Assembly (NCBI RefSeq): GCF_001507555.1 | Contig: NZ_LQBO01000001.1 | Span: forward strand, 1,488,001 to 1,552,000 | Length of the DNA stretch: 64,000 nucleotides | Origin: Thiomicrospira sp. XS5 | GTDB taxonomy: Bacteria > Pseudomonadota > Gammaproteobacteria > Thiomicrospirales > Thiomicrospiraceae | Reading direction: 5' to 3' | Shown: in pieces, positions 1-64,000 of the stretch | Layout of the letters: every line of letters begins with the position of its first letter | Position numbering within the stretch: position 1 is the stretch's first letter | The notes under the pieces: generated by a model | The model's database searches: none | What the model saw: only the letters and a program-made list of their open reading frames with translations | Told to the model about the DNA's origin: nothing | Program-made: the position numbers and the translations under genes

Positions 1-843
1 GCCCGGACGCGTCGCCTTGATGATGTCCTTCAGTGACAGGTCAGGTTTGGTCAATAACGGCAGCGCTTTACGCAGGTTGATGACGCCCAGTAAATCCTCG
101 TCCATGTTTTCGCGGTACACCGGAATGCGTGTGAACGGCGATTTGAGGATGGTTTTAACGATTTCTTCCATTGGTTGGCTGACGTCAATGGCGTAAATAT
201 CCTGTTTCGGAATCATTACGTCTTCCACGGTGATGCTTTCCAATTGCATGATGCCGTTGAGCATGGTGCGGTATTGTTTCGGCAAGCGCCCGGTGGCTTC
301 GTTGATCAGGGTTTGCAGTTCTTCACGGCTCAACGCATGATCGTCGTCTTCTCGATCGGACACTTTTACGCCGAACAGACGCAGGAAGTTGTTGGCGAAA
401 AAATTCACCATCCAGACCAGCGGCGACAGCACTTTCAATAACGGCTCTAGAAAATAGGCCGCGGGATAGGCGATTTTTTCAGGGTAAAGTGCGGCCAAGG
501 TTTTCGGGGCCACTTCGGAAAAGACCAGAATGACCAGCGTCAATAGTCCGGCGGCCAAAGCAATACCGGCTTCGCCGATCAATCGCATGGCGATGATGGT
601 GGCGACGGACGACGCGAAAATGTTCACGAAGTTGTTGCCGAGCAAAATAACGCCCAGCAAGCGATCCGGCGATTCCAGCAAACGCTGAACCTTGATGGCG
701 CCTTTGTGGCCTTCTTTGACTTTGTGTTTCAGGCGGTATTTGTTCAGCGCCATCATTCCGGTTTCGGAACTTGAAAAAAGCGCGGACAGGATGATGAGTA
801 AGATTAGGATCCCGAAGAGGACCGAAATGGGAATACTGTTCAA
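1..843 (-). CDS. CorC/HlyC (CNNM) family transporter, C-terminus cut by window edge
   Basis: Read on the minus strand, the first 843 bases encode a membrane protein that runs off the left edge. After a hydrophobic N-terminus comes the DUF21 signature SSETGMMALNKYRLKHK, further membrane segments, then the start of a CBS-pair region (MEEIVKTILKSPFTRIPVYR). This is the CNNM/CorC architecture, linked in the family to magnesium or cobalt efflux. The acidic CorC_HlyC tail lies outside the window. The reading frame opens after a TAA and the best start is a TTG at 843, without a strong ribosome site. A CorC-family gene beside ypjD and ffh is a common gammaproteobacterial order. Confidence 0.85.
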   Translation of the reverse strand, partial: MNSIPISVLFGILILLIILSALFSSSETGMMALNKYRLKHKVKEGHKGAIKVQRLLESPDRLLGVILLGNNFVNIFASSVATIIAMRLIGEAGIALAAGLLTLVILVFSEVAPKTLAALYPEKIAYPAAYFLEPLLKVLSPLVWMVNFFANNFLRLFGVKVSDREDDDHALSREELQTLINEATGRLPKQYRTMLNGIMQLESITVEDVMIPKQDIYAIDVSQPMEEIVKTILKSPFTRIPVYRENMDEDLLGVINLRKALPLLTKPDLSLKDIIKATRPG

Positions 844-977
844 GATGATTCTTTTGGGTAGTTAATCGAAAGGAAATTATAGCGATTCTGAAAGGGATTC
901 GCCATGACATTTTTGCGACAGGGATGCGTGATGTTTTTGCGGCTTGAAAGCCGGGTTTATCCAGGCTGAAAAGCGCC

Positions 978-1787
978 TCAGCCTTTGGCGTGCATCATGA
1001 AGTTCAGAACGATTTCGGTGCCGATGTAACTCAGAATCAGCAGGAAATACGCCCAGATGGTGTAATAAGCGGCTTTTTGACCGCGCCAACCAAACTGAAA
1101 GTGGCCGAAAATCAACAGGCCGTAGGTCAGCCAAGCCAGGATGGCGAAGAAGGTTTTATGCACCAGGTGTTGTGCGAAGATGTCTTCCATAAAGAAGACG
1201 CCGCTCAGAAGTGCAAAGCTCAAGAAGATGAACCCGATAATGACCAGCTGAATCAGAGTTTTTTCCATGATTTGCAGCGGCGGCAGGTTCTTGAAAACAA
1301 TGCTTAATTGGCGTTTTTGGAAGCGTCTTTCCTGGATGGCGTACAGGGTGGCTTGCGCCGCCGCCAACCCCATAATGCTGTAAGCGGTAATGGAAATCAG
1401 GATGTGGCTGCCCAGCGCCAAAGGCAAGGGTTGGAAGCTGGAATTGATAAAGGGCAATAAGGTGGTTAACGCCGCTAACGGAAAGATAAAGATACCGAGG
1501 TTTTCAGTGGCTTTATTGATGTTGGTAATCAGCAAAATGACCACGGCAATCCATGAAATGAGCGACAGCCCGGTACCGAAGCGGAACATAATCATGCCGT
1601 CACTGAACAAGTGACCGGAAAATGAAATTAAATGGACAGCGGCGGCGAGGGCGGCAATCAGCAATAATTTATGGCGGTTGAAATTTGCCGCTTCGCTCTC
1701 GTCACTTTTAAAGCGTTGCCACAGGATGTGGGTGGCATACAGATAGAGCAAACTGGAAAAAAGTGCGATGAAAACGCTGATGGTCAT
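978..1787 (-). CDS. YpjD/CcsA-like inner membrane protein
   Basis: A 269-residue protein with about eight hydrophobic segments, matching the cytochrome c assembly (CcsA/HemX) superfamily to which YpjD belongs. The segment GSHILISITAYSIMGLAAAQA is typical of the C-terminal half, with the conserved His of GSHI and a second His in LVHKTFFAILAW. Family members are thought to handle heme or heme-linked redox steps, but the cellular role of YpjD is not settled. The gene lies divergently from ffh and upstream of the CorC-type gene, so it may be the first gene of a two-gene transcript. Confidence 0.82.
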   Translation of the reverse strand: MTISVFIALFSSLLYLYATHILWQRFKSDESEAANFNRHKLLLIAALAAAVHLISFSGHLFSDGMIMFRFGTGLSLISWIAVVILLITNINKATENLGIFIFPLAALTTLLPFINSSFQPLPLALGSHILISITAYSIMGLAAAQATLYAIQERRFQKRQLSIVFKNLPPLQIMEKTLIQLVIIGFIFLSFALLSGVFFMEDIFAQHLVHKTFFAILAWLTYGLLIFGHFQFGWRGQKAAYYTIWAYFLLILSYIGTEIVLNFMMHAKG

Positions 1788-2013
1788 TCTGATCCTTCCG
1801 GTTTTGAGTGATAGCCGGGTCGCCGCTTCGGCTGAAAAAATCCAATGAAAATCCCGTGCTATCTTAGATATTTGGTGACTAAAGCCGTATAATATCGAAA
1901 ATCAGAATTAAATGAAACGAAATTCAGCATAATTCCTTAAAGCCCGCCGCTTTCAACCTTTTCAGGCGGGTGAAATGGAATTCAGTTGCCACGAATTCGT
2001 ATAGGGAAAAACT

Positions 2014-3393
2014 ATGTTTGATAATCTATCGGATCGTCTGTCCAAATCGTTTAAAGCGATTACCGGTCAAGGACGTTTAACGGAATCCAATATCAAAGAC
2101 GCATTGCGAGACGTACGTCGCGCGCTGTTGGAAGCCGATGTGGCCTTGCCGGTGGTGAAAACCTTTATCGACAAGGTTCAGGAAAGAGCCATCGGTCAGG
2201 AAGTGTCCACCAGCCTGAATCCGGGCCAAGCGTTCATCAAAATTGTACGCGAGCAGTTAACCGAGGTGATGGGGCAGGAAGCCGAGTCCCTGAATTTCAA
2301 TGTCGAACCGCCGGCCGTTATTATGATGGCCGGTTTGCAAGGGGCGGGTAAAACCACCTCGGTCGGCAAGTTGGCGCGTTGGTTAAAAGAGCGTGAAAAG
2401 AAAAAAGTCATGGTGGTGTCGGCGGACGTTTATCGTCCCGCAGCCATCAAGCAGTTGGAAACGCTGGCTGAACAAATTGATGTGGTGTTTTACCCGTCTT
2501 CTGCCGATCAGGATCCGGTTGATATTGCCAATAATGCTCGTGCCGAAGCGCGTAAGCAGTTTGTGGATGTGTTGATTCTCGATACCGCCGGTCGTTTGCA
2601 CATTGACGACGACATGATGCAGGAAATCCAGCGTTTGCATACGGCGGTGAAGCCGGTGGAAACCTTGTTTGTGGTGGACGCCATGACGGGGCAGGATGCG
2701 GCGAATACCGCGAAAGCCTTTGACGAAGCGTTGCCGTTGACCGGTGTGATTCTGACCAAAACCGACGGGGATGCTCGCGGTGGTGCGGCCTTGTCGATTC
2801 GTGAAATCACCGGTAAGCCGATTAAGTTTATCGGGGCCGGTGAAAAAACCGAAGCGTTGGAGCCGTTTCATCCAGACCGTATGGCCGGACGCATTCTGGG
2901 CATGGGCGACGTACTCAGCTTGATCGAAGAAGCCGAAACCAAAATCGATCAGAAAAAAGCGGCTAAATTTGCCAAAAAAATTCAGAAATCCGGTCAATTC
3001 GATTTGGAAGATTTTCTGGAACAATTGCAGCAGATTAATCAGATGGGCGGCGTTGGCGGCCTGATGGGGAAACTGCCGGGCATGGGGCAGATAAAAGAGC
3101 AGGTGAATAATCAAGCGATGGAAAAAGACTTCAAGCGTCTGGAAGCGATTATCTATTCGATGACGCCGCAAGAACGTGCGCACCCGGCTATCATTAAAGG
3201 CTCGCGTAAAAAACGTATTGCGGCCGGTTCGGGAACGTCGGTGCAGGACATCAATAAGCTGATGAAGCAGTTTACGCAAATGCAGAAAATGATGAAAAAA
3301 GTCTCCAAAGGCGGCATGAAAAACATGATGCGCGGTATGGCGGGCAAAATGCCACCGGGCATGGGCGGAATGTTGCCGCCGGGCATGCGTTAA
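2014..3393 (+). CDS. ffh: Signal recognition particle protein Ffh
   Basis: The 459-residue SRP54 GTPase binds 4.5S RNA and signal sequences of nascent membrane proteins and docks with FtsY. It has the N-terminal helical bundle, the P-loop GLQGAGKTTSVGKLA near residues 109-121, the DTAGRLHIDD and TKTDGDARGG GTPase motifs, and a Met-rich M domain ending in GGMLPPGMR. Length is normal for the family. The ATG start follows AGGGAAAAACT. A perfect inverted repeat with a T-run lies 28 bp after the stop. The gene usually next to ffh in relatives, rpsP, is absent here. Confidence 0.98.
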   Translation: MFDNLSDRLSKSFKAITGQGRLTESNIKDALRDVRRALLEADVALPVVKTFIDKVQERAIGQEVSTSLNPGQAFIKIVREQLTEVMGQEAESLNFNVEPPAVIMMAGLQGAGKTTSVGKLARWLKEREKKKVMVVSADVYRPAAIKQLETLAEQIDVVFYPSSADQDPVDIANNARAEARKQFVDVLILDTAGRLHIDDDMMQEIQRLHTAVKPVETLFVVDAMTGQDAANTAKAFDEALPLTGVILTKTDGDARGGAALSIREITGKPIKFIGAGEKTEALEPFHPDRMAGRILGMGDVLSLIEEAETKIDQKKAAKFAKKIQKSGQFDLEDFLEQLQQINQMGGVGGLMGKLPGMGQIKEQVNNQAMEKDFKRLEAIIYSMTPQERAHPAIIKGSRKKRIAAGSGTSVQDINKLMKQFTQMQKMMKKVSKGGMKNMMRGMAGKMPPGMGGMLPPGMR

Positions 3394-3420
3394 GTCTTTT
3401 CGGCGTTGTGACATCCATAT

Positions 3421-3450
3421 AAAAAAACCGCCAGGCCTGGCGGTTTTTTT
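3421..3450. terminator. Bidirectional terminator built on CCAGGCCTGG
   Basis: A perfect 30-bp palindrome: seven A, then ACCG-type arm CCGCCAGG, its mirror image CCTGGCGG, and seven T. It lies between the convergent ends of ffh and the diguanylate cyclase gene and would work as an intrinsic terminator in both directions. Its centre, 3431-3440, is the CCAGGCCTGG element repeated through this window. Confidence 0.9.
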
Positions 3451-3479
3451 ATGTCTGAAACGTCGTTTCGGTTTCGGGT

Positions 3480-5087
3480 TTAAGCGGTTTGTTTGGAATG
3501 CTTTCGGGCGTGTTTGACGGCGTACATTTTTTCGTCGGCGGCATTCAACAAACTGTCCGCGTCATGGCCGTCTTCGCCATAACAGCTATAACCCACACTG
3601 GCGCGTACTTTAATCCGGTTTTGTTTAATTTGCATCGGTTTTTCAATCGCTTCTTCAATGCGGGTGATGATGTACTCGATGTCGGCATGAGTTAACTGGC
3701 CGCCGAGCAAAATCGCGAACTCGTCTCCGCCCAGACGGAATAGCACATCATTGCTGCGCAAGAGATGCTGCATCCGTTTGACGGCGATTTTCAAGACTTC
3801 ATCTCCGGTCTGATGACCGTATTCGTCATTGATGGGCTTGAAGCCATCCAAGTCAATAAAGATAAACGCTGCGCCTTGCTTTTGCCTGAAGGTTTCTCGG
3901 GTGATGCTGCCCAGTGAGGTGCGGTTATAGGCGCCTGTCAGCTGGTCGAAATAAGCCTGAGCCAAAAGGGCTTGACGCTGTTTGTAACGGTTCAGGGTGT
4001 TTTGGTACAACAGGTATAGGCTGACGGCACTTAAAAGCATTAAGGTTGCGGCAATCAAAATATAACGGCTTTGCATGGAGCCAATCGCTTCATCCAACGT
4101 GGTTTGGGGTAAGTACGTTACCAGTTTCCAGCTGTTGAAATCCGGGGTAAAAGCGCTTAAAGAGAGCGCGTGATTGAGCTTGTCGTTGGTGTGTTTAATG
4201 CGTTCGAAATCAATGGTTTCGAAGTTGAAGATGCCTTCCGGGTGATCTAGGCGGCCGCTTTTTTGGTTGGTTATCCTCTCCCAGACGTCCGGAAAGGTGT
4301 TGCTGAAACGGGTGTCTTGGTGTTCCGGAAACATAAAGCCCCATTCCAAGTCTGGATGCGGAGCCTTAATCCAGTAACCGGCGTGGTTTAACAGCATGAG
4401 CTGGACATTGCCATCACTGTACTTGCTGAGCACATTGATCAGTTCTTGGGCCAGGTAGTTCACAATGACGACCGAAGTTAATTGGTTGTTTTGGTCATAC
4501 ACCGGCGTGGCAAAGCGCATCATCGGCTTATAAGGGCGTTCAATTTCACCGTGTTCGACATTCAGGTCAATCGGACTAATGTAAACGTGGCCTTTCGGCA
4601 CTTCCAGCGCTTCTTGATAATAATAACGGTGGCGCTTGTCCTGCAGCTCGTTCTGGGGAACGATGTAAGGTTTGTTTTCCACATGGTTGATACGGATTTG
4701 TTCCATGCCGTTCGGGCCAAGGACGCGTAGCTGGTCGTAAATCGGTTTGATGGCGGAAATGTTTTCCAGCAGTTGTTTGGTCTGTGACATGGCCATTCCC
4801 GGTGAGTTTTCCAGGTAGGCTTCGTGCATTTTGGCAATGAACAGTGTGTCTTGAATCACGTCGCTGACGAGGTAGACCAATTCTTCCAGAATGACGTCCA
4901 GCTTAGACGGGGAGATGGATTCGGTGGAGTGGATGAAGACCTGTTTGTCTTCTTGATAGTAATGCCAGGAGAGGCTTGCAATCAAAATGGCAAGTGCGCC
5001 CATGCCGACGATGAGACCTTGTTGGATGCGTCGGAGGGTGTTTTTATCTTTCCGGCCTTGGTGGGAAATGTCGAGATTAGATTTCAT
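3480..5087 (-). CDS. Membrane-anchored diguanylate cyclase with periplasmic sensor domain
   Basis: A protein of about 535 residues that makes cyclic di-GMP from two GTP. A transmembrane helix near the N-terminus is followed by a large dCache-like extracytoplasmic domain, a second transmembrane helix (SRYILIAATLMLLSAVSLYL) and a C-terminal GGDEF domain. The active-site motif LGGDEF is intact and an RSND sequence five residues upstream fits the RxxD product-inhibition site, so the enzyme is probably active and feedback inhibited. The sensed ligand is unknown. The ATG at 5087 is preferred to an upstream TTG at 5105; neither has a clear ribosome site. Confidence 0.9.
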   Translation of the reverse strand: MKSNLDISHQGRKDKNTLRRIQQGLIVGMGALAILIASLSWHYYQEDKQVFIHSTESISPSKLDVILEELVYLVSDVIQDTLFIAKMHEAYLENSPGMAMSQTKQLLENISAIKPIYDQLRVLGPNGMEQIRINHVENKPYIVPQNELQDKRHRYYYQEALEVPKGHVYISPIDLNVEHGEIERPYKPMMRFATPVYDQNNQLTSVVIVNYLAQELINVLSKYSDGNVQLMLLNHAGYWIKAPHPDLEWGFMFPEHQDTRFSNTFPDVWERITNQKSGRLDHPEGIFNFETIDFERIKHTNDKLNHALSLSAFTPDFNSWKLVTYLPQTTLDEAIGSMQSRYILIAATLMLLSAVSLYLLYQNTLNRYKQRQALLAQAYFDQLTGAYNRTSLGSITRETFRQKQGAAFIFIDLDGFKPINDEYGHQTGDEVLKIAVKRMQHLLRSNDVLFRLGGDEFAILLGGQLTHADIEYIITRIEEAIEKPMQIKQNRIKVRASVGYSCYGEDGHDADSLLNAADEKMYAVKHARKHSKQTA

Positions 5088-5186
5088 TCGAAAATATGCG
5101 TACAACTAGTTGTTTTATTGTTATTTTTTCTGTCTTGACAGGATTTTATTATACCGCTGAACGGGTTTCGTTGTGGCGCTTTTCCG

Positions 5187-5198
5187 ACCAGGCCTGGT
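5187..5198. repeat. CCAGGCCTGG intergenic palindrome
   Basis: ACCAGGCCTGGT lies 3 bp beyond the stop codon of the minus-strand HAD gene, in the gap before the diguanylate cyclase start. There is no long T-run here, so it is a weaker terminator candidate than the copy at 3421. Confidence 0.85.
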
Positions 5199-5200
5199 GG

Positions 5201-5860
5201 TTATTTGTCTTTTAAACTGATAATGGGCCAGTTGCGCTCTTGCGCATAAGTGGCCAATGTCGCGTCGCAATCCACGGCCACCGGGTTTTCCACGATGTCC
5301 AGCAGGGGAATGTCGTTCTGTGAATCGGAGTAAAAGTAACTGCCGGATAAGTCATGGTGGTTGCAAATCAGCCATTCATTCAAACGGGTGACTTTGCCCC
5401 CTTGGAAAGACGGTGTGCCCGCCACTTCACCTGTGTAGCGGTTGTCTTTCATTTCCGGGTCGGTGCCGATCAGGTTTTCAATGCCGTAAAGTTCGGCGAT
5501 CGGACGAGTGACGAAACTGTTGGTGGCGGTAATGATCAGCAGTGTATCGCCTTTGGCGCGGTGTTCGTCCACCAAAGATTGCGCTTTAAGCTGGTAAATC
5601 GGACGGATAAAGCTTTCCATGAACTCGTTATGCCAGGCATTTAGGGTCGCCATGTCGTGTTTCGACAGAGGATCGAGCGAAAAACGCTGATAAGCCATAA
5701 TGTCGAGCGTACCGTTTTTATAATCTTCGTAGAATTGGTCGTTTTGGGTTTGATAATAGGTTTTATCCACGACGCCTTTTTCGACGAGAAATTTCCCCCA
5801 AAGGTAGTCGCTGTCGCCATTGATGAGCGTGTGATCCAAGTCAAAGATTGCTAAAGCCAT
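5201..5860 (-). CDS. HAD-IB family phosphatase
   Basis: A 219-residue haloacid-dehalogenase-fold hydrolase. The nucleophile motif is FDLDHTLINGDSDY at the N-terminus; the Ser/Thr motif II is in LLIITATNSFV; the acidic motif is SDSQNDIPLL near residue 180. This arrangement is that of the SerB/HAD-IB subfamily, small-molecule phosphatases acting on substrates such as phosphoserine. The substrate cannot be read from sequence. It is divergent from rppH, a pairing I recall from other gammaproteobacteria. Confidence 0.88.
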   Translation of the reverse strand: MALAIFDLDHTLINGDSDYLWGKFLVEKGVVDKTYYQTQNDQFYEDYKNGTLDIMAYQRFSLDPLSKHDMATLNAWHNEFMESFIRPIYQLKAQSLVDEHRAKGDTLLIITATNSFVTRPIAELYGIENLIGTDPEMKDNRYTGEVAGTPSFQGGKVTRLNEWLICNHHDLSGSYFYSDSQNDIPLLDIVENPVAVDCDATLATYAQERNWPIISLKDK

Positions 5861-6124
5861 AATTTTGTTCAGTTTATTCCGGTTAAAAACGAAGCGCTAT
5901 TTTAGCCTATTTCAACCGTTATTCCGAAGTTTATTCCGATGGTGGGCAGAGTGCCGGTCTGAAAGAAAACAACGGAATTTGTGTCGTTGGGAAGGGTGTT
6001 TGGATCGCTTTTCGACATTTTACGAACAAAGCTTTGTGAAAAGAGATTGAAACAAAAGGCATTTTCTTGCAATAATTAACGGTATTGAATATTGAAAAAT
6101 AAAAAGAATACCAAAGGGTCAACC

Positions 6125-6619
6125 GTGATTGATGAAGAGGGATACCGCTTAAATGTGGGTATCATTATCGTAAATAAAGAAGGAAAGCTGTTTTGGGGAA
6201 AACGCTTACACCAGGAAGCCTGGCAGTTTCCGCAAGGCGGGGTTCGTGAAAATGAAACGCCGCAGCAAGCTGTTTTCCGTGAATTGAGAGAAGAGGTTGG
6301 CTTGGAACCGTCCGATGTCCGAGTGCTTGGGCGTACACAGGATTGGTTGTCATACGACTTGCCAAAGCATTTGATCCGTCATTACAGCCAGCCGGTGTGC
6401 ATCGGCCAAAAACAGATTTGGTTTTTGCTGGGCATGTTGAGCGAAGAGGACAAGATTGATTTGAACACCCATGAAACGCCGGAGTTCGAAGGTTGGAGTT
6501 GGGTAGACTACTGGTTGCCGGTGCAAAACGTAGTGGAGTTCAAACAATCGGTTTACCAGCAGGCGCTAACGGAGCTGGAAGAACACCTCAATACATTCTG
6601 GATCAAAGAACACGCTTAA
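6125..6619 (+). CDS. rppH: RNA pyrophosphohydrolase RppH
   Basis: This Nudix hydrolase removes pyrophosphate from 5'-triphosphorylated RNA and so triggers mRNA decay. The Nudix box is complete: GGVRENETPQQAVFRELREE followed by VGLEPSD. The N-terminus VIDEEGYRLNVGIIIVN matches the usual RppH start (M-I-D-D-D-G-Y-R), so the GTG at 6125, preceded by AAAGGG, is chosen over a TTG 33 bases upstream. Length, 164 residues, is normal. Confidence 0.95.
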   Translation: MIDEEGYRLNVGIIIVNKEGKLFWGKRLHQEAWQFPQGGVRENETPQQAVFRELREEVGLEPSDVRVLGRTQDWLSYDLPKHLIRHYSQPVCIGQKQIWFLLGMLSEEDKIDLNTHETPEFEGWSWVDYWLPVQNVVEFKQSVYQQALTELEEHLNTFWIKEHA

Positions 6620-7013
6620 CTTCGCGTCGACTTTGGTCGACTGACCTGCCTTTTTGTTCCCGTAATGGGAACCGCTTTTCTATATTTTCGCATTTTAAAT
6701 CAAAATATTAACGACATTTCAGGAATCGATAAGCGTCGAAAGGGCGCTTAAAGCGCATCCTTCGTTAGGAAAACTAGGTAAAAAATGTTATGATGCCAGC
6801 GCATTTAATTTGAACTAGTGTAGTGTAATAGCTACGCCACAGGGAGACGTACGTCCCCAAACCTGAAAAGTTCAGACGTTTTGGAAATACTAAGTAGCTG
6901 GAAACCAAAATGGATTTGTTGGCGGTAGACGTAAGAACTACGTTCTACTGAATGGCTTCAGGAAAACCCAGCCCCTGAAGCAGGTTTGAACCAACCAAAG
7001 AGGTTAATTTTTT
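6620..7013 (+). promoter_or_regulatory. Promoter and strongly structured 5' leader of the aceE operon
   Basis: No gene is seen in these 394 bases. A -10-like TATGAT lies at 6789-6794 with a poor -35. Downstream are consecutive stems: TAGCTAC 6829-6835 with GTAGCTG 6894-6900, which encloses a GGG/CCC hairpin (6842-6858) and a nine-pair hairpin (6859-6881); then a nine-pair stem 6925-6948 with one bulge; then the perfect eight-pair GCTTCAGG/CCTGAAGC stem 6955-6981. The start codon follows AGAGG at ten bases. This density of pairing suggests a regulatory leader RNA. I do not recognise a known riboswitch or sRNA class. Confidence 0.5.
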
Positions 7014-9674
7014 ATGAACGATAAGTTCGTTGATCAAGATCCACAAGAAACACAAGAGTGGATCGATGCATTAGAGGCGGTCGTCTCTTTCGAAGGCTCC
7101 GACAAGGCGCAACACATTATTGGCTCCTTGATCGAGAAAGCCCGTGTCCACGGAATCGACATTCCTTATTCCGCAAACACCCCTTACATCAACACCATTG
7201 CACCGGAAGAGCAAAGCAACTATCCGGGTGATGTTGGCCTGGAACGCAAACTCCGCGCCTTGTTGCGCTGGAATGCCATGGCAATGGTGACGCGTGCGAA
7301 CAAAACCACCAGTGTCGGGGGGCATATCGCGTCTTATGCATCCAGCTGTACTTTGTATGAAGTCGGGATGAACCACTTCTTCAAAGGGCCAAAACACGAA
7401 CAAGGTGCCGATATGGTGTTCTTCCAAGGGCACACCGCACCGGGGATGTACGCACGTTCGTTTATGGAAGGGCGTCTGGAGGTGGATCAACTGCATAACT
7501 TCCGTCAGGAAGTCGACGGCAACGGCTTATCGTCTTACCCTCACCCTTGGTTGATGCAAGATTACTGGCAGTTCCCAACCGTTTCCATGGGCTTGGGGCC
7601 TTTGATGGCCATTTACCAAGCACGTTTCATGAAATACATGCAAGCACGCGGCTTGTCCGAAACCCAAGGCCGTAAAGTCTGGGCGTTCCTGGGCGACGGT
7701 GAAATGGACGAACCGGAATCCCGTGGTGCTTTGCAGCTGGCCAAACGTGAAAACCTGGACAACCTTATTTTCGTCATCAACTGTAACCTTCAGCGTCTGG
7801 ACGGACCGGTTCGAGGCAATGACAAAATCATTCAAGAACTGGAAGGGGTTTTCCGTGGTGCCGGTTGGAATGTTATTAAAGTCATTTGGGGCTCCGGCTG
7901 GGATCGTCTGTTGGCGAAAGACACCACCGGTAAACTGATCGAGCGTATGGGTGAAGTCGTGGACGGTGAGTACCAGGCTTACAAAGCCAAAGACGGTGCT
8001 TTCGTGCGCGAACACTTCTTCGGTAAATATCCGGAAACCGCCGAACTGGTCAAAGACATGACCGACGACGAAATTTTCCGTCTGACGCGCGGTGGCCACT
8101 CGCCACGTAAGATTTACAACGCTTACAAGCGCGCGACCGAAACACAAGGACAACCAACGGTCATCCTGGCGAAAACCATCAAAGGTTACGGGATGGGCAA
8201 ATACGGTGAAGCGGCCAACACCGCTCACCAACAGAAAAAACTGGATCAGGAAGGGCTGAAATACTTCCGTGACCGTTTCTCGGTGCCGGTTTCCGACGAA
8301 GAACTGGAAAAAGACATTCCGTTCCACCGTCCGGACGAAAACTCCGACATCATCAAATACATGAAAGAACGCCGTGAAGCCTTAGGCGGTGAATTGCCAG
8401 CGCGTCAAGACAACGCCGAGCCTTTACCGGTTCCAGAATTGTCGGCGTTCAAAATGCTGACCGAAGGCACCGAAGATCGTGAAATGTCCACGACCATGGC
8501 GTTCGTTCGTATCATCTCCATCCTGTTGCGTGACAAGAAAATCGGGCCACGTTGTGTGCCGATTATTCCGGATGAAGCACGTACTTTCGGGATGGAAGGT
8601 CTGTTCCGTCAAGTTGGTATCTACGATCCGGCCGGACAGCTTTACGAGCCAATGGATTCCGACCAATTGATGTGGTACAAGGAAGCCGCCAACGGGCAAG
8701 TGTTCCAAGAAGGGATTAACGAAGCCGGCGCCATGTCCAACTGGATCGCGGCGGCCACCGCTTACGCCAACTACGGCGTGAGCATGGTGCCTTTCTATAT
8801 TTACTACTCCATGTTCGGTTATCAGCGTATTGGTGACTTGGCGTGGGCGGCCGGGGATTCCCGCGCTCGTGGTTTCCTGATGGGCGGAACCGCCGGTCGT
8901 ACCACGCTGGAAGGCGAAGGTTTGCAACACCAGGACGGCCATAACCTGATTCAATTCGACCAGGTTCCGAACTGTATTTCCTACGACCCGACCTTCGCTT
9001 ACGAAATGGCGGTCATCATCCGTGACGGTATTCGTCGTATGTTCCATGATAAGGAAGACGTTTATTACTACATCACGTGCATGAACGAAAACTACTCGCA
9101 TCCGGCCATGCCGGAAGGATCGGAAGAAGGCATTCTGAAAGGGCTGTACTCCTTCAAGAAATCCGATGCGAAGCACAAAAACAAAGTACAACTTATGGGC
9201 TCCGGCACCATCTTCCGCGAAGTCATTGCGGCGGCGGAAATGCTGGAATCCGAATGGGATGTCGCCGCGGATATCTGGGCGGCCCCAAGTTTCAACCTGT
9301 TGCGTCGCGACGGGATTGAAACCGCACGCTGGAATGCGTTGCACCCAACCGAGACACAAAAACTGTCTTACTGTGAAGCCACTTTATCTGGTTCGGAAGG
9401 GCCATTTATTGCGGCCACCGACTATATTCGCGATTACCCGAACCGTATCCGCGAATATGTTCCAGGTGAATTCTATGTACTCGGGACCGACGGCTTTGGA
9501 CGTTCCGATACACGTGAACAACTGCGTAAGTTCTTCGAAGTGGACCGCTACTATGTTGTCGTGGAATCTTTGAAAGCGTTGGCCGATGCGGGCAGCATCA
9601 AGCCGGACGTTGTTCAGAAAGCAATTGAGAAATACGGGATTGATAGTGAAAAACCATACCCGGTTCATGCTTGA
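7014..9674 (+). CDS. aceE: Pyruvate dehydrogenase E1 component
   Basis: This homodimeric-type E1 of 886 residues (E. coli: 887) decarboxylates pyruvate with thiamine diphosphate and acetylates the lipoyl group of E2. Visible hallmarks are the thiamine diphosphate motif GDGEMDEPESRG near residue 229, with the following NCNLQRLDGPVRGN, and the C-terminal transketolase-like block with GRTTLEGEGLQHQDGHN. It is the first gene of aceE-aceF-lpdA, with 95 bp before aceF, and has the folded leader described upstream. Confidence 0.98.
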   Translation: MNDKFVDQDPQETQEWIDALEAVVSFEGSDKAQHIIGSLIEKARVHGIDIPYSANTPYINTIAPEEQSNYPGDVGLERKLRALLRWNAMAMVTRANKTTSVGGHIASYASSCTLYEVGMNHFFKGPKHEQGADMVFFQGHTAPGMYARSFMEGRLEVDQLHNFRQEVDGNGLSSYPHPWLMQDYWQFPTVSMGLGPLMAIYQARFMKYMQARGLSETQGRKVWAFLGDGEMDEPESRGALQLAKRENLDNLIFVINCNLQRLDGPVRGNDKIIQELEGVFRGAGWNVIKVIWGSGWDRLLAKDTTGKLIERMGEVVDGEYQAYKAKDGAFVREHFFGKYPETAELVKDMTDDEIFRLTRGGHSPRKIYNAYKRATETQGQPTVILAKTIKGYGMGKYGEAANTAHQQKKLDQEGLKYFRDRFSVPVSDEELEKDIPFHRPDENSDIIKYMKERREALGGELPARQDNAEPLPVPELSAFKMLTEGTEDREMSTTMAFVRIISILLRDKKIGPRCVPIIPDEARTFGMEGLFRQVGIYDPAGQLYEPMDSDQLMWYKEAANGQVFQEGINEAGAMSNWIAAATAYANYGVSMVPFYIYYSMFGYQRIGDLAWAAGDSRARGFLMGGTAGRTTLEGEGLQHQDGHNLIQFDQVPNCISYDPTFAYEMAVIIRDGIRRMFHDKEDVYYYITCMNENYSHPAMPEGSEEGILKGLYSFKKSDAKHKNKVQLMGSGTIFREVIAAAEMLESEWDVAADIWAAPSFNLLRRDGIETARWNALHPTETQKLSYCEATLSGSEGPFIAATDYIRDYPNRIREYVPGEFYVLGTDGFGRSDTREQLRKFFEVDRYYVVVESLKALADAGSIKPDVVQKAIEKYGIDSEKPYPVHA

Positions 9675-9724
9675 TTACACGTGTCGATAAGACATGGGTC
9701 GTGAAAACGGCCTGAAGAATTCAC

Positions 9725-9751
9725 ATTCGGTTCGCCCACGGCGAGCCGAAT
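9725..9751 (+). promoter_or_regulatory. Intercistronic hairpin between aceE and aceF
   Basis: A 12-pair stem, ATTCGGTTCGCC with GGCGAGCCGAAT (one G-U pair), and a three-base CAC loop. No T-run follows, so it is not a standard terminator. It may stabilise or mark the 3' end of a processed aceE mRNA and adjust E1:E2 ratios. Confidence 0.65.
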
Positions 9752-9769
9752 CCAAAAAGGAATAAAAAA

Positions 9770-11098
9770 ATGGCTACACAGCAAATTAATATCCCGGATA
9801 TAGGTGATTTTGATTCCGTCGAAGTCATCGAAGTATTGGTTGCCGAAGGGGATGTGGTCGCGGTGGACGATTCTCTGGTAACGTTGGAATCGGACAAAGC
9901 CACCATGGAAATCCCATCTCCAGTCAGTGGTAAAGTGACCAAAGTCACGGTCAAAGTGGGTGACAGTGTCGCGGAAGGCGATTACATTCTAGACATCGAA
10001 GCCGACAAAGCGGCGGCGGAAGAAGCACCGAAAGCCGAAACGAAAAAAGAAGAACCTGTTCAAGAAGCGCCTAAAGAGGCTCCAAAAGCCGCCGCACCGG
10101 CGGAAAAGCCAGCGCCACAAGAAACCAAAGCACCAGCGCCTAATGTGCCGCCTGTGCCGAAGCCGGTCAATGCTCAGTCCATGGGCGCGGCTTATCACGC
10201 GTCGCCATCGGTGCGTGCTTTCGCGCGTAAATTGGGCGTGGACCTGAATGCCGTCACCGGCACCGGGCCAAAAGGACGCATCCAGCAAAACGACGTCGAA
10301 GCCATGATCAAATCGGTCATGCAAGGTTCGGCCGCGGCTTCCGGCCAGCCACAAGGCGGCGCGGGCATTCCAGCCGTTCCGGAAATCGATTTCAGCCAAT
10401 TCGGTGAAACCGAAACCGTCGAACTGGGTCGCATCAAGAAAATCTCCGGTAAGTTCCTGCAAACCTCTTGGTTGAATGTGCCGCACGTCACGCAGTTTGA
10501 CGAAAGCGACATCACCGAGATGGATGCTTTCCGTAAGAGCATGAAAGCCCAGGCCGAAAAAGCCGGAGTCAAATTGACGCCGCTGGTGTTCGTCATGAAA
10601 GCCGTGGTCAAAGCCTTGCAGGAGTTCCCGAACTTCAACGCCTCCTTGTCGCCGGACGGTCAATCCATTATCAAGAAGCATTACTACAACATCGGTGTCG
10701 CGGTCGATACGCCGAACGGCTTGGTCGTTCCAGTCGTGCGCGATGTCGATCAAAAAGGCATCTTCGATTTGTCCAAAGACCTGATGGAACTGTCCGCCAA
10801 AGCGCGTGACGGCAAACTGACCCCGGCGGATATGTCCGGCGGCTGTTTCACCATCTCCAGCTTGGGCGGCATCGGCGGCACGCAATTCACGCCAATCGTC
10901 AATGCACCGGAAGTCGCCATCATGGGCTTGTCCAAAGCCAAGATGCAACCGGTCTGGAACGGCGCAGAATTTGAACCGCGTTTGGTGATGCCATTCAGCG
11001 TGTCTTACGACCACCGCGTTATCGACGGGGCGGAAGGCGTGCGCTTCACCACCACCGTTGGTCAATACCTGACCGATCTACGCCAGCTGATTCTGTAA
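9770..11098 (+). CDS. aceF: Dihydrolipoyl acetyltransferase, pyruvate dehydrogenase E2
   Basis: E2 core of the pyruvate dehydrogenase complex, 442 residues. It has one N-terminal lipoyl domain (lipoylated Lys43 in ESDKATME), an Ala/Pro/Lys-rich linker, a peripheral subunit-binding domain (SPSVRAFARKLGVDLNAVTG), and the catalytic acetyltransferase domain ending with the active-site HRVIDG. E. coli E2 has three lipoyl domains, so this one is short; the missing capacity may be partly met by the lipoyl domain on the neighbouring E3. The ATG follows AAAAAGGAAT. Confidence 0.97.
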   Translation: MATQQINIPDIGDFDSVEVIEVLVAEGDVVAVDDSLVTLESDKATMEIPSPVSGKVTKVTVKVGDSVAEGDYILDIEADKAAAEEAPKAETKKEEPVQEAPKEAPKAAAPAEKPAPQETKAPAPNVPPVPKPVNAQSMGAAYHASPSVRAFARKLGVDLNAVTGTGPKGRIQQNDVEAMIKSVMQGSAAASGQPQGGAGIPAVPEIDFSQFGETETVELGRIKKISGKFLQTSWLNVPHVTQFDESDITEMDAFRKSMKAQAEKAGVKLTPLVFVMKAVVKALQEFPNFNASLSPDGQSIIKKHYYNIGVAVDTPNGLVVPVVRDVDQKGIFDLSKDLMELSAKARDGKLTPADMSGGCFTISSLGGIGGTQFTPIVNAPEVAIMGLSKAKMQPVWNGAEFEPRLVMPFSVSYDHRVIDGAEGVRFTTTVGQYLTDLRQLIL

Positions 11099-11111
11099 TT
11101 GGGAGAAATGT

Positions 11112-12881
11112 ATGAGTAAAGTAGTGGATATTCTCATTCCCGATATCGGTGATTTCGCTGAAGTAGACGTCATTGAAGTATTGGTCGCCGCCGGGGACGA
11201 AGTCATTCAGGACGATTCCTTGCTGACCTTGGAATCCGACAAAGCGACCATGGAAATCCCGGCGCCGTTCGCCGGTAAGGTGACCGAAGTCAATATCAGC
11301 GTCGGGGATAAGGTCAAGGAAGGTTCCGTCGTCGGGAAAATCGAAATCGCCGACGAAGAAACCGTTTCTTCCAATGTCGAAGAAAGCGTCACACCCGATG
11401 AAACCCCTGAAGAAAAAGCGCCGGAAGCGCCAGCGGCCGTCGCCGCCAGCGATTTGCCGGATGCCGATATTCAGTGCGAAGTCTTGGTGCTGGGCTCCGG
11501 CCCGGGTGGTTATACCGCCGCGTTCCGCGCCGCCGACTTGGGCAAAAAAGTGGTGATGATCGAGCGTTATTCCTCCATCGGCGGTGTGTGTTTGAACGTG
11601 GGTTGTATCCCATCCAAAGCCTTGTTGCACATGTCCGTGGTGTTGAACGAAACCCGCGAAATGGGCGCGCACGGCATCACCTTCGCCGAGCCGGAAATCG
11701 ACCTCAACAAAATGCGCGATTACAAAAACTCCGTGATCGGTAAGTTGACCGGCGGTTTGTCAGGCCTGGCCAAAGCGCGTAATGTGGACGTGGTGCAAGG
11801 TTACGGCAAATTCAGCTCCGCCAACACCGTCACGGTCGAACTGGCCGAGGGCGGCACGCAAACCATCGCGTTTGAAAACGCCATTATCGCCGCCGGTTCC
11901 CGCGTGGTGAAACTGCCGTTTATTCCGCATGACGACCCGCGCGTGATGGATTCCACCGATGCGCTAGAACTGGAAGAAGTGCCGAATCGCATGCTGGTCA
12001 TCGGCGGCGGCATCATCGGGCTGGAAATGGCGCAGGTGTACGATTCTTTGGGGGCGAATGTCACTATTGTGGAATTGGCCGACAACATCATTCCCGGCGC
12101 AGATAAAGACATCGTCCGTCCGCTGTTGAAGCAAATCAAAAAGAAATACGAAAACATCTACCTCGGTTCCAAGGTTACCAATGTGGAAGCCACGGACGCA
12201 GGCCTGGTGGTTTCTTTCGAAGGCAAAGGCTGCCCGGAAACCGATACGTTTGACCGCATTCTGGTCGCCGTCGGTCGTGCGCCGAACGGTAAGTTGATTG
12301 ACGCCGAAAAAGCCGGTGTCGCTGTTAACGACTGGGGCTTTATCGAAGTGGACGAACGCCAAAAAACCAATGTGGACCACATCTACGCCATCGGCGACAT
12401 CGTCGGGCAACCGATGTTGGCGCACAAAGCGGTGCATGAAGGCAAAGTGGCGGCGGAAGTCATTAACGGTATGCCAAGCGCCTTTACGCCAATGGGCATT
12501 CCGTCCGTCGCCTATACTGATCCGGAAGTCGCTTGGGCCGGTAAAACCGAAGACGAGTTGAAAGCCGAAGGCATCGAATACGAAAAAGGCGCTTTCCCTT
12601 GGGCCGCGTCTGGTCGTAGCTTGAGCCTCGGCCGTGACGAAGGCATGACCAAAGCCTTGTTCTGTGCCGAAACGCATCGCCTGTTAGGGTGTGGAATCGT
12701 CGGTCCGAACGCTGGTGAACTGGTCGCCGAAGCCATGCTCGCCATTGAAATGGGCGCCGACATGCAAGACATTGGTCTTACCATCCATCCGCACCCAACG
12801 CTCAGCGAAACACTCTGTTTCGCTGCGGAAATGGCGGAAGGCACGATTACAGACCTGATGCCACCGAAAAAGAAAAAATAG
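11112..12881 (+). CDS. lpdA: Dihydrolipoamide dehydrogenase (E3) with N-terminal lipoyl domain
   Basis: Flavoprotein that reoxidises dihydrolipoamide with NAD+. At 589 residues it is about 115 longer than the usual E3 because of an N-terminal lipoyl domain (Lys44 in ESDKATME) and a Glu/Ala/Pro linker. The E3 part starts near residue 117 with the FAD-binding GSGPGGYTAA, the redox-active disulfide GGVCLNVGCIPSK, a second Rossmann motif GGGIIGLEMA, and the catalytic HPHPTLSE. Lipoyl-E3 fusions are known in some other proteobacteria such as Neisseria. It sits 13 bp after aceF and ends at a clear terminator. Confidence 0.96.
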   Translation: MSKVVDILIPDIGDFAEVDVIEVLVAAGDEVIQDDSLLTLESDKATMEIPAPFAGKVTEVNISVGDKVKEGSVVGKIEIADEETVSSNVEESVTPDETPEEKAPEAPAAVAASDLPDADIQCEVLVLGSGPGGYTAAFRAADLGKKVVMIERYSSIGGVCLNVGCIPSKALLHMSVVLNETREMGAHGITFAEPEIDLNKMRDYKNSVIGKLTGGLSGLAKARNVDVVQGYGKFSSANTVTVELAEGGTQTIAFENAIIAAGSRVVKLPFIPHDDPRVMDSTDALELEEVPNRMLVIGGGIIGLEMAQVYDSLGANVTIVELADNIIPGADKDIVRPLLKQIKKKYENIYLGSKVTNVEATDAGLVVSFEGKGCPETDTFDRILVAVGRAPNGKLIDAEKAGVAVNDWGFIEVDERQKTNVDHIYAIGDIVGQPMLAHKAVHEGKVAAEVINGMPSAFTPMGIPSVAYTDPEVAWAGKTEDELKAEGIEYEKGAFPWAASGRSLSLGRDEGMTKALFCAETHRLLGCGIVGPNAGELVAEAMLAIEMGADMQDIGLTIHPHPTLSETLCFAAEMAEGTITDLMPPKKKK

Positions 12882-12908
12882 TAATTAATGCTTATTTTTG
12901 ATTAAATG

Positions 12909-12933
12909 AAACCCGCTATATGCGGGTTTTTTT
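12909..12933 (+). terminator. Intrinsic terminator of the aceE-aceF-lpdA operon
   Basis: Stem AAACCCGC/GCGGGTTT with a TATAT loop followed by a run of seven T. It lies 27 bp after the lpdA stop and marks the left border between host DNA and the AT-rich island. Confidence 0.93.
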
Positions 12934-12976
12934 ATAAGATTCGTTATTTACCACTTTTTATATTGATGAGTATTAA

Positions 12977-15286
12977 ATGGTTGAACAGAATAAACTCAAG
13001 GAACAGCTGGTTGCCTTATTAGAATCCGATGAATTTAACCATGATAAGTTAATTTCGCTTTCGCACCAAATTGCTGAATTAGATAAAAATTCTGTTCGGT
13101 TTTCAATTGATGCTGGTGTTATAGATCGTTTGGGTCAGGAGTTAGTTGCACGACAGGAAACAGCGGTTTCTGAACTTGTAAAAAATGCATATGATGCTGA
13201 TGCAACTAAAGTCACATTAACGTTTGTAGATTCTGACAAGGTCGGAGGTGTTCTTATTATCGAAGATGATGGGGATGGAATGACGAGAGAAGAGTTAATT
13301 AACGGTTTTATGAGAATATCTTCTACAAGTAAAATCCATGAACCTATTTCTAGACGATATTCGAGAAAAAGAGCTGGCCAAAAGGGCATAGGGCGTTTTG
13401 CAGTTCAAAGATTAGGAGAGAGGCTTGTTATTAATTCGCAGGTCAAAGAAGTGGATACAGCTTTAAAGGTCGAGATTAACTGGAATGAATATAAGCAAGA
13501 TATGAGTTTATTGTCTATCTCAAATAAACTTACTGAATGTGAAAAGTCAAAATCACATGGTACAACATTGGTTATTTCAGGGTTACGTGACAAATGGACT
13601 ACTGCGGCAATTAAAAGAGTTTACCGTTACACATCTAATATCCTTCAACCCTTTCCTCTTTCGAAGGTTTCGGATAATCCTGAAGATAAGGTTGATCCAG
13701 GCTTTAAAGCAGTATTTAGCAAGGTTGAAGGAACTTCAGAAACGGTTGTTGCTGACGATTCCAAGATGATTTTCGATAATGCTGTCGCAGTCATAGAAGG
13801 ATATATAGACAAATCTGGGATTGGTATTTATACCATTGATAGTGACAAAATTGATTTAAATGAAGTTGGAGAAATTGGTAATGACCCTGATGACAGTTCG
13901 ATTCCATTTTCAGAATTAAAGAATATAAGGTTCCGTGCATACTATTTTCTATATGGTCTAGGGTATATACCAAAATCACAAGAAACAGTAATTCGTTCTT
14001 TGGCCCGTAAAGAAGGTGGGATTAGGTTATATCGAAATGGATTTAGAGTATTACCATATGCTGAACCTGGTGATGATTGGTTAAAGCTTGATGAATCAGT
14101 TGGTAAAAGATCCATTCTTGCACCACATGGTAATAATAACTTTTTTGGTTTTGTTGAAATGATTGATAAAGATAATCAATACAATGAGACATCAAGCCGT
14201 GAAGGTTTGATTTCCAATGAAGCATTTAGACAGATGCAAAATTTTATTTATCGTACTCTTATTACAGGAGTGGTAAAAGTTGCAAATGTTAGAAAATCCA
14301 AAATTACTTCTGGTCAGGTTAGAGACGATTCAGGACAGTGGGAATCTATAGAGGTAAGAGTAAAAAATATTGCATTATCCTTAGAAGAACTAGATAAGGA
14401 GTTAGAGCGTGAGGCGGGTGGTGTAGAAGCACGTAAACGTAGGAAAAGAAAAGTTAAAAAAGTCCAAAAAGAAATTAAAGAAGTTTATGAAATTCAACAA
14501 ATAGAATATAAAAAATTACTGCAAGAGCGTTCTATGTTGCGTGTTTTAAGTAGCGTTGGTTTAACCGTTTCTCAGTTTATCCATGAAATAAAATATTATA
14601 TGGACAATATTCAAAGTGATATCCGATTTGTACTTGGCGCACTTGAATGTGATTCAACGTTATTTAAACGAATGTCAATTTTAGAGAATAATTTCAATAC
14701 CTTTCAAACATACACATCTTATTTTAATGATGTAGTTTCACAAAATGTGGTTAGAGAAGTGCAACCTTTGAATATGAAGGTTGTTATTGATAAGTTTATA
14801 AATGCGATTAAATATGACGCTGAAAAATCTGGAATTGAAGTTTTGGAGCCCAAATATAATAAACTTAGACTAATAACGAAACCTATGCATCCTTCTGAAT
14901 GGTCATCAATATTGTTCAATTTTTATACAAATTCTAAAAAAGCCATTAAAAGAGCTAATGTTAATGGCGAAATATTGATTGAGTGTGGAGAAGAGGATGG
15001 TTCAATATATTTAGAGTTTTCTGATAATGGTGATGGTATTGCAAAAGAGAATGAAGAGAAGGTTTTTGATGAGTTTTATACAACGACCTCTCCTATCAAT
15101 TTTGATGATTTAGACACAAACAATGAAGTATTAGGCAGTGGTTTGGGTTTGAAGATTGTCAAAGACATCGTTAAGAGTTATAGAGGGGCCATAGCTGTTG
15201 TGTCGCCAAAAGGTGAGTTTTCAACTTGTATAAGAATTGATATTCAAAAAGCTTCTGAAAAGGATTTAGAAAATTATGGCCTTTAA
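12977..15286 (+). CDS. Protein with two GHKL ATPase domains: HSP90/MORC-like plus histidine-kinase-like
   Basis: This 769-residue protein opens the AT-rich island. Residues about 45-225 form an HSP90/MutL/MORC-type ATPase: N-box ELVKNAYDADA (66-76), EDDGDGM (96-102), GQKGIGRFA (134-142). After a middle region comes a basic coiled coil (about 465-520), then an H-box-like FIHEIKYYMDNI with candidate phospho-acceptor His536, and a second, kinase-type ATPase: N-box about 641-655, SDNGDGI (682-688), GSGLGLKIV (720-728). The C-terminal half looks like a cytosolic histidine kinase. There are no membrane segments. The stop overlaps the next gene by 11 bases. MORC-like ATPases linked to restriction-modification (paraMORC) are known; this double arrangement I do not recognise. 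Confidence 0.85.
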   Translation: MVEQNKLKEQLVALLESDEFNHDKLISLSHQIAELDKNSVRFSIDAGVIDRLGQELVARQETAVSELVKNAYDADATKVTLTFVDSDKVGGVLIIEDDGDGMTREELINGFMRISSTSKIHEPISRRYSRKRAGQKGIGRFAVQRLGERLVINSQVKEVDTALKVEINWNEYKQDMSLLSISNKLTECEKSKSHGTTLVISGLRDKWTTAAIKRVYRYTSNILQPFPLSKVSDNPEDKVDPGFKAVFSKVEGTSETVVADDSKMIFDNAVAVIEGYIDKSGIGIYTIDSDKIDLNEVGEIGNDPDDSSIPFSELKNIRFRAYYFLYGLGYIPKSQETVIRSLARKEGGIRLYRNGFRVLPYAEPGDDWLKLDESVGKRSILAPHGNNNFFGFVEMIDKDNQYNETSSREGLISNEAFRQMQNFIYRTLITGVVKVANVRKSKITSGQVRDDSGQWESIEVRVKNIALSLEELDKELEREAGGVEARKRRKRKVKKVQKEIKEVYEIQQIEYKKLLQERSMLRVLSSVGLTVSQFIHEIKYYMDNIQSDIRFVLGALECDSTLFKRMSILENNFNTFQTYTSYFNDVVSQNVVREVQPLNMKVVIDKFINAIKYDAEKSGIEVLEPKYNKLRLITKPMHPSEWSSILFNFYTNSKKAIKRANVNGEILIECGEEDGSIYLEFSDNGDGIAKENEEKVFDEFYTTTSPINFDDLDTNNEVLGSGLGLKIVKDIVKSYRGAIAVVSPKGEFSTCIRIDIQKASEKDLENYGL

Positions 15287-16328
15287 CATTTTATATATAG
15301 AAGATAACGATCCAGCAACTATAAAAGCTAATTTAGAGGAAACGGATATTCAGGTTATAACACATGACCCAGGAGACTTTGAAGCTTCTATAAGGAAGGT
15401 AACTACTAATCATATAGATTTGCTACTTTTAGATTTTACCTTATCGTCTAAAACGGCCATTTATGAAGCTCCAACTATTGCTCAAACTATTAGAACAAAA
15501 AACTCAGAAAATCATAGGGATTTACCTATCATCTTAATTTCGAGTGAACAAAATATCACGAAATACTATAAAGACTATACTAGTCAGGATTTGTTTGATT
15601 TTTCGATTTCGAAAGAGGAGTTTTTAAAGAATCCGCAAAAATACAAAATTCGTTTGAGTTCCTTGGTAAACGTGTATAGACAGATAAGTAATACAGTTAG
15701 AGAATCAAAATCATTGCTCTCATTATTAAACACTCCAAAAGATATTGAGGATAAATTAAATATCAGAGTTAAAGAATTTTTAGATTCTGAGAAGTGTAAA
15801 CAAAGTACTTATATTGCCAGTGACTTTATCTTAAACCATATCGTTAAACCTTCAGGGTTGTTAATTGGCAAAGATATTCTTGCTGCCCGTTTGGGTATAT
15901 CTTCTGAATCTCCTGGATGGTGTGAGGTGGAAGAAGCATTAGTTAGATATAAATACACAGGTTTATTTTCTGATGTCTACGAAAGGTGGTGGAGTAGTGG
16001 TATTGAGTTTTGGTGGAAAAGTTTTTCACCAGAACATCCTTCTTTGAAACGATTACGTTCAAGTGAAAGAGTGTCTATTTTAAAGCAGAGTTTTAATATA
16101 ACTGGCGTAGTTGAAGCGGAAAAAACTCAATACTCAAAAAGTGATTCATTTTGGACTATTTGTGCTAAAAACTATACTCCTCTAGACCCGATTGATGGGT
16201 TTGAAAAAAATCTGAATAAGGAGCCTTGGGAAGATAAGGAATATTTTTCTTTGATTGGTGCGTCAGAGGTTGATTTAAAAGAATTGAAGTTAATTGATAG
16301 ACAAAGATATTTAGATGCAACGAGATAA
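15276..16328 (+). CDS. Receiver-domain protein with large unknown C-terminal domain
   Basis: A 350-residue protein whose first about 118 residues are a response-regulator receiver: acidic pair E9/D10 (LYIEDND), phospho-acceptor Asp53 (LLLLDF), Ser89/90 (ILISS) and Lys113 (SISKEEF). All key positions are present, so phosphotransfer is plausible, most simply from the upstream GHKL protein, to which it is coupled by an 11-base overlap. Residues 120-350 are rich in Trp and charged residues (ERWWSSGIEFWWKSF) and match no output domain I know; no helix-turn-helix is evident. It is probably an effector or adaptor for the methyltransferase operon rather than a classical DNA-binding regulator. Confidence 0.8.
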   Translation: MAFNILYIEDNDPATIKANLEETDIQVITHDPGDFEASIRKVTTNHIDLLLLDFTLSSKTAIYEAPTIAQTIRTKNSENHRDLPIILISSEQNITKYYKDYTSQDLFDFSISKEEFLKNPQKYKIRLSSLVNVYRQISNTVRESKSLLSLLNTPKDIEDKLNIRVKEFLDSEKCKQSTYIASDFILNHIVKPSGLLIGKDILAARLGISSESPGWCEVEEALVRYKYTGLFSDVYERWWSSGIEFWWKSFSPEHPSLKRLRSSERVSILKQSFNITGVVEAEKTQYSKSDSFWTICAKNYTPLDPIDGFEKNLNKEPWEDKEYFSLIGASEVDLKELKLIDRQRYLDATR

Positions 16329-16337
16329 TAAAAAATT

Positions 16338-17063
16338 ATGGATGTCTGGAGTAATAAAACTATAGCACGAGACTTGAGAGACTTGGTTTCTGTTATTGAA
16401 AAATACGATACAGCATGTTTTTTTGATTACAGGCGATTGATTAATGATGCTGAATCTCTTCCTTTAACTGATTCTTGCAAGGTTAATGAGATTGAGTTGG
16501 AGTTTATGAACCATGAAAAGGTCGCAAAAACTATTCCCTCAGTTGACTCTTTTAAAATTAACTTAATAAGTTCTCTTTTTTCTGTTACTGATTCTGATAT
16601 AGAAAATATAGACCCTATTGAGTCATGTAGATTTGATATTGTTGTAACAGGTTATTGTAAGATTGATGGAAAAGATAGGCAATTTAAAAACAGTTGGCAC
16701 CTTGATAAAGACGACCCTTGTGATGGAGAGCAGAGTTACACTCATCCGCTATACCATTTTCAGTATGGTGGTCGTGAACTAGCTGACCTTTCATCCGGAG
16801 ATATGATGTTAATGGCAACGCCAAGAATACCTCACCCACCGATGGATATTTTTTTGGCAATACATTTTGTGCTTAATAATTATTTCGATAAAACCTCGTT
16901 GAGATATAGTTTCTTACAGGATTTATATAAAGATGATGACTACAAAGACATTATGGAAAGGGCCAAACAAAGAATGTGGTATTCTTATTTTTCAGGTCTA
17001 TCGAAAAAACCTGAAGAGCATCAAGAGCTACATTTAGCCAGATTATTTCCGTTAGCGTCGTAA
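16338..17063 (+). CDS. Unknown protein of the methyltransferase island
   Basis: A 241-residue soluble acidic protein, 9 bp after the receiver gene and 13 bp before the methyltransferase gene, so surely co-transcribed. The most distinctive stretch is THPLYHFQYGGRE followed by GDMMLMATPRIPHPPMDIF, a His/Pro-rich centre that could bind metal or form a catalytic pocket, and then a helical C-terminus. I do not recognise the family. The tight spacing suggests it is an obligate part of the system, possibly bridging receiver and methyltransferase. Confidence 0.75.
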   Translation: MDVWSNKTIARDLRDLVSVIEKYDTACFFDYRRLINDAESLPLTDSCKVNEIELEFMNHEKVAKTIPSVDSFKINLISSLFSVTDSDIENIDPIESCRFDIVVTGYCKIDGKDRQFKNSWHLDKDDPCDGEQSYTHPLYHFQYGGRELADLSSGDMMLMATPRIPHPPMDIFLAIHFVLNNYFDKTSLRYSFLQDLYKDDDYKDIMERAKQRMWYSYFSGLSKKPEEHQELHLARLFPLAS

Positions 17064-17076
17064 GCTTAAAAAATTA

Positions 17077-18921
17077 ATGAAAAAAGATATTTTCCAGTTT
17101 TTAAAATCCTATTCTTGCGGTACTAATGATATTAATAGATTAATTGTTTCTTCATTCGTTGAAGAAAACCAAATAAGTATTATTAACAATCGACTAATTA
17201 ATAATTTAATTATCAAGGCTAAGGACCCTGATTTTGAGGAGTTACAATTATTTAAAAGTAAATTTCATATTAAATCTTTTGAAGAGTTGATTACAGCTTT
17301 TGAATATGTCATTTCGCCAGTTGAAAAGATAATAACTGGTGCAGTTTACACTCCCAAGGTTGTTAGGGATTTTATTGTAGACTCCGTTACTGAAAAAGAT
17401 GATTTATTAGATGCCATGTTTTGTGACCCTGCGTGTGGGTGTGGGGGATTTTTAATAACTGCGGCGCAGAAAATTCGACAATTGAGAAATATTAAATATA
17501 AAGAAATATTCTCTAATCATATTTTTGGTGTTGATTTACAGAACTATTCCATCGCAAGAAGTAAAATACTTTTATCGCTTCTTGCAATAATAGAAGGCGA
17601 AGATGAAAAAGAATTTGTATTCAATTTATATGAGGGTAATTCTTTAGAATTTGATTGGAATTCGGTCGTAAACAATTTTAATGGGTTTGACTATATTATT
17701 GGTAACCCTCCATATGTATGTTCAAGAAATATAGATCAGTATTCGAAATCTCTTTTGGACAATTGGCAAGTATCCTCAACAGGTCATCCAGATCTCTATA
17801 TCCCTTTTTTTGAAATAGGAATGTCCCTATTAAAGCCGTCAGGAAGTCTGGGGTTCATTACGATGAATTCCTTTTTCAAAAGCTTAAATGGTAGAGCTTT
17901 AAGGAGTTACTTTCATAATGAACGTTTTGATTTTAGAATTTTAGATTTCGGAGGAGTGCAAGTATTTGACTCACGGTCAACATATACTTGTATTTGTTTT
18001 ATAGAAAATAGCAAAAGTGATGTAGTCGGTTATAAAAAAATCGGTTCGCTGGAAGTTTTAAACTCTGTAAATCTTCAATATATAACTTATGAAGAGCTTG
18101 ATGACTACAATGGCTGGAATTTTCAAAATGTTGATTTGGTTAGTAAAATTGAGAGAGTAGGAAGGCCATTTTCTGAAGTTTTTAAGACCAGTTCAGGGAT
18201 TGCCACTTTAAAGAACAATATTTATATTATTGATTACGTTGATCAAGATGATGACTATTTTTATTTGAAGTGCGGTGCCCAAATAGAAAAGGAGGTTTGT
18301 AAAGATATTGTCAACCCAAACAGGTTAATTAAGGTAAAGAATCTAGATTCGATTAAGAAAAAAGTAATATTTCCTTATCGTTATATTGATGATAAGCCTG
18401 AAATAATACCTGAATTAGAGTTTAAAGACTCTTTTCCATCTACTTATAACTATTTACTATCACATAAAACAATTCTTTCGCAGAGAGATAAAGGAAAAGG
18501 GAAGTACGCTGAGTGGTTTGCTTATGGGAGAAATCAGGCTCTAGAAAAATATGAATATAAATTATTGTTCCCTCATATTACGCCAACAACACCTAATTTT
18601 ATTTTGAGTAATGACGACTCATTATTGTTTCATAATGGTATGGCATTAATAGATAAAGATAAAACAAAGTTAACACTTGCCCAGAAGATTATGCAATCTA
18701 GGTTGTTTTGGTTTTATATAGTCAATACAAGCAAACCTTATGGTTCAGGGTACTATTCAATCAGTAAAAATTATATAAAATCCTTTGGTATATATGATTT
18801 TTCAGATGAACAAATTTCATTCATTATTAAAGAGAAAAACAAAGACAAAATTGATGAAATGTTGGAACAACTATATGGAGTCGATTTAGGCAGGCAAATT
18901 CCTCTTTTTAAGAGTGTTTAA
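17077..18921 (+). CDS. N6-adenine DNA methyltransferase, Eco57I/TaqI-like
   Basis: A 614-residue class I methyltransferase. It has GAVYTPKVVRDFIV (88-101), the SAM-binding motif DPACGCGGFL (117-126; usual Ser replaced by Cys) and the catalytic NPPY (210-213), which specify N6-methylation of adenine. The C-terminal half resembles TaqI-type target-recognition regions. No nuclease motif is evident in the protein, and no restriction gene is adjacent, so this is either a solitary methylase or one whose effector is among its three operon partners. It is AT-rich like the rest of the island, unlike the GC-balanced flanks. No clear terminator follows. Confidence 0.9.
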   Translation: MKKDIFQFLKSYSCGTNDINRLIVSSFVEENQISIINNRLINNLIIKAKDPDFEELQLFKSKFHIKSFEELITAFEYVISPVEKIITGAVYTPKVVRDFIVDSVTEKDDLLDAMFCDPACGCGGFLITAAQKIRQLRNIKYKEIFSNHIFGVDLQNYSIARSKILLSLLAIIEGEDEKEFVFNLYEGNSLEFDWNSVVNNFNGFDYIIGNPPYVCSRNIDQYSKSLLDNWQVSSTGHPDLYIPFFEIGMSLLKPSGSLGFITMNSFFKSLNGRALRSYFHNERFDFRILDFGGVQVFDSRSTYTCICFIENSKSDVVGYKKIGSLEVLNSVNLQYITYEELDDYNGWNFQNVDLVSKIERVGRPFSEVFKTSSGIATLKNNIYIIDYVDQDDDYFYLKCGAQIEKEVCKDIVNPNRLIKVKNLDSIKKKVIFPYRYIDDKPEIIPELEFKDSFPSTYNYLLSHKTILSQRDKGKGKYAEWFAYGRNQALEKYEYKLLFPHITPTTPNFILSNDDSLLFHNGMALIDKDKTKLTLAQKIMQSRLFWFYIVNTSKPYGSGYYSISKNYIKSFGIYDFSDEQISFIIKEKNKDKIDEMLEQLYGVDLGRQIPLFKSV

Positions 18922-19066
18922 TATAAAATAGAGATATTTTTCTATGACCGTCTTAGTTCTCAGGTTATGTGTTATTCAGCACGCTTTTGATTGAAGTCCT
19001 CTCTGTTAATGTGTGAGCCAACGAGCAGGCGCTCGTCAAGAAATCGAACACTCCTCATTATTCACT

Positions 19067-19206
19067 ATGAAAATATTCACACGTGCAAATTTTTTACGAT
19101 TTAACGGTAGAATAAGCGGTTAAAATCGGTTCGAAAAACAATATCCGACAGCGACGATTTTGGCGATTTCGGATTGGCGGTCGGGTTATGGGGTATGGGC
19201 GGCAAC
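19067..19206 (+). pseudogene. Decayed, internally deleted copy of the Bax-like glucosaminidase gene
   Basis: The bases from 19067 begin like the intact gene at 24548 (ATGAAAATATTC), then jump by a deletion of about 120 bases to the sequence matching 24681-24810 (CACACGTGCAAA, TACGATTTAACGG, GCGGTTAAAATCGGTT, GGTTATGGG). Substitutions are scattered and the reading frame meets a TAA at the codon after GTAGAA, so no product is expected. It is the first of three duplicated fragments between the methyltransferase island and the cassette-like element. Confidence 0.8.
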
Positions 19207-19212
19207 CAATGA

Positions 19213-19268
19213 TCAGACTCGGTTGATTTAGCACTCCGTGAACAGATAATAAAACCGACCAGGCCTGC
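19213..19268 (+). repeat. Diverged copy of the spacer at 23356-23412
   Basis: GACTCGGTTGATTTAGCAC and the following CCGTGA...GATA..TAAAA.CGACCAGGCCTG correspond, with substitutions, to the sequence downstream of the second DUF3820 gene. The match stops at the degenerate palindrome CCAGGCCTGC (19259-19268), beyond which the sequence belongs to a different locus. Confidence 0.75.
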
Positions 19269-19372
19269 CTAGTACTTTTAAAAACAAAACCCGCATAAGC
19301 GGGCTTTTTGATTCTGTGATGGTTATTAGCCATTCATAAAAGGGTAATCAGTGTAGCTTTTGGCATCCCTGG
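19259..19372 (-). pseudogene. 3' remnant of a second Old Yellow Enzyme gene with its terminator
   Basis: The bases match 21706-21820, which carry the terminator and the 3' end of the reductase gene at 21771. On the minus strand the remnant still reads SYTDYPFMNG and stop, the same last residues as the intact enzyme. The hairpin AAAACCCGC/GCGGGCTTTT (19286-19308) is also kept. Upstream coding sequence is lost beyond about 19372. Confidence 0.8.
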
Positions 19373-19506
19373 TGCAGGGGGACGGGCGGGTTCGGCTCGA
19401 TTTTAAGGGCTTTTCCACTTTTTATTGTTTATTAGCAACAGTCAGCTGGCACAATGTCAATGTCGGCCATTCTTAGCTTGACAAGAGGTAATAAATAAAG
19501 GCTAAA

Positions 19507-19541
19507 ACCATTGAAAGATTACTTAGAAAACTTTCAATGGT
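19507..19541. repeat. Perfect 11-bp inverted repeat beside the cassette-like element
   Basis: ACCATTGAAAG (19507-19517) is mirrored by CTTTCAATGGT (19531-19541) with a 13-base spacer. No T-run follows, so it is not an obvious terminator. It could be a remnant end of a mobile element or part of an attachment site left of the nuclease cassette. Confidence 0.6.
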
Positions 19542-19629
19542 GGAGGAGATAGATGGTACAACAGATAATAATGAGGGCACAGGACTCGTGCCTCGCCTTT
19601 GCCGTAAGCGTTAAATGAAAAAGGAATCT

Positions 19630-20094
19630 ATGAGAAAGCCGCACCAGAGAATTGGATCAGTCTCAAATGCTCATGTGGGTAGAGACTTTGAGAATGTTGC
19701 GCTCGAGGTCTTTGCCGGGCGCGGATTGACTTTAAAAAAGAACTTTAAGGTACTTGTTGGCTTGAACGGCGTTCCAAAACTGCATGCTTTTGACTTGGGT
19801 TGTGGCGAACAAAAAGTGCTTGTTGAGTGCAAATCACATAAATGGACTGCTCCAAACGACAATGTTCCAAGCGCCAAACTCACGGCATGGAATGAAGCAA
19901 TGTACTATTTTCTCGTCGCTCCCCAAGGTTTTCGAAAGGTTCTGTTTGTTCTTAGGGACCTAAGTGAAAAGCGGCGGGAAACTTTGGCTGAATACTACAT
20001 TCGGACCTACCGTCACTTAATACCTTGTGACGTTGAGATCTGGGAGTTGGATGAGGTAAGCGGAGAAGTTGTTGAGAGATCATTTAACCAGTAA
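19630..20094 (+). CDS. Putative PD-(D/E)XK nuclease-like protein
   Basis: A protein of about 154 residues from the ATG at 19630, which has AAAAAGGA seven bases upstream; an ATG at 19615 would add five residues. HAFDLG, ten residues before VLVECKSHKW, gives the D...ExK pattern of restriction-endonuclease-fold enzymes, with an earlier Glu in GRDFEN. A fold of alternating strands and helices follows (KVLFVLRDL). The target is unknown; such small nuclease-like genes are common cargo of integron cassettes. It stands alone on the plus strand and is not close enough to the methyltransferase (700 bp) to be its operon partner. Confidence 0.65.
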   Translation: MRKPHQRIGSVSNAHVGRDFENVALEVFAGRGLTLKKNFKVLVGLNGVPKLHAFDLGCGEQKVLVECKSHKWTAPNDNVPSAKLTAWNEAMYYFLVAPQGFRKVLFVLRDLSEKRRETLAEYYIRTYRHLIPCDVEIWELDEVSGEVVERSFNQ

Positions 20095-20139
20095 GTCAAG
20101 CCGACTGGTTTGCGCTGGTGCTTTATTTTGGTGTTATGT
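20082..20139 (+). other. attC-like recombination site
   Basis: A 58-base segment overlapping the end of the nuclease gene: R''-like ATTTAAC, then GTCAAGCCGAC, which resembles the L'' region of classic attC sites such as that of aadA1, a partly self-complementary middle (AAGCC with GGTGCTT), and a terminal GTTATGT that misses the GTTRRRY consensus at one base. Resemblance is by eye only. Confidence 0.4.
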
Positions 20140-20273
20140 CTAAATCAAACCGTCTAACTTTGCTAACTGAAGCGCCAATGAAAAGGGAACGTTAATCCCA
20201 AACTCACTGAAAGATGCATCAGTATGCCCAAAGTCTAAATGCTTAATAAATGTTTATCTATATGCTTTAACTT

Positions 20274-20483
20274 ATGAATCCAGAGAACTTAAAAAAACTG
20301 GTTACAGTTACCATGCCTTACGGAAAATACAAGGGTCGGCTTATTGCGGATTTGCCAGGCAATTATCTGAATTGGTTTGCGCGTGAAGGCTTTCCATCTG
20401 GTAATTTAGGGCAGTTGTTAGCTTTAATGCATGAATTAGATCACAATGGTTTAAAGCAGCTACTTGATCCTTTAAGAAAATAA
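20274..20483 (+). CDS. DUF3820 family protein, copy 1
   Basis: A 69-residue protein with TMPYGKYKGRLIADLPGNYL and WFAREGFP, the signature of DUF3820, a small family of unknown function sometimes annotated as a quorum-sensing-regulated virulence factor. It differs at a handful of positions from the copy at 23124, and about 40 bases upstream are also related, so the two arose by duplication of a segment larger than the gene. A terminator follows at 20506. Confidence 0.85.
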   Translation: MNPENLKKLVTVTMPYGKYKGRLIADLPGNYLNWFAREGFPSGNLGQLLALMHELDHNGLKQLLDPLRK

Positions 20484-20505
20484 TTAAAATTATCAAGCCA
20501 GGTAG

Positions 20506-20528
20506 GCCTCGCATTGCGAGGCTTTTTT
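20506..20528 (+). terminator. Intrinsic terminator of DUF3820 copy 1
   Basis: GCCTCGC, loop ATT, GCGAGGC, then six T. It lies 23 bp after the stop codon. Confidence 0.9.
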
Positions 20529-20604
20529 GTATGCAGAATCTTGGATTGAATATTCTTCCGCAAAATAGTGTTAGACTAAAAACAGCAATAGAGGAGGCGT
20601 GATG

Positions 20605-21687
20605 ATGAATCCTTTAGAAATTCAAGATCGTGCGGCGGGTGCGATTATGGGTGCTTTTATCGGCGATGCGTTGGCACTGGGGCCGCATTGGTATTATGAC
20701 TTGTCGGATCTGCGTCGAGACTATGGGGATTGGATAGACGATTACACGGACCCAAAGCCGGGTCGATATCATGACGGTTTGAAAGCCGGTCAATCCTCCC
20801 AAGCCGGGTTTATTCTGGAACTCCTGTTGAGTTCTTTGGTTGAAAACAAAGGCTACGATGAACAAGATTTTTGTCGTCGAATGGATGAGGAACTTTTTCC
20901 TCTCATTGACGGTACGCCTATTAGCGGACCTGGAAACTATACCAGCCAATCCATCCGCGACGCTTGGCGCAAGCGGGTGCAGCAAAAGCGGCCTTGGGGG
21001 CAAGTCGGAGGGCATGCGGATACCACAGAAGCGATTGAGCGTACCCTCGCCATTGCGGTTCGTTATGCCTTTCAGCCAGACAAGCTGGCCGCCGCCATCT
21101 CTGATAACACGATTCTGACGCAGAGTGATGATACGGTCGTTTCCATGACCGTTGCGTTTGGCGCGGTATTGGGGCTGTTGGTTCAGGGTAATCGCTTAGA
21201 TGCGGATGTCTCGGCAAAATTGATGAAGCTGGTGAAAAGCGGTGCGTTGCCTTTTCACGCCGTGACGAATGATGATTTGCAACCGCCGAAAAAAGGCGAC
21301 CCGGATCCGCCACGCGCAGGCCGTTTTGCTTCTCCGGATGCGTTGCTGTCACCGGCATATATGGCGGAAGCGGCCTTTGATTCGGGCATTCGAATCGACC
21401 CGCCCTGGAAAGTCTCCATCGTTTACGGCATGCCATGCGCCATTTACCATCAACTGCCTGCGGCGTATTATCTGTCCGCTTTATTTCATAATGATTTTGA
21501 ATCAGCGGTGTTACATGCCGTAAACGGCGGTGGTCAAAATCAAGCACGCGCCATTCTGACCGGTGCCCTTACGGGCGCTCAAGTTGGGTTGAATGGCATC
21601 CCTAAGCGGTTTCTTGAAGGGCTCGACAATGCAGAAGAACTGATGCAGTTGGCGGAAAGCCTAGCTTCTCATATTGAGATTCGCTAG
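20605..21687 (+). CDS. ADP-ribosylglycohydrolase family protein
   Basis: A 360-residue enzyme of the family that removes ADP-ribose from proteins or nucleic acids, or acts on related ADP-ribosyl compounds. Near the N-terminus GAFIGDALALGPHWYYD is the family signature. Metal-binding acidic residues are suggested by TQSDDTVVSM in the middle. Of three in-frame starts (GTG 20599, ATG 20602, ATG 20605) the last has the best spacing (7) from GGAGG. It stands alone between two terminators, inside the stretch bracketed by the two DUF3820 genes, and may be accessory DNA. Confidence 0.88.
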   Translation: MNPLEIQDRAAGAIMGAFIGDALALGPHWYYDLSDLRRDYGDWIDDYTDPKPGRYHDGLKAGQSSQAGFILELLLSSLVENKGYDEQDFCRRMDEELFPLIDGTPISGPGNYTSQSIRDAWRKRVQQKRPWGQVGGHADTTEAIERTLAIAVRYAFQPDKLAAAISDNTILTQSDDTVVSMTVAFGAVLGLLVQGNRLDADVSAKLMKLVKSGALPFHAVTNDDLQPPKKGDPDPPRAGRFASPDALLSPAYMAEAAFDSGIRIDPPWKVSIVYGMPCAIYHQLPAAYYLSALFHNDFESAVLHAVNGGGQNQARAILTGALTGAQVGLNGIPKRFLEGLDNAEELMQLAESLASHIEIR

Positions 21688-21728
21688 GCTTTTGAATCAA
21701 ATCGGCCAAGCCTGGTTACTTTTAAAAC

Positions 21729-21753
21729 AAAACCCGCATAAAGCGGGTTTTTT
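21729..21753. terminator. Bidirectional terminator between convergent genes
   Basis: AAAACCCGC, loop ATAAA, GCGGGTTTT and further T serve the ADP-ribosylglycohydrolase gene and, on the other strand, the reductase gene. A diverged copy lies at 19286. Just left, CCAAGCCTGG (21706-21715) is a one-mismatch form of the window's common palindrome. Confidence 0.88.
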
Positions 21754-21770
21754 GATTCCGTGATGGGGGA

Positions 21771-22847
21771 TTAGCCATTCATAAACGGGTAATCGGTGTA
21801 GCCTTTTTCATCACTGGTGTAGAAGGTATCTTGGTCTGGTGTATTCAACTCGGCACCTGCCTGGATGCGTGCCGGTAAATCCGGGTTGGCGAGGAAGCCG
21901 GTGCCGAAGGCCACCGAGTCTGCCAGTCCTTGTTCAATCACGTCTGCGGCTTCTTGGGCGGTGTACCCCATATTGACCATTAAGTGGCCTTGAAAATGTT
22001 CCCGCGCGACCGGAAGAATATCCGCTTGTTGTTGGCCGAAGAAATCCGCGCGCATGACATGCAGATAAGCCAAGTTGAATGAGTTGAGGTGTTTGGCCAG
22101 GAAAGCCATCCATGTGACCGGGTCGCTGTCTTTCATGCTGTTAAAGCTGTTGAGCGGGGATAAACGTAACCCGACTTTGTCGCTGCCGATTTCATCGGTC
22201 ACGGCTTGCAAGATTTCGGTCAAAAATCTGGCGCGATTTTCCAGTGAACCGCCGTATTCATCGGTTCTTTGATTGGCGCTGTCTCGCAGGAATTGGTCAA
22301 TTAGATAGCCATTGGCGCCGTGAACTTCCACGCCGTCAAACCCGGCTTCAATGGCATTGACCGCGCCTTGACGGAAGTCATTCACAATCTCGGCAATTTC
22401 CGCCTTGGTCAGTTCGTGCGCGACTGTGTAAGGTTTTTTGCCTGCCGGTGTGTGGGTTTCATCGTCAATGGCCAGAGCGCTGGCGCTGACGGCTTCTTTG
22501 CCATTGTTGAGCAATGGGTGGGCGGCACGACCGGCATGCCAGATTTGTAGAAAGATTTTGCCACCGGCTTGATGCACGGCGTCGGTGGTTTTTTTCCAAC
22601 CAGCGATTTGTTCTTGCGAATAAATGCCAGGGTCATTGCCAAACGCGGACGTCTGCGGGGTGATCATGGTGCATTCGCTGATAATCAACCCGGCGCTGGC
22701 TCTTTGAGAGTAATATTCCGCCATTAAGTCGTTCGGTAAATGATCAATGGCACGGCATCGTGTTAAAGGTGCCATGATAAAACGGTTGGCTAAGGTCAAG
22801 TGGCCCAGTTGAACGGGCTGAAATAACGCAGCGGTATCTGTGGACAT
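21771..22847 (-). CDS. nemA: Old Yellow Enzyme family alkene reductase
   Basis: A 358-residue FMN-dependent NAD(P)H oxidoreductase reducing activated C=C bonds, quinones, nitro compounds or N-ethylmaleimide. Hallmarks are FQPVQLGHLTLANRFIMAPLTRCRA at the N-terminus (in segments LANRF and APLTR), QIWHAGRAAH, VEVHGANGYLIDQFLRD and FGTGFLANPDL. Length and motifs agree with the NemA/OPR class. The start follows TAAGGAAC. A 3' fragment of a second copy persists at 19259-19372. Confidence 0.92.
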   Translation of the reverse strand: MSTDTAALFQPVQLGHLTLANRFIMAPLTRCRAIDHLPNDLMAEYYSQRASAGLIISECTMITPQTSAFGNDPGIYSQEQIAGWKKTTDAVHQAGGKIFLQIWHAGRAAHPLLNNGKEAVSASALAIDDETHTPAGKKPYTVAHELTKAEIAEIVNDFRQGAVNAIEAGFDGVEVHGANGYLIDQFLRDSANQRTDEYGGSLENRARFLTEILQAVTDEIGSDKVGLRLSPLNSFNSMKDSDPVTWMAFLAKHLNSFNLAYLHVMRADFFGQQQADILPVAREHFQGHLMVNMGYTAQEAADVIEQGLADSVAFGTGFLANPDLPARIQAGAELNTPDQDTFYTSDEKGYTDYPFMNG

Positions 22848-23123
22848 GGTTTGTTCCTTAATGTGTTGATTGAAAGCAGGTGACGATCATTCGGATAATT
22901 CAATTAGGCTATTCTAAAACCATTTGATTGAATCGTTTTTGCCATTTGAGCAAAACTGTGTTCAGGAAAGTATTAAAACCTGATTAAAGCCTGATTAAAA
23001 CCCGATCACCATTCAAGCCCAAGGATGGGAAAAAAGGGCGCTCCCTTTAAACGCGACTGAATGAGGCATCTGTTCCCCAAGCTTCAAATGCTTATCTTTG
23101 TACTTTGCTCTATACTTTAACTT

Positions 23124-23333
23124 ATGAATCCAGAGAACTTAAAAAAACTCGTTGAAGTCACTATGCCTTACGGAAAATACAAGGGGCGGCTTATTGCGGA
23201 TTTGCCAGGCAATTATCTTAATTGGTTTGCGCGTGAGGGCTTTCCAGCTGGTAACTTAGGGCAGTTGTTGGCTCTAATGCATGAGCTGGATCACAATGGC
23301 TTAAAGCACCTGCTTGATCCGTTAAGAAAATAA
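23124..23333 (+). CDS. DUF3820 family protein, copy 2
   Basis: A 69-residue paralogue of the protein at 20274, with the same MPYGKYKGRLIADLPGNYL core and only a few substitutions (for example EVTMPYG in place of TVTMPYG, FPAGN in place of FPSGN, KHLLD in place of KQLLD). Function is unknown. It is followed 70 bp later by a CCAGGCCTGG terminator-like palindrome. Confidence 0.85.
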   Translation: MNPENLKKLVEVTMPYGKYKGRLIADLPGNYLNWFAREGFPAGNLGQLLALMHELDHNGLKHLLDPLRK

Positions 23334-23395
23334 GCCTTTCATTCGAAATCAGTGGGGCAGGCTCGGTCGATTTAGCACGCCGTGAGCCGATATTA

Positions 23396-23419
23396 AAAAC
23401 GACCAGGCCTGGTCGTTTT
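23396..23419. terminator. Perfect palindrome containing CCAGGCCTGG
   Basis: AAAACGACCAGG joined to CCTGGTCGTTTT, 24 bp without mismatch, 62 bp after DUF3820 copy 2. It is a likely terminator. The sequence left of it is the source or sibling of the fragment at 19213. Confidence 0.82.
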
Positions 23420-23513
23420 GTGTTTTTGGGGTTTGCAAAGAAAGATGGCGTTTATACGGGGTATTTGCTTAAATAAAAGCTCTTGCCTTGCGTCGTGCTG
23501 GGAGTGATGCTTT

Positions 23514-24455
23514 ATGACCGTTGAGATTATTGGCGCGGAATCTTTGGGTGTTAGGGGGCTTTGTTGCCAGATTACCTTACCGGATCGGCGGATTGTGATT
23601 GATCCGGGGGTTGCACTGGGCTATGTTCGGCACGGGTTGCTGCCACACCCTTTGCAGGTGGCGGTTGGCTGTAACGTCCGTGACAGAATTTTAGCGGCGC
23701 TGAGTGAAGCGGATGAGGTGGTTTTCAGCCATTTTCATGGCGACCACATTCCTCTGGCCCATGCGAATCCCTATCAGCTTTCGTTGGGTGCGTTACCACC
23801 CCGTTTTAAACACCTGCAGGGCTGGTGTCAGTCTGATCGTGATTTGTCTTCTAAAATGCATCAGCGTTATCTTGATTTGCGTCAGTTGCTGGGAGAGCGT
23901 TTGCAGATGGCTGAAGGGGAACGTCATGGCGCTATGACGTTTTCTCAGGCATTTCCGCATGGTGATGCGAACAGCGCCATGGGCACGGTGATGATGACGC
24001 GTGTTGATTTGGGAAGCCGGGTGTTTGTGCATGCTTCGGATATTCAGCTTTTGAATGACGCGGCGGTGGATCAAATTCTCCGTTGGCAACCGGATATTGT
24101 TTTAGCCGCTGGGCCGCCGCTTTACCTTGAACGTTTGAGCGAGTATGAAAGGGCTTGTGCCTGGCAAAATGCATTGCGGCTGGCGCAAAACATTGAGGTG
24201 GTGATTCTAGACCATCACATGATGCGCAATGAAGAAGGCCAGGAATGGTTGGCGCGATTATCCGACAAGGTGGGGCGGCCGGTGATGTGTGCGGCGGATT
24301 TTATGCAGCGCCCCAGGCTCATGCTTGAAGCGGATAGAAAGCGGCTTTACGAAGAGATGCCGGTTCCGGAAAATTGGCACCAGAATTATGAGGCGGGCAT
24401 CGTCGACTTTGCGGGGTATTTGGAGTCGTCCGATTATCTTGGTGCTTTAGGTTAA
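23514..24455 (+). CDS. Metallo-beta-lactamase-fold hydrolase
   Basis: A 313-residue protein with the metal-binding motif FSHFHGDHIPL near residue 74, a strand-rich N-terminus with IVIDPGVALG, and later HASDIQ and LDHHMM that could supply further ligands. The pattern of N-terminus plus HFHGDH resembles the UPF0282 group of MBL proteins, better known from archaea; substrate unknown. The ATG has GGGAGTG upstream. It precedes the Bax-like gene by 92 bp on the same strand. Confidence 0.82.
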   Translation: MTVEIIGAESLGVRGLCCQITLPDRRIVIDPGVALGYVRHGLLPHPLQVAVGCNVRDRILAALSEADEVVFSHFHGDHIPLAHANPYQLSLGALPPRFKHLQGWCQSDRDLSSKMHQRYLDLRQLLGERLQMAEGERHGAMTFSQAFPHGDANSAMGTVMMTRVDLGSRVFVHASDIQLLNDAAVDQILRWQPDIVLAAGPPLYLERLSEYERACAWQNALRLAQNIEVVILDHHMMRNEEGQEWLARLSDKVGRPVMCAADFMQRPRLMLEADRKRLYEEMPVPENWHQNYEAGIVDFAGYLESSDYLGALG

Positions 24456-24547
24456 AACCATAATGATGGAAATGGGGAGACGTTTTTACCCGAAACCAAA
24501 TGGGTTGAATCCGTCTTGAATGGAATGCATTACGTTGAGAGATCGTT

Positions 24548-25366
24548 ATGAAAATATTCGCGTTAAGTTTGTCTGTTGTTGCTGCTTTTTTCATCGAAAG
24601 TGTTTCGTTCGATGCGCAAGCGGGTGAACAGGCGCAGGCCAAACAATCGAATAGCCCACATTATTCCTTGCGCAAATACGCACACGTGCAAACGTTTTAC
24701 GATTTAACGGCGGAAGAGGCGGTTAAAATCGGTTTGAAAGACAATGTTCCGCCCGCGGCGATATTGGCGATTGCGGGGTGGGAATCCGGTTATGGGCAAG
24801 GCTATGTGGCACAGATCACCGGCAATATTCTGAGCTTGGGCGCGCGGAAGGGCGAGGCGGAATTGCCGCCGCTGACCTTGCCGAGAAATCGAGCCACCAA
24901 TCAGATTATGATTGATGTCGATAAGGCGAAACGCATGCCGAAAGATGAGGTGGTTTGGCAAAAAAGACCGCCGAGCCTGAAGAAGGATTATCGCCCGAAA
25001 CCTTATGCGGGAACGGCGAATAATCTGCTGTATTTCCGAAACCATCCGCAAGCGTTAAAACTGGCGTATGCCGATGTGATGCGGGATTTTTCCAGCAGTT
25101 GGATCAGTGAAAAATCCAAAGTGCCGGTGTTTTTTAAAGCGGCGGAGAACATGGACAAGCTGGTGAAACGTGACGGCAAAACGGCGTTATTGAACTGTCA
25201 GGTGGCGAAAGATTTTGTGAAAAGCATTGGCGGCCAACCGAGAAGTTTTAATATTCGCCCGGCGTGGATTACGCACGTGAATAAGGTGATGGATAATGCC
25301 GGTTTGTGCGCCTTGACTCAAGATGTGTATAAAGGGGAAAGCTTTAAATTGGCGTGGTTGCGTTAA
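24548..25366 (+). CDS. Bax-like glucosaminidase-domain protein, secreted
   Basis: A 272-residue protein with a signal peptide (MKIFALSLSVVAAFFIESVS, cleavage probably after AQA). The mature part has the glucosaminidase-domain pattern: PPAAILAIAGWESGYG with the catalytic-type Glu, NILSLGARKGE, and YAGTANNLLYFRNHPQA. Such enzymes cut N-acetylglucosaminyl bonds in peptidoglycan; the role of Bax itself is unclear. A broken copy lies at 19067. The gene ends at a strong palindromic terminator. Confidence 0.82.
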   Translation: MKIFALSLSVVAAFFIESVSFDAQAGEQAQAKQSNSPHYSLRKYAHVQTFYDLTAEEAVKIGLKDNVPPAAILAIAGWESGYGQGYVAQITGNILSLGARKGEAELPPLTLPRNRATNQIMIDVDKAKRMPKDEVVWQKRPPSLKKDYRPKPYAGTANNLLYFRNHPQALKLAYADVMRDFSSSWISEKSKVPVFFKAAENMDKLVKRDGKTALLNCQVAKDFVKSIGGQPRSFNIRPAWITHVNKVMDNAGLCALTQDVYKGESFKLAWLR

Positions 25367-25400
25367 ACGCATTTGCTTAAACGCGATTTTCCGAATATTC

Positions 25401-25426
25401 AAAAACCACCAGGCCTGGTGGTTTTT
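25401..25426. terminator. Bidirectional palindromic terminator with CCAGGCCTGG core
   Basis: A perfect 26-bp palindrome: five A, CCACCAGG, CCTGGTGG, five T. It lies between the converging ends of the glucosaminidase gene and the host-attachment family gene and fits both as terminator. Confidence 0.9.
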
Positions 25427-25456
25427 TATGTCTGCGTTTTAATCCAAACGCTGGTG

Positions 25457-25894
25457 TTAGAGTTCAAACGCGCCCTTGATGCTGTCGACGTTTTGTCGGT
25501 TCAGGTCTTTGGCCAGAAATATTTTGATTTTGTTCAGGGTGGAGTCCTTGAGGTTGTCTTTAATCTGGGCGTGAATCGGTTTGGAAATGGAGACATAGAG
25601 TTTGCCGGGATGCTGTTTGGCGAAGTGGTTGATGAATTCCGCCAGGCTTTCGATTAGGCGAGCTTCTCGTTCCATCCCGCTTTTGGTTTCGAAGGTGCTG
25701 TGGCCGCCCGAAACGGCGTTGGAATAATCGCCGGCTTTGTCGCTATAAATTTCCGACAGTTTGGCGTGGCCTTCGATATTGTCAATAGCCTGATAGGCCT
25801 GCAGGGAGTTGGTTTTTTGTTCCGTTTGCTGGATGGAAAAGACCTTTAGATTTCCTAGGTCCGCGAGGATGGCATAGCCGATCGTGGTGCTCAT
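25457..25894 (-). CDS. Host-attachment family protein
   Basis: A 145-residue protein resembling the family named for attachment to host cells (PF10116), with IGYAILADLGNLKVFSIQQ at the N-terminus, a central SGGHSTFETKSGMEREARLIESLAEF and C-terminal FLAKDLNRQ. In free-living bacteria the function is uncertain. The ATG at 25894 follows a near-ideal AAAGGAGGTGACT, so the longer frame from 25936 is not used. The leader upstream carries half of a 16-bp inverted repeat. Confidence 0.8.
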   Translation of the reverse strand: MSTTIGYAILADLGNLKVFSIQQTEQKTNSLQAYQAIDNIEGHAKLSEIYSDKAGDYSNAVSGGHSTFETKSGMEREARLIESLAEFINHFAKQHPGKLYVSISKPIHAQIKDNLKDSTLNKIKIFLAKDLNRQNVDSIKGAFEL

Positions 25895-25923
25895 AGTCAC
25901 CTCCTTTGAGTTGGTGTGAATAA

Positions 25924-26083
25924 GAGAGCTTTGCACGGGGTGGATACACGGCTAAAAATGGCTAAAATTTCCCTGAATGTCGTTGAAAAACTCGTTAATA
26001 GCCAGCTATTAGCTTCGTTTTCCGCCTAATTCAGAAAAATTTTATCTAATTTTTTCCTCGCGTCCCACCCGTGCAAAGCTCTC
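25924..26083. repeat. 16-bp inverted repeat with 128-base spacer, upstream of host-attachment gene
   Basis: GAGAGCTTTGCACGGG (25924-25939) is exactly mirrored at 26068-26083. Between the arms is AT-rich sequence with a smaller inverted repeat, AATAGC/GCTATT near 25995-26008. The arrangement lies in the presumed 5' leader or promoter of the minus-strand host-attachment gene. It may be a long-range RNA stem or the ends of a small element. The rest of 25895-26315 shows no gene. Confidence 0.6.
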
Positions 26084-26260
26084 AATAAGACAATAAAAAG
26101 GCTAAAAGAATCATCAATTTTTTATTCTAATGAAATCGTGTCATACCTCAATCTAAATGATATTAGCCATCACCGAAATTGACCTGATTGTTTTGGAAGG
26201 AAAGCGCCAAACCGGTGCTAGAAGAGGGATATTTAATTTCATGAAAAGATGATTGAGAAA

Positions 26261-26280
26261 TCACCAGGCCTGGTGGTTTT
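26261..26280. repeat. CCAGGCCTGG palindrome downstream of DUF2470 gene
   Basis: CACCAGGCCTGGTG with flanking AAAT and GTTT forms a hairpin with one mismatch, 36 bp past the stop of the minus-strand DUF2470 gene, and probably acts as its terminator. Confidence 0.8.
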
Positions 26281-26315
26281 TACATTTCGACAATGACGCG
26301 AGCAAGCACAAGCAT

Positions 26316-26597
26316 TTAATCGGTTTTGGCGGCCAATAGGCTGTGTGCTTGTTTGGCCATTTCCACCAACACGACATGGGCGTCTTTGGCGGTTTGCACC
26401 GGGCTGGTGAGCGGAATCGCGAGGCGTTCGTCGTTTTCCAATGCCAGTACGATTTCGGTTTCCGTCAGGTCGATCATTTTGGCGGCGGTGACGTCCTTGC
26501 GGTTGGCAAAGGCGTGGGCGTAGCGTACCAAAGCATCGCCGTGATCGTCATTCATGTGGCCGATAATGCGTTCAAGTTCGTCGGGGGTAATGCTCAT
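26316..26597 (-). CDS. DUF2470 (HugZ-like C-terminal) domain protein
   Basis: A 93-residue protein made only of the DUF2470 domain: IIGHMNDDHGDALVRYAHAF near the N-terminus and MIDLTETEIVL in the middle. In HugZ and related heme-linked proteins this domain is the C-terminal part beside a flavin-reductase-like barrel; here it stands alone. A role in heme binding is possible but not shown. The start has CAAGGAGACACC upstream. Confidence 0.85.
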   Translation of the reverse strand: MSITPDELERIIGHMNDDHGDALVRYAHAFANRKDVTAAKMIDLTETEIVLALENDERLAIPLTSPVQTAKDAHVVLVEMAKQAHSLLAAKTD

Positions 26598-26746
26598 GGT
26601 GTCTCCTTGCTCTGAGAGTGTCGTCGCCCTAGAATAATAAACCGCAGTTTACCAAACCATCCATATTAAAATATTCAACACAACTTTAAAACCTGTTCAA
26701 AGCCCGCCGAGATGTTTGGCGGGTTTGTACGATGATGAGAGACGAT

Positions 26747-27400
26747 ATGAATTTAAATGACATCCTAAACACCCGTTACGCGACCAAGAAATTCGACCCG
26801 ACGAAACGTTTGACCGACGAGCAGTTTGAACAGGTGAAGGCGTTATTGCGCTTGAGCCCGTCGTCGGTGAATTCGCAGCCTTGGCATTTTGTGCTGGCGA
26901 GTTCGGCGGACGGCAAGGCGCGTTTGGCCAAGGGCGCGGAAGGCGCTTATGCGGCGAATCATCCGAAAATTATGGATGCATCGCATGTGGTGCTGTTTTG
27001 CGCCAAAACCGATATTTCCGATGCGTATTTGCAGAAGGTGACGGATCAGGAAGACGCCGACGGCCGTTTCCCGAAACCGGAAGCCAAAGAGATGGCGCTG
27101 AAAGTGCGCGGCTTCTACGCCGATTTGCATCGCAAGGAATGGGATGACGTCGCTTGCTGGACGCAAAAACAGGTGTATTTGAATATCGGCAATCTGTTGC
27201 TGGGCGCGGGCATGTTGGGCATTGATGGGGTGCCGATTGAAGGCGTGGATTTGGAGGTGTTGAATCAGGAATTCGATTTACCGAACCAAGGTTTGACCGC
27301 CGTGGCGGTGGTGGCGCTGGGCTTCCATGCCGAAGACGATTTCAATGCGCAGTTGCCGAAATCGCGTTTTTCCGAAGACGAATTGTTTACGCTGCTGTAA
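26747..27400 (+). CDS. nfsB: Oxygen-insensitive NAD(P)H nitroreductase NfsB
   Basis: An FMN flavoenzyme of 217 residues reducing nitro compounds, quinones and dihydropteridine. It aligns end to end with E. coli NfsB: SPSSVNSQPWHFVLASS, DASHVVLFCAKT, DQEDADGRFPKPEAK, KQVYLNIGNLLLGAGMLGID, and FNAQLPKSRF. The ATG at 26747 (GAGAGACGAT upstream) matches the usual N-terminus better than two ATGs at 26732 and 26735. Confidence 0.95.
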   Translation: MNLNDILNTRYATKKFDPTKRLTDEQFEQVKALLRLSPSSVNSQPWHFVLASSADGKARLAKGAEGAYAANHPKIMDASHVVLFCAKTDISDAYLQKVTDQEDADGRFPKPEAKEMALKVRGFYADLHRKEWDDVACWTQKQVYLNIGNLLLGAGMLGIDGVPIEGVDLEVLNQEFDLPNQGLTAVAVVALGFHAEDDFNAQLPKSRFSEDELFTLL

Positions 27401-27462
27401 AGCGTTAAACCTTTTACCTTCTCAAGGCTTCCAACTGCGCGATGCTTGGTCTGGCAATATAA

Positions 27463-27487
27463 AAACCGGCCAGGCCTGGGCGGTTTG
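27463..27487. repeat. CCAGGCCTGG palindrome between convergent genes
   Basis: AAACCGGCCAGG faces CCTGGGCGGTTT, nearly a perfect stem, between the converging ends of nfsB and the DUF89 gene. It is a likely bidirectional terminator. Confidence 0.8.
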
Positions 27488-27500
27488 GCCGTTGGAGCTT

Positions 27501-28349
27501 TTAAACCTTGTCCGCCGTTTCTTCCTTCCATAAAATCATATCCTTTACCGCTTGCCCGGTGGCCTTTGCAATCACCTGGCATTTGACGATAAACAAATAA
27601 TAGGTATCCCGGGGTGTTTGCTGGTACAGGCTTTCGAAATTGCCCATGCCTTTGGCCAGCACGATATCCGCTTCTTGAAAGCGTTTCATGGCGGTTTCGT
27701 TGGCTTCGCTTAAATCAAAACCGGGGGTGGCCACGCCGGTATCGATGACTTCCGCCGTGCCTTCAAAAATGGCGGCTTCTTTGAGTGTTACGTCGTTAAT
27801 GACCGGCTGTCCACGCACGAAAAAGGTCAGGTGGATATGGGGATGCTGTTGTTTGATGATTTTCAGTAGATGTAAATCCAAAATGTGTTCGCCGACATTC
27901 TCACCGATGAGCACGAGTGATTGCGCAGAAGCGAGATCGGTTTCCAGCTTGTGGAGGTCGTTTTTGGCAAACGGCTGGTGGAAGTGGGAATCCACCGTGG
28001 TTTGAAGGTTGAATTGGTTGGGCGCGCCAAAATCGATGACATTGCCGATGACGCTGAGCTTTAAAGCATCCGCTAGGGTGGTGCTTTGAGTGGTGTCGAT
28101 TTTTTGGGCTTGGATGATGGCCTGTTGCTTGGCTTCGGCGACCGGGTCTTCGATGTCGGTAATATCACTGATGGCTTGATAGATGTCTTTGGCGATTTGA
28201 GGCGCAGTGGAATCCAAAGTATGACACTGCAAAATCTGTGCGGCACGATCCAAAACGGCTTTGCATTGGTTGTTATCCAGGTTCAGAAGGCGACTGGTTT
28301 TCAGTGCCTGGCTGTACAGACAAGAAAAGCATTCGGGTTGGGATTTCAT
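27501..28349 (-). CDS. DUF89/ARMT1-like family protein
   Basis: A protein of about 282 residues. The N-terminal ECFSCLYSQALKTSRLL with its CxxC, the mid-protein VIGNVIDFGAPNQF, and LVLIGENVGEHILDLHLL followed by IVLAKGMGNFESL near the C-terminus are typical of DUF89 metal-dependent phosphatases thought to repair or remove damaged phospho-metabolites. The Asn/Asp residues of GEN and GMGNFE would form the metal site. The ATG at 28349 has GGAG at nine bases; a GTG at 28358 is less likely. Confidence 0.85.
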   Translation of the reverse strand: MKSQPECFSCLYSQALKTSRLLNLDNNQCKAVLDRAAQILQCHTLDSTAPQIAKDIYQAISDITDIEDPVAEAKQQAIIQAQKIDTTQSTTLADALKLSVIGNVIDFGAPNQFNLQTTVDSHFHQPFAKNDLHKLETDLASAQSLVLIGENVGEHILDLHLLKIIKQQHPHIHLTFFVRGQPVINDVTLKEAAIFEGTAEVIDTGVATPGFDLSEANETAMKRFQEADIVLAKGMGNFESLYQQTPRDTYYLFIVKCQVIAKATGQAVKDMILWKEETADKV

Positions 28350-28480
28350 GTTAATCACTCCAAGAATGGTTTCAGTGTATCAAACCGAACGGATGAAAAA
28401 TCTTTTTATTCAAACCCTTACGGAAAGATGAATAAACTATTAAATATTTATATATACATATAAAATTAATTTATTTTTAA

Positions 28481-28508
28481 TTGACAGGGCATGTCGCTTC
28501 ATTATAAT
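28481..28508 (+). promoter_or_regulatory. Consensus sigma-70 promoter
   Basis: TTGACA (28481-28486), 16-base spacer, TATAAT (28503-28508): both hexamers perfect, in an AT-rich stretch. The only downstream gene before a hairpin is the 47-codon reading frame at 28576. Confidence 0.85.
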
Positions 28509-28575
28509 CATAAGTAAATATTATCTAGTATTAAATATATTTATTGTTCTGTTATTTTGTCAGGAGACATTGATT

Positions 28576-28719
28576 ATGAAAAGCCGTAGTGAATTAAAAT
28601 CCATCGCCAAGAAAGGGTCTTCTTTTCATGGTTTGTTTGAAGTGGCCTTTATTTCTTCCCTTTTACCGATTGCTTTCTTGAGCTCTGTGTCGGTTGCGTT
28701 AACGAACGCTACACTATAA
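28576..28719 (+). CDS. Small hydrophobic protein, 47 residues
   Basis: An unlisted short gene with a perfect sigma-70 promoter 68 bp upstream, a CAGGAGAC ribosome site at the right distance and a GC hairpin 17 bp after its stop. The protein has a basic N-terminus (MKSRSELKSIAKKG) and a hydrophobic segment FEVAFISSLLPIAFLSSVSV long enough to span or enter a membrane. It could be a membrane peptide, a toxin or a leader-type peptide. I know no family for it. A 78-codon frame on the other strand overlaps it but lacks comparable signals. Confidence 0.65.
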   Translation: MKSRSELKSIAKKGSSFHGLFEVAFISSLLPIAFLSSVSVALTNATL

Positions 28720-28735
28720 GGTCCTTTCTTATGTT

Positions 28736-28754
28736 CCCCGGCGTCTAGCCGGGG
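28736..28754 (+). terminator. GC-rich hairpin after the small protein gene
   Basis: CCCCGGC, loop GTCTA, GCCGGGG, followed by CATTCCTTTATTTT. The T-run is interrupted, so termination may be partial, but position and strength fit the end of the small transcript. Confidence 0.65.
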
Positions 28755-28966
28755 CATTCCTTTATTTTCCATATCGCTTTTTCCCATTTCTGAAACCAAA
28801 TTTGTAATGACGTACTTTGCGCTGATTTCCAAGCCTGATCGGTTGGGCTGTTTTCGATTCATTCTTGATGAGTGAGTGGCACGAAGCGTGAAGGGATAAA
28901 TATCGTCATGGTGCCTAAATCTTATATAATCGAGTTAAGTATTTTTGATTATGACAGGTGAAATGC

Positions 28967-29482
28967 ATGGGTGAACTGATTGAATTGGCGTTGCGTAATT
29001 TCCCGTTAACGGCCTTGATTTTAGGGCTATTGAGTGCGGGAGTGTCGTTGGCGCTGTATGCGCGAACCCAACCGTTGACCCAAGCGGTGGTAATGGAGCG
29101 GGTGTTTGCGTATTTCATGCTGTTTGCGGTGGGCATCGCCTATCTATACAACTTTGTGATCCATGTGTTTTTCGCGGAGATGGCGGCGCATTTCATCGGC
29201 TGGCCGAACAGCCCGTTCCAGTACGAAGTGGGCTTTGCCAGCCTGGGCTTCGGCATTGTGGGCGTGCTGGCGTTCCGTCAAGGGTGGGCGTTTCGAGCGG
29301 CGGCGATTACCGGCCCGGCGTTTTTCACCTGGGGCGCCGCGGCGGGTCATGTCTATCAAATCATCCAACACCATAACTTCGCACCCGGCAACGCGGGCGT
29401 GGTGTTGTGGACGGATATTTTCTTGCCGGTCATCGCGTATGGATTACTGTATTGGCAGTATCGCGTTAATCAGGCCAAATAA
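28967..29482 (+). CDS. DUF6790-like integral membrane protein
   Basis: A 171-residue protein with five hydrophobic segments, including TALILGLLSAGVSLALYA and AYFMLFAVGIAYLYNFVIH. Conserved-looking polar residues sit in GWPNSPFQYEVGFASLGFG and HVYQIIQHHNFAPGNAGVVLWTD, a pattern I associate with DUF6790. Function unknown. The ATG at 28967 has AGGTGAA upstream and is in frame with GTG 28958, which is less likely. Followed 19 bp later by a HAD gene on the same strand, perhaps co-transcribed. Confidence 0.75.
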   Translation: MGELIELALRNFPLTALILGLLSAGVSLALYARTQPLTQAVVMERVFAYFMLFAVGIAYLYNFVIHVFFAEMAAHFIGWPNSPFQYEVGFASLGFGIVGVLAFRQGWAFRAAAITGPAFFTWGAAAGHVYQIIQHHNFAPGNAGVVLWTDIFLPVIAYGLLYWQYRVNQAK

Positions 29483-29501
29483 AGCTGTTTGGGCGGTATA
29501 G

Positions 29502-30113
29502 ATGACCGACAGTTTCAACGGCACGATTTTCATTGACTTCGACGGCGTGGTGCGTCACTGGGCGGGAGACGACATTCATGCCTGCGAGGCAGGCTTGAAG
29601 GTGCCGACGGGCACTTTGTTTCAAGCCGCGTTTGATCGAGATCGTTTGCATCCGGCCATTACCGGGGCGGTGTGTCATGAAGCTTGGGAAGCGTCGGTCA
29701 AGCAGTGTTTAACAGACGCGTTTTCAAAAACGGTCGCGGAAGGCTTGATGCAGGCCTGGCAAAAAGCGGACTATATTATCGATTTCGATTTGCTGGCGGA
29801 TATTCAAGCACTGGCCCCGCAAGCCAAGCTGGTTTTGGCGACGAATGCCACGACCAAACTGGCGGAGGATCTCAAACAATCCAATCTGATGTCGGTCTTT
29901 AATGCAGTCGTCAACTCGTCGGACATCGCTTTGGCCAAACCCGAACGGGGCTTTTTCGAAAAAGCCTTATCCATGACCCATACCACGGCAGAGACATCGG
30001 TTTTCATTGACGACAATGAACGGAATGTTCAGGTGGCGGCCAATATCGGTTTTTCCGCTGTTTGTTACCAGAACAAACCGCAAGTGTTGAGGTTTATTGA
30101 AAATCTCCTGTGA
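29502..30113 (+). CDS. HAD family hydrolase
   Basis: A 203-residue haloacid-dehalogenase-like hydrolase: nucleophile motif FIDFDGVVRHW, Thr in LVLATNAT, Lys in SSDIALAKPERGFF and acidic motif FIDDNERNV. The cap is the small helical type (subfamily IA). Substrate unknown. CAGGCCTGG occurs within it at 29751. Confidence 0.88.
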   Translation: MTDSFNGTIFIDFDGVVRHWAGDDIHACEAGLKVPTGTLFQAAFDRDRLHPAITGAVCHEAWEASVKQCLTDAFSKTVAEGLMQAWQKADYIIDFDLLADIQALAPQAKLVLATNATTKLAEDLKQSNLMSVFNAVVNSSDIALAKPERGFFEKALSMTHTTAETSVFIDDNERNVQVAANIGFSAVCYQNKPQVLRFIENLL

Positions 30114-30220
30114 TAGGCTTTAAGCTTCCTGAAAATGGGGTTTTTACCTGAATCGAGTATGCTATCCTGTCGCACTTTAAAGGCGAACCAAAACAAGAGT
30201 AGCAAGAATAGACAGACACT

Positions 30221-30826
30221 ATGTGGAACGACACTTACGATACGGAACATTACGTTTACGGCACCGAACCGAATGATTTTTTACGCGAACACGTTAACCA
30301 TCTGCCGAAAGGCAAGGTGTTGTGTCTGGCCGAAGGCGAAGGGCGTAATGCGGTTTTTCTAGCTAAGTTAGGCTATGACGTCACGGCGGTGGATTTATCA
30401 CACGTTGGCTTGCAGAAGGCCGAGCGTCTGGCCGAAGAAAACCAAGTGGAAATCGAAACCGTCTGTGCCGACCTGGCGCAGTTTGATTTGGGCGAAGAAG
30501 CTTGGGACGGTATCGTGTCGATTTTCTGCCATTTGCCGTCGGCATTACGGGCGGATGTGTATCATCGCGTGCAGACGGCTTTGAAACCCAACGGCGTGTT
30601 TTTGGTAGAAGGCTATACGCCATTACAGTTATCTTATAAAACCGGTGGGCCGCCGGTGGCGGAAATGATGGTGTCGCAAAGCGTTTTGGAACAGGAGTTA
30701 CCGCAAATGGATTTTAGGCATTTGTCGGAGATGGAGCGCCATGTTGTGGAAGGCACCAACCACACCGGGCTGGGGCATGTGGTGCAGTGCATCGGAGTGA
30801 AAACGCCGGCTAGGACGCTGGCATAA
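30221..30826 (+). CDS. SAM-dependent methyltransferase, TehB/thiopurine-like
   Basis: A 201-residue class I methyltransferase. The N-terminal WNDTYDTEHYVYGTEPNDFL and the motif I VLCLAEGEGRNAVFLAKLGYDVTAVDLS (in parts LAEGEGRNAVFLA and VTAVDLS) are typical of a common bacterial group related to tellurite-resistance TehB. The catalytic target is unknown. It stands apart from its neighbours by about 110 bp on each side. Confidence 0.85.
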   Translation: MWNDTYDTEHYVYGTEPNDFLREHVNHLPKGKVLCLAEGEGRNAVFLAKLGYDVTAVDLSHVGLQKAERLAEENQVEIETVCADLAQFDLGEEAWDGIVSIFCHLPSALRADVYHRVQTALKPNGVFLVEGYTPLQLSYKTGGPPVAEMMVSQSVLEQELPQMDFRHLSEMERHVVEGTNHTGLGHVVQCIGVKTPARTLA

Positions 30827-30950
30827 GCCGAAGGGACTCGGAAACGGTTCGGCCGTTTCAAGCGGTTTAACAGGAAGCGGCCGGTCATCGAATGATAATG
30901 GAAGCGCTTTCGACACAGGTTGAAGTGTTTTCAATATGGGAGATAGAAAT

Positions 30951-31271
30951 ATGAAAATCGCTTTTTCGAGCCCAAATGGAAAAACGTTGGCGGGGCATGC
31001 GGGTAAATGTCCGGGTTTTGTGGTGATGGAGGTGAAAGAGGGAGACGTTACTTCATCTCTGCGAGTAAAACTGGCGAAAGATCAAGTGTTCAGCCAGTTA
31101 GCCGGGCCTTTGTCGGCTTTGCCGGAACACCCGTTGCAGGGCATTGATAAACTGGTCACCAAAGGGTGTGGTGAAGGCCTGGTTCGGCGTTTGGCGAGCG
31201 ACGGCATCGAAGTGATTGTCACCGATGTGGACACGCCGGAAGCGTTTATGGAAACGCTGACAAAGGTCTAA
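30951..31271 (+). CDS. NifB/NifX-family (dinitrogenase iron-molybdenum cofactor fold) protein
   Basis: A 106-residue protein with the NifX/NifB-C/VnfX fold: MKIAFSSPNGKTLAGHAGKCPGF, central KLVTKGCGEGLVRRL with a Cys, and IEVIVTDVDTPEAF. Outside nitrogen fixers, such proteins may bind metal clusters. The ATG at 30951 has GGGAG upstream; the frame extends to a GTG/ATG-less region before it. No nif genes are near. Confidence 0.85.
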   Translation: MKIAFSSPNGKTLAGHAGKCPGFVVMEVKEGDVTSSLRVKLAKDQVFSQLAGPLSALPEHPLQGIDKLVTKGCGEGLVRRLASDGIEVIVTDVDTPEAFMETLTKV

Positions 31272-31458
31272 ATAACATTGGTTTTTCACATGGACTGCGA
31301 GCGGTGTGAGCCTTATTTAATTTAGGCTATTGTAACGATTAAAATTCTTTGTGCAGACAATGCCCGAATCGCTTGTCGTTTGGGGCGCTTTCTGTCAAGA
31401 TGAAATAGACGATTAATCAATATAACGCAATATTATGCAATATAACGGAGAAAAGGAT

Positions 31459-31908
31459 ATGTCTGTTATTAACCAGCTAAAAACCATCCAAGCGGATGCG
31501 CACGCTTATTACCTTCAACTGCACCAAATTCACTGGTTGGTTCAGGGAACGCGATTCAAAGCCATGCACGAGATGACGGAAGGCTACTATGAGCGCATGT
31601 CGGAACTGTATGACGACGCGGCTGAGCGTTTGCTGCAGAAGGGCGCTTTGCCATTGTTGAATTTGGATGAATTAAAAGCAGCGAGCACGCTTCCGGCATT
31701 GACGGAAACGCGTTTTGACGAGAAAGCGGTTCTGGCGTATGTGGAGTCGATGTTGGCGCATTGGATTAAAGCGTTTAAAGCACTGGCCGAAGCCGCCGAA
31801 GCGGAAGACGACCGCGTTACCACCGCCATTGCCGACGAGCAGATGGAAGTGCTGGAAAAAGACGACTGGATGTTGAAAGCGACTAAAGGCGAAGCGGTTT
31901 ATAAATAA
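31459..31908 (+). CDS. dps: Dps-family DNA-binding ferritin
   Basis: A 149-residue ferritin-like protein that oxidises and stores iron and may shield DNA. Inter-subunit ferroxidase residues appear in LHQIHWLVQG (His) and EGYYERMSELYDDAAERLL (Asp/Glu). The N-terminus is short, without a Lys-rich tail. The ATG at 31459 has GGAGAAAAGGAT upstream and is preferred to the one at 31435. Ends at a strong terminator. Confidence 0.9.
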   Translation: MSVINQLKTIQADAHAYYLQLHQIHWLVQGTRFKAMHEMTEGYYERMSELYDDAAERLLQKGALPLLNLDELKAASTLPALTETRFDEKAVLAYVESMLAHWIKAFKALAEAAEAEDDRVTTAIADEQMEVLEKDDWMLKATKGEAVYK

Positions 31909-31965
31909 GCGCAAAGCCATCCGGTGAAAATGACGGGGTGCTTTGTGCTCTGGTCGTTCCAATCG

Positions 31966-32004
31966 AAAAAGCCACGCATGATGAAGTTCATGTGTGGCTT
32001 TTTT
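31966..32004 (+). terminator. Intrinsic terminator of dps
   Basis: AAAAAGCCAC pairs with GTGGCTTTTT, extended by GCATGA with TTCATG, 16 pairs in all with a six-base loop and six T. Confidence 0.92.
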
Positions 32005-32027
32005 GGTTTCAGTCATGGCTAAAACGG

Positions 32028-32037
32028 CCAGGCCTGG
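32028..32037. repeat. CCAGGCCTGG palindrome between convergent genes
   Basis: Full element 20 bp beyond the stop of the minus-strand deaminase gene and 24 bp after the dps terminator. Confidence 0.85.
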
Positions 32038-32056
32038 TGAAAAACGTTATAACGGG

Positions 32057-32515
32057 TCAGTGGTCGCATTGGCCGATGTCTTCGTTCCAGATGTCCGGCG
32101 ATTGTTCGATGAAACGCGCCATGAGCTGTTTGCAATGCTCGTCGTCGAGCAGAATGACCTTGACGCCGGCTTCTTTTAACCAATCCAAGTGGCCTTCAAA
32201 GTTTGCGTTTTCGCCGATGACGACGGTGCCGATGCCGAACTGGCGAATCAAACCGGAGCAATACCAGCAGGGCGCCAGTGTGGTGACCAAAATGGTGTCG
32301 CGATAACAGCGCTGGCGTCCGGCATTGCGAAAGGCGGCGGTTTCACCGTGAACGCTCGGGTCGTCATCCTGTACCCGTCGGTTTCGGCCTTTGCCGAGCA
32401 ATCGACCTTGTTGGTCGAATAATGCCGCGCCGACCGGCACGCCGCCTTCCTCAAAACCGGCTTGCGCTTCCGCCAAGGCGGGCGCCAGTAGCGCTTGATA
32501 ATCCAACGAATCCAT
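32057..32515 (-). CDS. Cytosine-deaminase-like nucleoside deaminase
   Basis: A 152-residue zinc deaminase with HGETAAFRNAG (zinc His and catalytic Glu) and TLAPCWYCSGLI (PCxxC zinc ligands). The HGE form and the overall match resemble yeast-type cytosine deaminase rather than TadA or cytidine deaminase, so conversion of cytosine to uracil or deamination of a related base is likely. No signal peptide. The start has CAGAAGGAACCGCA upstream. Confidence 0.85.
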   Translation of the reverse strand: MDSLDYQALLAPALAEAQAGFEEGGVPVGAALFDQQGRLLGKGRNRRVQDDDPSVHGETAAFRNAGRQRCYRDTILVTTLAPCWYCSGLIRQFGIGTVVIGENANFEGHLDWLKEAGVKVILLDDEHCKQLMARFIEQSPDIWNEDIGQCDH

Positions 32516-32637
32516 TGCGGTTCCTTCTGTTTGGAAAGAGAGTTTTTCACCCGCGTTCAGTGTAACCGATTCCCTGCTTTTGGGCGATTTATGCTATGAT
32601 GCCTGCCTTTATTGATAAGTAACTTGAGTATTGAATT

Positions 32638-33252
32638 ATGTCTTATACCACCACACCGGATATTGTCAGTTACGGCTTGGGCCGTCAGTTTGGCGACCAA
32701 TTGGCCGCCGACCCGTTTGAAGGGTTGAATGCGGAAGCCATGGCACAAGGGTTAAAAGATGCGTTGCAAGGCAAAGCCAGCCCGATTGCGGATGCGCAAT
32801 TTCGTGAAGCCTTTCAGGAAATCAATGACCTGATGCAAGCCAAAGCCGCTGAGCGTGCTGAAGCGGCCGCGGCGGAAGGCGAAGCCTTTTTGGCCGAAAA
32901 TGCCAAAAAAGACGGTGTCACCGTGACCGAATCCGGTTTGCAGTATGAGATTCTGGTGGAAGGCCATGGCGAGAAGCCGAGTGCGGAGTCGGTGGTTTCA
33001 ACCCATTATCACGGCACCTTGATTGACGGCAGTGTGTTCGACAGTTCTGTAGAGCGTGGTCAACCGGCTGAGTTCCCGGTTAACCGCGTGATTGCCGGTT
33101 GGACCGAAGCCTTGCAAATGATGCCGGTCGGTTCCAAGTGGCGTTTGACCGTGCCATATGAGTTGGCGTATGGTACACAAGGTTCCGGCGGCGCCATTGG
33201 GCCTTATGAAACACTGGTGTTTGAAGTGGAGTTGCTCGACATCGTTAGCTAA
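32638..33252 (+). CDS. fklB: FKBP-type peptidyl-prolyl isomerase, FklB-like
   Basis: A 204-residue isomerase: an N-terminal helical dimerisation region (YGLGRQFGDQLAADPFEGLN) and a C-terminal FKBP domain with VSTHYHGTLIDGSVFDSS, VIAGWTEALQMMPVGSKWRL and IGPYETLVFEVELLDI. Without a signal peptide it is probably cytoplasmic (FklB) rather than periplasmic FkpA. A palindromic terminator follows. Confidence 0.93.
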   Translation: MSYTTTPDIVSYGLGRQFGDQLAADPFEGLNAEAMAQGLKDALQGKASPIADAQFREAFQEINDLMQAKAAERAEAAAAEGEAFLAENAKKDGVTVTESGLQYEILVEGHGEKPSAESVVSTHYHGTLIDGSVFDSSVERGQPAEFPVNRVIAGWTEALQMMPVGSKWRLTVPYELAYGTQGSGGAIGPYETLVFEVELLDIVS

Positions 33253-33279
33253 GACTGACGAACGTCGGCCATTCGTTAT

Positions 33280-33306
33280 AAAAGCCCGCAATTGCGGGCT
33301 TTTTTT
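33280..33306 (+). terminator. Intrinsic terminator of fklB
   Basis: AAAAGCCCGCAA joined to TTGCGGGCTTTT, a perfect palindrome, followed by T, 28 bp after the stop. Confidence 0.92.
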
Positions 33307-33344
33307 ATGCCTGAGGGCGGGATGCTAGAATCTGTGGGTTGTGG

Positions 33345-33354
33345 CCAGGCCTGG
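33345..33354. repeat. CCAGGCCTGG intergenic palindrome
   Basis: Full element 93 bp after the fklB stop, beyond its own terminator, so here the repeat is not needed for termination. Confidence 0.85.
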
Positions 33355-33467
33355 TGATTTTTGTGGTTTGGTTCGCGAGAAGAAAAGCTAGTCATCGCTG
33401 CGGATTTTTGCTTAAATGAAACCGCTGGATTTATTCTATTTGAAACAAAAATAAAAATGAGGTGGGT

Positions 33468-33719
33468 ATGGAACTTGGAGCATTGATTGTGTTTTTGTTG
33501 ATTGGTGCCGTTGCCGGTTGGCTGGCCGGTTTGGTAATGAAAGGCGGCGGTTTCGGTTTGCTGGGGAATATGGTCATTGGCATTATCGGGGCCTTTGTCG
33601 GCGGCTTTTTGTTCGGCTTGGTCGGGATTTCTGCGGGCGGCTTGATTGGCTCCATCATTACGGCGACCATTGGTGCCATCGTGCTGTTGTTTGTAATCGG
33701 TGTTTTGAAAAAAGTCTAA
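33468..33719 (+). CDS. GlsB/YeaQ/YmgE family stress-response membrane protein
   Basis: An 83-residue, very Gly-rich protein with three membrane segments: LIVFLLIGAVAGWLAGLVM, GNMVIGIIGAFVGGFLFGLV and ATIGAIVLLFVIGVL. This is the transglycosylase-associated (YeaQ/YmgE) family, induced by envelope or osmotic stress in other bacteria. The ATG at 33468 has GAGGTGGGT upstream. The DUF924 gene follows after 21 bp. Confidence 0.9.
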   Translation: MELGALIVFLLIGAVAGWLAGLVMKGGGFGLLGNMVIGIIGAFVGGFLFGLVGISAGGLIGSIITATIGAIVLLFVIGVLKKV

Positions 33720-33740
33720 TCCGATTGCAGCGGTCTTCTT

Positions 33741-34283
33741 ATGACACCGACAGACATTATTGAATTTTGGTATTCGCCGAGTATGGCCGAGCATTGGTTT
33801 CAGTCCACTCCGGCGATTGACCAAACCATTCGAGATCGTTTTGAAAGCTTGTGGGAAAGGGCGGCCGATGGGGAGCTGACCGGTTGGCAAGACTCACCGG
33901 AAGGCTGTCTGGCGTTGTGCATTGTGTTGGATCAGTTCCCGTTGAATATGTTTCGGGGCGACCCGAAAAGTTTCACGACCGAGCAACAAGCGGTGGCGGT
34001 GACGAAACACGCCGTCGCCAAAGGCCTGGATCAACAACTGACGCCCGCCAAGCGGGCATTTTTGTATATGCCGTTAATGCACAGCGAGCATTTGGCGGAT
34101 CAAGACGAATCGGTCCGTTTGTTCGAATCGGCGGGGTTAACGGATAACCTCAAGTTCGCGCGTCACCATCGGGAATTGATTCGCCAGTTCGGCCGTTTTC
34201 CGCACCGTAATGCGATTCTCGGGCGCACCAGCTCCGACGCTGAAAAAGCCTATCTCGACTCGCCGGAGGCTTTTACCGGTTGA
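33741..34283 (+). CDS. DUF924 family protein
   Basis: A 180-residue soluble protein with the family pattern IIEFWYSPSMAEHWF at the N-terminus, CLALCIVLDQFPLNMFRG, FLYMPLMHSEHLADQ and FGRFPHRNAILGR. The fold is tetratricopeptide-like and all-helical; function unknown. It may share a transcript with the upstream YeaQ-like gene. Confidence 0.9.
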   Translation: MTPTDIIEFWYSPSMAEHWFQSTPAIDQTIRDRFESLWERAADGELTGWQDSPEGCLALCIVLDQFPLNMFRGDPKSFTTEQQAVAVTKHAVAKGLDQQLTPAKRAFLYMPLMHSEHLADQDESVRLFESAGLTDNLKFARHHRELIRQFGRFPHRNAILGRTSSDAEKAYLDSPEAFTG

Positions 34284-34296
34284 GGTCTTCAAATCG

Positions 34297-34306
34297 CCAG
34301 GCCTGG
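34297..34306. repeat. CCAGGCCTGG intergenic palindrome
   Basis: Full element, within ATCGCCAGGCCTGGTGAT, 14 bp after the DUF924 stop. Confidence 0.85.
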
Positions 34307-34398
34307 TGATTTTCGCTCATTCAGATACTCGCACCCTCGGTGGCTTCTATGGTAAAGTTTGGTTATCGAGTAAAACGAAATATGGAAGGTATTACGGT

Positions 34399-34848
34399 TT
34401 GGAAAGTGGTCTGAAAAACGTGACGTTTATTCCCGTCTGGGCATTGATGATGTGGGTGTTGGGCGCTGTTGCTTTGAGTACCGCATCCGCTGATTCTAAA
34501 CCGGAACTGAAAGGCGAGGCGCTGCACATTGCCTTGGTGGAAACCGCGTTGAAGTACGACTTTTTCAATCAACGTTGCCGGGGCGTGAGTGCGTCGCAAA
34601 ACGAAGCCAAGGTCAACCGCCTGTTTATTGAAAAGTATAATCTGACCGTCAATAACTTCATCAAGCGTTTTCTGACGGATGACCCGCGTGATACGGAATC
34701 GGCGATGAAAAAGTCGTTGTATGCCGAAATCTACAAACTGGGGGGCTGTCAGGAAGCGCGCCGCAAAGGGCTGGAAAGCGAATTGAAAAAAGACTTCCGC
34801 CGCCTGTACGAACAGGTGGAAACCTCACCCTGGTTCCCGATTTTATAG
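34399..34848 (+). CDS. Secreted protein of unknown function
   Basis: A protein of about 149 residues with a signal peptide (VWALMMWVLGAVALSTASA, cleavage after ASA). The mature part is charged and helical with a few Cys (FFNQRCRG, KLGGCQEARR), which could form a disulfide in the periplasm. No family recognised. The start is uncertain: TTG at 34399 has GGAAGG nine bases upstream; GTG at 34420 is an alternative. An ATG at 34382 is out of frame. Confidence 0.65.
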   Translation: MESGLKNVTFIPVWALMMWVLGAVALSTASADSKPELKGEALHIALVETALKYDFFNQRCRGVSASQNEAKVNRLFIEKYNLTVNNFIKRFLTDDPRDTESAMKKSLYAEIYKLGGCQEARRKGLESELKKDFRRLYEQVETSPWFPIL

Positions 34849-34890
34849 AGCGTTATCGAGCGAATTCGATAAAGCGATTATCGAAAACCG

Positions 34891-35124
34891 TTATTTCCGC
34901 ATTAAGGTGTCGAGGTGATTCACCGCATCCACCCAATCGGCATCGTCTTCCACCGCTTCTTTCAAAAACGCCGCTTGTGCCGGTGTCCAGAGACTGGCTT
35001 CATGCAACAGCGTGACTTGAGACAGGCGCGGCTGTTTTTTCAAAAACGCTTCAATGGCGTCATCCGAATTATCCAATCCCAATTGTGCGAATAGGGCATT
35101 CAGGTCGTGCGCAGAGGTTTCCAT
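34891..35124 (-). CDS. DUF2789 family protein
   Basis: A 77-residue acidic protein: LNALFAQLGLDNSDDAIEAFL at the start, LHEASLWTPAQAAFLKEA in the middle and ending in LDTLMRK, the pattern of DUF2789, a small helical family of unknown function. GAGGAGCACATC precedes the ATG. Confidence 0.82.
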   Translation of the reverse strand: METSAHDLNALFAQLGLDNSDDAIEAFLKKQPRLSQVTLLHEASLWTPAQAAFLKEAVEDDADWVDAVNHLDTLMRK

Positions 35125-35204
35125 GATGTGCTCCTCGTTCTAATCGGCTTAATCCCATTTTACGCCGAGCCGTGAAGCGATGGCAAACGAAAAACCCAAA
35201 CTGA

Positions 35205-35214
35205 CCAGGCCTGG
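35205..35214. repeat. CCAGGCCTGG intergenic palindrome
   Basis: Full element, within GACCAGGCCTGGTC, 28 bp past the stop of nth. Confidence 0.85.
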
Positions 35215-35241
35215 TCGAATTCGGTTTTATGCAACAGCGGA

Positions 35242-35874
35242 TTAAGCGGTTTTTTCCTTAAACTCACACAAGTCGTAAATACAGCAGGCGCCGCAACGCG
35301 GTTTACGCGCGGTGCAGGTGTAACGGCCGTGCAGAATCAATAAGTGGTGCGCCGGGATAATGTATTCTTTTGGCACGTTTTTGAGCAGTTTCTTTTCCAC
35401 TTCCAGCACGGTTTTGCCGGGTGCGATATTGGTGCGGTTGGAGACGCGGAAAATATGGGTGTCCACCGCCATGGTCGGTTGTCCAAACGCGGTGTTGAGC
35501 ACGACATTGGCGGTTTTGCGGCCCACGCCCGGCAGGGCTTCCAAGTCTTTGCGGTTGTCCGGCACCTGCGAGTTGTGAAGGTCCATCAACATTTTGCAGG
35601 TTTTGATGATGTTGGCGCCTTTGGTGTTGAACAGGCCGATGGTTTTGATGTATTCCTTCAAGCCGTCTTCGCCGAGGGCGTAAATCGCTTCCGGTGTGTT
35701 GGCGACCGGGAAGAGTTTGGCGGTGGCGATATTGACGCCTTTGTCGGTGGCCTGCGCCGATAAAATCACTGCAATCAGCAGTTCGAAAGGGTTGGAATAG
35801 TTGAGTTCGGTTTCCGGCTCGGGAATGGCTTCGGCCAGACGTTGAAAAATTTCAAGGCGCTTTTGTTTGTTCAT
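35242..35874 (-). CDS. nth: Endonuclease III, DNA glycosylase/AP lyase
   Basis: Base-excision repair enzyme removing oxidised pyrimidines, 210 residues. It has the helix-hairpin-helix LEALPGVGRKTANVVLNTAF with catalytic Lys, the catalytic Asp in MAVDTHIFRVSNR, and the four-Cys [4Fe-4S] loop (C-x6-C-x2-C-x5-C) in CTARKPRCGACCIYDLC. It ends the rsx operon, as it does in E. coli. Confidence 0.97.
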   Translation of the reverse strand: MNKQKRLEIFQRLAEAIPEPETELNYSNPFELLIAVILSAQATDKGVNIATAKLFPVANTPEAIYALGEDGLKEYIKTIGLFNTKGANIIKTCKMLMDLHNSQVPDNRKDLEALPGVGRKTANVVLNTAFGQPTMAVDTHIFRVSNRTNIAPGKTVLEVEKKLLKNVPKEYIIPAHHLLILHGRYTCTARKPRCGACCIYDLCEFKEKTA

Positions 35875-35942
35875 GGATTGTTCAAATGTCGGTTAAAAAA
35901 GTTCGGTGGATTGGTTGCTTTCGTAATCGGTTTTAGTCGGCT

Positions 35943-36680
35943 TCAGTCAGCTTTCAGTGGATTGACGGCGACTTGCACGCCCAAAGCGTTTTGGGCTTTC
36001 TGGGCGCGGCGTTGTTCAATCGCATTTTTCAGCGCCACCAGCAAGCCCAGCCCGATAAAGGCGCCGGGCGGCAGAATCGCCAACAAAACCGGGTGATAGT
36101 TGTCGGAGAAATGCAGCGTCATGGCTTGGGCGGATTCACCGAACATCAAATCCATTTGGTCGAACAGGGTGCCGTTGCCGATGATTTCCCGTAAAGCGCC
36201 CAGCACCACCAGCACCAGTGCAAAGCCCAAGCCCATGAAAAAAGCATCCACCAGCGATTTGTCGATGGGGTTTTTCGAGGCATAGGCTTCGGCGCGGCCG
36301 AGAATGGCGCAGTTGGTGACAATCAGGGGAATGAAGATGCCCAGAATGCCGTGTAAGGTGTTCAAATAGGCTTCCATCAACAGGTCGATGACGGTCACCG
36401 CCGAGGCGATGATGGCAATGAACACCGGAATACGGATTTCGTCGGACACATGGTCGCGAATCAAGGAGACCAGCACGTTGGACACGACCAGAACCGCCAT
36501 GGTCGCCAAGCCGAGTCCGATGCCGTTGACGGTGTTGTTGGTGACGGCCAGCAACGGGCAAAGGCCGAGCAGGGCGACCAAGGCCTGATTGTTGTTCCAA
36601 AGACCGTTTTGGGCGATGTGTTTGTAATCGGCCAGTTTGTCGGACAAGGTGTTTGGGGATGAAACAGCCGCATCACTCAT
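35943..36680 (-). CDS. rsxE: Electron transport complex subunit RsxE
   Basis: Inner membrane subunit of the Rsx/Rnf complex, 245 residues, with six membrane segments, including [43 protein letters not shown] and [19 protein letters not shown] (read in parts). RsxE and RsxA are homologous. The ATG at 36680 has GGAGATGCT upstream and overlaps the end of rsxG by eight bases, so an upstream ATG at 36689 is not preferred. Confidence 0.95.
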
Positions 36681-37347
36681 ACAAAGCATCTCCTTTTTGT
36701 TGGACAAACGCCAGCGCCTTGCGGACGGCTTTAATGACGGCGCGCGGCGTGATGGTGGCGCCGGTGAACTGGTCAAAATGACCGCCGTCTTTGCGCACCG
36801 CCCACATCGGGACATTGTCTTCTCTCAGTTTAAGACCGTCGAAGGATAATATCCAGCTGGATTTTCGTAATTCAATCTTATCGCCCAGGCCTGGCGTTTC
36901 TTTGTGTTTCAAAACGCGAACCCCGGCGATGCGGCCGTCACGATAAACGGCGAGCATGATTTTAATGTCGCCGCTGTAACCGTCCGGCGCGACGGTGGTG
37001 AGAATGGCCGCCACCGGTTCGCCGTTCTGGCGGGCGCGGTAAACGGTGACCGGTGCGTCCGTGCCAAGGTATTTCGCAGAGCGCACTTGGAGGGTATCCT
37101 GCAAGGGATCATTGTCGTATTCATCGGTCGGCAGCAATTGATTGACGGTGGCCAGCAGGTTGGCGCGTTCCGCTTCCTGAATCGGTTCGTCGGTCAGGAG
37201 TTTCGCCACCAGCAACAAGCTGACGCCAATCAGGGTGAACAGACTCAACATCAATGCGGAACGCAGCATCTGCTTCCAAAGCATTTGACCAGGCCTGGTG
37301 GATTGTTGGGTTTCCGTGTTTTCGGTTTGGTTTTCAGTGTCCGACAC
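36673..37347 (-). CDS. rsxG: Electron transport complex subunit RsxG
   Basis: A 224-residue subunit with one N-terminal membrane helix and a periplasmic flavin-binding domain. The FMN is attached covalently to the Thr of the motif S/TGAT, seen here as [11 protein letters not shown] near the C-terminus. The soluble domain contains [20 protein letters not shown] and [13 protein letters not shown]. The gene contains two copies of CCAGGCCTGG (36885-36894 and 37289-37298) in coding sequence. Confidence 0.95.
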
Positions 37348-37376
37348 GTGCGTTTTCCTATTCCGTTAAGGTTGCG

Positions 37377-38405
37377 TTATTTCTTGTAGCCGACCACGCG
37401 CGGTTGCGTGTATTGGTCGATGAGCGGTACAAACATGTTCATAATCAAGATCGCGAAAGCGATGCCGTCCGGATAAGCGCCCCAGTTACGGATTATGTAC
37501 ACCAGCAAACCGATGCCGATGGCGTAGATAAAGCGGCCCATCGGCGTGGTGCTGGAAGTGACCGGGTCGGTGATGATGAAAAAGGCCGCGAGCATCACGC
37601 CGCCGGACAACAGGTGAAAGCTCACCGGTGCATATTGGCTTGGGTCCAGACTGTGGAACACAAAGGCGATGCCGGCCAAGGCCCCCAAAAAACCGACCGG
37701 ATATTGCCAGCGAATCGCGCGAGAATACAGCATCCACAAACCGCCCATCAGGAAGGCGATATTGATGGACGCCCAGCCATACGGAATCTGATTGTCATTG
37801 AAATTGGCGCTGTCGAGCGAGGCGAACACCGGCGTGCCTTGTGTCAGCGCAGTTTTAACTTGGTCCAACGGCGTGGCGCCGGTGATTTGGTCCAGCCCTA
37901 GGTCGTTCGGTGTGTGGCCGGTGAAAATCATCTGGAAGGATTCCATAAAGCCGATATGGTGGCCGGAAACGTCCGACGGCAAGGTCCATTGCGTCAGTTC
38001 CGCCGGGAAAGAAATCAATACAAAAGCATAGCCCAGCATGGCGGGGTTGAACGGGTTATAGCCGAGTCCGCCGTAAAGGTGTTTGCCGAAGACCAGCGCG
38101 AAAATCACGCCGGAAACAATGACCCACCAAGGCGATTCCGGCGGAATACAGAAGACCAGGCCGGTGACGGTGATGACGCCGCTTAAATCGGTCAGGTATG
38201 GCATTACCGGGCGGCCGCGTAATTTCAGCAGGGCGTATTCGGTGATGATGAGTGTCAGTACCGCCAAGCCCCATTGTATGGTGATGCCGTAACCGAAAAA
38301 GTAGATGTGCGCCAACAGGGCCGGAATGGCAGCGATTTGCACCTGCATCATCAGCTTGCGTACGCTGCTGGCGTTATGGGCGAATGGTGACGTTGTCGGA
38401 GTCAT
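37377..38405 (-). CDS. rsxD: Electron transport complex subunit RsxD
   Basis: A 342-residue integral membrane subunit with about ten helices and the covalent-flavin type motif in GATPLDQVKTAL (S/TGAT: ITGATP). Other landmarks are KHLYGGLGYNPFNPAMLGYA and FIITDPVTSSTTPMGR. It lies two bases after rsxC ends. Confidence 0.95.
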   Translation of the reverse strand: MTPTTSPFAHNASSVRKLMMQVQIAAIPALLAHIYFFGYGITIQWGLAVLTLIITEYALLKLRGRPVMPYLTDLSGVITVTGLVFCIPPESPWWVIVSGVIFALVFGKHLYGGLGYNPFNPAMLGYAFVLISFPAELTQWTLPSDVSGHHIGFMESFQMIFTGHTPNDLGLDQITGATPLDQVKTALTQGTPVFASLDSANFNDNQIPYGWASINIAFLMGGLWMLYSRAIRWQYPVGFLGALAGIAFVFHSLDPSQYAPVSFHLLSGGVMLAAFFIITDPVTSSTTPMGRFIYAIGIGLLVYIIRNWGAYPDGIAFAILIMNMFVPLIDQYTQPRVVGYKK

Positions 38406-38407
38406 CT

Positions 38408-40708
38408 TCAGTGTCTGTCCTTATCGGTTTGGTGAGTGGCCGAGCCGCTTGTGTTATTTGCGTTGTCGGCTTGACGTTTTTGGGCCGCGCGTGCTGCCGC
38501 CTTGGCTTTGGCGGCGGCCATGGCCGCTTTTCGTTTCGCGTCCGGCGCCTCCGGGGTTTCGTTTTTCGGTGTTTCAGCGACCGGAGTTTTCGCTTGTTCC
38601 GTTTCTTGAGGTTCGACCGTTTGCGTCGGCTGTTTGGCTTGAGCGCGTTTTTTCGCGGCCGCCATCGCCGCCTGGCGTTTGTCCTGAACGGACGCTTGAT
38701 CGTCGGCGCTTTTCGGGGTGTCCTTGGGGGCGTCAGCCGTTTTCGGTTTTGGCTCATTGGCTTTTTTGGCCTGAGCCCGTTTTTGAGCCGCTTCCATCGC
38801 GGCTTTGCGCTTGTCGGCGGCAGACGGTTGACTTTCCGTTTGTGCTTCCGGTTTGGACGCACTGTCAGATGTGCTGTTGCTTGAGTTTTGAGCTGCCGCT
38901 TTGGCCGCGGCCCGTTTTTTGGCTGCCGCCATGGCCGCGGCTTTTGGATCGGGTTTGGAGTCCGATTTCTTCTTCGATTCCGCCGTTTGGGATTCGGCTT
39001 GCTTTTCAGCGGCTTCCGTACGTTTTTTCGCGGCGGCAATGGCTTTTTCACGCGCGGACAGTTTCGGCGCGGCCCCGCTGTCTTTTTCAGCCGATTTTTG
39101 ACGAGCACGCGCGGCCGCTTGTGCCGCCGCCGCGGCGGAAGCCGGTTTTTTGGCCACGGATGCGCTGGACGTGTTGGCCTCGGCCTGTTCCGCGGCGGCT
39201 TTTTTCTTCACGGCTTCTTTTTTAGCTTTCAAGCGGGCATCACGTTCTTGTTTTTCGCGCTCCAAACGCGCAAGCTTGAACTCGTGGCGTTGCTTGGCCA
39301 GTTCAGCCGCTTGTTCTTCCTGTTTGATTTTTTTGATTTCGGATTTTGCGAATCGGTAATACTGCACCAGCGGAATCTGGCTGGGGCAGACGAAGCTGCA
39401 GCAACCGCATTCAATGCAATCGAACACTTTGAGTTTTTCGACTTTATCGAACTCATGGCTCCGGCTGTACCAGTACATTTGTTGTGGCAACAGGTTGACC
39501 GGGCAGGCATCCATGCATTCGCCACAACGGATGCAGGGCAAGGCTTCTTCCATCGGTTGCGGCGGATTGGCGAGAATGCAGTTTGTGGTTTTGATGACCG
39601 GCACGTGATTGGATTTCATGGCAATGCCCATCATCGGTCCGCCTTGAATCAGGGGATAATCGAGCGGGTGTTTGGGCTGCGCGAGCTGAGCCAGTTCTTC
39701 AAACGAGGAACCGAGCAGGGCTTCGATATTGAAAGGGTCTTGTAGCCCTTCGCCGGAAACGGTGACCAAGCGACTGATCAGCGGATTGCCGTGGGTTACG
39801 GCATCGTGAATGGCGGCGAAGGTGGCAACGTTCATCATCAGGATACCGGCGTCCACTGCGTGGGTATTGGCGGGTAATTCCACACCGGTGAGTTCCTGGG
39901 TCAGCTGTACCTGACTGCCCATCGGGTAAACGGTGGCAACGGTCTCGATTTGGACATCGGTGCCGTTGGCCGCTTTTTGCATGGCCTGAATCGCTTGCGC
40001 TTTGTTGTCTTCGATGCCGCAGATAATCCGTTCGACGCCCAGTGCTTCGGCGACCATCAAAGCGCCTTGAATGATATTTTCGGGCTGGGTCTGCATCAAA
40101 ACGTCATCGCAGGTGATGAACGGTTCGCACTCGGCGCCGTTGATGAGCAGGTATTGAATCTGGCCGCGCTGCGATGGGATTTTAGCGAATGTCGGGAAAC
40201 CGGCGCCGCCCATGCCGACAATGCCGGCACGATGAACTAACGCTTTGAGTTCGTCGGGTGTTTGCGGACGGGAGCCGTCCACTTGCAGCGCATTGTCGAT
40301 AGATTCATCCTGGCCGTCGGTTTCGATGACCAAACACTGTCCGTTGAGACCGGAAGCGTGGGGAAGTACGCGGTCTTCAATGGCGGTAATGGTGCCGGAC
40401 GTCGGCGCGTGAATCGGTGCGGCCAAGCCTTTTTCGGTGTCGGCCAATAATTGATTCTTGAGGATGCGGTCGCCGACTTGAACCTGGGCTTCTGTCACGA
40501 CCCCGACGTGTTGTTGCAACGGCAAGACCAAGGTTTCTGGAATGTAAACCGGCTTGAGTGGATGACGCAACGACATGGATTTGTTGTAACGCGGGAAGAC
40601 ACCGCCGTGAAAACGATAGAGCCCACGTTTGGCCATCGGATACAGTTTGGCCAACAGCCGCAGACTGGCGTTTTTGAGCGTCGTGAAGTTCAAGGTTTCG
40701 GCCGTCAT
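38408..40708 (-). CDS. rsxC: Electron transport complex subunit RsxC
   Basis: The 766-residue NADH-facing subunit. The N-terminal two thirds hold an NADH/FMN-binding part (GIVGMGGAGFPTFAK) and two [4Fe-4S] sites: CIRCGECMDACP and CIECGCCSFVCP. The last roughly 280 residues are a low-complexity tail of Ala/Lys-rich repeats (AAMAAAKKRAAAKAA, AAMEAAQKRAQAKKA, AAMAAAKKRAQAKQP). E. coli RsxC has a similar tail, so it is a family trait; its repeats create long spurious open frames on the opposite strand. Confidence 0.95.
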   Translation of the reverse strand: MTAETLNFTTLKNASLRLLAKLYPMAKRGLYRFHGGVFPRYNKSMSLRHPLKPVYIPETLVLPLQQHVGVVTEAQVQVGDRILKNQLLADTEKGLAAPIHAPTSGTITAIEDRVLPHASGLNGQCLVIETDGQDESIDNALQVDGSRPQTPDELKALVHRAGIVGMGGAGFPTFAKIPSQRGQIQYLLINGAECEPFITCDDVLMQTQPENIIQGALMVAEALGVERIICGIEDNKAQAIQAMQKAANGTDVQIETVATVYPMGSQVQLTQELTGVELPANTHAVDAGILMMNVATFAAIHDAVTHGNPLISRLVTVSGEGLQDPFNIEALLGSSFEELAQLAQPKHPLDYPLIQGGPMMGIAMKSNHVPVIKTTNCILANPPQPMEEALPCIRCGECMDACPVNLLPQQMYWYSRSHEFDKVEKLKVFDCIECGCCSFVCPSQIPLVQYYRFAKSEIKKIKQEEQAAELAKQRHEFKLARLEREKQERDARLKAKKEAVKKKAAAEQAEANTSSASVAKKPASAAAAAQAAARARQKSAEKDSGAAPKLSAREKAIAAAKKRTEAAEKQAESQTAESKKKSDSKPDPKAAAMAAAKKRAAAKAAAQNSSNSTSDSASKPEAQTESQPSAADKRKAAMEAAQKRAQAKKANEPKPKTADAPKDTPKSADDQASVQDKRQAAMAAAKKRAQAKQPTQTVEPQETEQAKTPVAETPKNETPEAPDAKRKAAMAAAKAKAAARAAQKRQADNANNTSGSATHQTDKDRH

Positions 40709-40712
40709 CGGT

Positions 40713-41285
40713 TTATGCCTTCTGACCGAGGGTTTGAATCAGAGGTTCTTCGGAACGCGCCGGTTCGGGCCAAGCCCAGGTTTGTGGGGTCGGTTCTTCC
40801 GGAATCATGTCGATGCAATCGACGGGGCAGACCGGCACGCATTTTTCGCAACCGGTGCATTCGCTTTCGATGACGGTGTGCATCATTTTGGTGGCGCCGA
40901 CAATGGCGTCCACCGGACAGGCTTTGATGCAATGCACGCAGCCGATGCAGAGGTCTTCGTCGATTTTAGCGATGATTTTGGTGTCGATTTCTTCCGGCTC
41001 GGCTTCCATTTCTTTGGGTTCGCGGTGGGTGATTTCAGATATTTGAATCATCACTTCATGCCCGCCGGGCACGCAAAGATTGACCTCCGATTCGCCATTG
41101 GCCAAGGCTTCGGCATAAGGTTTGCAGCCTGGGAAACCGCACTGCCCACACTGGGTTTGCGGTAAGACGCGGTCGATTTGTTCGGCGACCGGGTTGCCTT
41201 CCACCTTGAAGCGAATGGCGGCATATCCCAGCAGCAGGCCGAACAGAATGGCCAGACCTAGAAAAATCAGCAACGCGCTTATCAT
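40713..41285 (-). CDS. rsxB: Electron transport complex subunit RsxB
   Basis: A 190-residue ferredoxin-like subunit with an N-terminal membrane anchor ([21 protein letters not shown], in parts), the N-terminal four-Cys site CGQCGFPGC...C, and two [4Fe-4S] motifs [12 protein letters not shown] and [12 protein letters not shown]. It passes electrons within the complex. Start overlaps the rsxA stop by four bases. Confidence 0.96.
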
Positions 41286-41860
41286 TTGACCAAACCACCG
41301 AATCCCATAAAGGCCATCGACATCAAGCCGGCGGTGATTAAGGCAATCGGCGCGCCCTGAAACGGTTTGGGCACGTCGGCGAAAGCGATGCGCTCACGAA
41401 TCGACGAAAACAGAACCATTACCAGGGTAAACCCGACGGCGGCGCCGAAACCGTAAAAGGCCGACTCCAAAAAGTTGTGGCGTTCGCCGACGTTCAATAG
41501 CGCCACACCCAGTACGGCACAGTTGGTGGTGATGAGCGGGATGTAAATGCCCAGCACCTGGTAAAGCACCGGACTGGTTTTGTGGATGGCCATTTCCGTG
41601 AAACCGACCACGGCGGCGATGGCGAGAATGAAGCCGATGGTTTGAAGAAACTCCAGCCCGAACGGCACCAATAAATAAGTGTTGATGAGGTAGCTTAAAA
41701 CGGACGACAGCGTCATGACAAAGGTGGTGGCCAAACCCATTCCCAAAGCGGCATCGGTTTTCTTGGACACGCCCATGAATGGGCACAACCCCAAGAATTT
41801 GACCAGAACGAAATTGTTGACCAGAACCGTGCTGATAAGAATGAGAATGTATTCTGTCAT
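41282..41860 (-). CDS. rsxA: Electron transport complex subunit RsxA
   Basis: A 192-residue membrane subunit with six helices, first of rsxABCDGE. Landmarks: [40 protein letters not shown] and [20 protein letters not shown]-type segment (here [19 protein letters not shown]). In E. coli the complex keeps SoxR reduced; in autotrophs it may exchange electrons between NADH and ferredoxin. It starts 41 bp after metG ends, probably in one transcript. Confidence 0.96.
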
Positions 41861-41901
41861 AAGCTAAGCGGACCGTTTTTCGATCGATTTCGACCGTGTG
41901 T

Positions 41902-43974
41902 TTATTTGACGCGCATACCCGGTGTGGCACCGTCGTCCGGGTTCAGCAGGAATAAGTCCTTGCCGCCCGGGCCGGCCGCCAGCACCATGCCTTCCGACAA
42001 ACCGAAACGCATTTTGCGCGGTTTCAAATTGGCGACCATCACCGTCATTTTGCCGACCAGGTCTTCCGGCTGGTAAGCGGACTTGATGCCGGCGAACACC
42101 TGGCGTTCGCCCAAGCCGATATCCAATGTCAATTTGATGAGTTTGTCGGCTTCCGGTACTTGTTCGGCATTGACAATTTTGGCGATGCGTAAATCAATTT
42201 TAGCAAAGTCGTCAAATGTGATTTCATCCGCCAACGGGTCCAGAGAATCGGAACCGTTTTGTGTATCGGCTGGGGTGTCCGCTTTTTTCGATGTGGCTTT
42301 CGCTTGAGTCGGCTGCGCTTTCAAGTCTTCCTTGGACGCATCGATCATTTTCTCGATGGCGTCCATGTCGACACGAGTCATCAAGGCTTTGAACTTGGTG
42401 ATTTCATGGCCCATCAACGGTGTTTGGATGGCGTCCCACTGGTAGCCGTCCAATTTCAGGAAGCTGGCGGCTTGTTCGGCGGTGGCCGGAATAACCGGTG
42501 CCAAGTACGTCATCAGTACGCGGAACAGGTTGATGCCAAGGCTGACGGATTCGTGCAACTCGGCTTCTTTACCTTCTTGTTTGGCCAAGACCCAAGGTGC
42601 GGTTTCGTCGATGTACTCATTGGCTTTGTCAGCCAGCGCCATGATTTCACGCATGGCTTGGGCGTATTCACGCTTTTCGTACAACTCGGCAATCGCGTCG
42701 GATTGATCGGTAAAAGAGGTGTAGAGCGCATTAGCGGAATCCGACCAGGCCTGGCTGAGTTGGCCATCGAATTTTTTGATCACGAAACCGGCACAACGGC
42801 TGGCAATATTCACCACTTTACCCACCAGGTCGGAATTGACGCGCTGGGCGAAGTCTTCCAGGCTCAGGTCAATGTCGTCGATGCGGCTGTTCAGTTTGGC
42901 GGCAAAGTAGTAACGCAGGTATTCCGGATTCAAATGCTTCAAATAGGTGTTGGCCATAATGAAGGTGCCGCGGGATTTGGACATTTTTTGTCCGTCCACG
43001 GTGAGGAAACCGTGCGAATAAATGGCATTCGGCGTCCGGAAACCGGCACCGGACAGCATAGCCGGCCAGAAAAGGGCGTGGAAGTAAATGATGTCTTTAC
43101 CGATGAAGTGGTACAGCTCGGCGTCGGAGTCGGCTTGCCAGAAAGCATCGAAATCAATGCCTTTGGCATCGCACAAGGCTTTGAAGCTGGCCATGTAGCC
43201 CACTGGCGCATCCAGCCAGACATAGAAGTATTTGTCTTTTTCGCCGGGAATTTCAAAGCCAAAGTAGGGCGCATCACGGGAAATGTCCCAGGCACGTAGG
43301 CCGGATTCAAACCATTCGTCCAATTTGTTGGCGATTTGGGTTTGCAGGTGACCGTGGTGCGTCCAGTCTTTGAGCATTTTTTCGAAGTGAGACAGTTCGA
43401 AAAAGAGGTGTTCGGTTTCTTTTTCCACCGGGGTGGCACCGGAAACGACGGATTTCGGATCGATGAGTTCCGTTGGGGAATAGGTCGCGCCACAGGCTTC
43501 ACAGTTGTCGCCGTATTGGTCTTCAGTCTTACATTTCGGACAGGTGCCTTTGATGAAACGGTCCGGCAGGAACATTTCTTTTTCCGGGTCGTAGAACTGT
43601 TTGATGGTCTTGCGGGAAATGTGCCCTTTGTCGTTCAGCTGGTTGTAGATGTAGCTGGCGAAATGTTTGTTTTCCGGCGAATTGGTGCTGTGGTAATGGT
43701 CGAACTGGATGTTGAACCCGGCGAAGTCGGCTTGGTGCTCTTCCGAAACACGGCCAATCAGTTCCTCGGGTGTAATGCCTTCGGCTTGGGCGCGCAACAT
43801 GATCGGGGTGCCGTGGGCGTCATCGGCGCAAACATAATAACACTCGTTGCCGCGCATTTTTTGAAAGCGCGCCCAGATGTCGGTTTGGATGTATTCGACA
43901 AGGTGGCCCAAGTGGATCGGACCGTTGGCGTAAGGCAAAGCACTGGTGATTAATATTTTTCTTCGATGACTCAT
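41902..43974 (-). CDS. metG: Methionyl-tRNA synthetase
   Basis: A 690-residue class I synthetase attaching methionine to tRNA(Met). The HIGH-type motif is [11 protein letters not shown]; the zinc site uses [17 protein letters not shown]; the KMSKS motif is [13 protein letters not shown] linker leads to the C-terminal tRNA-binding dimerisation domain ([17 protein letters not shown]). The ATG at 43974 gives the normal [19 protein letters not shown] start; the frame could extend to 43995. One CCAGGCCTGG lies in it at 42745-42754. Confidence 0.97.
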
Positions 43975-44349
43975 TTTCTCACTCTGGGTTCTCAAAAATT
44001 AATCGGTCAATTATAAGCGTTTTTGATGTTTTTGGGTGGGCTATCCGCTCGAAAAACCGCAATTTACAGTGAATATTTTTCATGAAAAACGGCAGGGTAA
44101 CATTTTTTTCAAAAAAATTCGTGACAGGGACGAAATGTTTATTAGAATTAATTTGTTGGCATTCATAAATTTTATGAAATAAGCGTCAACTTATACGGAT
44201 GATCAATGTTACAATCCTGTACATTCCCGTTAAAAATTTGCAGGTATTGCGCCGTTGCATCGCCTGTTTAAGATGACGGTATGAACACAGAAATAGCAAT
44301 ACTTGGCTGCCGTTCGGTAGCATGAAAGAATTCCTGAGGGGGTAGGTCA
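43975..44349 (+). promoter_or_regulatory. Intergenic region upstream of the STAS cluster
   Basis: These 375 bases lie between divergent metG and the STAS gene and hold no gene. A small stem GCTGCC, loop GTTC, GGTAGC (near 44311-44326) lies close to the STAS ribosome site GAGGGGGTAGGTC. I cannot assign -35/-10 elements with confidence; TACAAT near 44209 is a possible -10. Confidence 0.4.
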
Positions 44350-44652
44350 ATGAGTTTAACGAGTCAAGTGTCGGCCGGCGTCGTGACCATTATGGTCGAA
44401 GGCAATTTTGATATCGGTTGTTACGATGCGTTCAATAAGACATTGAACGATAACTTGAACAGTGCATCCAAGTTTGTCATTGACCTTTCCAAGGCCAGTT
44501 ATATGGACAGTTCCGCATTGGGGATGCTGTTGCTGTTGCGTGAAAAACTGGGCGGACAATCCTCGAAAATCGAGTTCGTCAATGTGAATGAAGAAGTCAT
44601 GAAGATCTTGAAAGTGGCGAAATTCGATCAGCTTTTCACCATTTCGTCCTAA
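44350..44652 (+). CDS. STAS-domain anti-sigma factor antagonist
   Basis: A 100-residue SpoIIAA-like protein: VVTIMVEGNFDIGCYDAF, then FVIDLSKASYMDSSALGMLLLL, where a Ser of MDSSALG is the expected phosphorylation site. In partner switching, a kinase phosphorylates this Ser and a PP2C phosphatase removes it. The following gene encodes both such activities, so the pair forms a self-contained switch. Confidence 0.92.
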   Translation: MSLTSQVSAGVVTIMVEGNFDIGCYDAFNKTLNDNLNSASKFVIDLSKASYMDSSALGMLLLLREKLGGQSSKIEFVNVNEEVMKILKVAKFDQLFTISS

Positions 44653-44673
44653 TGTTTGCGGAGCCGCGGTTGC

Positions 44674-46371
44674 ATGGCTTCCATCCTGATTGTAGACCCA
44701 TCTAAATCCAATCGACTTTATCTTCGACTGACCCTTGAAAAACAAGGGTATCAGGTCTTTGAGGCGGGCAATGGCCTTGAAGCGCTGGAATCCTACGAGC
44801 ACCATCGACCCAACCTGGTCATCACGGAAATTAAATTACCGGTTTTGTCCGGTGCCGATTTGGTTCAACGCATCAAGCTGTTGGCCAAGGAAACCTTTGC
44901 GCCGGTGTTTGTGGTGACGAACGCCTTCAAACCCGACAGTATCCAACGAATCCTATCCGTCGGTGCCGATGACTTCCTGCAGAAACCTTACCCCGAAGAA
45001 TTACTGTTAGCGAAAATCGCTTCCTTGTTACGTAATGTCAACTTTTATGATGATTTAAAGCAATCCAAAGAGCTGGTGTCTTCACTGCATATGGGGTTGG
45101 CTTTGGAGCATAAATCCGCCGAACGCATTTTTGAAAAGTTCGTTCATGGTCCACGCCAAGAAGTGCCAGGCCTGGAAGCGCATGTGTCACCGGCGTCGAT
45201 TTTTAACGGCGATGTCTTCCTGTCGACGATTACGCCGGCCGGGAATGTGATTACGTTGCTGGGCGATTTTACCGGGCACGGTTTGCCCGCCGCCATCGGT
45301 GCGATCCCGGTGGCTGAAGTCTTTTATTCCATGGTGAAGAAAGGGCGCACGCTGAAAGAGATCATTCTGGTCATCAACGATAAATTAAAAACCATTTTGC
45401 CGGCGCATATCTTTTTCAGTTGTGTGGCGCTGAAAGTCTTTCCAAAACGGCGTTCGGTCAGCTTGTTTAATGCCGGTATGCAGCCGGTGGTGATGTTGGA
45501 TGAGGCCAGTGGAAAAGAGAGATTGTTTGAATCCACGTCTGTGCCGCTGGGGGTGTTGGACAGTTATGAACTGGATGTGGAGTTTACTAAGGTCGAAGTA
45601 GAGGGGGCCGAGCACTTTGTTTGCTATACCGACGGCATTGTCGAAGCGATGGATCATACCAAGCAGATGTTCGGCGTGTCTCGGTTGGTGGACTCTCTGA
45701 AAGCGAGTCATCGGAATATTAATCAGTTGGTGCGTTCGGCACAAGATTTTTGCCATGGCTGTGTGTTTAATGACGATGTCAGTATCATTAAGCTGAGTAT
45801 GGCGGATATTTTAATGCAGCCCAACCAGATGATTGAATCTGCGGTGTTGGAACGTATTCCGCCGCCGTCTCGCTGGTCGTTGAAGTATGCGTTTTCCGCT
45901 GAAAACCTTAAATGCAACCCTCACCCAATTGAAGCCATCGTGGACGCCATTATCGGCATGCAGCCCATCACCCCTTATAAAGAAGATATTTTCATTATCC
46001 TATCCGAACTGTACAACAATGCACTGGAACACGGTATTTTGCAGTTGGATTCCTGTATCAAGCAGCAGTTGAATGGTTTTTTGGCCTTTGCCGAAGAAAA
46101 GCAAAAAGCACTGGAAAATTTAACCGATGGTCGTTTGATGATTGATGTTGAGCACGAACCTCTGTCGGAAACAGTGGGGCGCTTACGTATCGTGGTGGCC
46201 CACGATGGCGCAGGCCGGGTGGACAAAGTGGCGACCCAAACCTCCAGCGAAGTGTTTTCAGGCCGTGGCATCACCATTGTGCGTTTTTTGTGTTCGGATT
46301 TTCGTTTTGAAGAAGGCGGTGCGCGAGTAGAAGCCGTTTATGACTGGGAGCGGATCGATGACGGAAGATAA
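44674..46371 (+). CDS. Pseudo-receiver / SpoIIE-type PP2C phosphatase / anti-sigma kinase fusion
   Basis: A 565-residue three-domain protein. Residues 1-125 form a receiver-like domain in which the usual phospho-acceptor Asp is Glu (LVITEIKLPVLSG) and only one of the two N-terminal acids remains (ILIVDPSKSN). Next is a PP2C phosphatase with intact metal residues: GDVFLS, GDFTGHG, NAGMQP, CYTDGIVEA and NDDVSII. The C-terminus is a SpoIIAB-like ATPase (LSELYNNALEHGIL, GRGITIVR). It likely both phosphorylates and dephosphorylates the STAS partner. ATG at 44674 has GGAG at ten bases. Confidence 0.88.
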   Translation: MASILIVDPSKSNRLYLRLTLEKQGYQVFEAGNGLEALESYEHHRPNLVITEIKLPVLSGADLVQRIKLLAKETFAPVFVVTNAFKPDSIQRILSVGADDFLQKPYPEELLLAKIASLLRNVNFYDDLKQSKELVSSLHMGLALEHKSAERIFEKFVHGPRQEVPGLEAHVSPASIFNGDVFLSTITPAGNVITLLGDFTGHGLPAAIGAIPVAEVFYSMVKKGRTLKEIILVINDKLKTILPAHIFFSCVALKVFPKRRSVSLFNAGMQPVVMLDEASGKERLFESTSVPLGVLDSYELDVEFTKVEVEGAEHFVCYTDGIVEAMDHTKQMFGVSRLVDSLKASHRNINQLVRSAQDFCHGCVFNDDVSIIKLSMADILMQPNQMIESAVLERIPPPSRWSLKYAFSAENLKCNPHPIEAIVDAIIGMQPITPYKEDIFIILSELYNNALEHGILQLDSCIKQQLNGFLAFAEEKQKALENLTDGRLMIDVEHEPLSETVGRLRIVVAHDGAGRVDKVATQTSSEVFSGRGITIVRFLCSDFRFEEGGARVEAVYDWERIDDGR

Positions 46372-47587
46372 GATTCTAGTGGTCGATGATGATCAACGGC
46401 AAATTCAAGCTTATCTGAGTATCTTTGCGCCGGACGCAACCGCAGGGATGTCATTGAAGCGGTTTATTGAACAACCTTCTGCAGCGTCGGATGAGGTCAA
46501 AGCGCCGGTGTTTTCGGTTGTAACCGCCTCGCAAGGTGAGGAAGCGATTGCGCTGGCCGCGGCGGCTTTGGAGAAAGACGACCCGATTAAACTGGCGTTT
46601 ATTGATATGCGTATGCCGCCCGGCTTGAACGGTTTGGAAACGGCGAAACGCCTCAGAGCATTGGATGAGCGCATTTACATTGTCATTGTCACGGCTTATT
46701 CGGACGTGGATTTAAAGCGCATTGCCGATGAAATTGAAGACAATGTATTGTTCGTTCGAAAACCGTTCCAACCGGAAGAAGTGGAGCAAATTGCGCGTAA
46801 TTTTGTGCGATCCTGGCGGAAAGACCGATCCTTGGAGAAGCTTAAAAACACGCTTGAAGAAAAGGTCAAACTGAATTTGTTTGAAGCGTCGATGTTTGAG
46901 GCTTCCAATGGGTTGCTCGCGGTGTTGGCGGATAAGGTCAATGCGCAATCCGGACTGGTGTCTTACTTGAATACGCAATTTGATGTGGCACCTCAGCAGA
47001 GGCAGACTTACGAAGAGGTGACGCACACCATTTTTGTCGAAGCACAACAACTTTCACAAATGGTGCGTTCATTGCAGCGTTTGGCGCTGGCTTCCGATAA
47101 GGTGTCGGTTTTTTCGCTCGGTGATCTGGTCAATCATGCGTTAAGTTTGGTGCCGGAGCTGAATCAGTTGCCCGATAATATTCAGTTTCATATCGACTAT
47201 CAGGCATCAAAAGATTTGACGTTCCATTTGCCGTACAATCAGTTGGTTTTGGTTTTAACCATGATGGTGCGTAATGCCTTGGAAGCGGTGTTCTCTCAGG
47301 CATTGGTTCAATCCGGTTACCAGGGAGAGATGCGTTTGATATTGTCCGAACAACAGGGAAGGGCGGAAGTGACGTTGGAGGACAATGGTGTCGGAGTTTT
47401 GCCAAGTGATATGAAAAAGGTGTTTGAACCCGGGTTTTCCACCAAGGCTGGGCACGCCGGGGTCGGGTTGAGTCTGGTGCAATTTTTCATTGATGAGGTG
47501 GCAGGGGACCTGAGCTTTCAAAGTCCCGGTCAAGGGTTGGGTGCCCGTATTCGGTTACAGTTCCCGTTTCATGTGGTGGCTGAATGA
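46358..47587 (+). CDS. Receiver-histidine-kinase-like ATPase protein
   Basis: A 409-residue protein with an N-terminal receiver domain (ILVVDDDQRQ; acceptor Asp in LAFIDMRMPPGLNG; Lys in FVRKPFQP) and a C-terminal HATPase (MMVRNALEAVF, LEDNGVGV, GVGLSLVQFF). The helical linker has no convincing phospho-acceptor His, so it may act on a partner or as a phosphate-sensing scaffold. The ATG at 46358 overlaps the previous gene by 14 bases; GGGAG lies upstream. Confidence 0.85.
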   Translation: MTEDKILVVDDDQRQIQAYLSIFAPDATAGMSLKRFIEQPSAASDEVKAPVFSVVTASQGEEAIALAAAALEKDDPIKLAFIDMRMPPGLNGLETAKRLRALDERIYIVIVTAYSDVDLKRIADEIEDNVLFVRKPFQPEEVEQIARNFVRSWRKDRSLEKLKNTLEEKVKLNLFEASMFEASNGLLAVLADKVNAQSGLVSYLNTQFDVAPQQRQTYEEVTHTIFVEAQQLSQMVRSLQRLALASDKVSVFSLGDLVNHALSLVPELNQLPDNIQFHIDYQASKDLTFHLPYNQLVLVLTMMVRNALEAVFSQALVQSGYQGEMRLILSEQQGRAEVTLEDNGVGVLPSDMKKVFEPGFSTKAGHAGVGLSLVQFFIDEVAGDLSFQSPGQGLGARIRLQFPFHVVAE

Positions 47588-49173
47588 ACGGGCCGTATCA
47601 GGCGCTTGTGCTGAGTTCAGACCCGGAGTATCAAGCGTATTTTGAGAACCGTTTCCACAGTGATGCTGTTTTTTGCCAAACCTTAGCCGATGTGATTGCG
47701 AAACTGGTGAAAGGCCAGTTTGAAGAAGCACCGCCGGTATTAGCCTTTTTGGACGGCACCTTGTTGGCGGACGACAACCATTTTTCGCTACTGAAACGAT
47801 TGCATGAACTGAGTCGCCAGACGTATTTTGTGATTGATTTTCCCAGTTTGGATGAGGAGCAGTTTCGCTTCTATCAGGATGCGACGGATAATCAGGTCGT
47901 TTGGGTGCTGAAATCCGTTCCCGTCACTTTTTTGAACCAAATGGTTGATCAGGTACTGTTGTTGGCGCGGCAGCGATCGTTAGTGATGGAAGCCAAAAAC
48001 GATGGTCAAGAAACGTTGCGACGATATCAGGAGCAAAACCAGCTCTTTAACAGCCTGTTCAGCATGGTGGAGTTCGATGAGAATGGCAAGGTGGTGTCCA
48101 TCAATCAGCACTTTTCACAAGAGACGGGGTGGGAGTTCGCTAAAGTGCTGGGGCGCTCCATTCATGAAATCGTGCTGTGGTCGAATGATGAAAGTGACAA
48201 CTTATTTTGTGAGGATTTTGTTGGAGAGACGCGTTACTTTGATGTATCCGGTCAGCAAAAGTGGGCTTTCGCGCAAGTGAAAAAGAGCGAAAGAGGCGGA
48301 GAGGAAGTTTTTTTCTATGTCGCAAAAGACATTACCGAGCGCAAACAATATGATCGAAAATTGCAATTCGGCACCTACCAGGAAGGGTTGTTGCGCGCCA
48401 AAAGCGAACTGATTCATGATTTGGGCAATACCTTGAACAGCATGAATGCGACTCAGGGAGAGCTGGATAAAGGCGTTCGACAGTTAACCGAAATGCAACG
48501 TGATTTTGCCGACTGGATGGCGCAACGTTCGGATGGGCTTGCGGAGGATGTTTTGGGCTTTCTAACCGCTTTGCAGGAAAATGTCGCTTATTTAAAAGAT
48601 CGTTATTTTCAGCATGCGAGTTCCGTGCTGGAGCACGACTTGGATCAAATGATTGTGTCGGTCAATCGACAACAACAAGGGCTCTCCACCGGTCAGTACA
48701 CCGAGTCGGTAAACCTATATAACCTGATTCAGGAATTAGTCAAATCAAATCAAGCGCTGTTGGAAGGTAAAGGGATTCGTATCCAAGTGTTGGACACCAA
48801 TACGTCGATTTTCTTGAAGGTGTCGCGCAATCAATTGTTTCAAGTCTTGCAGAACCTGATAAAGAATGCGGTGGAGGCGATTGAAGTGTCTGCCAAACCA
48901 GATCGGTTGATTACATTACAGACGTTTCAAGATGTTTCCGAAGTGCGCTTGATCGTACACGATTCCGGTGACGGCATTACGGATGAAAATATCGATAGGG
49001 TGTTTCATTTTGGGTTCACCACCAAGCCGAAAGGCACTGGGCATGGCCTGCATTCGGTGGCGAACTTTATGGATGCCAACCATGGCAAAATTGAGGTGAC
49101 GTCGTCACCCGAATCCGGCACCAGCTTTATTTTGGTGTTTTTGAAACAAGGCGTGCCGGCTTCGAGCGGGTAA
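47584..49173 (+). CDS. Receiver-like / PAS / histidine kinase
   Basis: A 529-residue kinase joined to the previous gene by an ATGA overlap. The N-terminal 130 residues look like a diverged receiver (LSSDPEY, VLAFLDGTLL, WVLKSVP keep D, D and K). A PAS domain follows (LFSMVEFDENGKVVSINQHF to VAKDITERKQ), then an H-box LIHDLGNTLNSMNAT and an HATPase (LIKNAVEAIE, HDSGDGI, TGHGLHSV). No membrane segments, so it senses an internal cue. It ends one base from the converging apbC stop. Confidence 0.87.
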   Translation: MNGPYQALVLSSDPEYQAYFENRFHSDAVFCQTLADVIAKLVKGQFEEAPPVLAFLDGTLLADDNHFSLLKRLHELSRQTYFVIDFPSLDEEQFRFYQDATDNQVVWVLKSVPVTFLNQMVDQVLLLARQRSLVMEAKNDGQETLRRYQEQNQLFNSLFSMVEFDENGKVVSINQHFSQETGWEFAKVLGRSIHEIVLWSNDESDNLFCEDFVGETRYFDVSGQQKWAFAQVKKSERGGEEVFFYVAKDITERKQYDRKLQFGTYQEGLLRAKSELIHDLGNTLNSMNATQGELDKGVRQLTEMQRDFADWMAQRSDGLAEDVLGFLTALQENVAYLKDRYFQHASSVLEHDLDQMIVSVNRQQQGLSTGQYTESVNLYNLIQELVKSNQALLEGKGIRIQVLDTNTSIFLKVSRNQLFQVLQNLIKNAVEAIEVSAKPDRLITLQTFQDVSEVRLIVHDSGDGITDENIDRVFHFGFTTKPKGTGHGLHSVANFMDANHGKIEVTSSPESGTSFILVFLKQGVPASSG

Positions 49174-49174
49174 C

Positions 49175-50299
49175 TCAGCTGTTTTCCACCACAATATTCG
49201 GGAAGGCTGAAGCGTAATCGCGGCGCTTGGTGGCGATTTGCGCACTGACCTGGTGCGCAATGCCACGGTATTTTTGGGCGGCGGCGCTGGTTGGCATGGC
49301 GGTGACGGTCGGCGTGCCTTGGTCGGATTGCGCGCGGATCTGGCTGTCCAACGGCAGGGCACCAAGGAACGGTACCTTGAATTGCTCTGCCAGCTTCTGG
49401 CCGCCGTTTTCACCGAAAATGGCTTCTTCATGGCCGCATTGGCTGCACACGTGGGTGCTCATATTTTCCACCACGCCCAGCACTGGGATATTGACCTTTT
49501 CGAACATTCTCAGACCTTTACGGGCATCAATTAAGGCGACTTCCTGCGGTGTGGTGACGATGACCGAACCCGTGACCGGGATCTGTTGGGAAAGCGTCAG
49601 TTGCACATCGCCCGTGCCGGGGGGTAAGTCAATGATCAGGTAATCGACGCTCTGCCAATTGGTTTCATTGAGCAGCTGGGTCAGCGTGGACGTGACAATC
49701 GGGCCGCGCCAAATCATTGGGTCGTCCGGGTTAATGAGAAAACCAATAGACATCAGTTGCAAGCCGTAAGCCGATAAGGGTTCCATGCTTTTGCCGTCTT
49801 TGGTTTCGGGCTTGTCATGAACGCCCAGCATGGTTGGAATGCTTGGGCCGTAAATGTCGGCATCCAGCAAGGCTACCTGAGCGCCTTCCTGTTGCAGGGC
49901 CAGGGCCAGGTTTACACTGGTGGTGGATTTACCGACGCCACCTTTTCCGGAGGCGACGGCAATGATGTTTTTGACGTTTTTAAGTGGTTCGGTGCGACCT
50001 TGAACCGCATGGGCTTTGATGTCGGTTGAAAAGGTGATGTCGACCGTTTCAATACCGTCTAACTGCAATAAGGCATGTTGAAGTTGTTGTTCGATGGCGG
50101 GCCACAGGCTTTTGGCCGGAAATGGCAGGGCCAGTTCGAGCGTTAAATGTGTTTTCTTTAGCTGAACGGCTTGGAGGCTTTTGGCGTTTAACGCACCCGG
50201 CTTGATCTCATCGAGAGTCAGGGCGTCGATGGCTTTTTCAATCGCATCACGCTGTTCATCGGAAATATTGTGGCCGAATAATTTATTGAGAATGTTCAT
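49175..50299 (-). CDS. apbC: Iron-sulfur cluster carrier ApbC/Mrp
   Basis: A 374-residue P-loop ATPase that carries [4Fe-4S] clusters. It has an N-terminal MIP18-like domain (about 90 residues), the deviant Walker A GKGGVGKSTTSVNLA, LLDADIYGPSIPTMLG, and the CxxC VCSQCGHEEAIFG that holds the cluster at the dimer interface. It lies downstream of dcd on the same strand, separated by a CCAGGCCTGG palindrome. Confidence 0.95.
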   Translation of the reverse strand: MNILNKLFGHNISDEQRDAIEKAIDALTLDEIKPGALNAKSLQAVQLKKTHLTLELALPFPAKSLWPAIEQQLQHALLQLDGIETVDITFSTDIKAHAVQGRTEPLKNVKNIIAVASGKGGVGKSTTSVNLALALQQEGAQVALLDADIYGPSIPTMLGVHDKPETKDGKSMEPLSAYGLQLMSIGFLINPDDPMIWRGPIVTSTLTQLLNETNWQSVDYLIIDLPPGTGDVQLTLSQQIPVTGSVIVTTPQEVALIDARKGLRMFEKVNIPVLGVVENMSTHVCSQCGHEEAIFGENGGQKLAEQFKVPFLGALPLDSQIRAQSDQGTPTVTAMPTSAAAQKYRGIAHQVSAQIATKRRDYASAFPNIVVENS

Positions 50300-50330
50300 A
50301 CTGTGTTCCTTCCGTCATCTTAGCGAAAAC

Positions 50331-50346
50331 CGGCCAGGCCTGGCCG
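50331..50346. repeat. CCAGGCCTGG palindrome between dcd and apbC
   Basis: CGGCCAGGCCTGGCCG is a perfect 16-bp palindrome, 65 bp past the dcd stop and 32 bp before the apbC start. As a terminator it would limit read-through from dcd into apbC. Confidence 0.85.
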
Positions 50347-50410
50347 ATTTCGGGCAAATGCGTTTTGGTTTGAACCTTATTGAGTGGTGACAAAACCTTG
50401 GGATTCAAGG

Positions 50411-51034
50411 TTAGGAGAGCAAATCCAGTTGGCGCTCGTCTTGTTGGGTGGCTTGGTCTTGCGTGATGCGGCTGGCGGTTGGGCCTTGTTGATTGCGGTA
50501 TTTGGCATCCGCACGTTTATTGTAGGGTTTGATGGCCGCGCTGGACAGGGTTTCAAAGTTGATGGCACAAATATCCATGCCGGGACGCAATGCCAATGGC
50601 AGTTTGCCGCTGTTGAAAATTTCCAGCACGATTTGGCCTTGCCAGCCTGGGTCGATACGGTGTGCGGTGACGTGTACCATGAGACCTAACCGAGCTAAAC
50701 TGGAGCGGCCGTCCAACCAGCCGACCAGGTCGTCTGGAATGGAGACGGATTCAAACGTTGAAGCCAGCGCCAGCTCGCCCGGATGCAGAAAGAATGCCTG
50801 ACCATCTTCAATCACGACTTCGTCGCCCATGATTTTATCCATGAGTTGTTGCATTTCACTTGATTCACCGCTCAAGTCGATAAAGGGCGCGGTGTGATCG
50901 TTGAAAACACGAAATTTGTTGGCCAGTCGTAAATCGACGCTGATGCCTTTGATCTTGTTTTGATCGGGCATTGGGTCGATGCCGATTTTGCCAATTTTCA
51001 GGTGTTGAATGATGTCTCTGTCGCTAAGTTTCAT
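50411..51034 (-). CDS. dcd: dCTP deaminase
   Basis: A 207-residue homotrimeric enzyme converting dCTP to dUTP for dTMP synthesis. Signature: [34 protein letters not shown], seen in parts as [10 protein letters not shown] and TAHRIDPGW, with the catalytic Glu in IVLEIFNSG. It has about 14 extra C-terminal residues compared with E. coli Dcd. The start overlaps the stop of the DUF3108 gene by four bases. Confidence 0.96.
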
Positions 51035-51762
51035 TTGAATGTCGGCTTATGGTTCAATTCCAGCTCGATTTTTCGGTCTTCGTCTTTGTTGAGAATCACG
51101 ATGCGGGCTGGGAAGTAATTAAGTTTGGGCAAGAGCCAAAGTTCTGCCTCAATTTTACCATTATGGAAGGCAAAACGTTTTGTTTGTACCGCCTCTTCAA
51201 ACGGGAGGTCGATTTCATCCGATTCGTTGACGGCGCTGAATGTGATTTTCTGTTGAATTTTATCGTCTTGAAGATAAATGTCGTCAATCGGACGTTGGTT
51301 TATCACTTGGTACTGGATACCGTACGCCATGGAGATGACATCGTAAATGCGTTTTTGGTTGGGCCAGAATTTTTTGTCCTCAACGTATTCAACCTTATCA
51401 AGATCTTCGCGGCGAACCAAGGTATAGGTTTTGTGTTCGGTACGGTCGTCGTATTCGCGGGTCAGGAATTTTTTATATTCCAGCCATTTGAAGGCTTGCT
51501 CCGTTTGTTTGAGGTGAATTCTTTCGATGGCGGACTCGTTGATGAATGCTTTGGCCCAGCCCGGCGGAATGGCTTCGCTGGACAGGTGGCAGTCGCTGTT
51601 TTGGCAGTTCATTTCCTGATGCGCTTGGCCGATTTTAAAACCCAGTACCCAAATATCAAACGTGGCTTTAAAGCTTGGGATTTGTGCGGCTTGTACGGAA
51701 ATGGGGAGTAAGCATCCAATGGCCAGTAATGTCCGGAGTGCAAACGCGGGTAATTGAGTCAT
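51031..51762 (-). CDS. DUF3108 domain protein, exported
   Basis: A 243-residue protein with an N-terminal signal peptide ([20 protein letters not shown]) and a beta-rich body beginning [20 protein letters not shown], typical of DUF3108, a periplasmic or outer-membrane-associated family of unknown function. Overlaps purN and dcd by four bases on either side; purN-DUF3108 linkage is common in gammaproteobacteria. Confidence 0.85.
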
Positions 51763-52409
51763 AAACTAAGCTCGTTCAGTTGCAACGGTGCCTGCAAAGT
51801 TTGGTCTTGGTAGCAGGCCTGGTTGTTTTTTAACTGGATGCGTCCTTGTGCTAACCAGTTGGTGACTAAAGGATAAGCGATGTGCTCTTGGATTTGTACT
51901 TTTTTTTGCAGGCTCTTGGCGGTGTCACCGGCTTCCACGGGGACTTTGGCCTGCAAAATGACCGGGCCGCCATCCAGCTCCGGGGTAACAAAGTGGATAC
52001 TGAGGCCGTGCTCGGTATCTTGTGCGTCCAGTGCGCGTTGGTGCGTGTTCAGGCCTGGGTATTTTGGCAAAAGGGAGGGGTGAATGTTGAGCATTCGTCC
52101 TAAGTAATGCAAGGTAAAATCAGGAGTGAGGATGCGCATAAACCCGGCTAAAATAATGCCGTCGATTTGCTGTGCGTCAAGCGCTTTAATCATGGCCTGA
52201 TCAAAGCTTTCCCGGGAGTCGTACTCGGTGTGGTCGATGACGACGGTTGGGATTCCGGCGGCTTGGGCTTTGTGTAAGCCGCCGGCTTGTGGCCGATTGG
52301 ACAAAACAAGAGCGATTTCATAATCCGAATTCGGGGCCTGATCTATCAAAGCTTGTAGGTTGGAACCGGTGCCGGAAATCAGAACCGCAATGCGCATTTT
52401 TGAAGTCAT
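51759..52409 (-). CDS. purN: Phosphoribosylglycinamide formyltransferase
   Basis: Purine synthesis enzyme (GAR to FGAR using 10-formyl-tetrahydrofolate), 216 residues. MRIAVLISGTGSNLQALID binds the substrate phosphate; GFMRILTPDF and LNIHPSLLPKYPGL contain the catalytic Asn/His; the catalytic Asp lies in SIHFVTPELDGGPVI. A start at 52397 (MRIAVL) is equally possible. It follows purM by 75 bp. Confidence 0.96.
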   Translation of the reverse strand: MTSKMRIAVLISGTGSNLQALIDQAPNSDYEIALVLSNRPQAGGLHKAQAAGIPTVVIDHTEYDSRESFDQAMIKALDAQQIDGIILAGFMRILTPDFTLHYLGRMLNIHPSLLPKYPGLNTHQRALDAQDTEHGLSIHFVTPELDGGPVILQAKVPVEAGDTAKSLQKKVQIQEHIAYPLVTNWLAQGRIQLKNNQACYQDQTLQAPLQLNELSL

Positions 52410-52484
52410 AAAAGGTGTCGGTTAAGGAGAGAGGTTGAATCACCACTCGAAAACCGGCCGATGCGATTTTCGAGTGAGACCGAA

Positions 52485-53528
52485 CTACGCCAGTTCGACG
52501 ACCGGCGTTTCCGAGTCGCTGGCTTCGATGGTGCCGATAACGGAAACGGTTTCGCCTTGCGCGGTCAAGGTGTCGATGGCTTTTTGTTTGTCGTCGGCGC
52601 TGACCACGACGACCAGGCCGATGCCGCAGTTCAAGGTGCGATGCATTTCATGGAAATCGACGTTGCCTTTTTCCTGGATCCAGTCGAATACGGCCGGACG
52701 TTCCCAGCTTTGCGTATCGATTTTGGCCTGGGTGTTTTCCGGCATGACGCGTGGCAGATTTTCCAGCAAACCGCCTCCAGTGATATGAGAAATAGCGTGG
52801 ATATCGATGTGTTTCATCAGCTCCAGAATCGGTTTGACGTAGATGCGCGTCGGGGCCATCAAAGCATCGATTAACGGTTGCCCGCCGCAGTCCTGGGATA
52901 AATCAGCGGCATTGACGTCGATGATTTTTCGAATCAGTGAATATCCGTTGGAGTGTGGGCCGGAAGAGGCTAGGCCAAGCAGTACGTCGCCGGCTTTCAC
53001 TTTGGTGCCATCGATTAGGTCGGCTTTTTCAACGATGCCGACACAGAAACCGGCTAAGTCGTAATCGCCGTCGGGATACATGCCGGGCATTTCCGCGGTT
53101 TCTCCGCCGATAAGGGCGCAACCGGATTGCTGACAGCCTTCGCCGATGCCGGCGACCACGTCACGAGCGGTGTAAATGTCCAGTTTACCGGTAGCGTAGT
53201 AGTCCAAGAAGAACAATGGCTCGGCGCCTTGCACAATCAAATCGTTGACACACATGGCCACCAGGTCAATACCGACTTGGTCGTGTTTGCCGCTTTCGAT
53301 GGCCAAACGCAGCTTGGTGCCGACCCCGTCGGTGCCAGAGACCAGCAATGGATTTTTGTATTTGTCCATCGGTAGCTCGAACAAAGCCCCGAATCCACCG
53401 AGGGAGGTGGAGACTTCCGGTCTGGAAGTGGCTTTGGCAATCGGTTTAATGGCTTCAACTAGGGCATTACCTGCATCAATGTCGACACCGGCGTCTTTAT
53501 AGCTAATGGATGGCTTTTGTGTTGTCAT
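52485..53528 (-). CDS. purM: Phosphoribosylformylglycinamidine cyclo-ligase
   Basis: AIR synthetase of purine synthesis, 347 residues. [21 protein letters not shown] is the normal N-terminus, so the start is the ATG at 53528 and not the TTG-type extension at 53609. Other motifs: [26 protein letters not shown], and [16 protein letters not shown]. Divergent from the DUF2066-hda pair, a conserved order. Confidence 0.97.
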
Positions 53529-53695
53529 AGGTTTGATTAAAACTGCTGTTGAATAAAGTTTGTGTAAATTTCGGTGAACCCGGCGAGTGACTTGCACCTT
53601 CGCAAGCATTCGACACCTGAAATCTTGTGACGAATTTACCAGAGTTTTACCGCAAAATCGGATAACATATTGTAACCAAAAATCATGAGGTAAAT

Positions 53696-54751
53696 ATGAG
53701 AAGTTTTGTCTCGGCGGTATTTTTTATTTTAATGACCTTCGCCGCTTCCGGTTATGCCGGGGAACAATCGGATTTGTTTGAAGTCCGAATGCTGCAGTTG
53801 GATGACGCGACGGACAAAAGCGCACAACAGACGTTGGACGAGAGTTTATTGAAGGCGATTCGAATCGAATTGATTCGTTTGACGGGCAACCCGGGCTTTT
53901 TATCGCAACCCGAAGCCGAGACGTTTGTTCAATCGCCGAAGGCTTGGCTGAAGAGCTATCGTTACGAACCTTATGAGCAGGAAGGCGTCAAGGTCGGCAG
54001 TTGGTTGGTGTTTGAATTTGATCAACAGCGTTTTTACCGCTATTTCCAACAGCAGGGCCTGGTGATCTGGCCGATGGCGAATCGCCCGACAACGCTGGTC
54101 ATGGGATCGCAATTGATCGCCGGCACTCTAGTCAAGTTAACGGGGCAGAGACTGGATTATTTGCCGAAGCTGAATTACCGCAATACGGCGTCTCAATTGG
54201 GGTTGCCGATTGAAACACCTGAGCGATCAAGTGATTGGGTGTACCCGGATGCGGACGGTTCCAACCAACGTGTAGCGGATATTTTACAGTCGAGTGACGC
54301 GCGTTATTTATTGAGTTTCCAGGTGATCTCGTCCATTAATGGTTCAGAACGTTATAAATGGCAACTGTTCAACCGAAATGGCATCAGCTTGTTGCAGGAC
54401 GAGATACGAACCGAACCGAAGCAAGGGTATTTTGAAGACACTTTTTCCGAACTCTTGCGCTTGTATTCGGCACCGTATCGTGAACAGGCTGAGTTTTTAG
54501 GGTCTTTGACTTTGACCGTTAATAATATCCGTTCGGTCGATCAGTTGACGGAGTTGGAAAAACGGCTGAAAGCCATGAAGCCAACCGTCCATCAGGTGCG
54601 CTTGACATCGGTGGAGAAGCATCAAGTGGTGTTCGAGCTGGTGTATCAAGGCGAATACATTCGTTTGGTAAATCAGTTGGCGGCTATGCCTGGCTTGGTT
54701 TCGGTGCGTGATGATGCCGTCATCGGGCAAGTGAATGCGGAATGGGAATGA
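53696..54751 (+). CDS. DUF2066 domain protein, exported
   Basis: A 351-residue protein with a signal peptide ([20 protein letters not shown], cleaved near YAG). The body matches DUF2066: [11 protein letters not shown] and [23 protein letters not shown] in parts, followed by a repeat-like C-terminus with LLRLYSAPY. Function unknown. Gene order with purM and hda is conserved. A ribosome site GAGG is close to the ATG. Confidence 0.85.
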
Positions 54752-54782
54752 GGTCGACGGGCCGATAGGAAGATAAACGACA

Positions 54783-55496
54783 GTGTTTGTACAATTACCT
54801 CTTAAAATCGGGCTGCGCGAAGAAGTTTGTTTCGATACCTTTGTGACCGAAGATGAAGCGACCGTATTGGCGTTGAACCGTTTTCAGCAAACGCTGATGA
54901 AAAGCCAGGAGGGCGAAGCTTTTTATTTTCAAGGCGAAAGCGGGGTGGGAAAAACCCATTTGCTGCAAGCGGCTTGTCGCTTTATGACGGAAAAGAAATC
55001 CGCCAGTGTGTATTTGCCGTTGGGTGATACCTCCTTGCCATTGATTCCGGATGTGCTCCATGGTTTGGAACGCACGCCGTTGGTGTGCCTCGACGATGTG
55101 GAAAAAGTGATCGGGCAGGAGTCTTGGGAGCACGCTCTGGCAAATTTATTGATGCGCTCAAAGGTGCTAGGCCATAAAGTGGTGTTGTCGGGTGAGCAAA
55201 ATATTGGCGATTGGCCGATTGTGACCTCGGAGCTAACGCAGGCTTTAATGTCGGTGTTGCCGATTCGGTTGCAGCCGTTGCATAATAAGCGCGATTTGGT
55301 GGTGGCGATGCAGCGCCATGCCTTGAAGCTCGGTTTTGAACTGCCATTAGACGTGGGTAATTATCTCATCAAACAGTTTTCCACCGACTTGCAGGAGTTG
55401 CTGTCGGTGCTGAAAATTCTCGAACAGGCGACGTTTGTGGAAAAGCGCCGCATGACCTTGCCGTTCGTCAAACAGATATTAACGAAGCATTCATAG
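54783..55496 (+). CDS. hda: DnaA regulatory inactivator Hda
   Basis: A 237-residue AAA+ protein that, with the beta clamp, stimulates ATP hydrolysis by DnaA after replication starts. Walker A GESGVGKTHLLQA, Walker B VCLDDVEKV, and an N-terminal clamp-binding-type VQLPLKIGLRE. The start is GTG, with AGGAAG upstream. Confidence 0.92.
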   Translation: MFVQLPLKIGLREEVCFDTFVTEDEATVLALNRFQQTLMKSQEGEAFYFQGESGVGKTHLLQAACRFMTEKKSASVYLPLGDTSLPLIPDVLHGLERTPLVCLDDVEKVIGQESWEHALANLLMRSKVLGHKVVLSGEQNIGDWPIVTSELTQALMSVLPIRLQPLHNKRDLVVAMQRHALKLGFELPLDVGNYLIKQFSTDLQELLSVLKILEQATFVEKRRMTLPFVKQILTKHS

Positions 55497-55556
55497 TCTG
55501 CATGCCCGCCTGTGATAGGCTGCTTGCGATTAAAAATGAAACCATAAGGAAGCAAG

Positions 55557-56069
55557 ATGATTCACGCGAAAAACTGGATGAATCCGATTAAATTTTCTCT
55601 TTTAATTTCGATGGTGTGGATGGCGCTGTTGTCGTCAACGGCTCAGGCGTCGACTGATATTGAATTCGAAACGCTGGACGGTAAAACGGTGAAACTGTCC
55701 GACTTCCGTGGTAAATGGGTGGTGGTCAATTATTGGGCGACTTGGTGCCCGCCGTGTCGTGTGGAAATGCCGGAACTGGGCTTTTTCTACGATGCGCATA
55801 AAGATAAAAACGCCGTCGTCTTGGGCGTAAACTATGAAGACTCCAGCCCGGCCAAAGTGAAAACTTTTTTGGAGCAGGAAGACATTAAATTTCCGATTGT
55901 CCGTCAAAAAGGACGCATTGACGGAAAAACCACACCGTTTGGCCCTTTGAGAGGTTTGCCGACCACCTATATGGTGTCGCCAAGCGGGGATGTTGTGGCG
56001 GCGAGAACCGGCATGGTTGACCAAAAAATGCTGGAAGAATTCATTCAGAAGTACGACGCAAAAAAATAA
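55557..56069 (+). CDS. TlpA/ResA-like thiol-disulfide oxidoreductase
   Basis: A 170-residue exported thioredoxin-fold protein: signal anchor (FSLLISMVWMALLSSTAQA), active site WATWCPPCRVEMPEL, and cis-Pro loop GLPTTYMVSPSG. Probably reduces disulfides in the periplasm, for example in cytochrome c maturation, or responds to redox stress. Lies 60 bp after hda. Confidence 0.92.
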   Translation: MIHAKNWMNPIKFSLLISMVWMALLSSTAQASTDIEFETLDGKTVKLSDFRGKWVVVNYWATWCPPCRVEMPELGFFYDAHKDKNAVVLGVNYEDSSPAKVKTFLEQEDIKFPIVRQKGRIDGKTTPFGPLRGLPTTYMVSPSGDVVAARTGMVDQKMLEEFIQKYDAKK

Positions 56070-56152
56070 ACGGCGTTAATCAACGTCCAACCTAAACAGG
56101 CCGTGCAAACGGCCGATACCTTTCCTGAAATCGCTTGTGATAGAATGCTCTT

Positions 56153-56434
56153 ATGAATAAGACAAAATTACACTTTGCATTGAAATATTGGCGCCTGGCC
56201 TTTCATTTGATTTTCAAAACCCGTCATTTCGGTGTGAATAACCGTTGGTGGGTGCAACAGCCATCGGCGATTGGTTGGCGCTGGTATCAGCAGGCCTGGG
56301 GGATTTTGACGATTATGCCGATTGTGCGGAATTATCAATCTCTGAAAGTACGCAGCTGTTTGGGGTGGATCCCACAAGCCGATTGTGAAGCGCTAGGGTA
56401 TCAAAAAGAGATTGCGAGTCGGGTTCGCAACTGA
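56153..56434 (+). CDS. Small basic protein of unknown function
   Basis: A 93-residue protein rich in Trp, Arg and Tyr (KYWRLAFHLIFKTRHFGVNN, IGWRWYQQAWGILTIMPIV). Family unknown. No ribosome site precedes the ATG, but TAGAAT lies six bases upstream and could be a -10 box, which would make the mRNA leaderless. CAGGCCTGG occurs inside at 56291. The 3' end overlaps the possible upstream extension of the PilZ gene. Confidence 0.55.
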   Translation: MNKTKLHFALKYWRLAFHLIFKTRHFGVNNRWWVQQPSAIGWRWYQQAWGILTIMPIVRNYQSLKVRSCLGWIPQADCEALGYQKEIASRVRN

Positions 56435-56450
56435 AAGGGTTGTAGGTTTT

Positions 56451-57284
56451 ATGATTCAAATGGATCTGGAACAGCGGCAGTCGGCACGTTTTGACCGGCC
56501 GTTTCAAGTAACGAATCACGAAGACGAAACGTTTGCCGTTGCGTTTGAGGGGGCGGACGTTAACTTGACCGGATTAGGGTTCTACATTGAAGACCCCGAT
56601 TTGTTTTTACCGCAACAACTTATCAGCTTGCGGGTTAAAAACGAACAAACCGATGAAATTTACTGTCTGGAAGGGGTGGAAGTCATTCACCTGCGGCCGG
56701 ACGACAACGGTAAATACCTTTGCGGCTGCCACATTGCTCAAGTCACCAGCGGGCAACTTCTGGCGCATCACCGCCTGGTGATGACCGATGCTCAAACGGC
56801 ATTGGTGTCGATGGAAACCTCGAAATTATCCGAATTCAATTTTATGGAAGACGGTTCCGCTTTGTCGACCGACCAGTCCGATTTTCAAGAAGCCAGCATG
56901 GCTTTGAACCTGGCGGTCACGCAATCTGAACGTAACCAGAAAGAGGTGGCACGGTTTATTCAAGCCGTGGATACCATTTTCAACAGCGGATTGGCAGCGG
57001 ACATGAAACTGCAGGATTTAAAAGACGAATTTGACGATTTTAAAAGCTACTTGCAGAGAATGAATGAAAGCACGCTGGCTTTTGCGACCTTGGCGAAGCT
57101 GCTGGCACATACACCGGAAGAATCGAATGACAAACTGGCTTGGAAAACCTTGATTTCCGATTTCGAAAACCGCTTTCTCAGTCAGGAACAACAAATCGCT
57201 TACGACTTTATGCACCAAGGGCTGGATGCCGATGAGGCTTTGAAAGTCGCTTATCAATACTTAAATCAACGAGATGATGAATGA
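56451..57284 (+). CDS. PilZ-domain protein
   Basis: A 277-residue protein. The N-terminal MDLEQRQSARFDRPFQV gives the RxxxR part and GADVNLTGLGFYIED the (D/N)xSxxG-like part of a PilZ cyclic di-GMP binding domain; the Ser of the second motif is Thr. The C-terminal 150 residues are acidic and helical. It could be a receptor for the product of the diguanylate cyclase at 3480. The ATG at 56451 is chosen over 56412. Ends with an ATGA overlap onto the next gene. Confidence 0.8.
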   Translation: MIQMDLEQRQSARFDRPFQVTNHEDETFAVAFEGADVNLTGLGFYIEDPDLFLPQQLISLRVKNEQTDEIYCLEGVEVIHLRPDDNGKYLCGCHIAQVTSGQLLAHHRLVMTDAQTALVSMETSKLSEFNFMEDGSALSTDQSDFQEASMALNLAVTQSERNQKEVARFIQAVDTIFNSGLAADMKLQDLKDEFDDFKSYLQRMNESTLAFATLAKLLAHTPEESNDKLAWKTLISDFENRFLSQEQQIAYDFMHQGLDADEALKVAYQYLNQRDDE

Positions 57285-58153
57285 CATTTTTTAAAAAGCC
57301 AGCATTGATGTTAGCGTTTGCAACGGTTGGGCTGCCGGGCATTGCGGCCGCGGATAAAAACCCTTGGGCGCCAAAAATTACCCTTGAAACCGGGTATTTG
57401 AATCCGTCCGGTATTGAGGGGGAAGGTGGTGAAGTGTCGGACCGTTATTACGATGCTTTGCTGGAAAACCAGTTCGCTTATTTGGGGTACACCTACTGGA
57501 GTTTGGATTGGCATGACATTGACCAATTGCCATTCGGGAATGGTAAAGACAAGCCGGTAAAGGGACTTCGTGGAGCGCGCATTGGCGGAAAGTTCAACCA
57601 CCGCATCAACTCGAAAACGCTATTCCTAAGCAGTCTTGGGGTGTCGTCCAAATATGAAGAACAAACCGATGACTCTTATAGTGTGAACCTGAGAGCGCTG
57701 GTTTCCTATCAACTGAAGAATGATGTGTCGCTTTTGGGTGGTTTGATTTACAACTATCACCCGGTTCGAAGTCGCTTGTATCCTGCAATCGGGGTGGCGT
57801 ATCGTGCCCGAAGCTGGGACGGTTTATCGGCGGTGCTCGGCTTCCCGCGTGCCTATGTGGCTTATGGTTTTGCGGAAAATTGGAATATTAGTACCGGCGC
57901 GTCGTATCGGCAGTTTATGGCCAAGTTGGCCGATGACAGCCCGATTGAAGAAAAAGGCTATGTTGAACTTCAAACTTGGAAAGCCGATGTCATGTTGTCT
58001 TATCAAGCGTCGAAAAACTGGCGTTTGGATGTGTTTGGGCAATATTCCGCCGACTACCGTTTCAGCTTTTACAACCGCCACGGTAATCGCCAGAATCAAT
58101 ATCAACTCGACCCCAGCTGGGGCAGTGGGATGAAGCTGGCGTACCAGTTCTGA
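57281..58153 (+). CDS. Outer membrane beta-barrel protein of unknown function
   Basis: A 290-residue protein with a signal peptide (LMLAFATVGLPGIAAA) and alternating polar/hydrophobic strands ending in aromatic residues, ending KLAYQF with the terminal Phe typical of outer-membrane barrels. Resembles DUF6268-type proteins. Translationally coupled to the PilZ gene. Confidence 0.78.
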   Translation: MTFFKKPALMLAFATVGLPGIAAADKNPWAPKITLETGYLNPSGIEGEGGEVSDRYYDALLENQFAYLGYTYWSLDWHDIDQLPFGNGKDKPVKGLRGARIGGKFNHRINSKTLFLSSLGVSSKYEEQTDDSYSVNLRALVSYQLKNDVSLLGGLIYNYHPVRSRLYPAIGVAYRARSWDGLSAVLGFPRAYVAYGFAENWNISTGASYRQFMAKLADDSPIEEKGYVELQTWKADVMLSYQASKNWRLDVFGQYSADYRFSFYNRHGNRQNQYQLDPSWGSGMKLAYQF

Positions 58154-58157
58154 TCGT

Positions 58158-59006
58158 TTATTCCGGAACCAACTGTTCGGCCCGATAATGGCCGTGCCGG
58201 CCGCCAAGCCGTTCGCTTAAAAACGGTAAGCCGGCTTGCAGAGTTTCCATTAACTTCCACGGCGGATAAATCACCATCATGCCGCTGGCCGTCATGCCTT
58301 TGTCGCCGTCTCTGGCGATGCCTAACTCAAATAATTGAATATTACGGATGCCACTGGCGATAAATGCTTTTTCCATCGCTTGAATGCGATGACGTTCCAC
58401 CACCGGGTACCACAGTGCATAGGTGGCGTTGGCAAACTTTTTGTGCGCTTTAATCAAGGTTTCCACGGCTTTCGCATAATCCGTTTTGACTTCGTAAGGC
58501 GGATCCATCAAGACGTAACCGCGTTTTTCCTTGGGCGGTAATTGGCTGATACAGGCCTGAAACCCATCTTTTGGATAAACGTGGATACGCTTGTCGCCCG
58601 CGAAATTTTGCCGCAAAATTTGGCTTTCATTTGGGTGTAAATCGAAAAAATCCAATCGGTCCTGCGGGCGGAGCAGGTGCTGCGCGAACCAGGGCGAACC
58701 TGGATACGTTTGCAGTTCGGCTTGAGGATTGAACTGCTGCACCGTCTCCAGATAATCTTTGATCAGGCCTGGGCAATTGTCCAATTCATTGAGTAGGGGC
58801 CAAAGTTGCCCGATGCCGTTTTCGTACTCCCGGTTTTTTTGTGCTTCCCTATCGGATAAGGTGAAGGCGCCTGCGCCGGAATGGGTATCCAGATAATAAA
58901 TCGGTTTGGGTTTGCGGCTCAGATACTTGAGGATTTGAATCGTCACGCTGTGTTTGAGCACATCGGCGAAATTACCGGCATGAAAGGAATGGCGATAGCT
59001 GAGCAT
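58158..59006 (-). CDS. rlmJ: 23S rRNA (adenine-N6)-methyltransferase RlmJ
   Basis: A 282-residue enzyme that methylates A2030 of 23S rRNA. MLSYRHSFHAGNFADVLKH is the family N-terminus; YLDTHSGAGAFTL is the SAM motif; VLMDPPYEVKTDY is the catalytic DPPY. Faces the outer-membrane gene tail to tail, only four bases apart. Confidence 0.95.
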   Translation of the reverse strand: MLSYRHSFHAGNFADVLKHSVTIQILKYLSRKPKPIYYLDTHSGAGAFTLSDREAQKNREYENGIGQLWPLLNELDNCPGLIKDYLETVQQFNPQAELQTYPGSPWFAQHLLRPQDRLDFFDLHPNESQILRQNFAGDKRIHVYPKDGFQACISQLPPKEKRGYVLMDPPYEVKTDYAKAVETLIKAHKKFANATYALWYPVVERHRIQAMEKAFIASGIRNIQLFELGIARDGDKGMTASGMMVIYPPWKLMETLQAGLPFLSERLGGRHGHYRAEQLVPE

Positions 59007-59041
59007 GACTTTTTCGTCCTCGTGTTCAGACGCTGAGGGTG

Positions 59042-59989
59042 TCAGCGGTTGCGTTTGTTTTTCTTTTGTTTGCGGGCATCGAGGCGGGCTTGTTTTTTGG
59101 CCGCTTTTTGTTCACGTTTAATGTCGACCTGTTGCAATTCCTGTTCCATCATCTCCGGTGTTTCAAAGGTCAGAGCACCCAGTTGGCCGTCACGGATTTC
59201 GGTAATCAGAATACGGGAAATTTTATCCAAATCCACTTGGCCGCCGCTGACCAGACAGCCGCGATCACGGCCGATGGTTTCCAAAAAAGCCACGTCCGGG
59301 AAAGGATCGTGCAGCGGGAGTTCGTCAAGCTGATAGCGTTCTTTTAAGCGCTCCGGATAGTGTTCTAACAAGTATTCGGCGGCGTAACTGGCGATGTCGG
59401 GCAATTCGAAGGCGGTTTCTTTGATGCCGCCGGTAATCGCCAGACGATAACCGGAGTGCTCGTTTTCGATATTCGGCCACAGCATCCCGGGCGAATCGAA
59501 CAGGGTGATGCCGTCTTCCAGCTTGATGCGTTGCAACATCTTGGTCACGGCCGGCTCATTGCCGGTTTTGGCAATCGGGCGGCTGGCTAGGGTGTTGATT
59601 AAGGTGGATTTTCCGACATTGGGAATGCCGAGAATCAGGGCATGTATGACTTTGACGGAGTCTTCGTTACGCGGAAACATTTTGTTAATGATCCCAAGTA
59701 CTTGAGTTTTACGGTCTGATTGCTGAGCGTTCAACGCCAAGGTCTTGATGTTTTTGTGCTGTTCGAAATAAGCTTGCCATTCCGCGGTTTTATCGGCGTC
59801 GGCCAGGTCGGATTTATTAAAAATCTTAAGCGTGGGCTTTTCGCCGCGCAGTTTGGCAATCATCGGGTTTTCGCTGCTGAACGGAATGCGGGCGTCAAGC
59901 ACTTCGATGATTAAATCCACTTGCGGGAGGATTTCGCGCACTTCTTTTTGCGCTTTGTGCATGTGCCCTGGGTACCATTGAATTTGCAT
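59042..59989 (-). CDS. ylqF: Ribosome biogenesis GTPase YlqF/RbgA
   Basis: A 315-residue circularly permuted GTPase that assists 50S assembly. The N-terminal MQIQWYPGHMHKAQKEV; G4 NKSDLAD; G1 GIPNVGKSTLINTL; G3 DSPGML follow in the permuted order. A Lys/Arg-rich C-terminus (KQARLDARKQKKNKRNR) fits rRNA binding. Upstream of rlmJ on the same strand. Confidence 0.95.
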   Translation of the reverse strand: MQIQWYPGHMHKAQKEVREILPQVDLIIEVLDARIPFSSENPMIAKLRGEKPTLKIFNKSDLADADKTAEWQAYFEQHKNIKTLALNAQQSDRKTQVLGIINKMFPRNEDSVKVIHALILGIPNVGKSTLINTLASRPIAKTGNEPAVTKMLQRIKLEDGITLFDSPGMLWPNIENEHSGYRLAITGGIKETAFELPDIASYAAEYLLEHYPERLKERYQLDELPLHDPFPDVAFLETIGRDRGCLVSGGQVDLDKISRILITEIRDGQLGALTFETPEMMEQELQQVDIKREQKAAKKQARLDARKQKKNKRNR

Positions 59990-60044
59990 GTTTGGCCTGT
60001 AACGCTCGAGTTGAAGTCAAAGAAGGGGATTATAGCCTGTAATG

Positions 60045-60054
60045 CCAGGCCTGG
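60045..60054. repeat. CCAGGCCTGG intergenic palindrome
   Basis: TGCCAGGCCTGGCGA, 23 bp after the stop of the small membrane protein gene at 60077 and upstream of ylqF. Weak T-run on the minus strand. Confidence 0.85.
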
Positions 60055-60076
60055 CGATTTTTGAATCCGCGAAATA

Positions 60077-60319
60077 TTAGCGGCGGCCGAAAATGCGCAT
60101 TAGAAAACGCACCAGCAAGACGATGCCGGAAATCAACCAAAGGTAGACAAACCAACGCACCACTTCGTAAAGAGAAGTCATTTGTCCCGATAAATGTTGT
60201 AAGCCTTCCACTGAAAGCTGGCCGTTTTCGGCGGTGCCGAGTGCGATCATCGCGACAATCAGCATAACGGCTCCAAGGCCGGCCCCTAAATACAGAAAAA
60301 TTTTCTGCCAAATATCCAT
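60077..60319 (-). CDS. Small membrane protein of unknown function
   Basis: An 80-residue protein with two membrane segments (IFLYLGAGLGAVMLIVAMIA and VYLWLISGIVLLVRFLM) and a basic C-terminus (RIFGRR). No family recognised. GAAAAGAGAGTAATT precedes the ATG. Confidence 0.72.
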   Translation of the reverse strand: MDIWQKIFLYLGAGLGAVMLIVAMIALGTAENGQLSVEGLQHLSGQMTSLYEVVRWFVYLWLISGIVLLVRFLMRIFGRR

Positions 60320-60555
60320 AATTACTCTCTTTTCAGGTGTTTGACGTTCATTATTTTGCGATTGATTCTACCGGAAAAAGCCGCTGAACGATATGGTTAA
60401 CAAGGTGTTTTTGCAGTGAAAAACCGTTATAACCTTTCTTTTAAAGTGGGTAGTGACCTATGACGGGATGAAAAATTTTTATTTCCTACTGCTTTAGTAG
60501 GTTATATACTGTCAGCGAGGTATGTGAAATCGTTAATCGTTTAGGGAGACTTGCT

Positions 60556-60897
60556 ATGCCAAGAGTCAGAAACCCTCACGATGCGAGAAGCGTGCCTGTT
60601 CCTTCGGCGGCTCCGCATTATGTGAGGACATCGACATCCGCCACCGGTCGTGAAAATCCGAAAGGTACCTTATGTCGTTTTCAGCCCAAGGAAATCGATA
60701 TGATGCCTGGTAACTGGGCGGAACCGGGTAACCCAACGCCGTATGAGTTACGCATGACCATTCAAACCTGTAAGCGTTTCTGGTATGCGAACAAGGCTGC
60801 TTTGGAGCACCCGGACTGCGACCATGAAATCACTGAATACAATATCAAAGTGTTGGAAAAACTTTACATTCACTTGATGTCTTATCTGGAGGAATAG
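60556..60897 (+). CDS. Hypothetical soluble protein
   Basis: A 113-residue protein: an Arg/Pro/Ser-rich disordered N-terminus (VRNPHDARSVPVPSAAPHYV) and a helical C-terminus (TIQTCKRFWYANKAALEHPD, NIKVLEKLYIHLMSYLEE). No family recognised. The ATG follows AGGGAGACTTGCT. A shared terminator ends it. The gene is monocistronic. Confidence 0.75.
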   Translation: MPRVRNPHDARSVPVPSAAPHYVRTSTSATGRENPKGTLCRFQPKEIDMMPGNWAEPGNPTPYELRMTIQTCKRFWYANKAALEHPDCDHEITEYNIKVLEKLYIHLMSYLEE

Positions 60898-60922
60898 TGT
60901 CGGGCCTGTTTTTTCCAGGCAT

Positions 60923-60952
60923 AAAAAAAGCAGGACACTGTCCTGCTTTTTT
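60923..60952. terminator. Bidirectional terminator
   Basis: AAAAAAAGCAGGACA, C, TGTCCTGCTTTTTT between the convergent 60556 gene and the cold-shock gene. Confidence 0.93.
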
Positions 60953-60977
60953 GTCTCAAAACACTTAAGCTGATCGC

Positions 60978-61187
60978 TTACAGTGCCGTGATGTTTTCCG
61001 CTTGAGGCCCTTTCGCGCCTTGGGTAACGGTGAACTCAACCTTTTGACCTTCGGCTAGCGTTTTGAAACCAGAACCGGTGATGGCACTGAAGTGTGCAAA
61101 AACATCCGGGCCGGATTCTTGTTCGATAAAGCCAAAGCCTTTTGATTCGTTAAACCACTTAACGGTACCTGTCGTTGTTTCAGACAT
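60978..61187 (-). CDS. Cold-shock domain protein, CspA family
   Basis: A 69-residue single-strand nucleic-acid chaperone: [21 protein letters not shown] (RNP1 KGFGFI) and DVFAHFSAI (RNP2 VFVHF-type). Which Csp paralogue cannot be told. About 285 bp of AT-rich leader separate it from the next gene, as is common for cold-shock mRNAs. Confidence 0.95.
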
Positions 61188-61436
61188 AATTTTAATCCTG
61201 TAAAAATCTATAAAAAAAGCATGCCTTTCGGCGTAATCATCAGAAAAATAAACTGTTACTTAATGAACTACGGAGAACGGAGAATTACGAATAAAACAAC
61301 GAAGTCGAGCAGATAAACAAAGAATTTCAGAATTTCTTTCCGAATGTGGAACCAATTAGACGCTAATCGGCGGAGTAAGTCAATTTTTATTTACAAAACA
61401 ATTGGTTTTTATTATTTGGCCATTAACGATAAATGG

Positions 61437-61468
61437 CTAGGCCTGGTTAAAGGGGGGATCCCCCCGTT
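61437..61468 (-). terminator. Terminator of the nitroreductase gene with degenerate palindrome
   Basis: GGGGGGATCCCCCC (61452-61465) is a perfect 14-bp palindrome just past the nitroreductase stop, followed on the minus strand by TTTAACC and then the degenerate CTAGGCCTGG element at 61437-61446. Confidence 0.75.
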
Positions 61469-61472
61469 TTGT

Positions 61473-62090
61473 TTAGAGGTAGGTTACCAAATCGGTCAGA
61501 GGTAGGCGGTGCTTCGGTCTGGCTTGGTCGGCCGGTTCGCCAAGTGCCATAATGACGTGCAGGTCGTATTGCTCCGCATCCAGCTTCAAGGCTTTCATGG
61601 CCTGGTCTTTATCGAAGCCTTCAATCGGGCAAGAACCGATGCCGAAAACCTGGGCGGCGGTCATCATGTTCCCCAAAGCAATGTAGGCTTGTTTGCCGGA
61701 CCAGTAAGGTCGGGTTTGTTCATTGAACTGGCTGATGTAACTGTCGTAAAAGTTCAAGACGCCTTGCATGGCGTTGTCGTCCAAACCCCAGCGGCCAAAC
61801 TGTTTTTTGGCGTAATCGGTAATGCCGTCGAACTCTTTAACCGTGACGAATACAACCAGTTCGCTGCAGGTGTCGATTTGCGGTTGGCCGCCACAAGCCG
61901 CTTTCAGTTCGGCGCGGATGGCCGGGTCTCGGACCACCAGAAAACGGGTCGGTTCCAAACCAAAAGAGCTGGGAGACAGGCGACCCACGTCCAAAATTTT
62001 CTCGAATGTGTCCGGCTCGATGTCCGTTTCCGGTTTGAAGGCTTTAACGGCATAACGGTCTTGCATGGCTTGCATGAAGGTTTTTTCCAT
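61473..62090 (-). CDS. NAD(P)H-dependent nitroreductase, NfsB-like
   Basis: A 205-residue FMN oxidoreductase: RYAVKAFKPETDIEPDTFEK, LSPSSFGLEPTRFLVV, AALGNMMTAAQVFGIGSCPIEGFD in part (here YIALGNMMTAAQVFGIGSCP). The ATG at 62090 follows AAAGGACCTCCTC and is far better than the frame's extension to 62348. Divergent from an HxlR regulator, which probably controls it, as in other quinone/nitroreductase-HxlR pairs. Confidence 0.9.
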   Translation of the reverse strand: MEKTFMQAMQDRYAVKAFKPETDIEPDTFEKILDVGRLSPSSFGLEPTRFLVVRDPAIRAELKAACGGQPQIDTCSELVVFVTVKEFDGITDYAKKQFGRWGLDDNAMQGVLNFYDSYISQFNEQTRPYWSGKQAYIALGNMMTAAQVFGIGSCPIEGFDKDQAMKALKLDAEQYDLHVIMALGEPADQARPKHRLPLTDLVTYL

Positions 62091-62164
62091 GAGGAGGTCC
62101 TTTTCAATGAATGTCAGGTCAAATTTACAAAGTGAGAGTATGCTATCATTTATATGCGATATTG

Positions 62165-62195
62165 GTAAGTATGTACTTTTTTGTAATATACTTAC
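62165..62195. promoter_or_regulatory. Candidate HxlR operator
   Basis: A perfect inverted repeat GTAAGTAT (62165-62172) and ATACTTAC (62188-62195), 15-base spacer, in the divergent nitroreductase/hxlR gap. HxlR-type regulators bind such dimer sites. Confidence 0.65.
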
Positions 62196-62228
62196 TAAAA
62201 AGTAACCATTAATAATGTAGGAAATACC

Positions 62229-62612
62229 ATGTCGGAAAAAAACTGTGGCTTTGTCGTCAATAATCAGACTTACCAATGTGCCTTCCAGGTCGCGATTGAT
62301 ATTTTGGATGGCAAATGGAAGGGGTTGATTTTGTGGTATTTGATGCAAGGTCCCAAGCGTAATAGCGAGTTACGTCGTTTGATACCGCCAATCACACAGA
62401 AAATGCTGACGCAGAAGTTACGGCAACTGGAAGAGGAAGGCATTGTCATCCGAACGGTGTATCCGGTGGTGCCGCCGAAAGTAGACTATCGACTTACCGA
62501 GCAAGGTGAACGCCTCAAGCCGGTGTTGGAGCTACTGTACGAATGGGGCGCGGATTATATCGAGGCGCGTCAGGCTGAAGACCGTCAGGGCGAAATTAAC
62601 GAAGCGAGTTAG
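62229..62612 (+). CDS. HxlR-family winged helix regulator
   Basis: A 127-residue DNA-binding protein: CAFQVAIDILDGKWKGLILW, LRRLIPPITQKMLTQKLRQL (recognition helix) and VPPKVDYRLTEQGERLKPVL are the family pattern. The N-terminal Cys (KNCGFVV, QTYQCAF) may sense electrophiles or oxidants, as shown for some members. It probably represses the divergent nitroreductase. Confidence 0.92.
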   Translation: MSEKNCGFVVNNQTYQCAFQVAIDILDGKWKGLILWYLMQGPKRNSELRRLIPPITQKMLTQKLRQLEEEGIVIRTVYPVVPPKVDYRLTEQGERLKPVLELLYEWGADYIEARQAEDRQGEINEAS

Positions 62613-62624
62613 AAGTTTTGTTGC

Positions 62625-62996
62625 TTAGGCAAGTAGCTTGTCAATGATGAAACCGCCCCAGACCAGTACGGCGAGAAAAAACGACAGGAATACCGCGGCG
62701 GAGCCTTGGTCTTTGGCGCGGCCGGACAGTTTGTGGTAATCCTCTCCAATTCGATCGATGGTGGACTCCACCGCAGAGTTCAGCATTTCCACAATCAAGA
62801 CAAATACCAGAACGCCGATCAAGGCCATGATTTCCATCAGGCTGTCGCCCAGCCAGATGGCAATCGGCGTCAGTAATAAACATAGAACGGCTTCCTGGCG
62901 GAAAGCCGCTTCGTGTTTCCAAGTCGATTTCAATCCTTTGTAAGAGTAGCCGGCAGCGTAGAAAATGCGCGACCATCCGGTGTAAGGCGATTTCAA
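62625..62996 (-). CDS. dgkA: Diacylglycerol kinase DgkA
   Basis: A 123-residue membrane kinase recycling diacylglycerol made when phosphatidylethanolamine donates its headgroup. WKHEAAFRQEAVLCL, three membrane helices, and VEMLNSAVESTIDRIGED (with the catalytic-type Glu) are diagnostic. The TTG at 62996 has AAAGGA upstream and overlaps the previous gene's stop (TTGA), giving a length equal to other DgkA; the longer frame to 63074 is unlikely. Pairs with the eptA-like gene. Confidence 0.92.
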   Translation of the reverse strand: MKSPYTGWSRIFYAAGYSYKGLKSTWKHEAAFRQEAVLCLLLTPIAIWLGDSLMEIMALIGVLVFVLIVEMLNSAVESTIDRIGEDYHKLSGRAKDQGSAAVFLSFFLAVLVWGGFIIDKLLA

Positions 62997-64000
62997 GGGG
63001 CTTTCCTTTTCAGTTCGGTATCGTAATCTTGTCCATAAGCCATGCGTTTGCGCGGTTGAAAGTCCGCCGAACACAAAGCGTTTTGGGCATCATACAGTGA
63101 GGATTCGACTTGCGTCAAACATTGCGCAAAATGGAAAACATCATCCAATAGCCCTGGCTGGTGAATATGGTTTGCCATGACTTGGTCCGTTTCTGGAAAG
63201 GCTTCACGGTAGGCACTGTTACGCCATACGATAAACGGCACCTCCAGCATGGAAGCCGTTACCCCATCCGGGCCATGGCCTTTGAAATCTTTGGTATCAA
63301 ACACTTCTTCGCCGTGATCTGAGAAAAGCAACAGGGCGGCGGCGTTGGGGAGCGTTTTTAAGTCGGCGATGGTGGTGCCGACGATTTCATCCGTGTAATG
63401 AATGGAGTTGTCGTAACTGTTAATGTAGTCCAGTTGGCCATCGCTGATATCGGCTTGGTAAGGTCGGATATTCTTTCGGTGATTGAAAACGCCTTTTTCT
63501 GGCGGATAGCGATTGTTATAGTCCAAGTGACTGCCCATTAGATGGACAAAAATCACTTTCTTTTCCGCTGGTGCCTCAATGGCTTCTTGAATGTAAGGCA
63601 GTAGATAGCCGTCATAGCGTTCCACTTCGACACCATGGAAATCATGGCTGATGAAATGGCTATGGTCGGCTGTTTTGGCTAAGGCCGCGAATGGCATACG
63701 CATCGGTTGCTGGTTCGAAAGCCACCAGGTTTCAAAGCCTGCCTTATTGAAAACGCCCATTAAGCTGACCGATTGGTTAATGGGCTTTTGGTTTTCAGTG
63801 TTGGCTTCGGTTAAGACATGCCTTAAGGAAGCGGCCGTTTGTGCATAAGGCGTGACGACGTTTTCAAAGGCCATCAAGTCGGAACGAACGGCGTCTAACA
63901 TGGGTGTGGTTGGGCGAGGATAGCCGTATAGCGACATGTGGTTACGGTTCATGGCTTCGCCGATGACAATCACGTAAGTCTGTGGAATGGGCTTCGAAGA
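62993..64000 (-). CDS. eptA: Lipid A phosphoethanolamine transferase, EptA-like, N-terminus cut by window edge
   Basis: The C-terminal sulfatase-fold domain of an inner-membrane transferase that adds phosphoethanolamine to lipid A. The frame is open to the right edge; the in-window part starts SKPIPQTYVIVIGEAMNRNH (metal Glu in GEA) and includes a likely nucleophile Thr in TPYAQTAASL, FVHLMGSHLDY and LFSDHGEEVFD metal ligands. The membrane N-terminal part lies outside. Its by-product diacylglycerol is the substrate of the coupled dgkA. Confidence 0.88.
   Translation of the reverse strand, partial: SSKPIPQTYVIVIGEAMNRNHMSLYGYPRPTTPMLDAVRSDLMAFENVVTPYAQTAASLRHVLTEANTENQKPINQSVSLMGVFNKAGFETWWLSNQQPMRMPFAALAKTADHSHFISHDFHGVEVERYDGYLLPYIQEAIEAPAEKKVIFVHLMGSHLDYNNRYPPEKGVFNHRKNIRPYQADISDGQLDYINSYDNSIHYTDEIVGTTIADLKTLPNAAALLLFSDHGEEVFDTKDFKGHGPDGVTASMLEVPFIVWRNSAYREAFPETDQVMANHIHQPGLLDDVFHFAQCLTQVESSLYDAQNALCSADFQPRKRMAYGQDYDTELKRKAP

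Follow-up and report, generated by a model that had tools for sequence, protein, structure and literature searches.

A conserved candidate cis-regulatory RNA with three covarying hairpins in the aceE leader of one gammaproteobacterial family

The aceE locus and its leader

The window analyzed in this study is a stretch of 64,000 nucleotides from Thiomicrospira sp. XS5, and all positions given here refer to it. On its forward strand, an open reading frame at 7014-9674 encodes the 886-aa pyruvate dehydrogenase E1 (aceE), and it is followed on the same strand by an aceF-like frame (9770-11098) and an lpd-like frame (11112-12881); the three names were assigned by sequence reading. After the lpd-like gene there is a 769-aa frame (12977-15286, forward strand) which, judged by eye, resembles an ATP-binding protein of the GHKL type.

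The aceE leader, ahead of aceE-aceF-lpd, occupies 6801-7013. The region 6789-7013 folds with -64.5 kcal/mol, compared with -49.7 ± 4.7 kcal/mol for 200 dinucleotide shuffles (z = -3.17), two of which folded equally well. The initial annotation had claimed that the density of structure in this leader is above chance, and this comparison bears it out. When Rfam 15 was searched against 6600-7060 at E ≤ 10, nothing was found except RMST_1, a chance match of 11 bits. The sole Rfam match at the gathering level in the window is the cspA thermoregulator (RF01766; 60922-61346, reverse strand, 89.1 bits, gathering 78).

A DNA search with the leader gave matches in 31 of 55 relatives. The first 200 residues of the aceE product were matched in 60 of the 62 family genomes, and 59 leaders were readable (the contig of G028 begins within aceE, and G008 and G064 have no aceE match). 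The word AAGTAGC together with a common layout was found in 36 of these 59 leaders, in all of which the element directly abuts the aceE ribosome site.

An extended -10 box, TGTTATGAT, is located at 6786-6794 on the forward strand, with a predicted transcription start at about 6801. Exactly one occurrence of its pattern, TGNTA(T/C)NAT, was found in each of 55 of the 59 family leaders. From this arrangement we infer that transcription starts about 210 bases before aceE, which would make the RNA the 5' portion of the aceE transcript. A start downstream of the stems had been named in advance as evidence against a leader RNA; at the sequence level the promoter box lies upstream of the RNA core in 36/36 leaders, so that the proposal was not refuted on this point.

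Hairpins, probable loop-loop contact and proposed closing helix

The core of the RNA has three hairpins on the forward strand, which were compared in two alignments. Alignment A1 was made with MAFFT and has 35 rows, G018 being omitted as nearly identical to G012. Alignment A3 has 38 rows (37 distinct) and was fitted to the model, toward which it is biased; for this genome, the 3' arm of P2 remains shifted in A3. P1 is formed by CGTTTTGG (6877-6884) and CCAAAATG (6905-6912), and in A3 all 8 of its pairs are changed on both sides, with 95.5% of cells paired. Its loop of 20 nt (6885-6904) contains the invariant ACNAAGTAGC at 6889-6898. P2 (6923-6933/6939-6950) carries one bulged base and the loop NGAMC, which is AGAAC in this genome; 9 of its 11 pairs are changed on both sides in A3. 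P3 is formed by GCTTCAGG (6955-6962) and CCTGAAGC (6974-6981), and has a loop of 11 nt with a conserved ACCC. All 7 modelled pairs of P3 are changed on both sides in A3, and 97.7% of cells are paired.

Unprompted, RNAalifold on A1 returned P1, the top of P2, and P3, with both-side changes in at least one sequence in 14 of 18 pairs. For the fuller structure, which adds to P1, P2 and P3 the helix P4 and the loop-loop kiss described below, both-side changes were found on A1 in 21 of 36 pairs, a value equalled by 0 of 500 shuffles, and shifting this structure by 1-3 columns lowered the paired cells from 87.5% to at most 53%. On A3, both-side changes were found in 24 of 31 modelled pairs, with 93.6% of cells paired, and again 0 of 500 shuffles were equal. 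When the changes were mapped on an aceE tree covering 28 of the 36 genomes, about 55 double substitutions were counted (P1, 20; P2, 26; P3, 9), together with 28 pair breaks (P1, 8; P2, 17; P3, 3). The double-substitution totals are parsimony counts on the fitted alignment and hence rough; many of the substitutions are independent. By the measure of comparative sequence, these substitutions demonstrate that P1, P2 and P3 are conserved hairpins maintained by compensatory change. Aligning the aceE leaders of related genomes in search of covarying pairs, as suggested in the initial annotation, thus gave a positive answer, with P1-P3 present in 36 of the 59 family leaders.

Folding also places a stem, P0, directly 5' of P1 (6811-6874, forward strand), with the outer arms TGAACT (6811-6816) and AGTTCA (6869-6874). 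The region from the predicted start to P1, folded in the 36 leaders, gave a mean z of -1.9 and a median of -2.0, with several leaders near 0. P0 is variable in sequence and length, and the stem is mostly retained without being evident in all leaders.

The initial annotation had drawn five stems between 6829 and 6981 and had named two of them. The hairpin GCTTCAGG/CCTGAAGC near the ribosome site is indeed present and corresponds to P3, the stem of which covaries. The other, a multibranch helix TAGCTAC/GTAGCTG, was rejected, since TAGCTAC (6829-6835) occurs in 1 of the 36 leaders, that of this genome alone. It lies within the variable 5' part, in a stretch that is absent from the nearest relative (G002), and in the minimum-energy fold of 6789-7013 it is paired locally and not with GTAGCTG. 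GTAGCTG (6894-6900) is part of the conserved P1 loop.

The P1 loop contains the strand GCTGG (6897-6901) and the P3 loop its complement, CCAGC (6968-6972), both on the forward strand. This kiss (GCUGG × CCAGC) has five standard pairs in 30 of the 36 leaders and four pairs, one of them G-U, in G066; its central pair is broken in three of the 36 (G004, G056 and G065). The sole both-side change is U-A to A-U, in G001 and G010. A kissing contact between the two loops is probable.

A closing helix, P4, is proposed between GTTGG (6918-6922), which adjoins P2, and CCAAC (6991-6995), which does not vary among the 35 A1 leaders and lies four bases 5' of the Shine-Dalgarno core; both strands are on the forward strand. 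In the core folds of the 36 leaders, formation of P4 gains a mean of 2.9 kcal/mol, and the helix GUUGG × CCAAC likely forms. P4 is unproven because its strands are nearly invariant, with zero covariation; they are mismatched in G003 and in the group of G001, G004 and G010.

Distribution and published aceE leaders

Within the family, the element is carried by 10/10 genomes of the own genus (Hydrogenovibrio-type), 25/31 of genus g3 (Thiomicrorhabdus-type) and the single genome of g4 (1/1), and it was not found in the leaders of g2 (0/3), g5 (0/1), g6 (0/9) and g7 (0/4). It is thus missing or decayed in 23 of the 59 family leaders, with aceE retained. Six g3 genomes lack AAGTAGC, and two of these, G068 and G074, retain P2 and P3 without P1. 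With R1, a covariance model built for this leader RNA, these two leaders score E = 1.8e-5 and 4.4e-8, respectively; the CCAGC strand of the kiss has drifted in both, and they look like stages in a decay series. All nine g6 leaders (L019, L020, L023, L024, L025, L055, L058, L060 and L075) have ACCCAAGAGGT at the Shine-Dalgarno site and no RNA. Upstream of it they have a hairpin whose loop is of the ACCC type and which may be distantly related to P3; RNAalifold gave 7 pairs only, at -2 kcal/mol.

In its own genome, R1 gives one match only at E ≤ 10, with no second copy. Among 62 genomes of the order, matches were found at E ≤ 1 in 40 and at E ≤ 1e-4 in 38, all 38 at the aceE leader. The weak matches in G077 (E = 0.19) and G059 (E = 0.6) share no common sequence and are chance-like, so a second RNA-controlled gene was rejected. 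In a shallow class-wide scan, with 8 candidates scored per genome, R1 matched 2 of 369 genomes, both of this family. Outside the family, aceE was found in 181 genomes of the class, and 67 of these aceE loci were tested: with default filters, R1 gave no match at E ≤ 10 in 27, and with filters off nothing convincing in 40 (best 9.3 bits, E = 1.6). A pattern scan over named genomes returned 18 contigs, of which 15 belong to Thiomicrorhabdus, Hydrogenovibrio, Thiomicrospira or Thiotrichales bins and 3 are unrelated. Three loci outside the order that matched the pattern (L115, L123 and L124) were rejected because R1 did not score them convincingly (best 7.6 bits, E = 4.1). The element is narrowly distributed and lineage-restricted, and no copy was found outside one family in the scans made. 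In L129 of G206, which has the closest aceE outside the family, the leader is GC-rich and contains both a TAGTATGAT box and, as a long inverted repeat, GGAGCCCGG...CCGGGCTCC; this is perhaps another structured aceE leader.

The RNA aceE-II (RF04317) has been described as a riboswitch candidate upstream of aceE in Thioalkalivibrio, where aceE heads an operon that also has aceF and lpdA (PMC11109978). On that description both are cis-regulatory candidates before aceE in a sulfur-oxidizing gammaproteobacterium, both have a narrow distribution, and the leader RNA described here lies directly upstream of aceE, as is required of aceE-II. They also have in common GUUGGCGG and CCAACCC, the latter just 5' of the Shine-Dalgarno site in both, whereas the stems of aceE-II differ from those of this leader. 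RF04317 (gathering 100 bits) had no match on the leader at E ≤ 10 and none in the whole window at gathering, and it was over the cut-off in 0 of 60 genomes of this order. In the reverse test on 20 RF04317 loci (15 over the cut-off), R1 with filters off gave one match, of 6.5 bits and E = 8.9. In the class, RF04317 was found in one genome (L177), in whose family of 47 genomes it reached E ≤ 0.001 in 20 and exceeded the cut-off in 15. The sharing of GUUGGCGG is probably a coincidence, because in aceE-II it sits between TTGACC and GATACT, which resemble -35 and -10 boxes. A GTAGC-type word was found in 5 of 66 other aceE leaders (the 67 less L135), which is about chance by a rough estimate. Since the model tests were negative in both directions, kinship with aceE-II by way of GUUGGCGG, CCAACCC and the GUAGC words was rejected.

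In the 5' third of RF04317, TTGACC and GATACT lie about 18 bases apart (first 80 bases of L204-L221 and L223), and they are also retained in L219-L221 and L223, where most of the remaining sequence diverges. Part of the RF04317 model may be sigma-70 promoter DNA, perhaps untranscribed.

The aceE motif of Weinberg et al. (2010), also named for aceE, is listed in Table 1 of that report for gammaproteobacteria as probably cis-regulatory, as 'ambiguous' as an RNA and with no Rfam accession (PMC2864571). That the present element was found in one family only argues to some extent against identity of the two. In E. coli, RNase III cuts the pdhR-aceE intergenic region of the aceE-aceF-lpd mRNA, which is longer-lived without the enzyme (PMC5371410). 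There, RNA structure before aceE affects the operon mRNA; the E. coli hairpin would form only when transcription starts ahead of the preceding gene (PMC5371410). No report of the present leader RNA was found in the open-access PubMed Central literature.

Possible mode of action

The Shine-Dalgarno core of aceE, GAGG (7000-7003, forward strand), is conserved before the start codon, with AAGG in G056, G065 and G066. No intrinsic terminator was found in the leader of this genome. After P3, 35 of the 36 leaders have at most 4 T per 8 bases (one leader has 5 T in 8), and control by termination is unlikely because such a terminator-like T tract is lacking in these 35. With the Shine-Dalgarno site marking the end of the conserved fold, control would most naturally act on translation initiation. 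Pair probabilities hinted that CCAACC alternates between GUUGG of P4 and the Shine-Dalgarno site; with P4 forced on and off, the site was open at 0.38 and 0.40, respectively, and an anti-Shine-Dalgarno switch was not supported. It is possible that the kissing fold provides a steric or tertiary expression platform.

With a covarying structure in the predicted 5' UTR of one gene, the leader is a cis-regulatory structured RNA as far as sequence comparison defines one. That a cis-acting RNA precedes aceE had been proposed from the single sequence, and it is now strongly supported by the conserved position, the covariation and the promoter box, upstream in 36/36 leaders. We favor, as a reasonably probable reading, that the leader is a cis-acting structured RNA of the aceE-aceF-lpd mRNA that tunes translation initiation. 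The following mechanism is conceivable: Transcription from the extended -10 promoter would place the RNA at the 5' end of the aceE mRNA. The kiss of the P1 and P3 loops, with P4 stacked on P2, would then give a compact fold whose 3' end lies four bases short of the Shine-Dalgarno core. Stabilization of this fold, whether by a protein or by a metabolite from the pyruvate dehydrogenase step, may set the landing of the 30S subunit, so that the operon would be adjusted at translation initiation and not at termination. As a guess, folding would repress by a steric block just 5' of the Shine-Dalgarno site.

Tentatively, the leader could represent a new riboswitch class that arose independently of aceE-II, its kissing-loop core directly sensing a pyruvate dehydrogenase metabolite and so controlling translation of the entire operon in sulfur oxidizers that live autotrophically. 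The ligand may be pyruvate, acetyl-CoA or CoA, NADH, or a thiamine or lipoyl derivative; the initial annotation had offered pyruvate, acetyl-CoA or redox state as what might be sensed.

The fold may instead be read by a protein, either one of the pyruvate dehydrogenase subunits or some other RNA binder, which would recognize the loops of P1 and P3 and modulate translation or decay of the operon mRNA, possibly autogenously. A single target, a single copy, a narrow range and invariant loops are also typical of autogenous leaders, and one target gene, a single copy, a narrow distribution and invariant single-stranded loop letters are found here. A search of the own genome with R1 at E ≤ 10 yielded no further site, which counts against such a protein, and we consider it somewhat unlikely.

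The leader may also stabilize the mRNA rather than sense anything, its hairpins shielding the 5' end or forming a site for RNase III or RNase E. The persistence of most P0 stems while their sequence is free to vary would fit such a role, as would the RNase III precedent in the E. coli aceE-aceF-lpd mRNA (PMC5371410). However, the invariant loop letters and the complementarity of the P1 and P3 loops would be left unexplained, which makes a purely stabilizing or processing structure distinctly improbable.

A further suggestion of the initial annotation was an independent small RNA encoded ahead of aceE. It would have its own promoter box and a strong structure, but no terminator was found in the leader, the T tract does not exceed 4 in 8 bases in 35/36 leaders, and the conserved structure reaches the aceE ribosome site; the suggestion was rejected and has very little left in its favor. 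As alternatives to an RNA, a translated leader peptide and an operator conserved at the DNA level are already largely refuted and hardly credible, since the near-palindrome TACTAAGTA that could be an operator has lost its left half in G006, G012 and G056 with AAGTAGC retained, the 13-codon ATG frame over P2 in this genome belongs to frames that vary by genus and are not common across genera, no ATG frame of at least 8 codons with a ribosome site was found in any family leader examined, and the compensatory pair changes speak against both.

In conclusion, the best reading is that the aceE leader is a probably new cis-regulatory RNA of narrow distribution, either riboswitch-like or bound by a protein, which probably works at translation initiation. 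Pyruvate dehydrogenase is the gate through which sugar-phosphate carbon passes to acetyl-CoA, and to our knowledge neither pyruvate nor acetyl-CoA has a validated riboswitch. Two orphan aceE motifs have been published, and this element adds another one, without detectable relation to RF04317. The strong record of covariation and the core of about 120 bases make RNA sensing of this node testable on a small construct. If this RNA and aceE-II bind the same ligand, they would represent convergent evolution around one metabolic decision.

Follow-up and report, generated by a model that had tools for sequence, protein, structure and literature searches.

DNA uptake sequences and highly iterated palindromes are the closest described counterparts of the repeat analysed here. 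In the Neisseriaceae, DNA uptake sequences (DUS) occur as hundreds of highly conserved copies of about 10 bp, with thousands of copies in some dialects, and related species carry related motifs, the DUS dialects (PMC3630211, PMC2397512). Uptake sequences are present in genes and in terminators (PMC1852404, PMC2397512), and the uptake signal sequence (USS) of the Pasteurellaceae is an abundant motif within terminator hairpins (PMC1852404). HIP1 of cyanobacteria is likewise a highly iterated palindrome that is also found in genes and is sporadically replaced by other motifs (PMC4390886).

The window, i.e. the whole 64,000-nucleotide stretch of Thiomicrospira sp. XS5 DNA analysed here, contains a place where two duplicated sequences meet at a 10-letter palindrome, CCAGGCCTG. 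A fusion exactly at this element had been proposed in the preliminary description, and pairwise alignment bears this out. On the left, 19214-19267 matches 23358-23411 without gaps (47/54 positions, 87% identical, by repeat search and pairwise alignment), with a score of 62 that none of 300 shuffles reached (best shuffle, 30). On the right, 19248-19377 aligns with 21695-21822; taken by itself, 19268-19377 has 89% identity to the flank at the window's own OYE 3′ region. The two homologies overlap solely at 19248-19267, an interval that contains the palindrome and to which the crossover maps, so the join does not lie away from the element. Both parent loci carry it at the matching place, exactly at 23403 (CCAGGCCTGG) and with one mismatch at 21706 (CCAAGCCTGG), as first described; the copy at the join itself, CCAGGCCTGC, also has one mismatch.

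The block proved to be wider than 19213-19308. It extends to the left as 18962-19192, a frameshifted copy of a gene to which we gave the working name GLU (24548-25366, without a Pfam match). This remnant has stop codons in all frames, and its DNA is 72.9% identical to the window's GLU and 77.0% identical to the GLU of G002, a relative with 90% identity to the genome under study (G000, 2.63 Mb). The second join of the block, between remnants R1 and R2 (19193-19213), is without the palindrome. The features are listed below.

Table 1. Coordinates of the composite block, its parent loci and the surrounding variable segments (positions in the window)
Feature	Position	Strand	Basis
7.3-kb variable segment: N6-methyltransferase (17077-18921), GHKL ATPase gene, scrap block	12883..20205	+	comparison with G002
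Remnant R1, 5′ portion of another GLU gene, frameshifted	18962..19192	+	identity to GLU copies, stops in all frames
Join R1/R2, palindrome-free	19193..19213	.	gap between the two matches
Remnant R2, matches the region 3′ of the 23124-23333 gene and extends into the palindrome	19214..19267	+	87% ungapped match
Degenerate palindrome CCAGGCCTGC; crossover inside 19248-19267	19259..19268	.	alignments
Remnant R3, 3′-terminal codons plus terminator from a second OYE (flavin oxidoreductase) gene	19268..19377	-	89% to the window's OYE 3′ region, 88% to G002
Palindrome CCAAGCCTGG between the ADP-ribosylglycohydrolase and OYE tails	21706..21715	.	matching site exact in G002
Segment not present in G002, carrying the second copy of the PF12843 gene, the R2 parent and gene 23514-24455	22989..24535	+	gap in the alignment, 22988-24536, opposite 90 bp of G002
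Palindrome CCAGGCCTGG, central part of a hairpin-T terminator	23403..23412	.	folds at -13.6 kcal/mol, z -4.0

The element found at the join is a genome-wide, strongly conserved, species-specific repeat. The genome holds 677 exact copies of CCAGGCCTGG and none of the reversed sequence; in a 400-kb sample, where it is the top-ranked 10-mer, 115 copies stand against 0.9 expected. Of these, 53 are found within ORFs, occupy all three reading frames and in 52 cases have a homologue in G002; 62 lie outside ORFs, 58 of which follow a gene tail at a median distance of 28 bp from the stop codon. Intergenic examples fold as terminator hairpins. Intragenic and intergenic copies alike have A-rich left and T-rich right flanks, the bias being stronger in the latter. 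The USS of the Pasteurellaceae is likewise abundant inside genes and has AT-rich flanks. Comparison of G000 with G002 revealed no change in 107 of 111 intragenic copies (96%) and in 83 of 92 intergenic ones; the unchanged share of neighbouring 10-mers is 41% (genes) and 33% (intergenic), and that of control coding 10-mers of equal GC is 41%.

The palindrome's abundance varies over the 63 family genomes: it is high in 7 of 12 species of the same genus, in all nine of genus g6, in the one of g4 and in about a third of g3, and close to nil in the remainder. Three relatives carry a different version, CCAGGYTGGG (403 copies in G001, 331 in G004 and 371 in G011), alongside no or one palindrome each; in G001 and G004 it often takes the form TCTGCCAGGYTGGGG. 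In a 140-kb sample of G011 (L200-L206), the 10-mers with the strongest over-representation bear no relation to the element (TCCGCTGTGG, with 34 copies, is one of them), a pattern that points to long internal repeats.

In copy number, location in genes and terminators, conservation beyond the surroundings and dialects in relatives, the element is most like a palindromic version of a DNA uptake sequence (DUS/USS), and is a good candidate for one. ComEC, the competence channel, is encoded in all 14 genomes examined; this protein is also present in bacteria without uptake sequences. We regard as finely balanced the fuller proposal that this is a palindromic candidate uptake sequence which switches dialect between CCAGGCCTGG and CCAGGYTGGG within one family of presumed sulfur-oxidising gammaproteobacteria, where it would limit transformation between species and also serve as the usual core of terminators. 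It differs from the Neisseriaceae DUS in that its main form is a perfect palindrome, in the bacterial family that carries it, in having 677 copies rather than the thousands of some dialects, and in being a candidate known from sequence; from the Pasteurellaceae USS it differs in its palindromic core and unrelated sequence, and its uptake role is putative. The literature searched contained no report linking an uptake sequence to Thiomicrospira, Thiomicrorhabdus or Hydrogenovibrio, and publications containing the letters of CCAGGCCTGG were, among the matches listed, unrelated to the element. Should it prove to be an uptake sequence, the families usually cited for such signals (Neisseriaceae and Pasteurellaceae) would be joined by a third, palindromic signals would be shown to exist, and the dialects of close relatives would form a natural series in which to follow the co-change of uptake specificity and receptor.

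As a perfect and highly iterated palindrome, containing GGCC and two CCWGG sites and lying also inside genes, the element shares features with a HIP1-type repeat, and could alternatively have arisen from methylation-linked repair rather than as an uptake signal; the tie between HIP sites and methyltransferases in cyanobacteria (PMC4390886) would count for this origin. However, no PF00145 C5-methyltransferase was found in the element-rich genomes G000, G005, G006, G007, G014 and all nine of g6, the relatives' version (CCAGGYTGGG) is non-palindromic, and the element's flanks are AT-rich. A Dcm- or HIP-type origin via a C5-methyltransferase was rejected for want of a link, the C5 class being the one covered. 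The element further departs from HIP1 in its sequence and its strong gene-tail position, and in being replaced by a related, non-palindromic motif. Because many element-rich genomes are without a C5-methyltransferase and the sister dialect is not a palindrome, a HIP1-like origin is less likely, and we judge it improbable.

Gene order among relatives bears on how the join came about. The G002 locus reads PF12843 gene - ADP-ribosylglycohydrolase - OYE - GLU; in G001 and G011, GLU and OYE stand tail to tail with those species' element, CCAGGTTGGGG, between them. Finding an element between two gene tails is thus nothing unusual in this family, and palindromes are to be expected where gene tails meet; what is left of such a tail-to-tail locus would give the impression of a fusion at the element. 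At the gene level, the arrangement GLU tail, element, OYE tail occurs in these two relatives with no rearrangement required. At the DNA level, no third locus carrying both flanks was found in the genome itself or in the 63 family genomes, nor do any of the 63 show the exact order R2-element-OYE. The idea that R2 is the GLU 3′ flank of G001 was rejected, as its score was no better than shuffles, and matches of R2 to the GLU 3′ flanks of G002 and G004 were marginal (8 and 18 of 300 shuffles, respectively, reached the score). Recent import of R1 and R3 from G001 or G011 was likewise rejected, both being closest to the G000/G002 lineage.

The place occupied by 12883-20205 holds 2.7 kb of different DNA in G002, including a C5-methyltransferase where the present genome has a segment with an N6-methyltransferase; this region is therefore a variable restriction-modification slot. 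Probably, the block at 18962-19377 is scrap, made up of decayed short fragments of nearby genes next to an acquired restriction-modification segment, and its middle join involves a gene-tail element that resembles a palindromic DUS/USS. That the middle join falls at CCAGGCCTG would follow from the element's position at gene tails, commonly as the terminator hairpin: tail boundaries and their remnants would meet there. We infer that the join was either inherited from a relative with GLU (or GLU and the PF12843 gene) tail to tail with OYE, or made through the roughly 10 bp common to two terminators. The join itself is ordinary genome decay.

One form of this explanation is a single donor locus, GLU - PF12843 gene - R2 - element - OYE, arranged tail to tail and later trimmed by one deletion that began within GLU and ended a little beyond the PF12843 gene. 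Such a history would need no event at the palindrome, and the one deletion, with ends at 19192 and 19214 that are both palindrome-free, would explain the order of R1, R2 and R3; it also agrees with R2 being the 3′ flank of the PF12843 gene at 23124-23333 and with the tail-to-tail arrangement of GLU and OYE in G001 and G011. We put it forward tentatively, as one possibility, since no such locus was found in any sampled genome.

Set against the decayed-scrap explanation is the rough probability, about 0.03 (20/179 x 20/83), that two random breaks would both hit the palindrome in the two parent intergenic regions, which favours joining guided by shared bases. The preliminary description had read the join as recombination or slippage between copies of the repeat, and had concluded that the element can drive rearrangement. 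In this view, two terminators with about 10 bp in common would have recombined or slipped, at what would be a general rearrangement site. The presence of the element exactly at the join in both parents agrees with this. We compared 800 kb of G000 with G002, which yielded 78 block ends (55 of them intergenic in G000), allowed the element up to one mismatch, and randomised each break inside its own intergenic region. Breakpoints within 15 bp of an element numbered 6 of 55 versus 3.4 expected (P 0.09), with no excess at 25 and 40 bp (P 0.29 and 0.60); in a 400-kb pilot, 8 of 60 breakpoints lay within 20 bp of an element, as against 11% for gene tails. These counts fit chance, although with such small numbers a weak breakpoint effect is possible. 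For seven block ends of the G000/G002 comparison, an element (at most one mismatch) is no more than 15 bp away in each of the two genomes, and two of these block ends are the ends of a clean 508-bp difference between palindromic terminators (G000 1583590 versus G002 1299876-1300385) that looks like a loss or gain; rare exchange between palindrome copies is thus possible. On the other hand, the adjacent R1/R2 join is without the element, and alignments tend in any case to stop at a conserved motif. Joining guided by the palindrome, with the element as a general rearrangement site, is in our view unlikely. What stands of the earlier reading is the position of the join, and joining within the shared sequence of about 10 bp may have taken place at this single site; the wider claim of an element that drives rearrangement fails on the lack of significant breakpoint enrichment between G000 and G002, on the palindrome-free neighbouring join and on the tail-to-tail order in G001 and G011.

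The parent locus of R2 itself lies in a segment that G002 does not have. The PF12843 gene (69 aa) is present in two copies, 20274-20483 and 23124-23333, that are 91% identical in DNA, and the single G002 copy is slightly closer to the latter (92.5%) than to the former (89.8%). The gene at 23514-24455 is intact, encodes 313 aa without a Pfam match, and was probably acquired recently, its protein being found in one of 63 family genomes, namely its own, and in none of the other 62. Further along, 25924-26083 is a dispersed element of about 160 bp with inverted-repeat ends (MITE-like), with at least four other copies in 800 kb of the same genome and more in G002; it shows differences in presence or absence at several sites.
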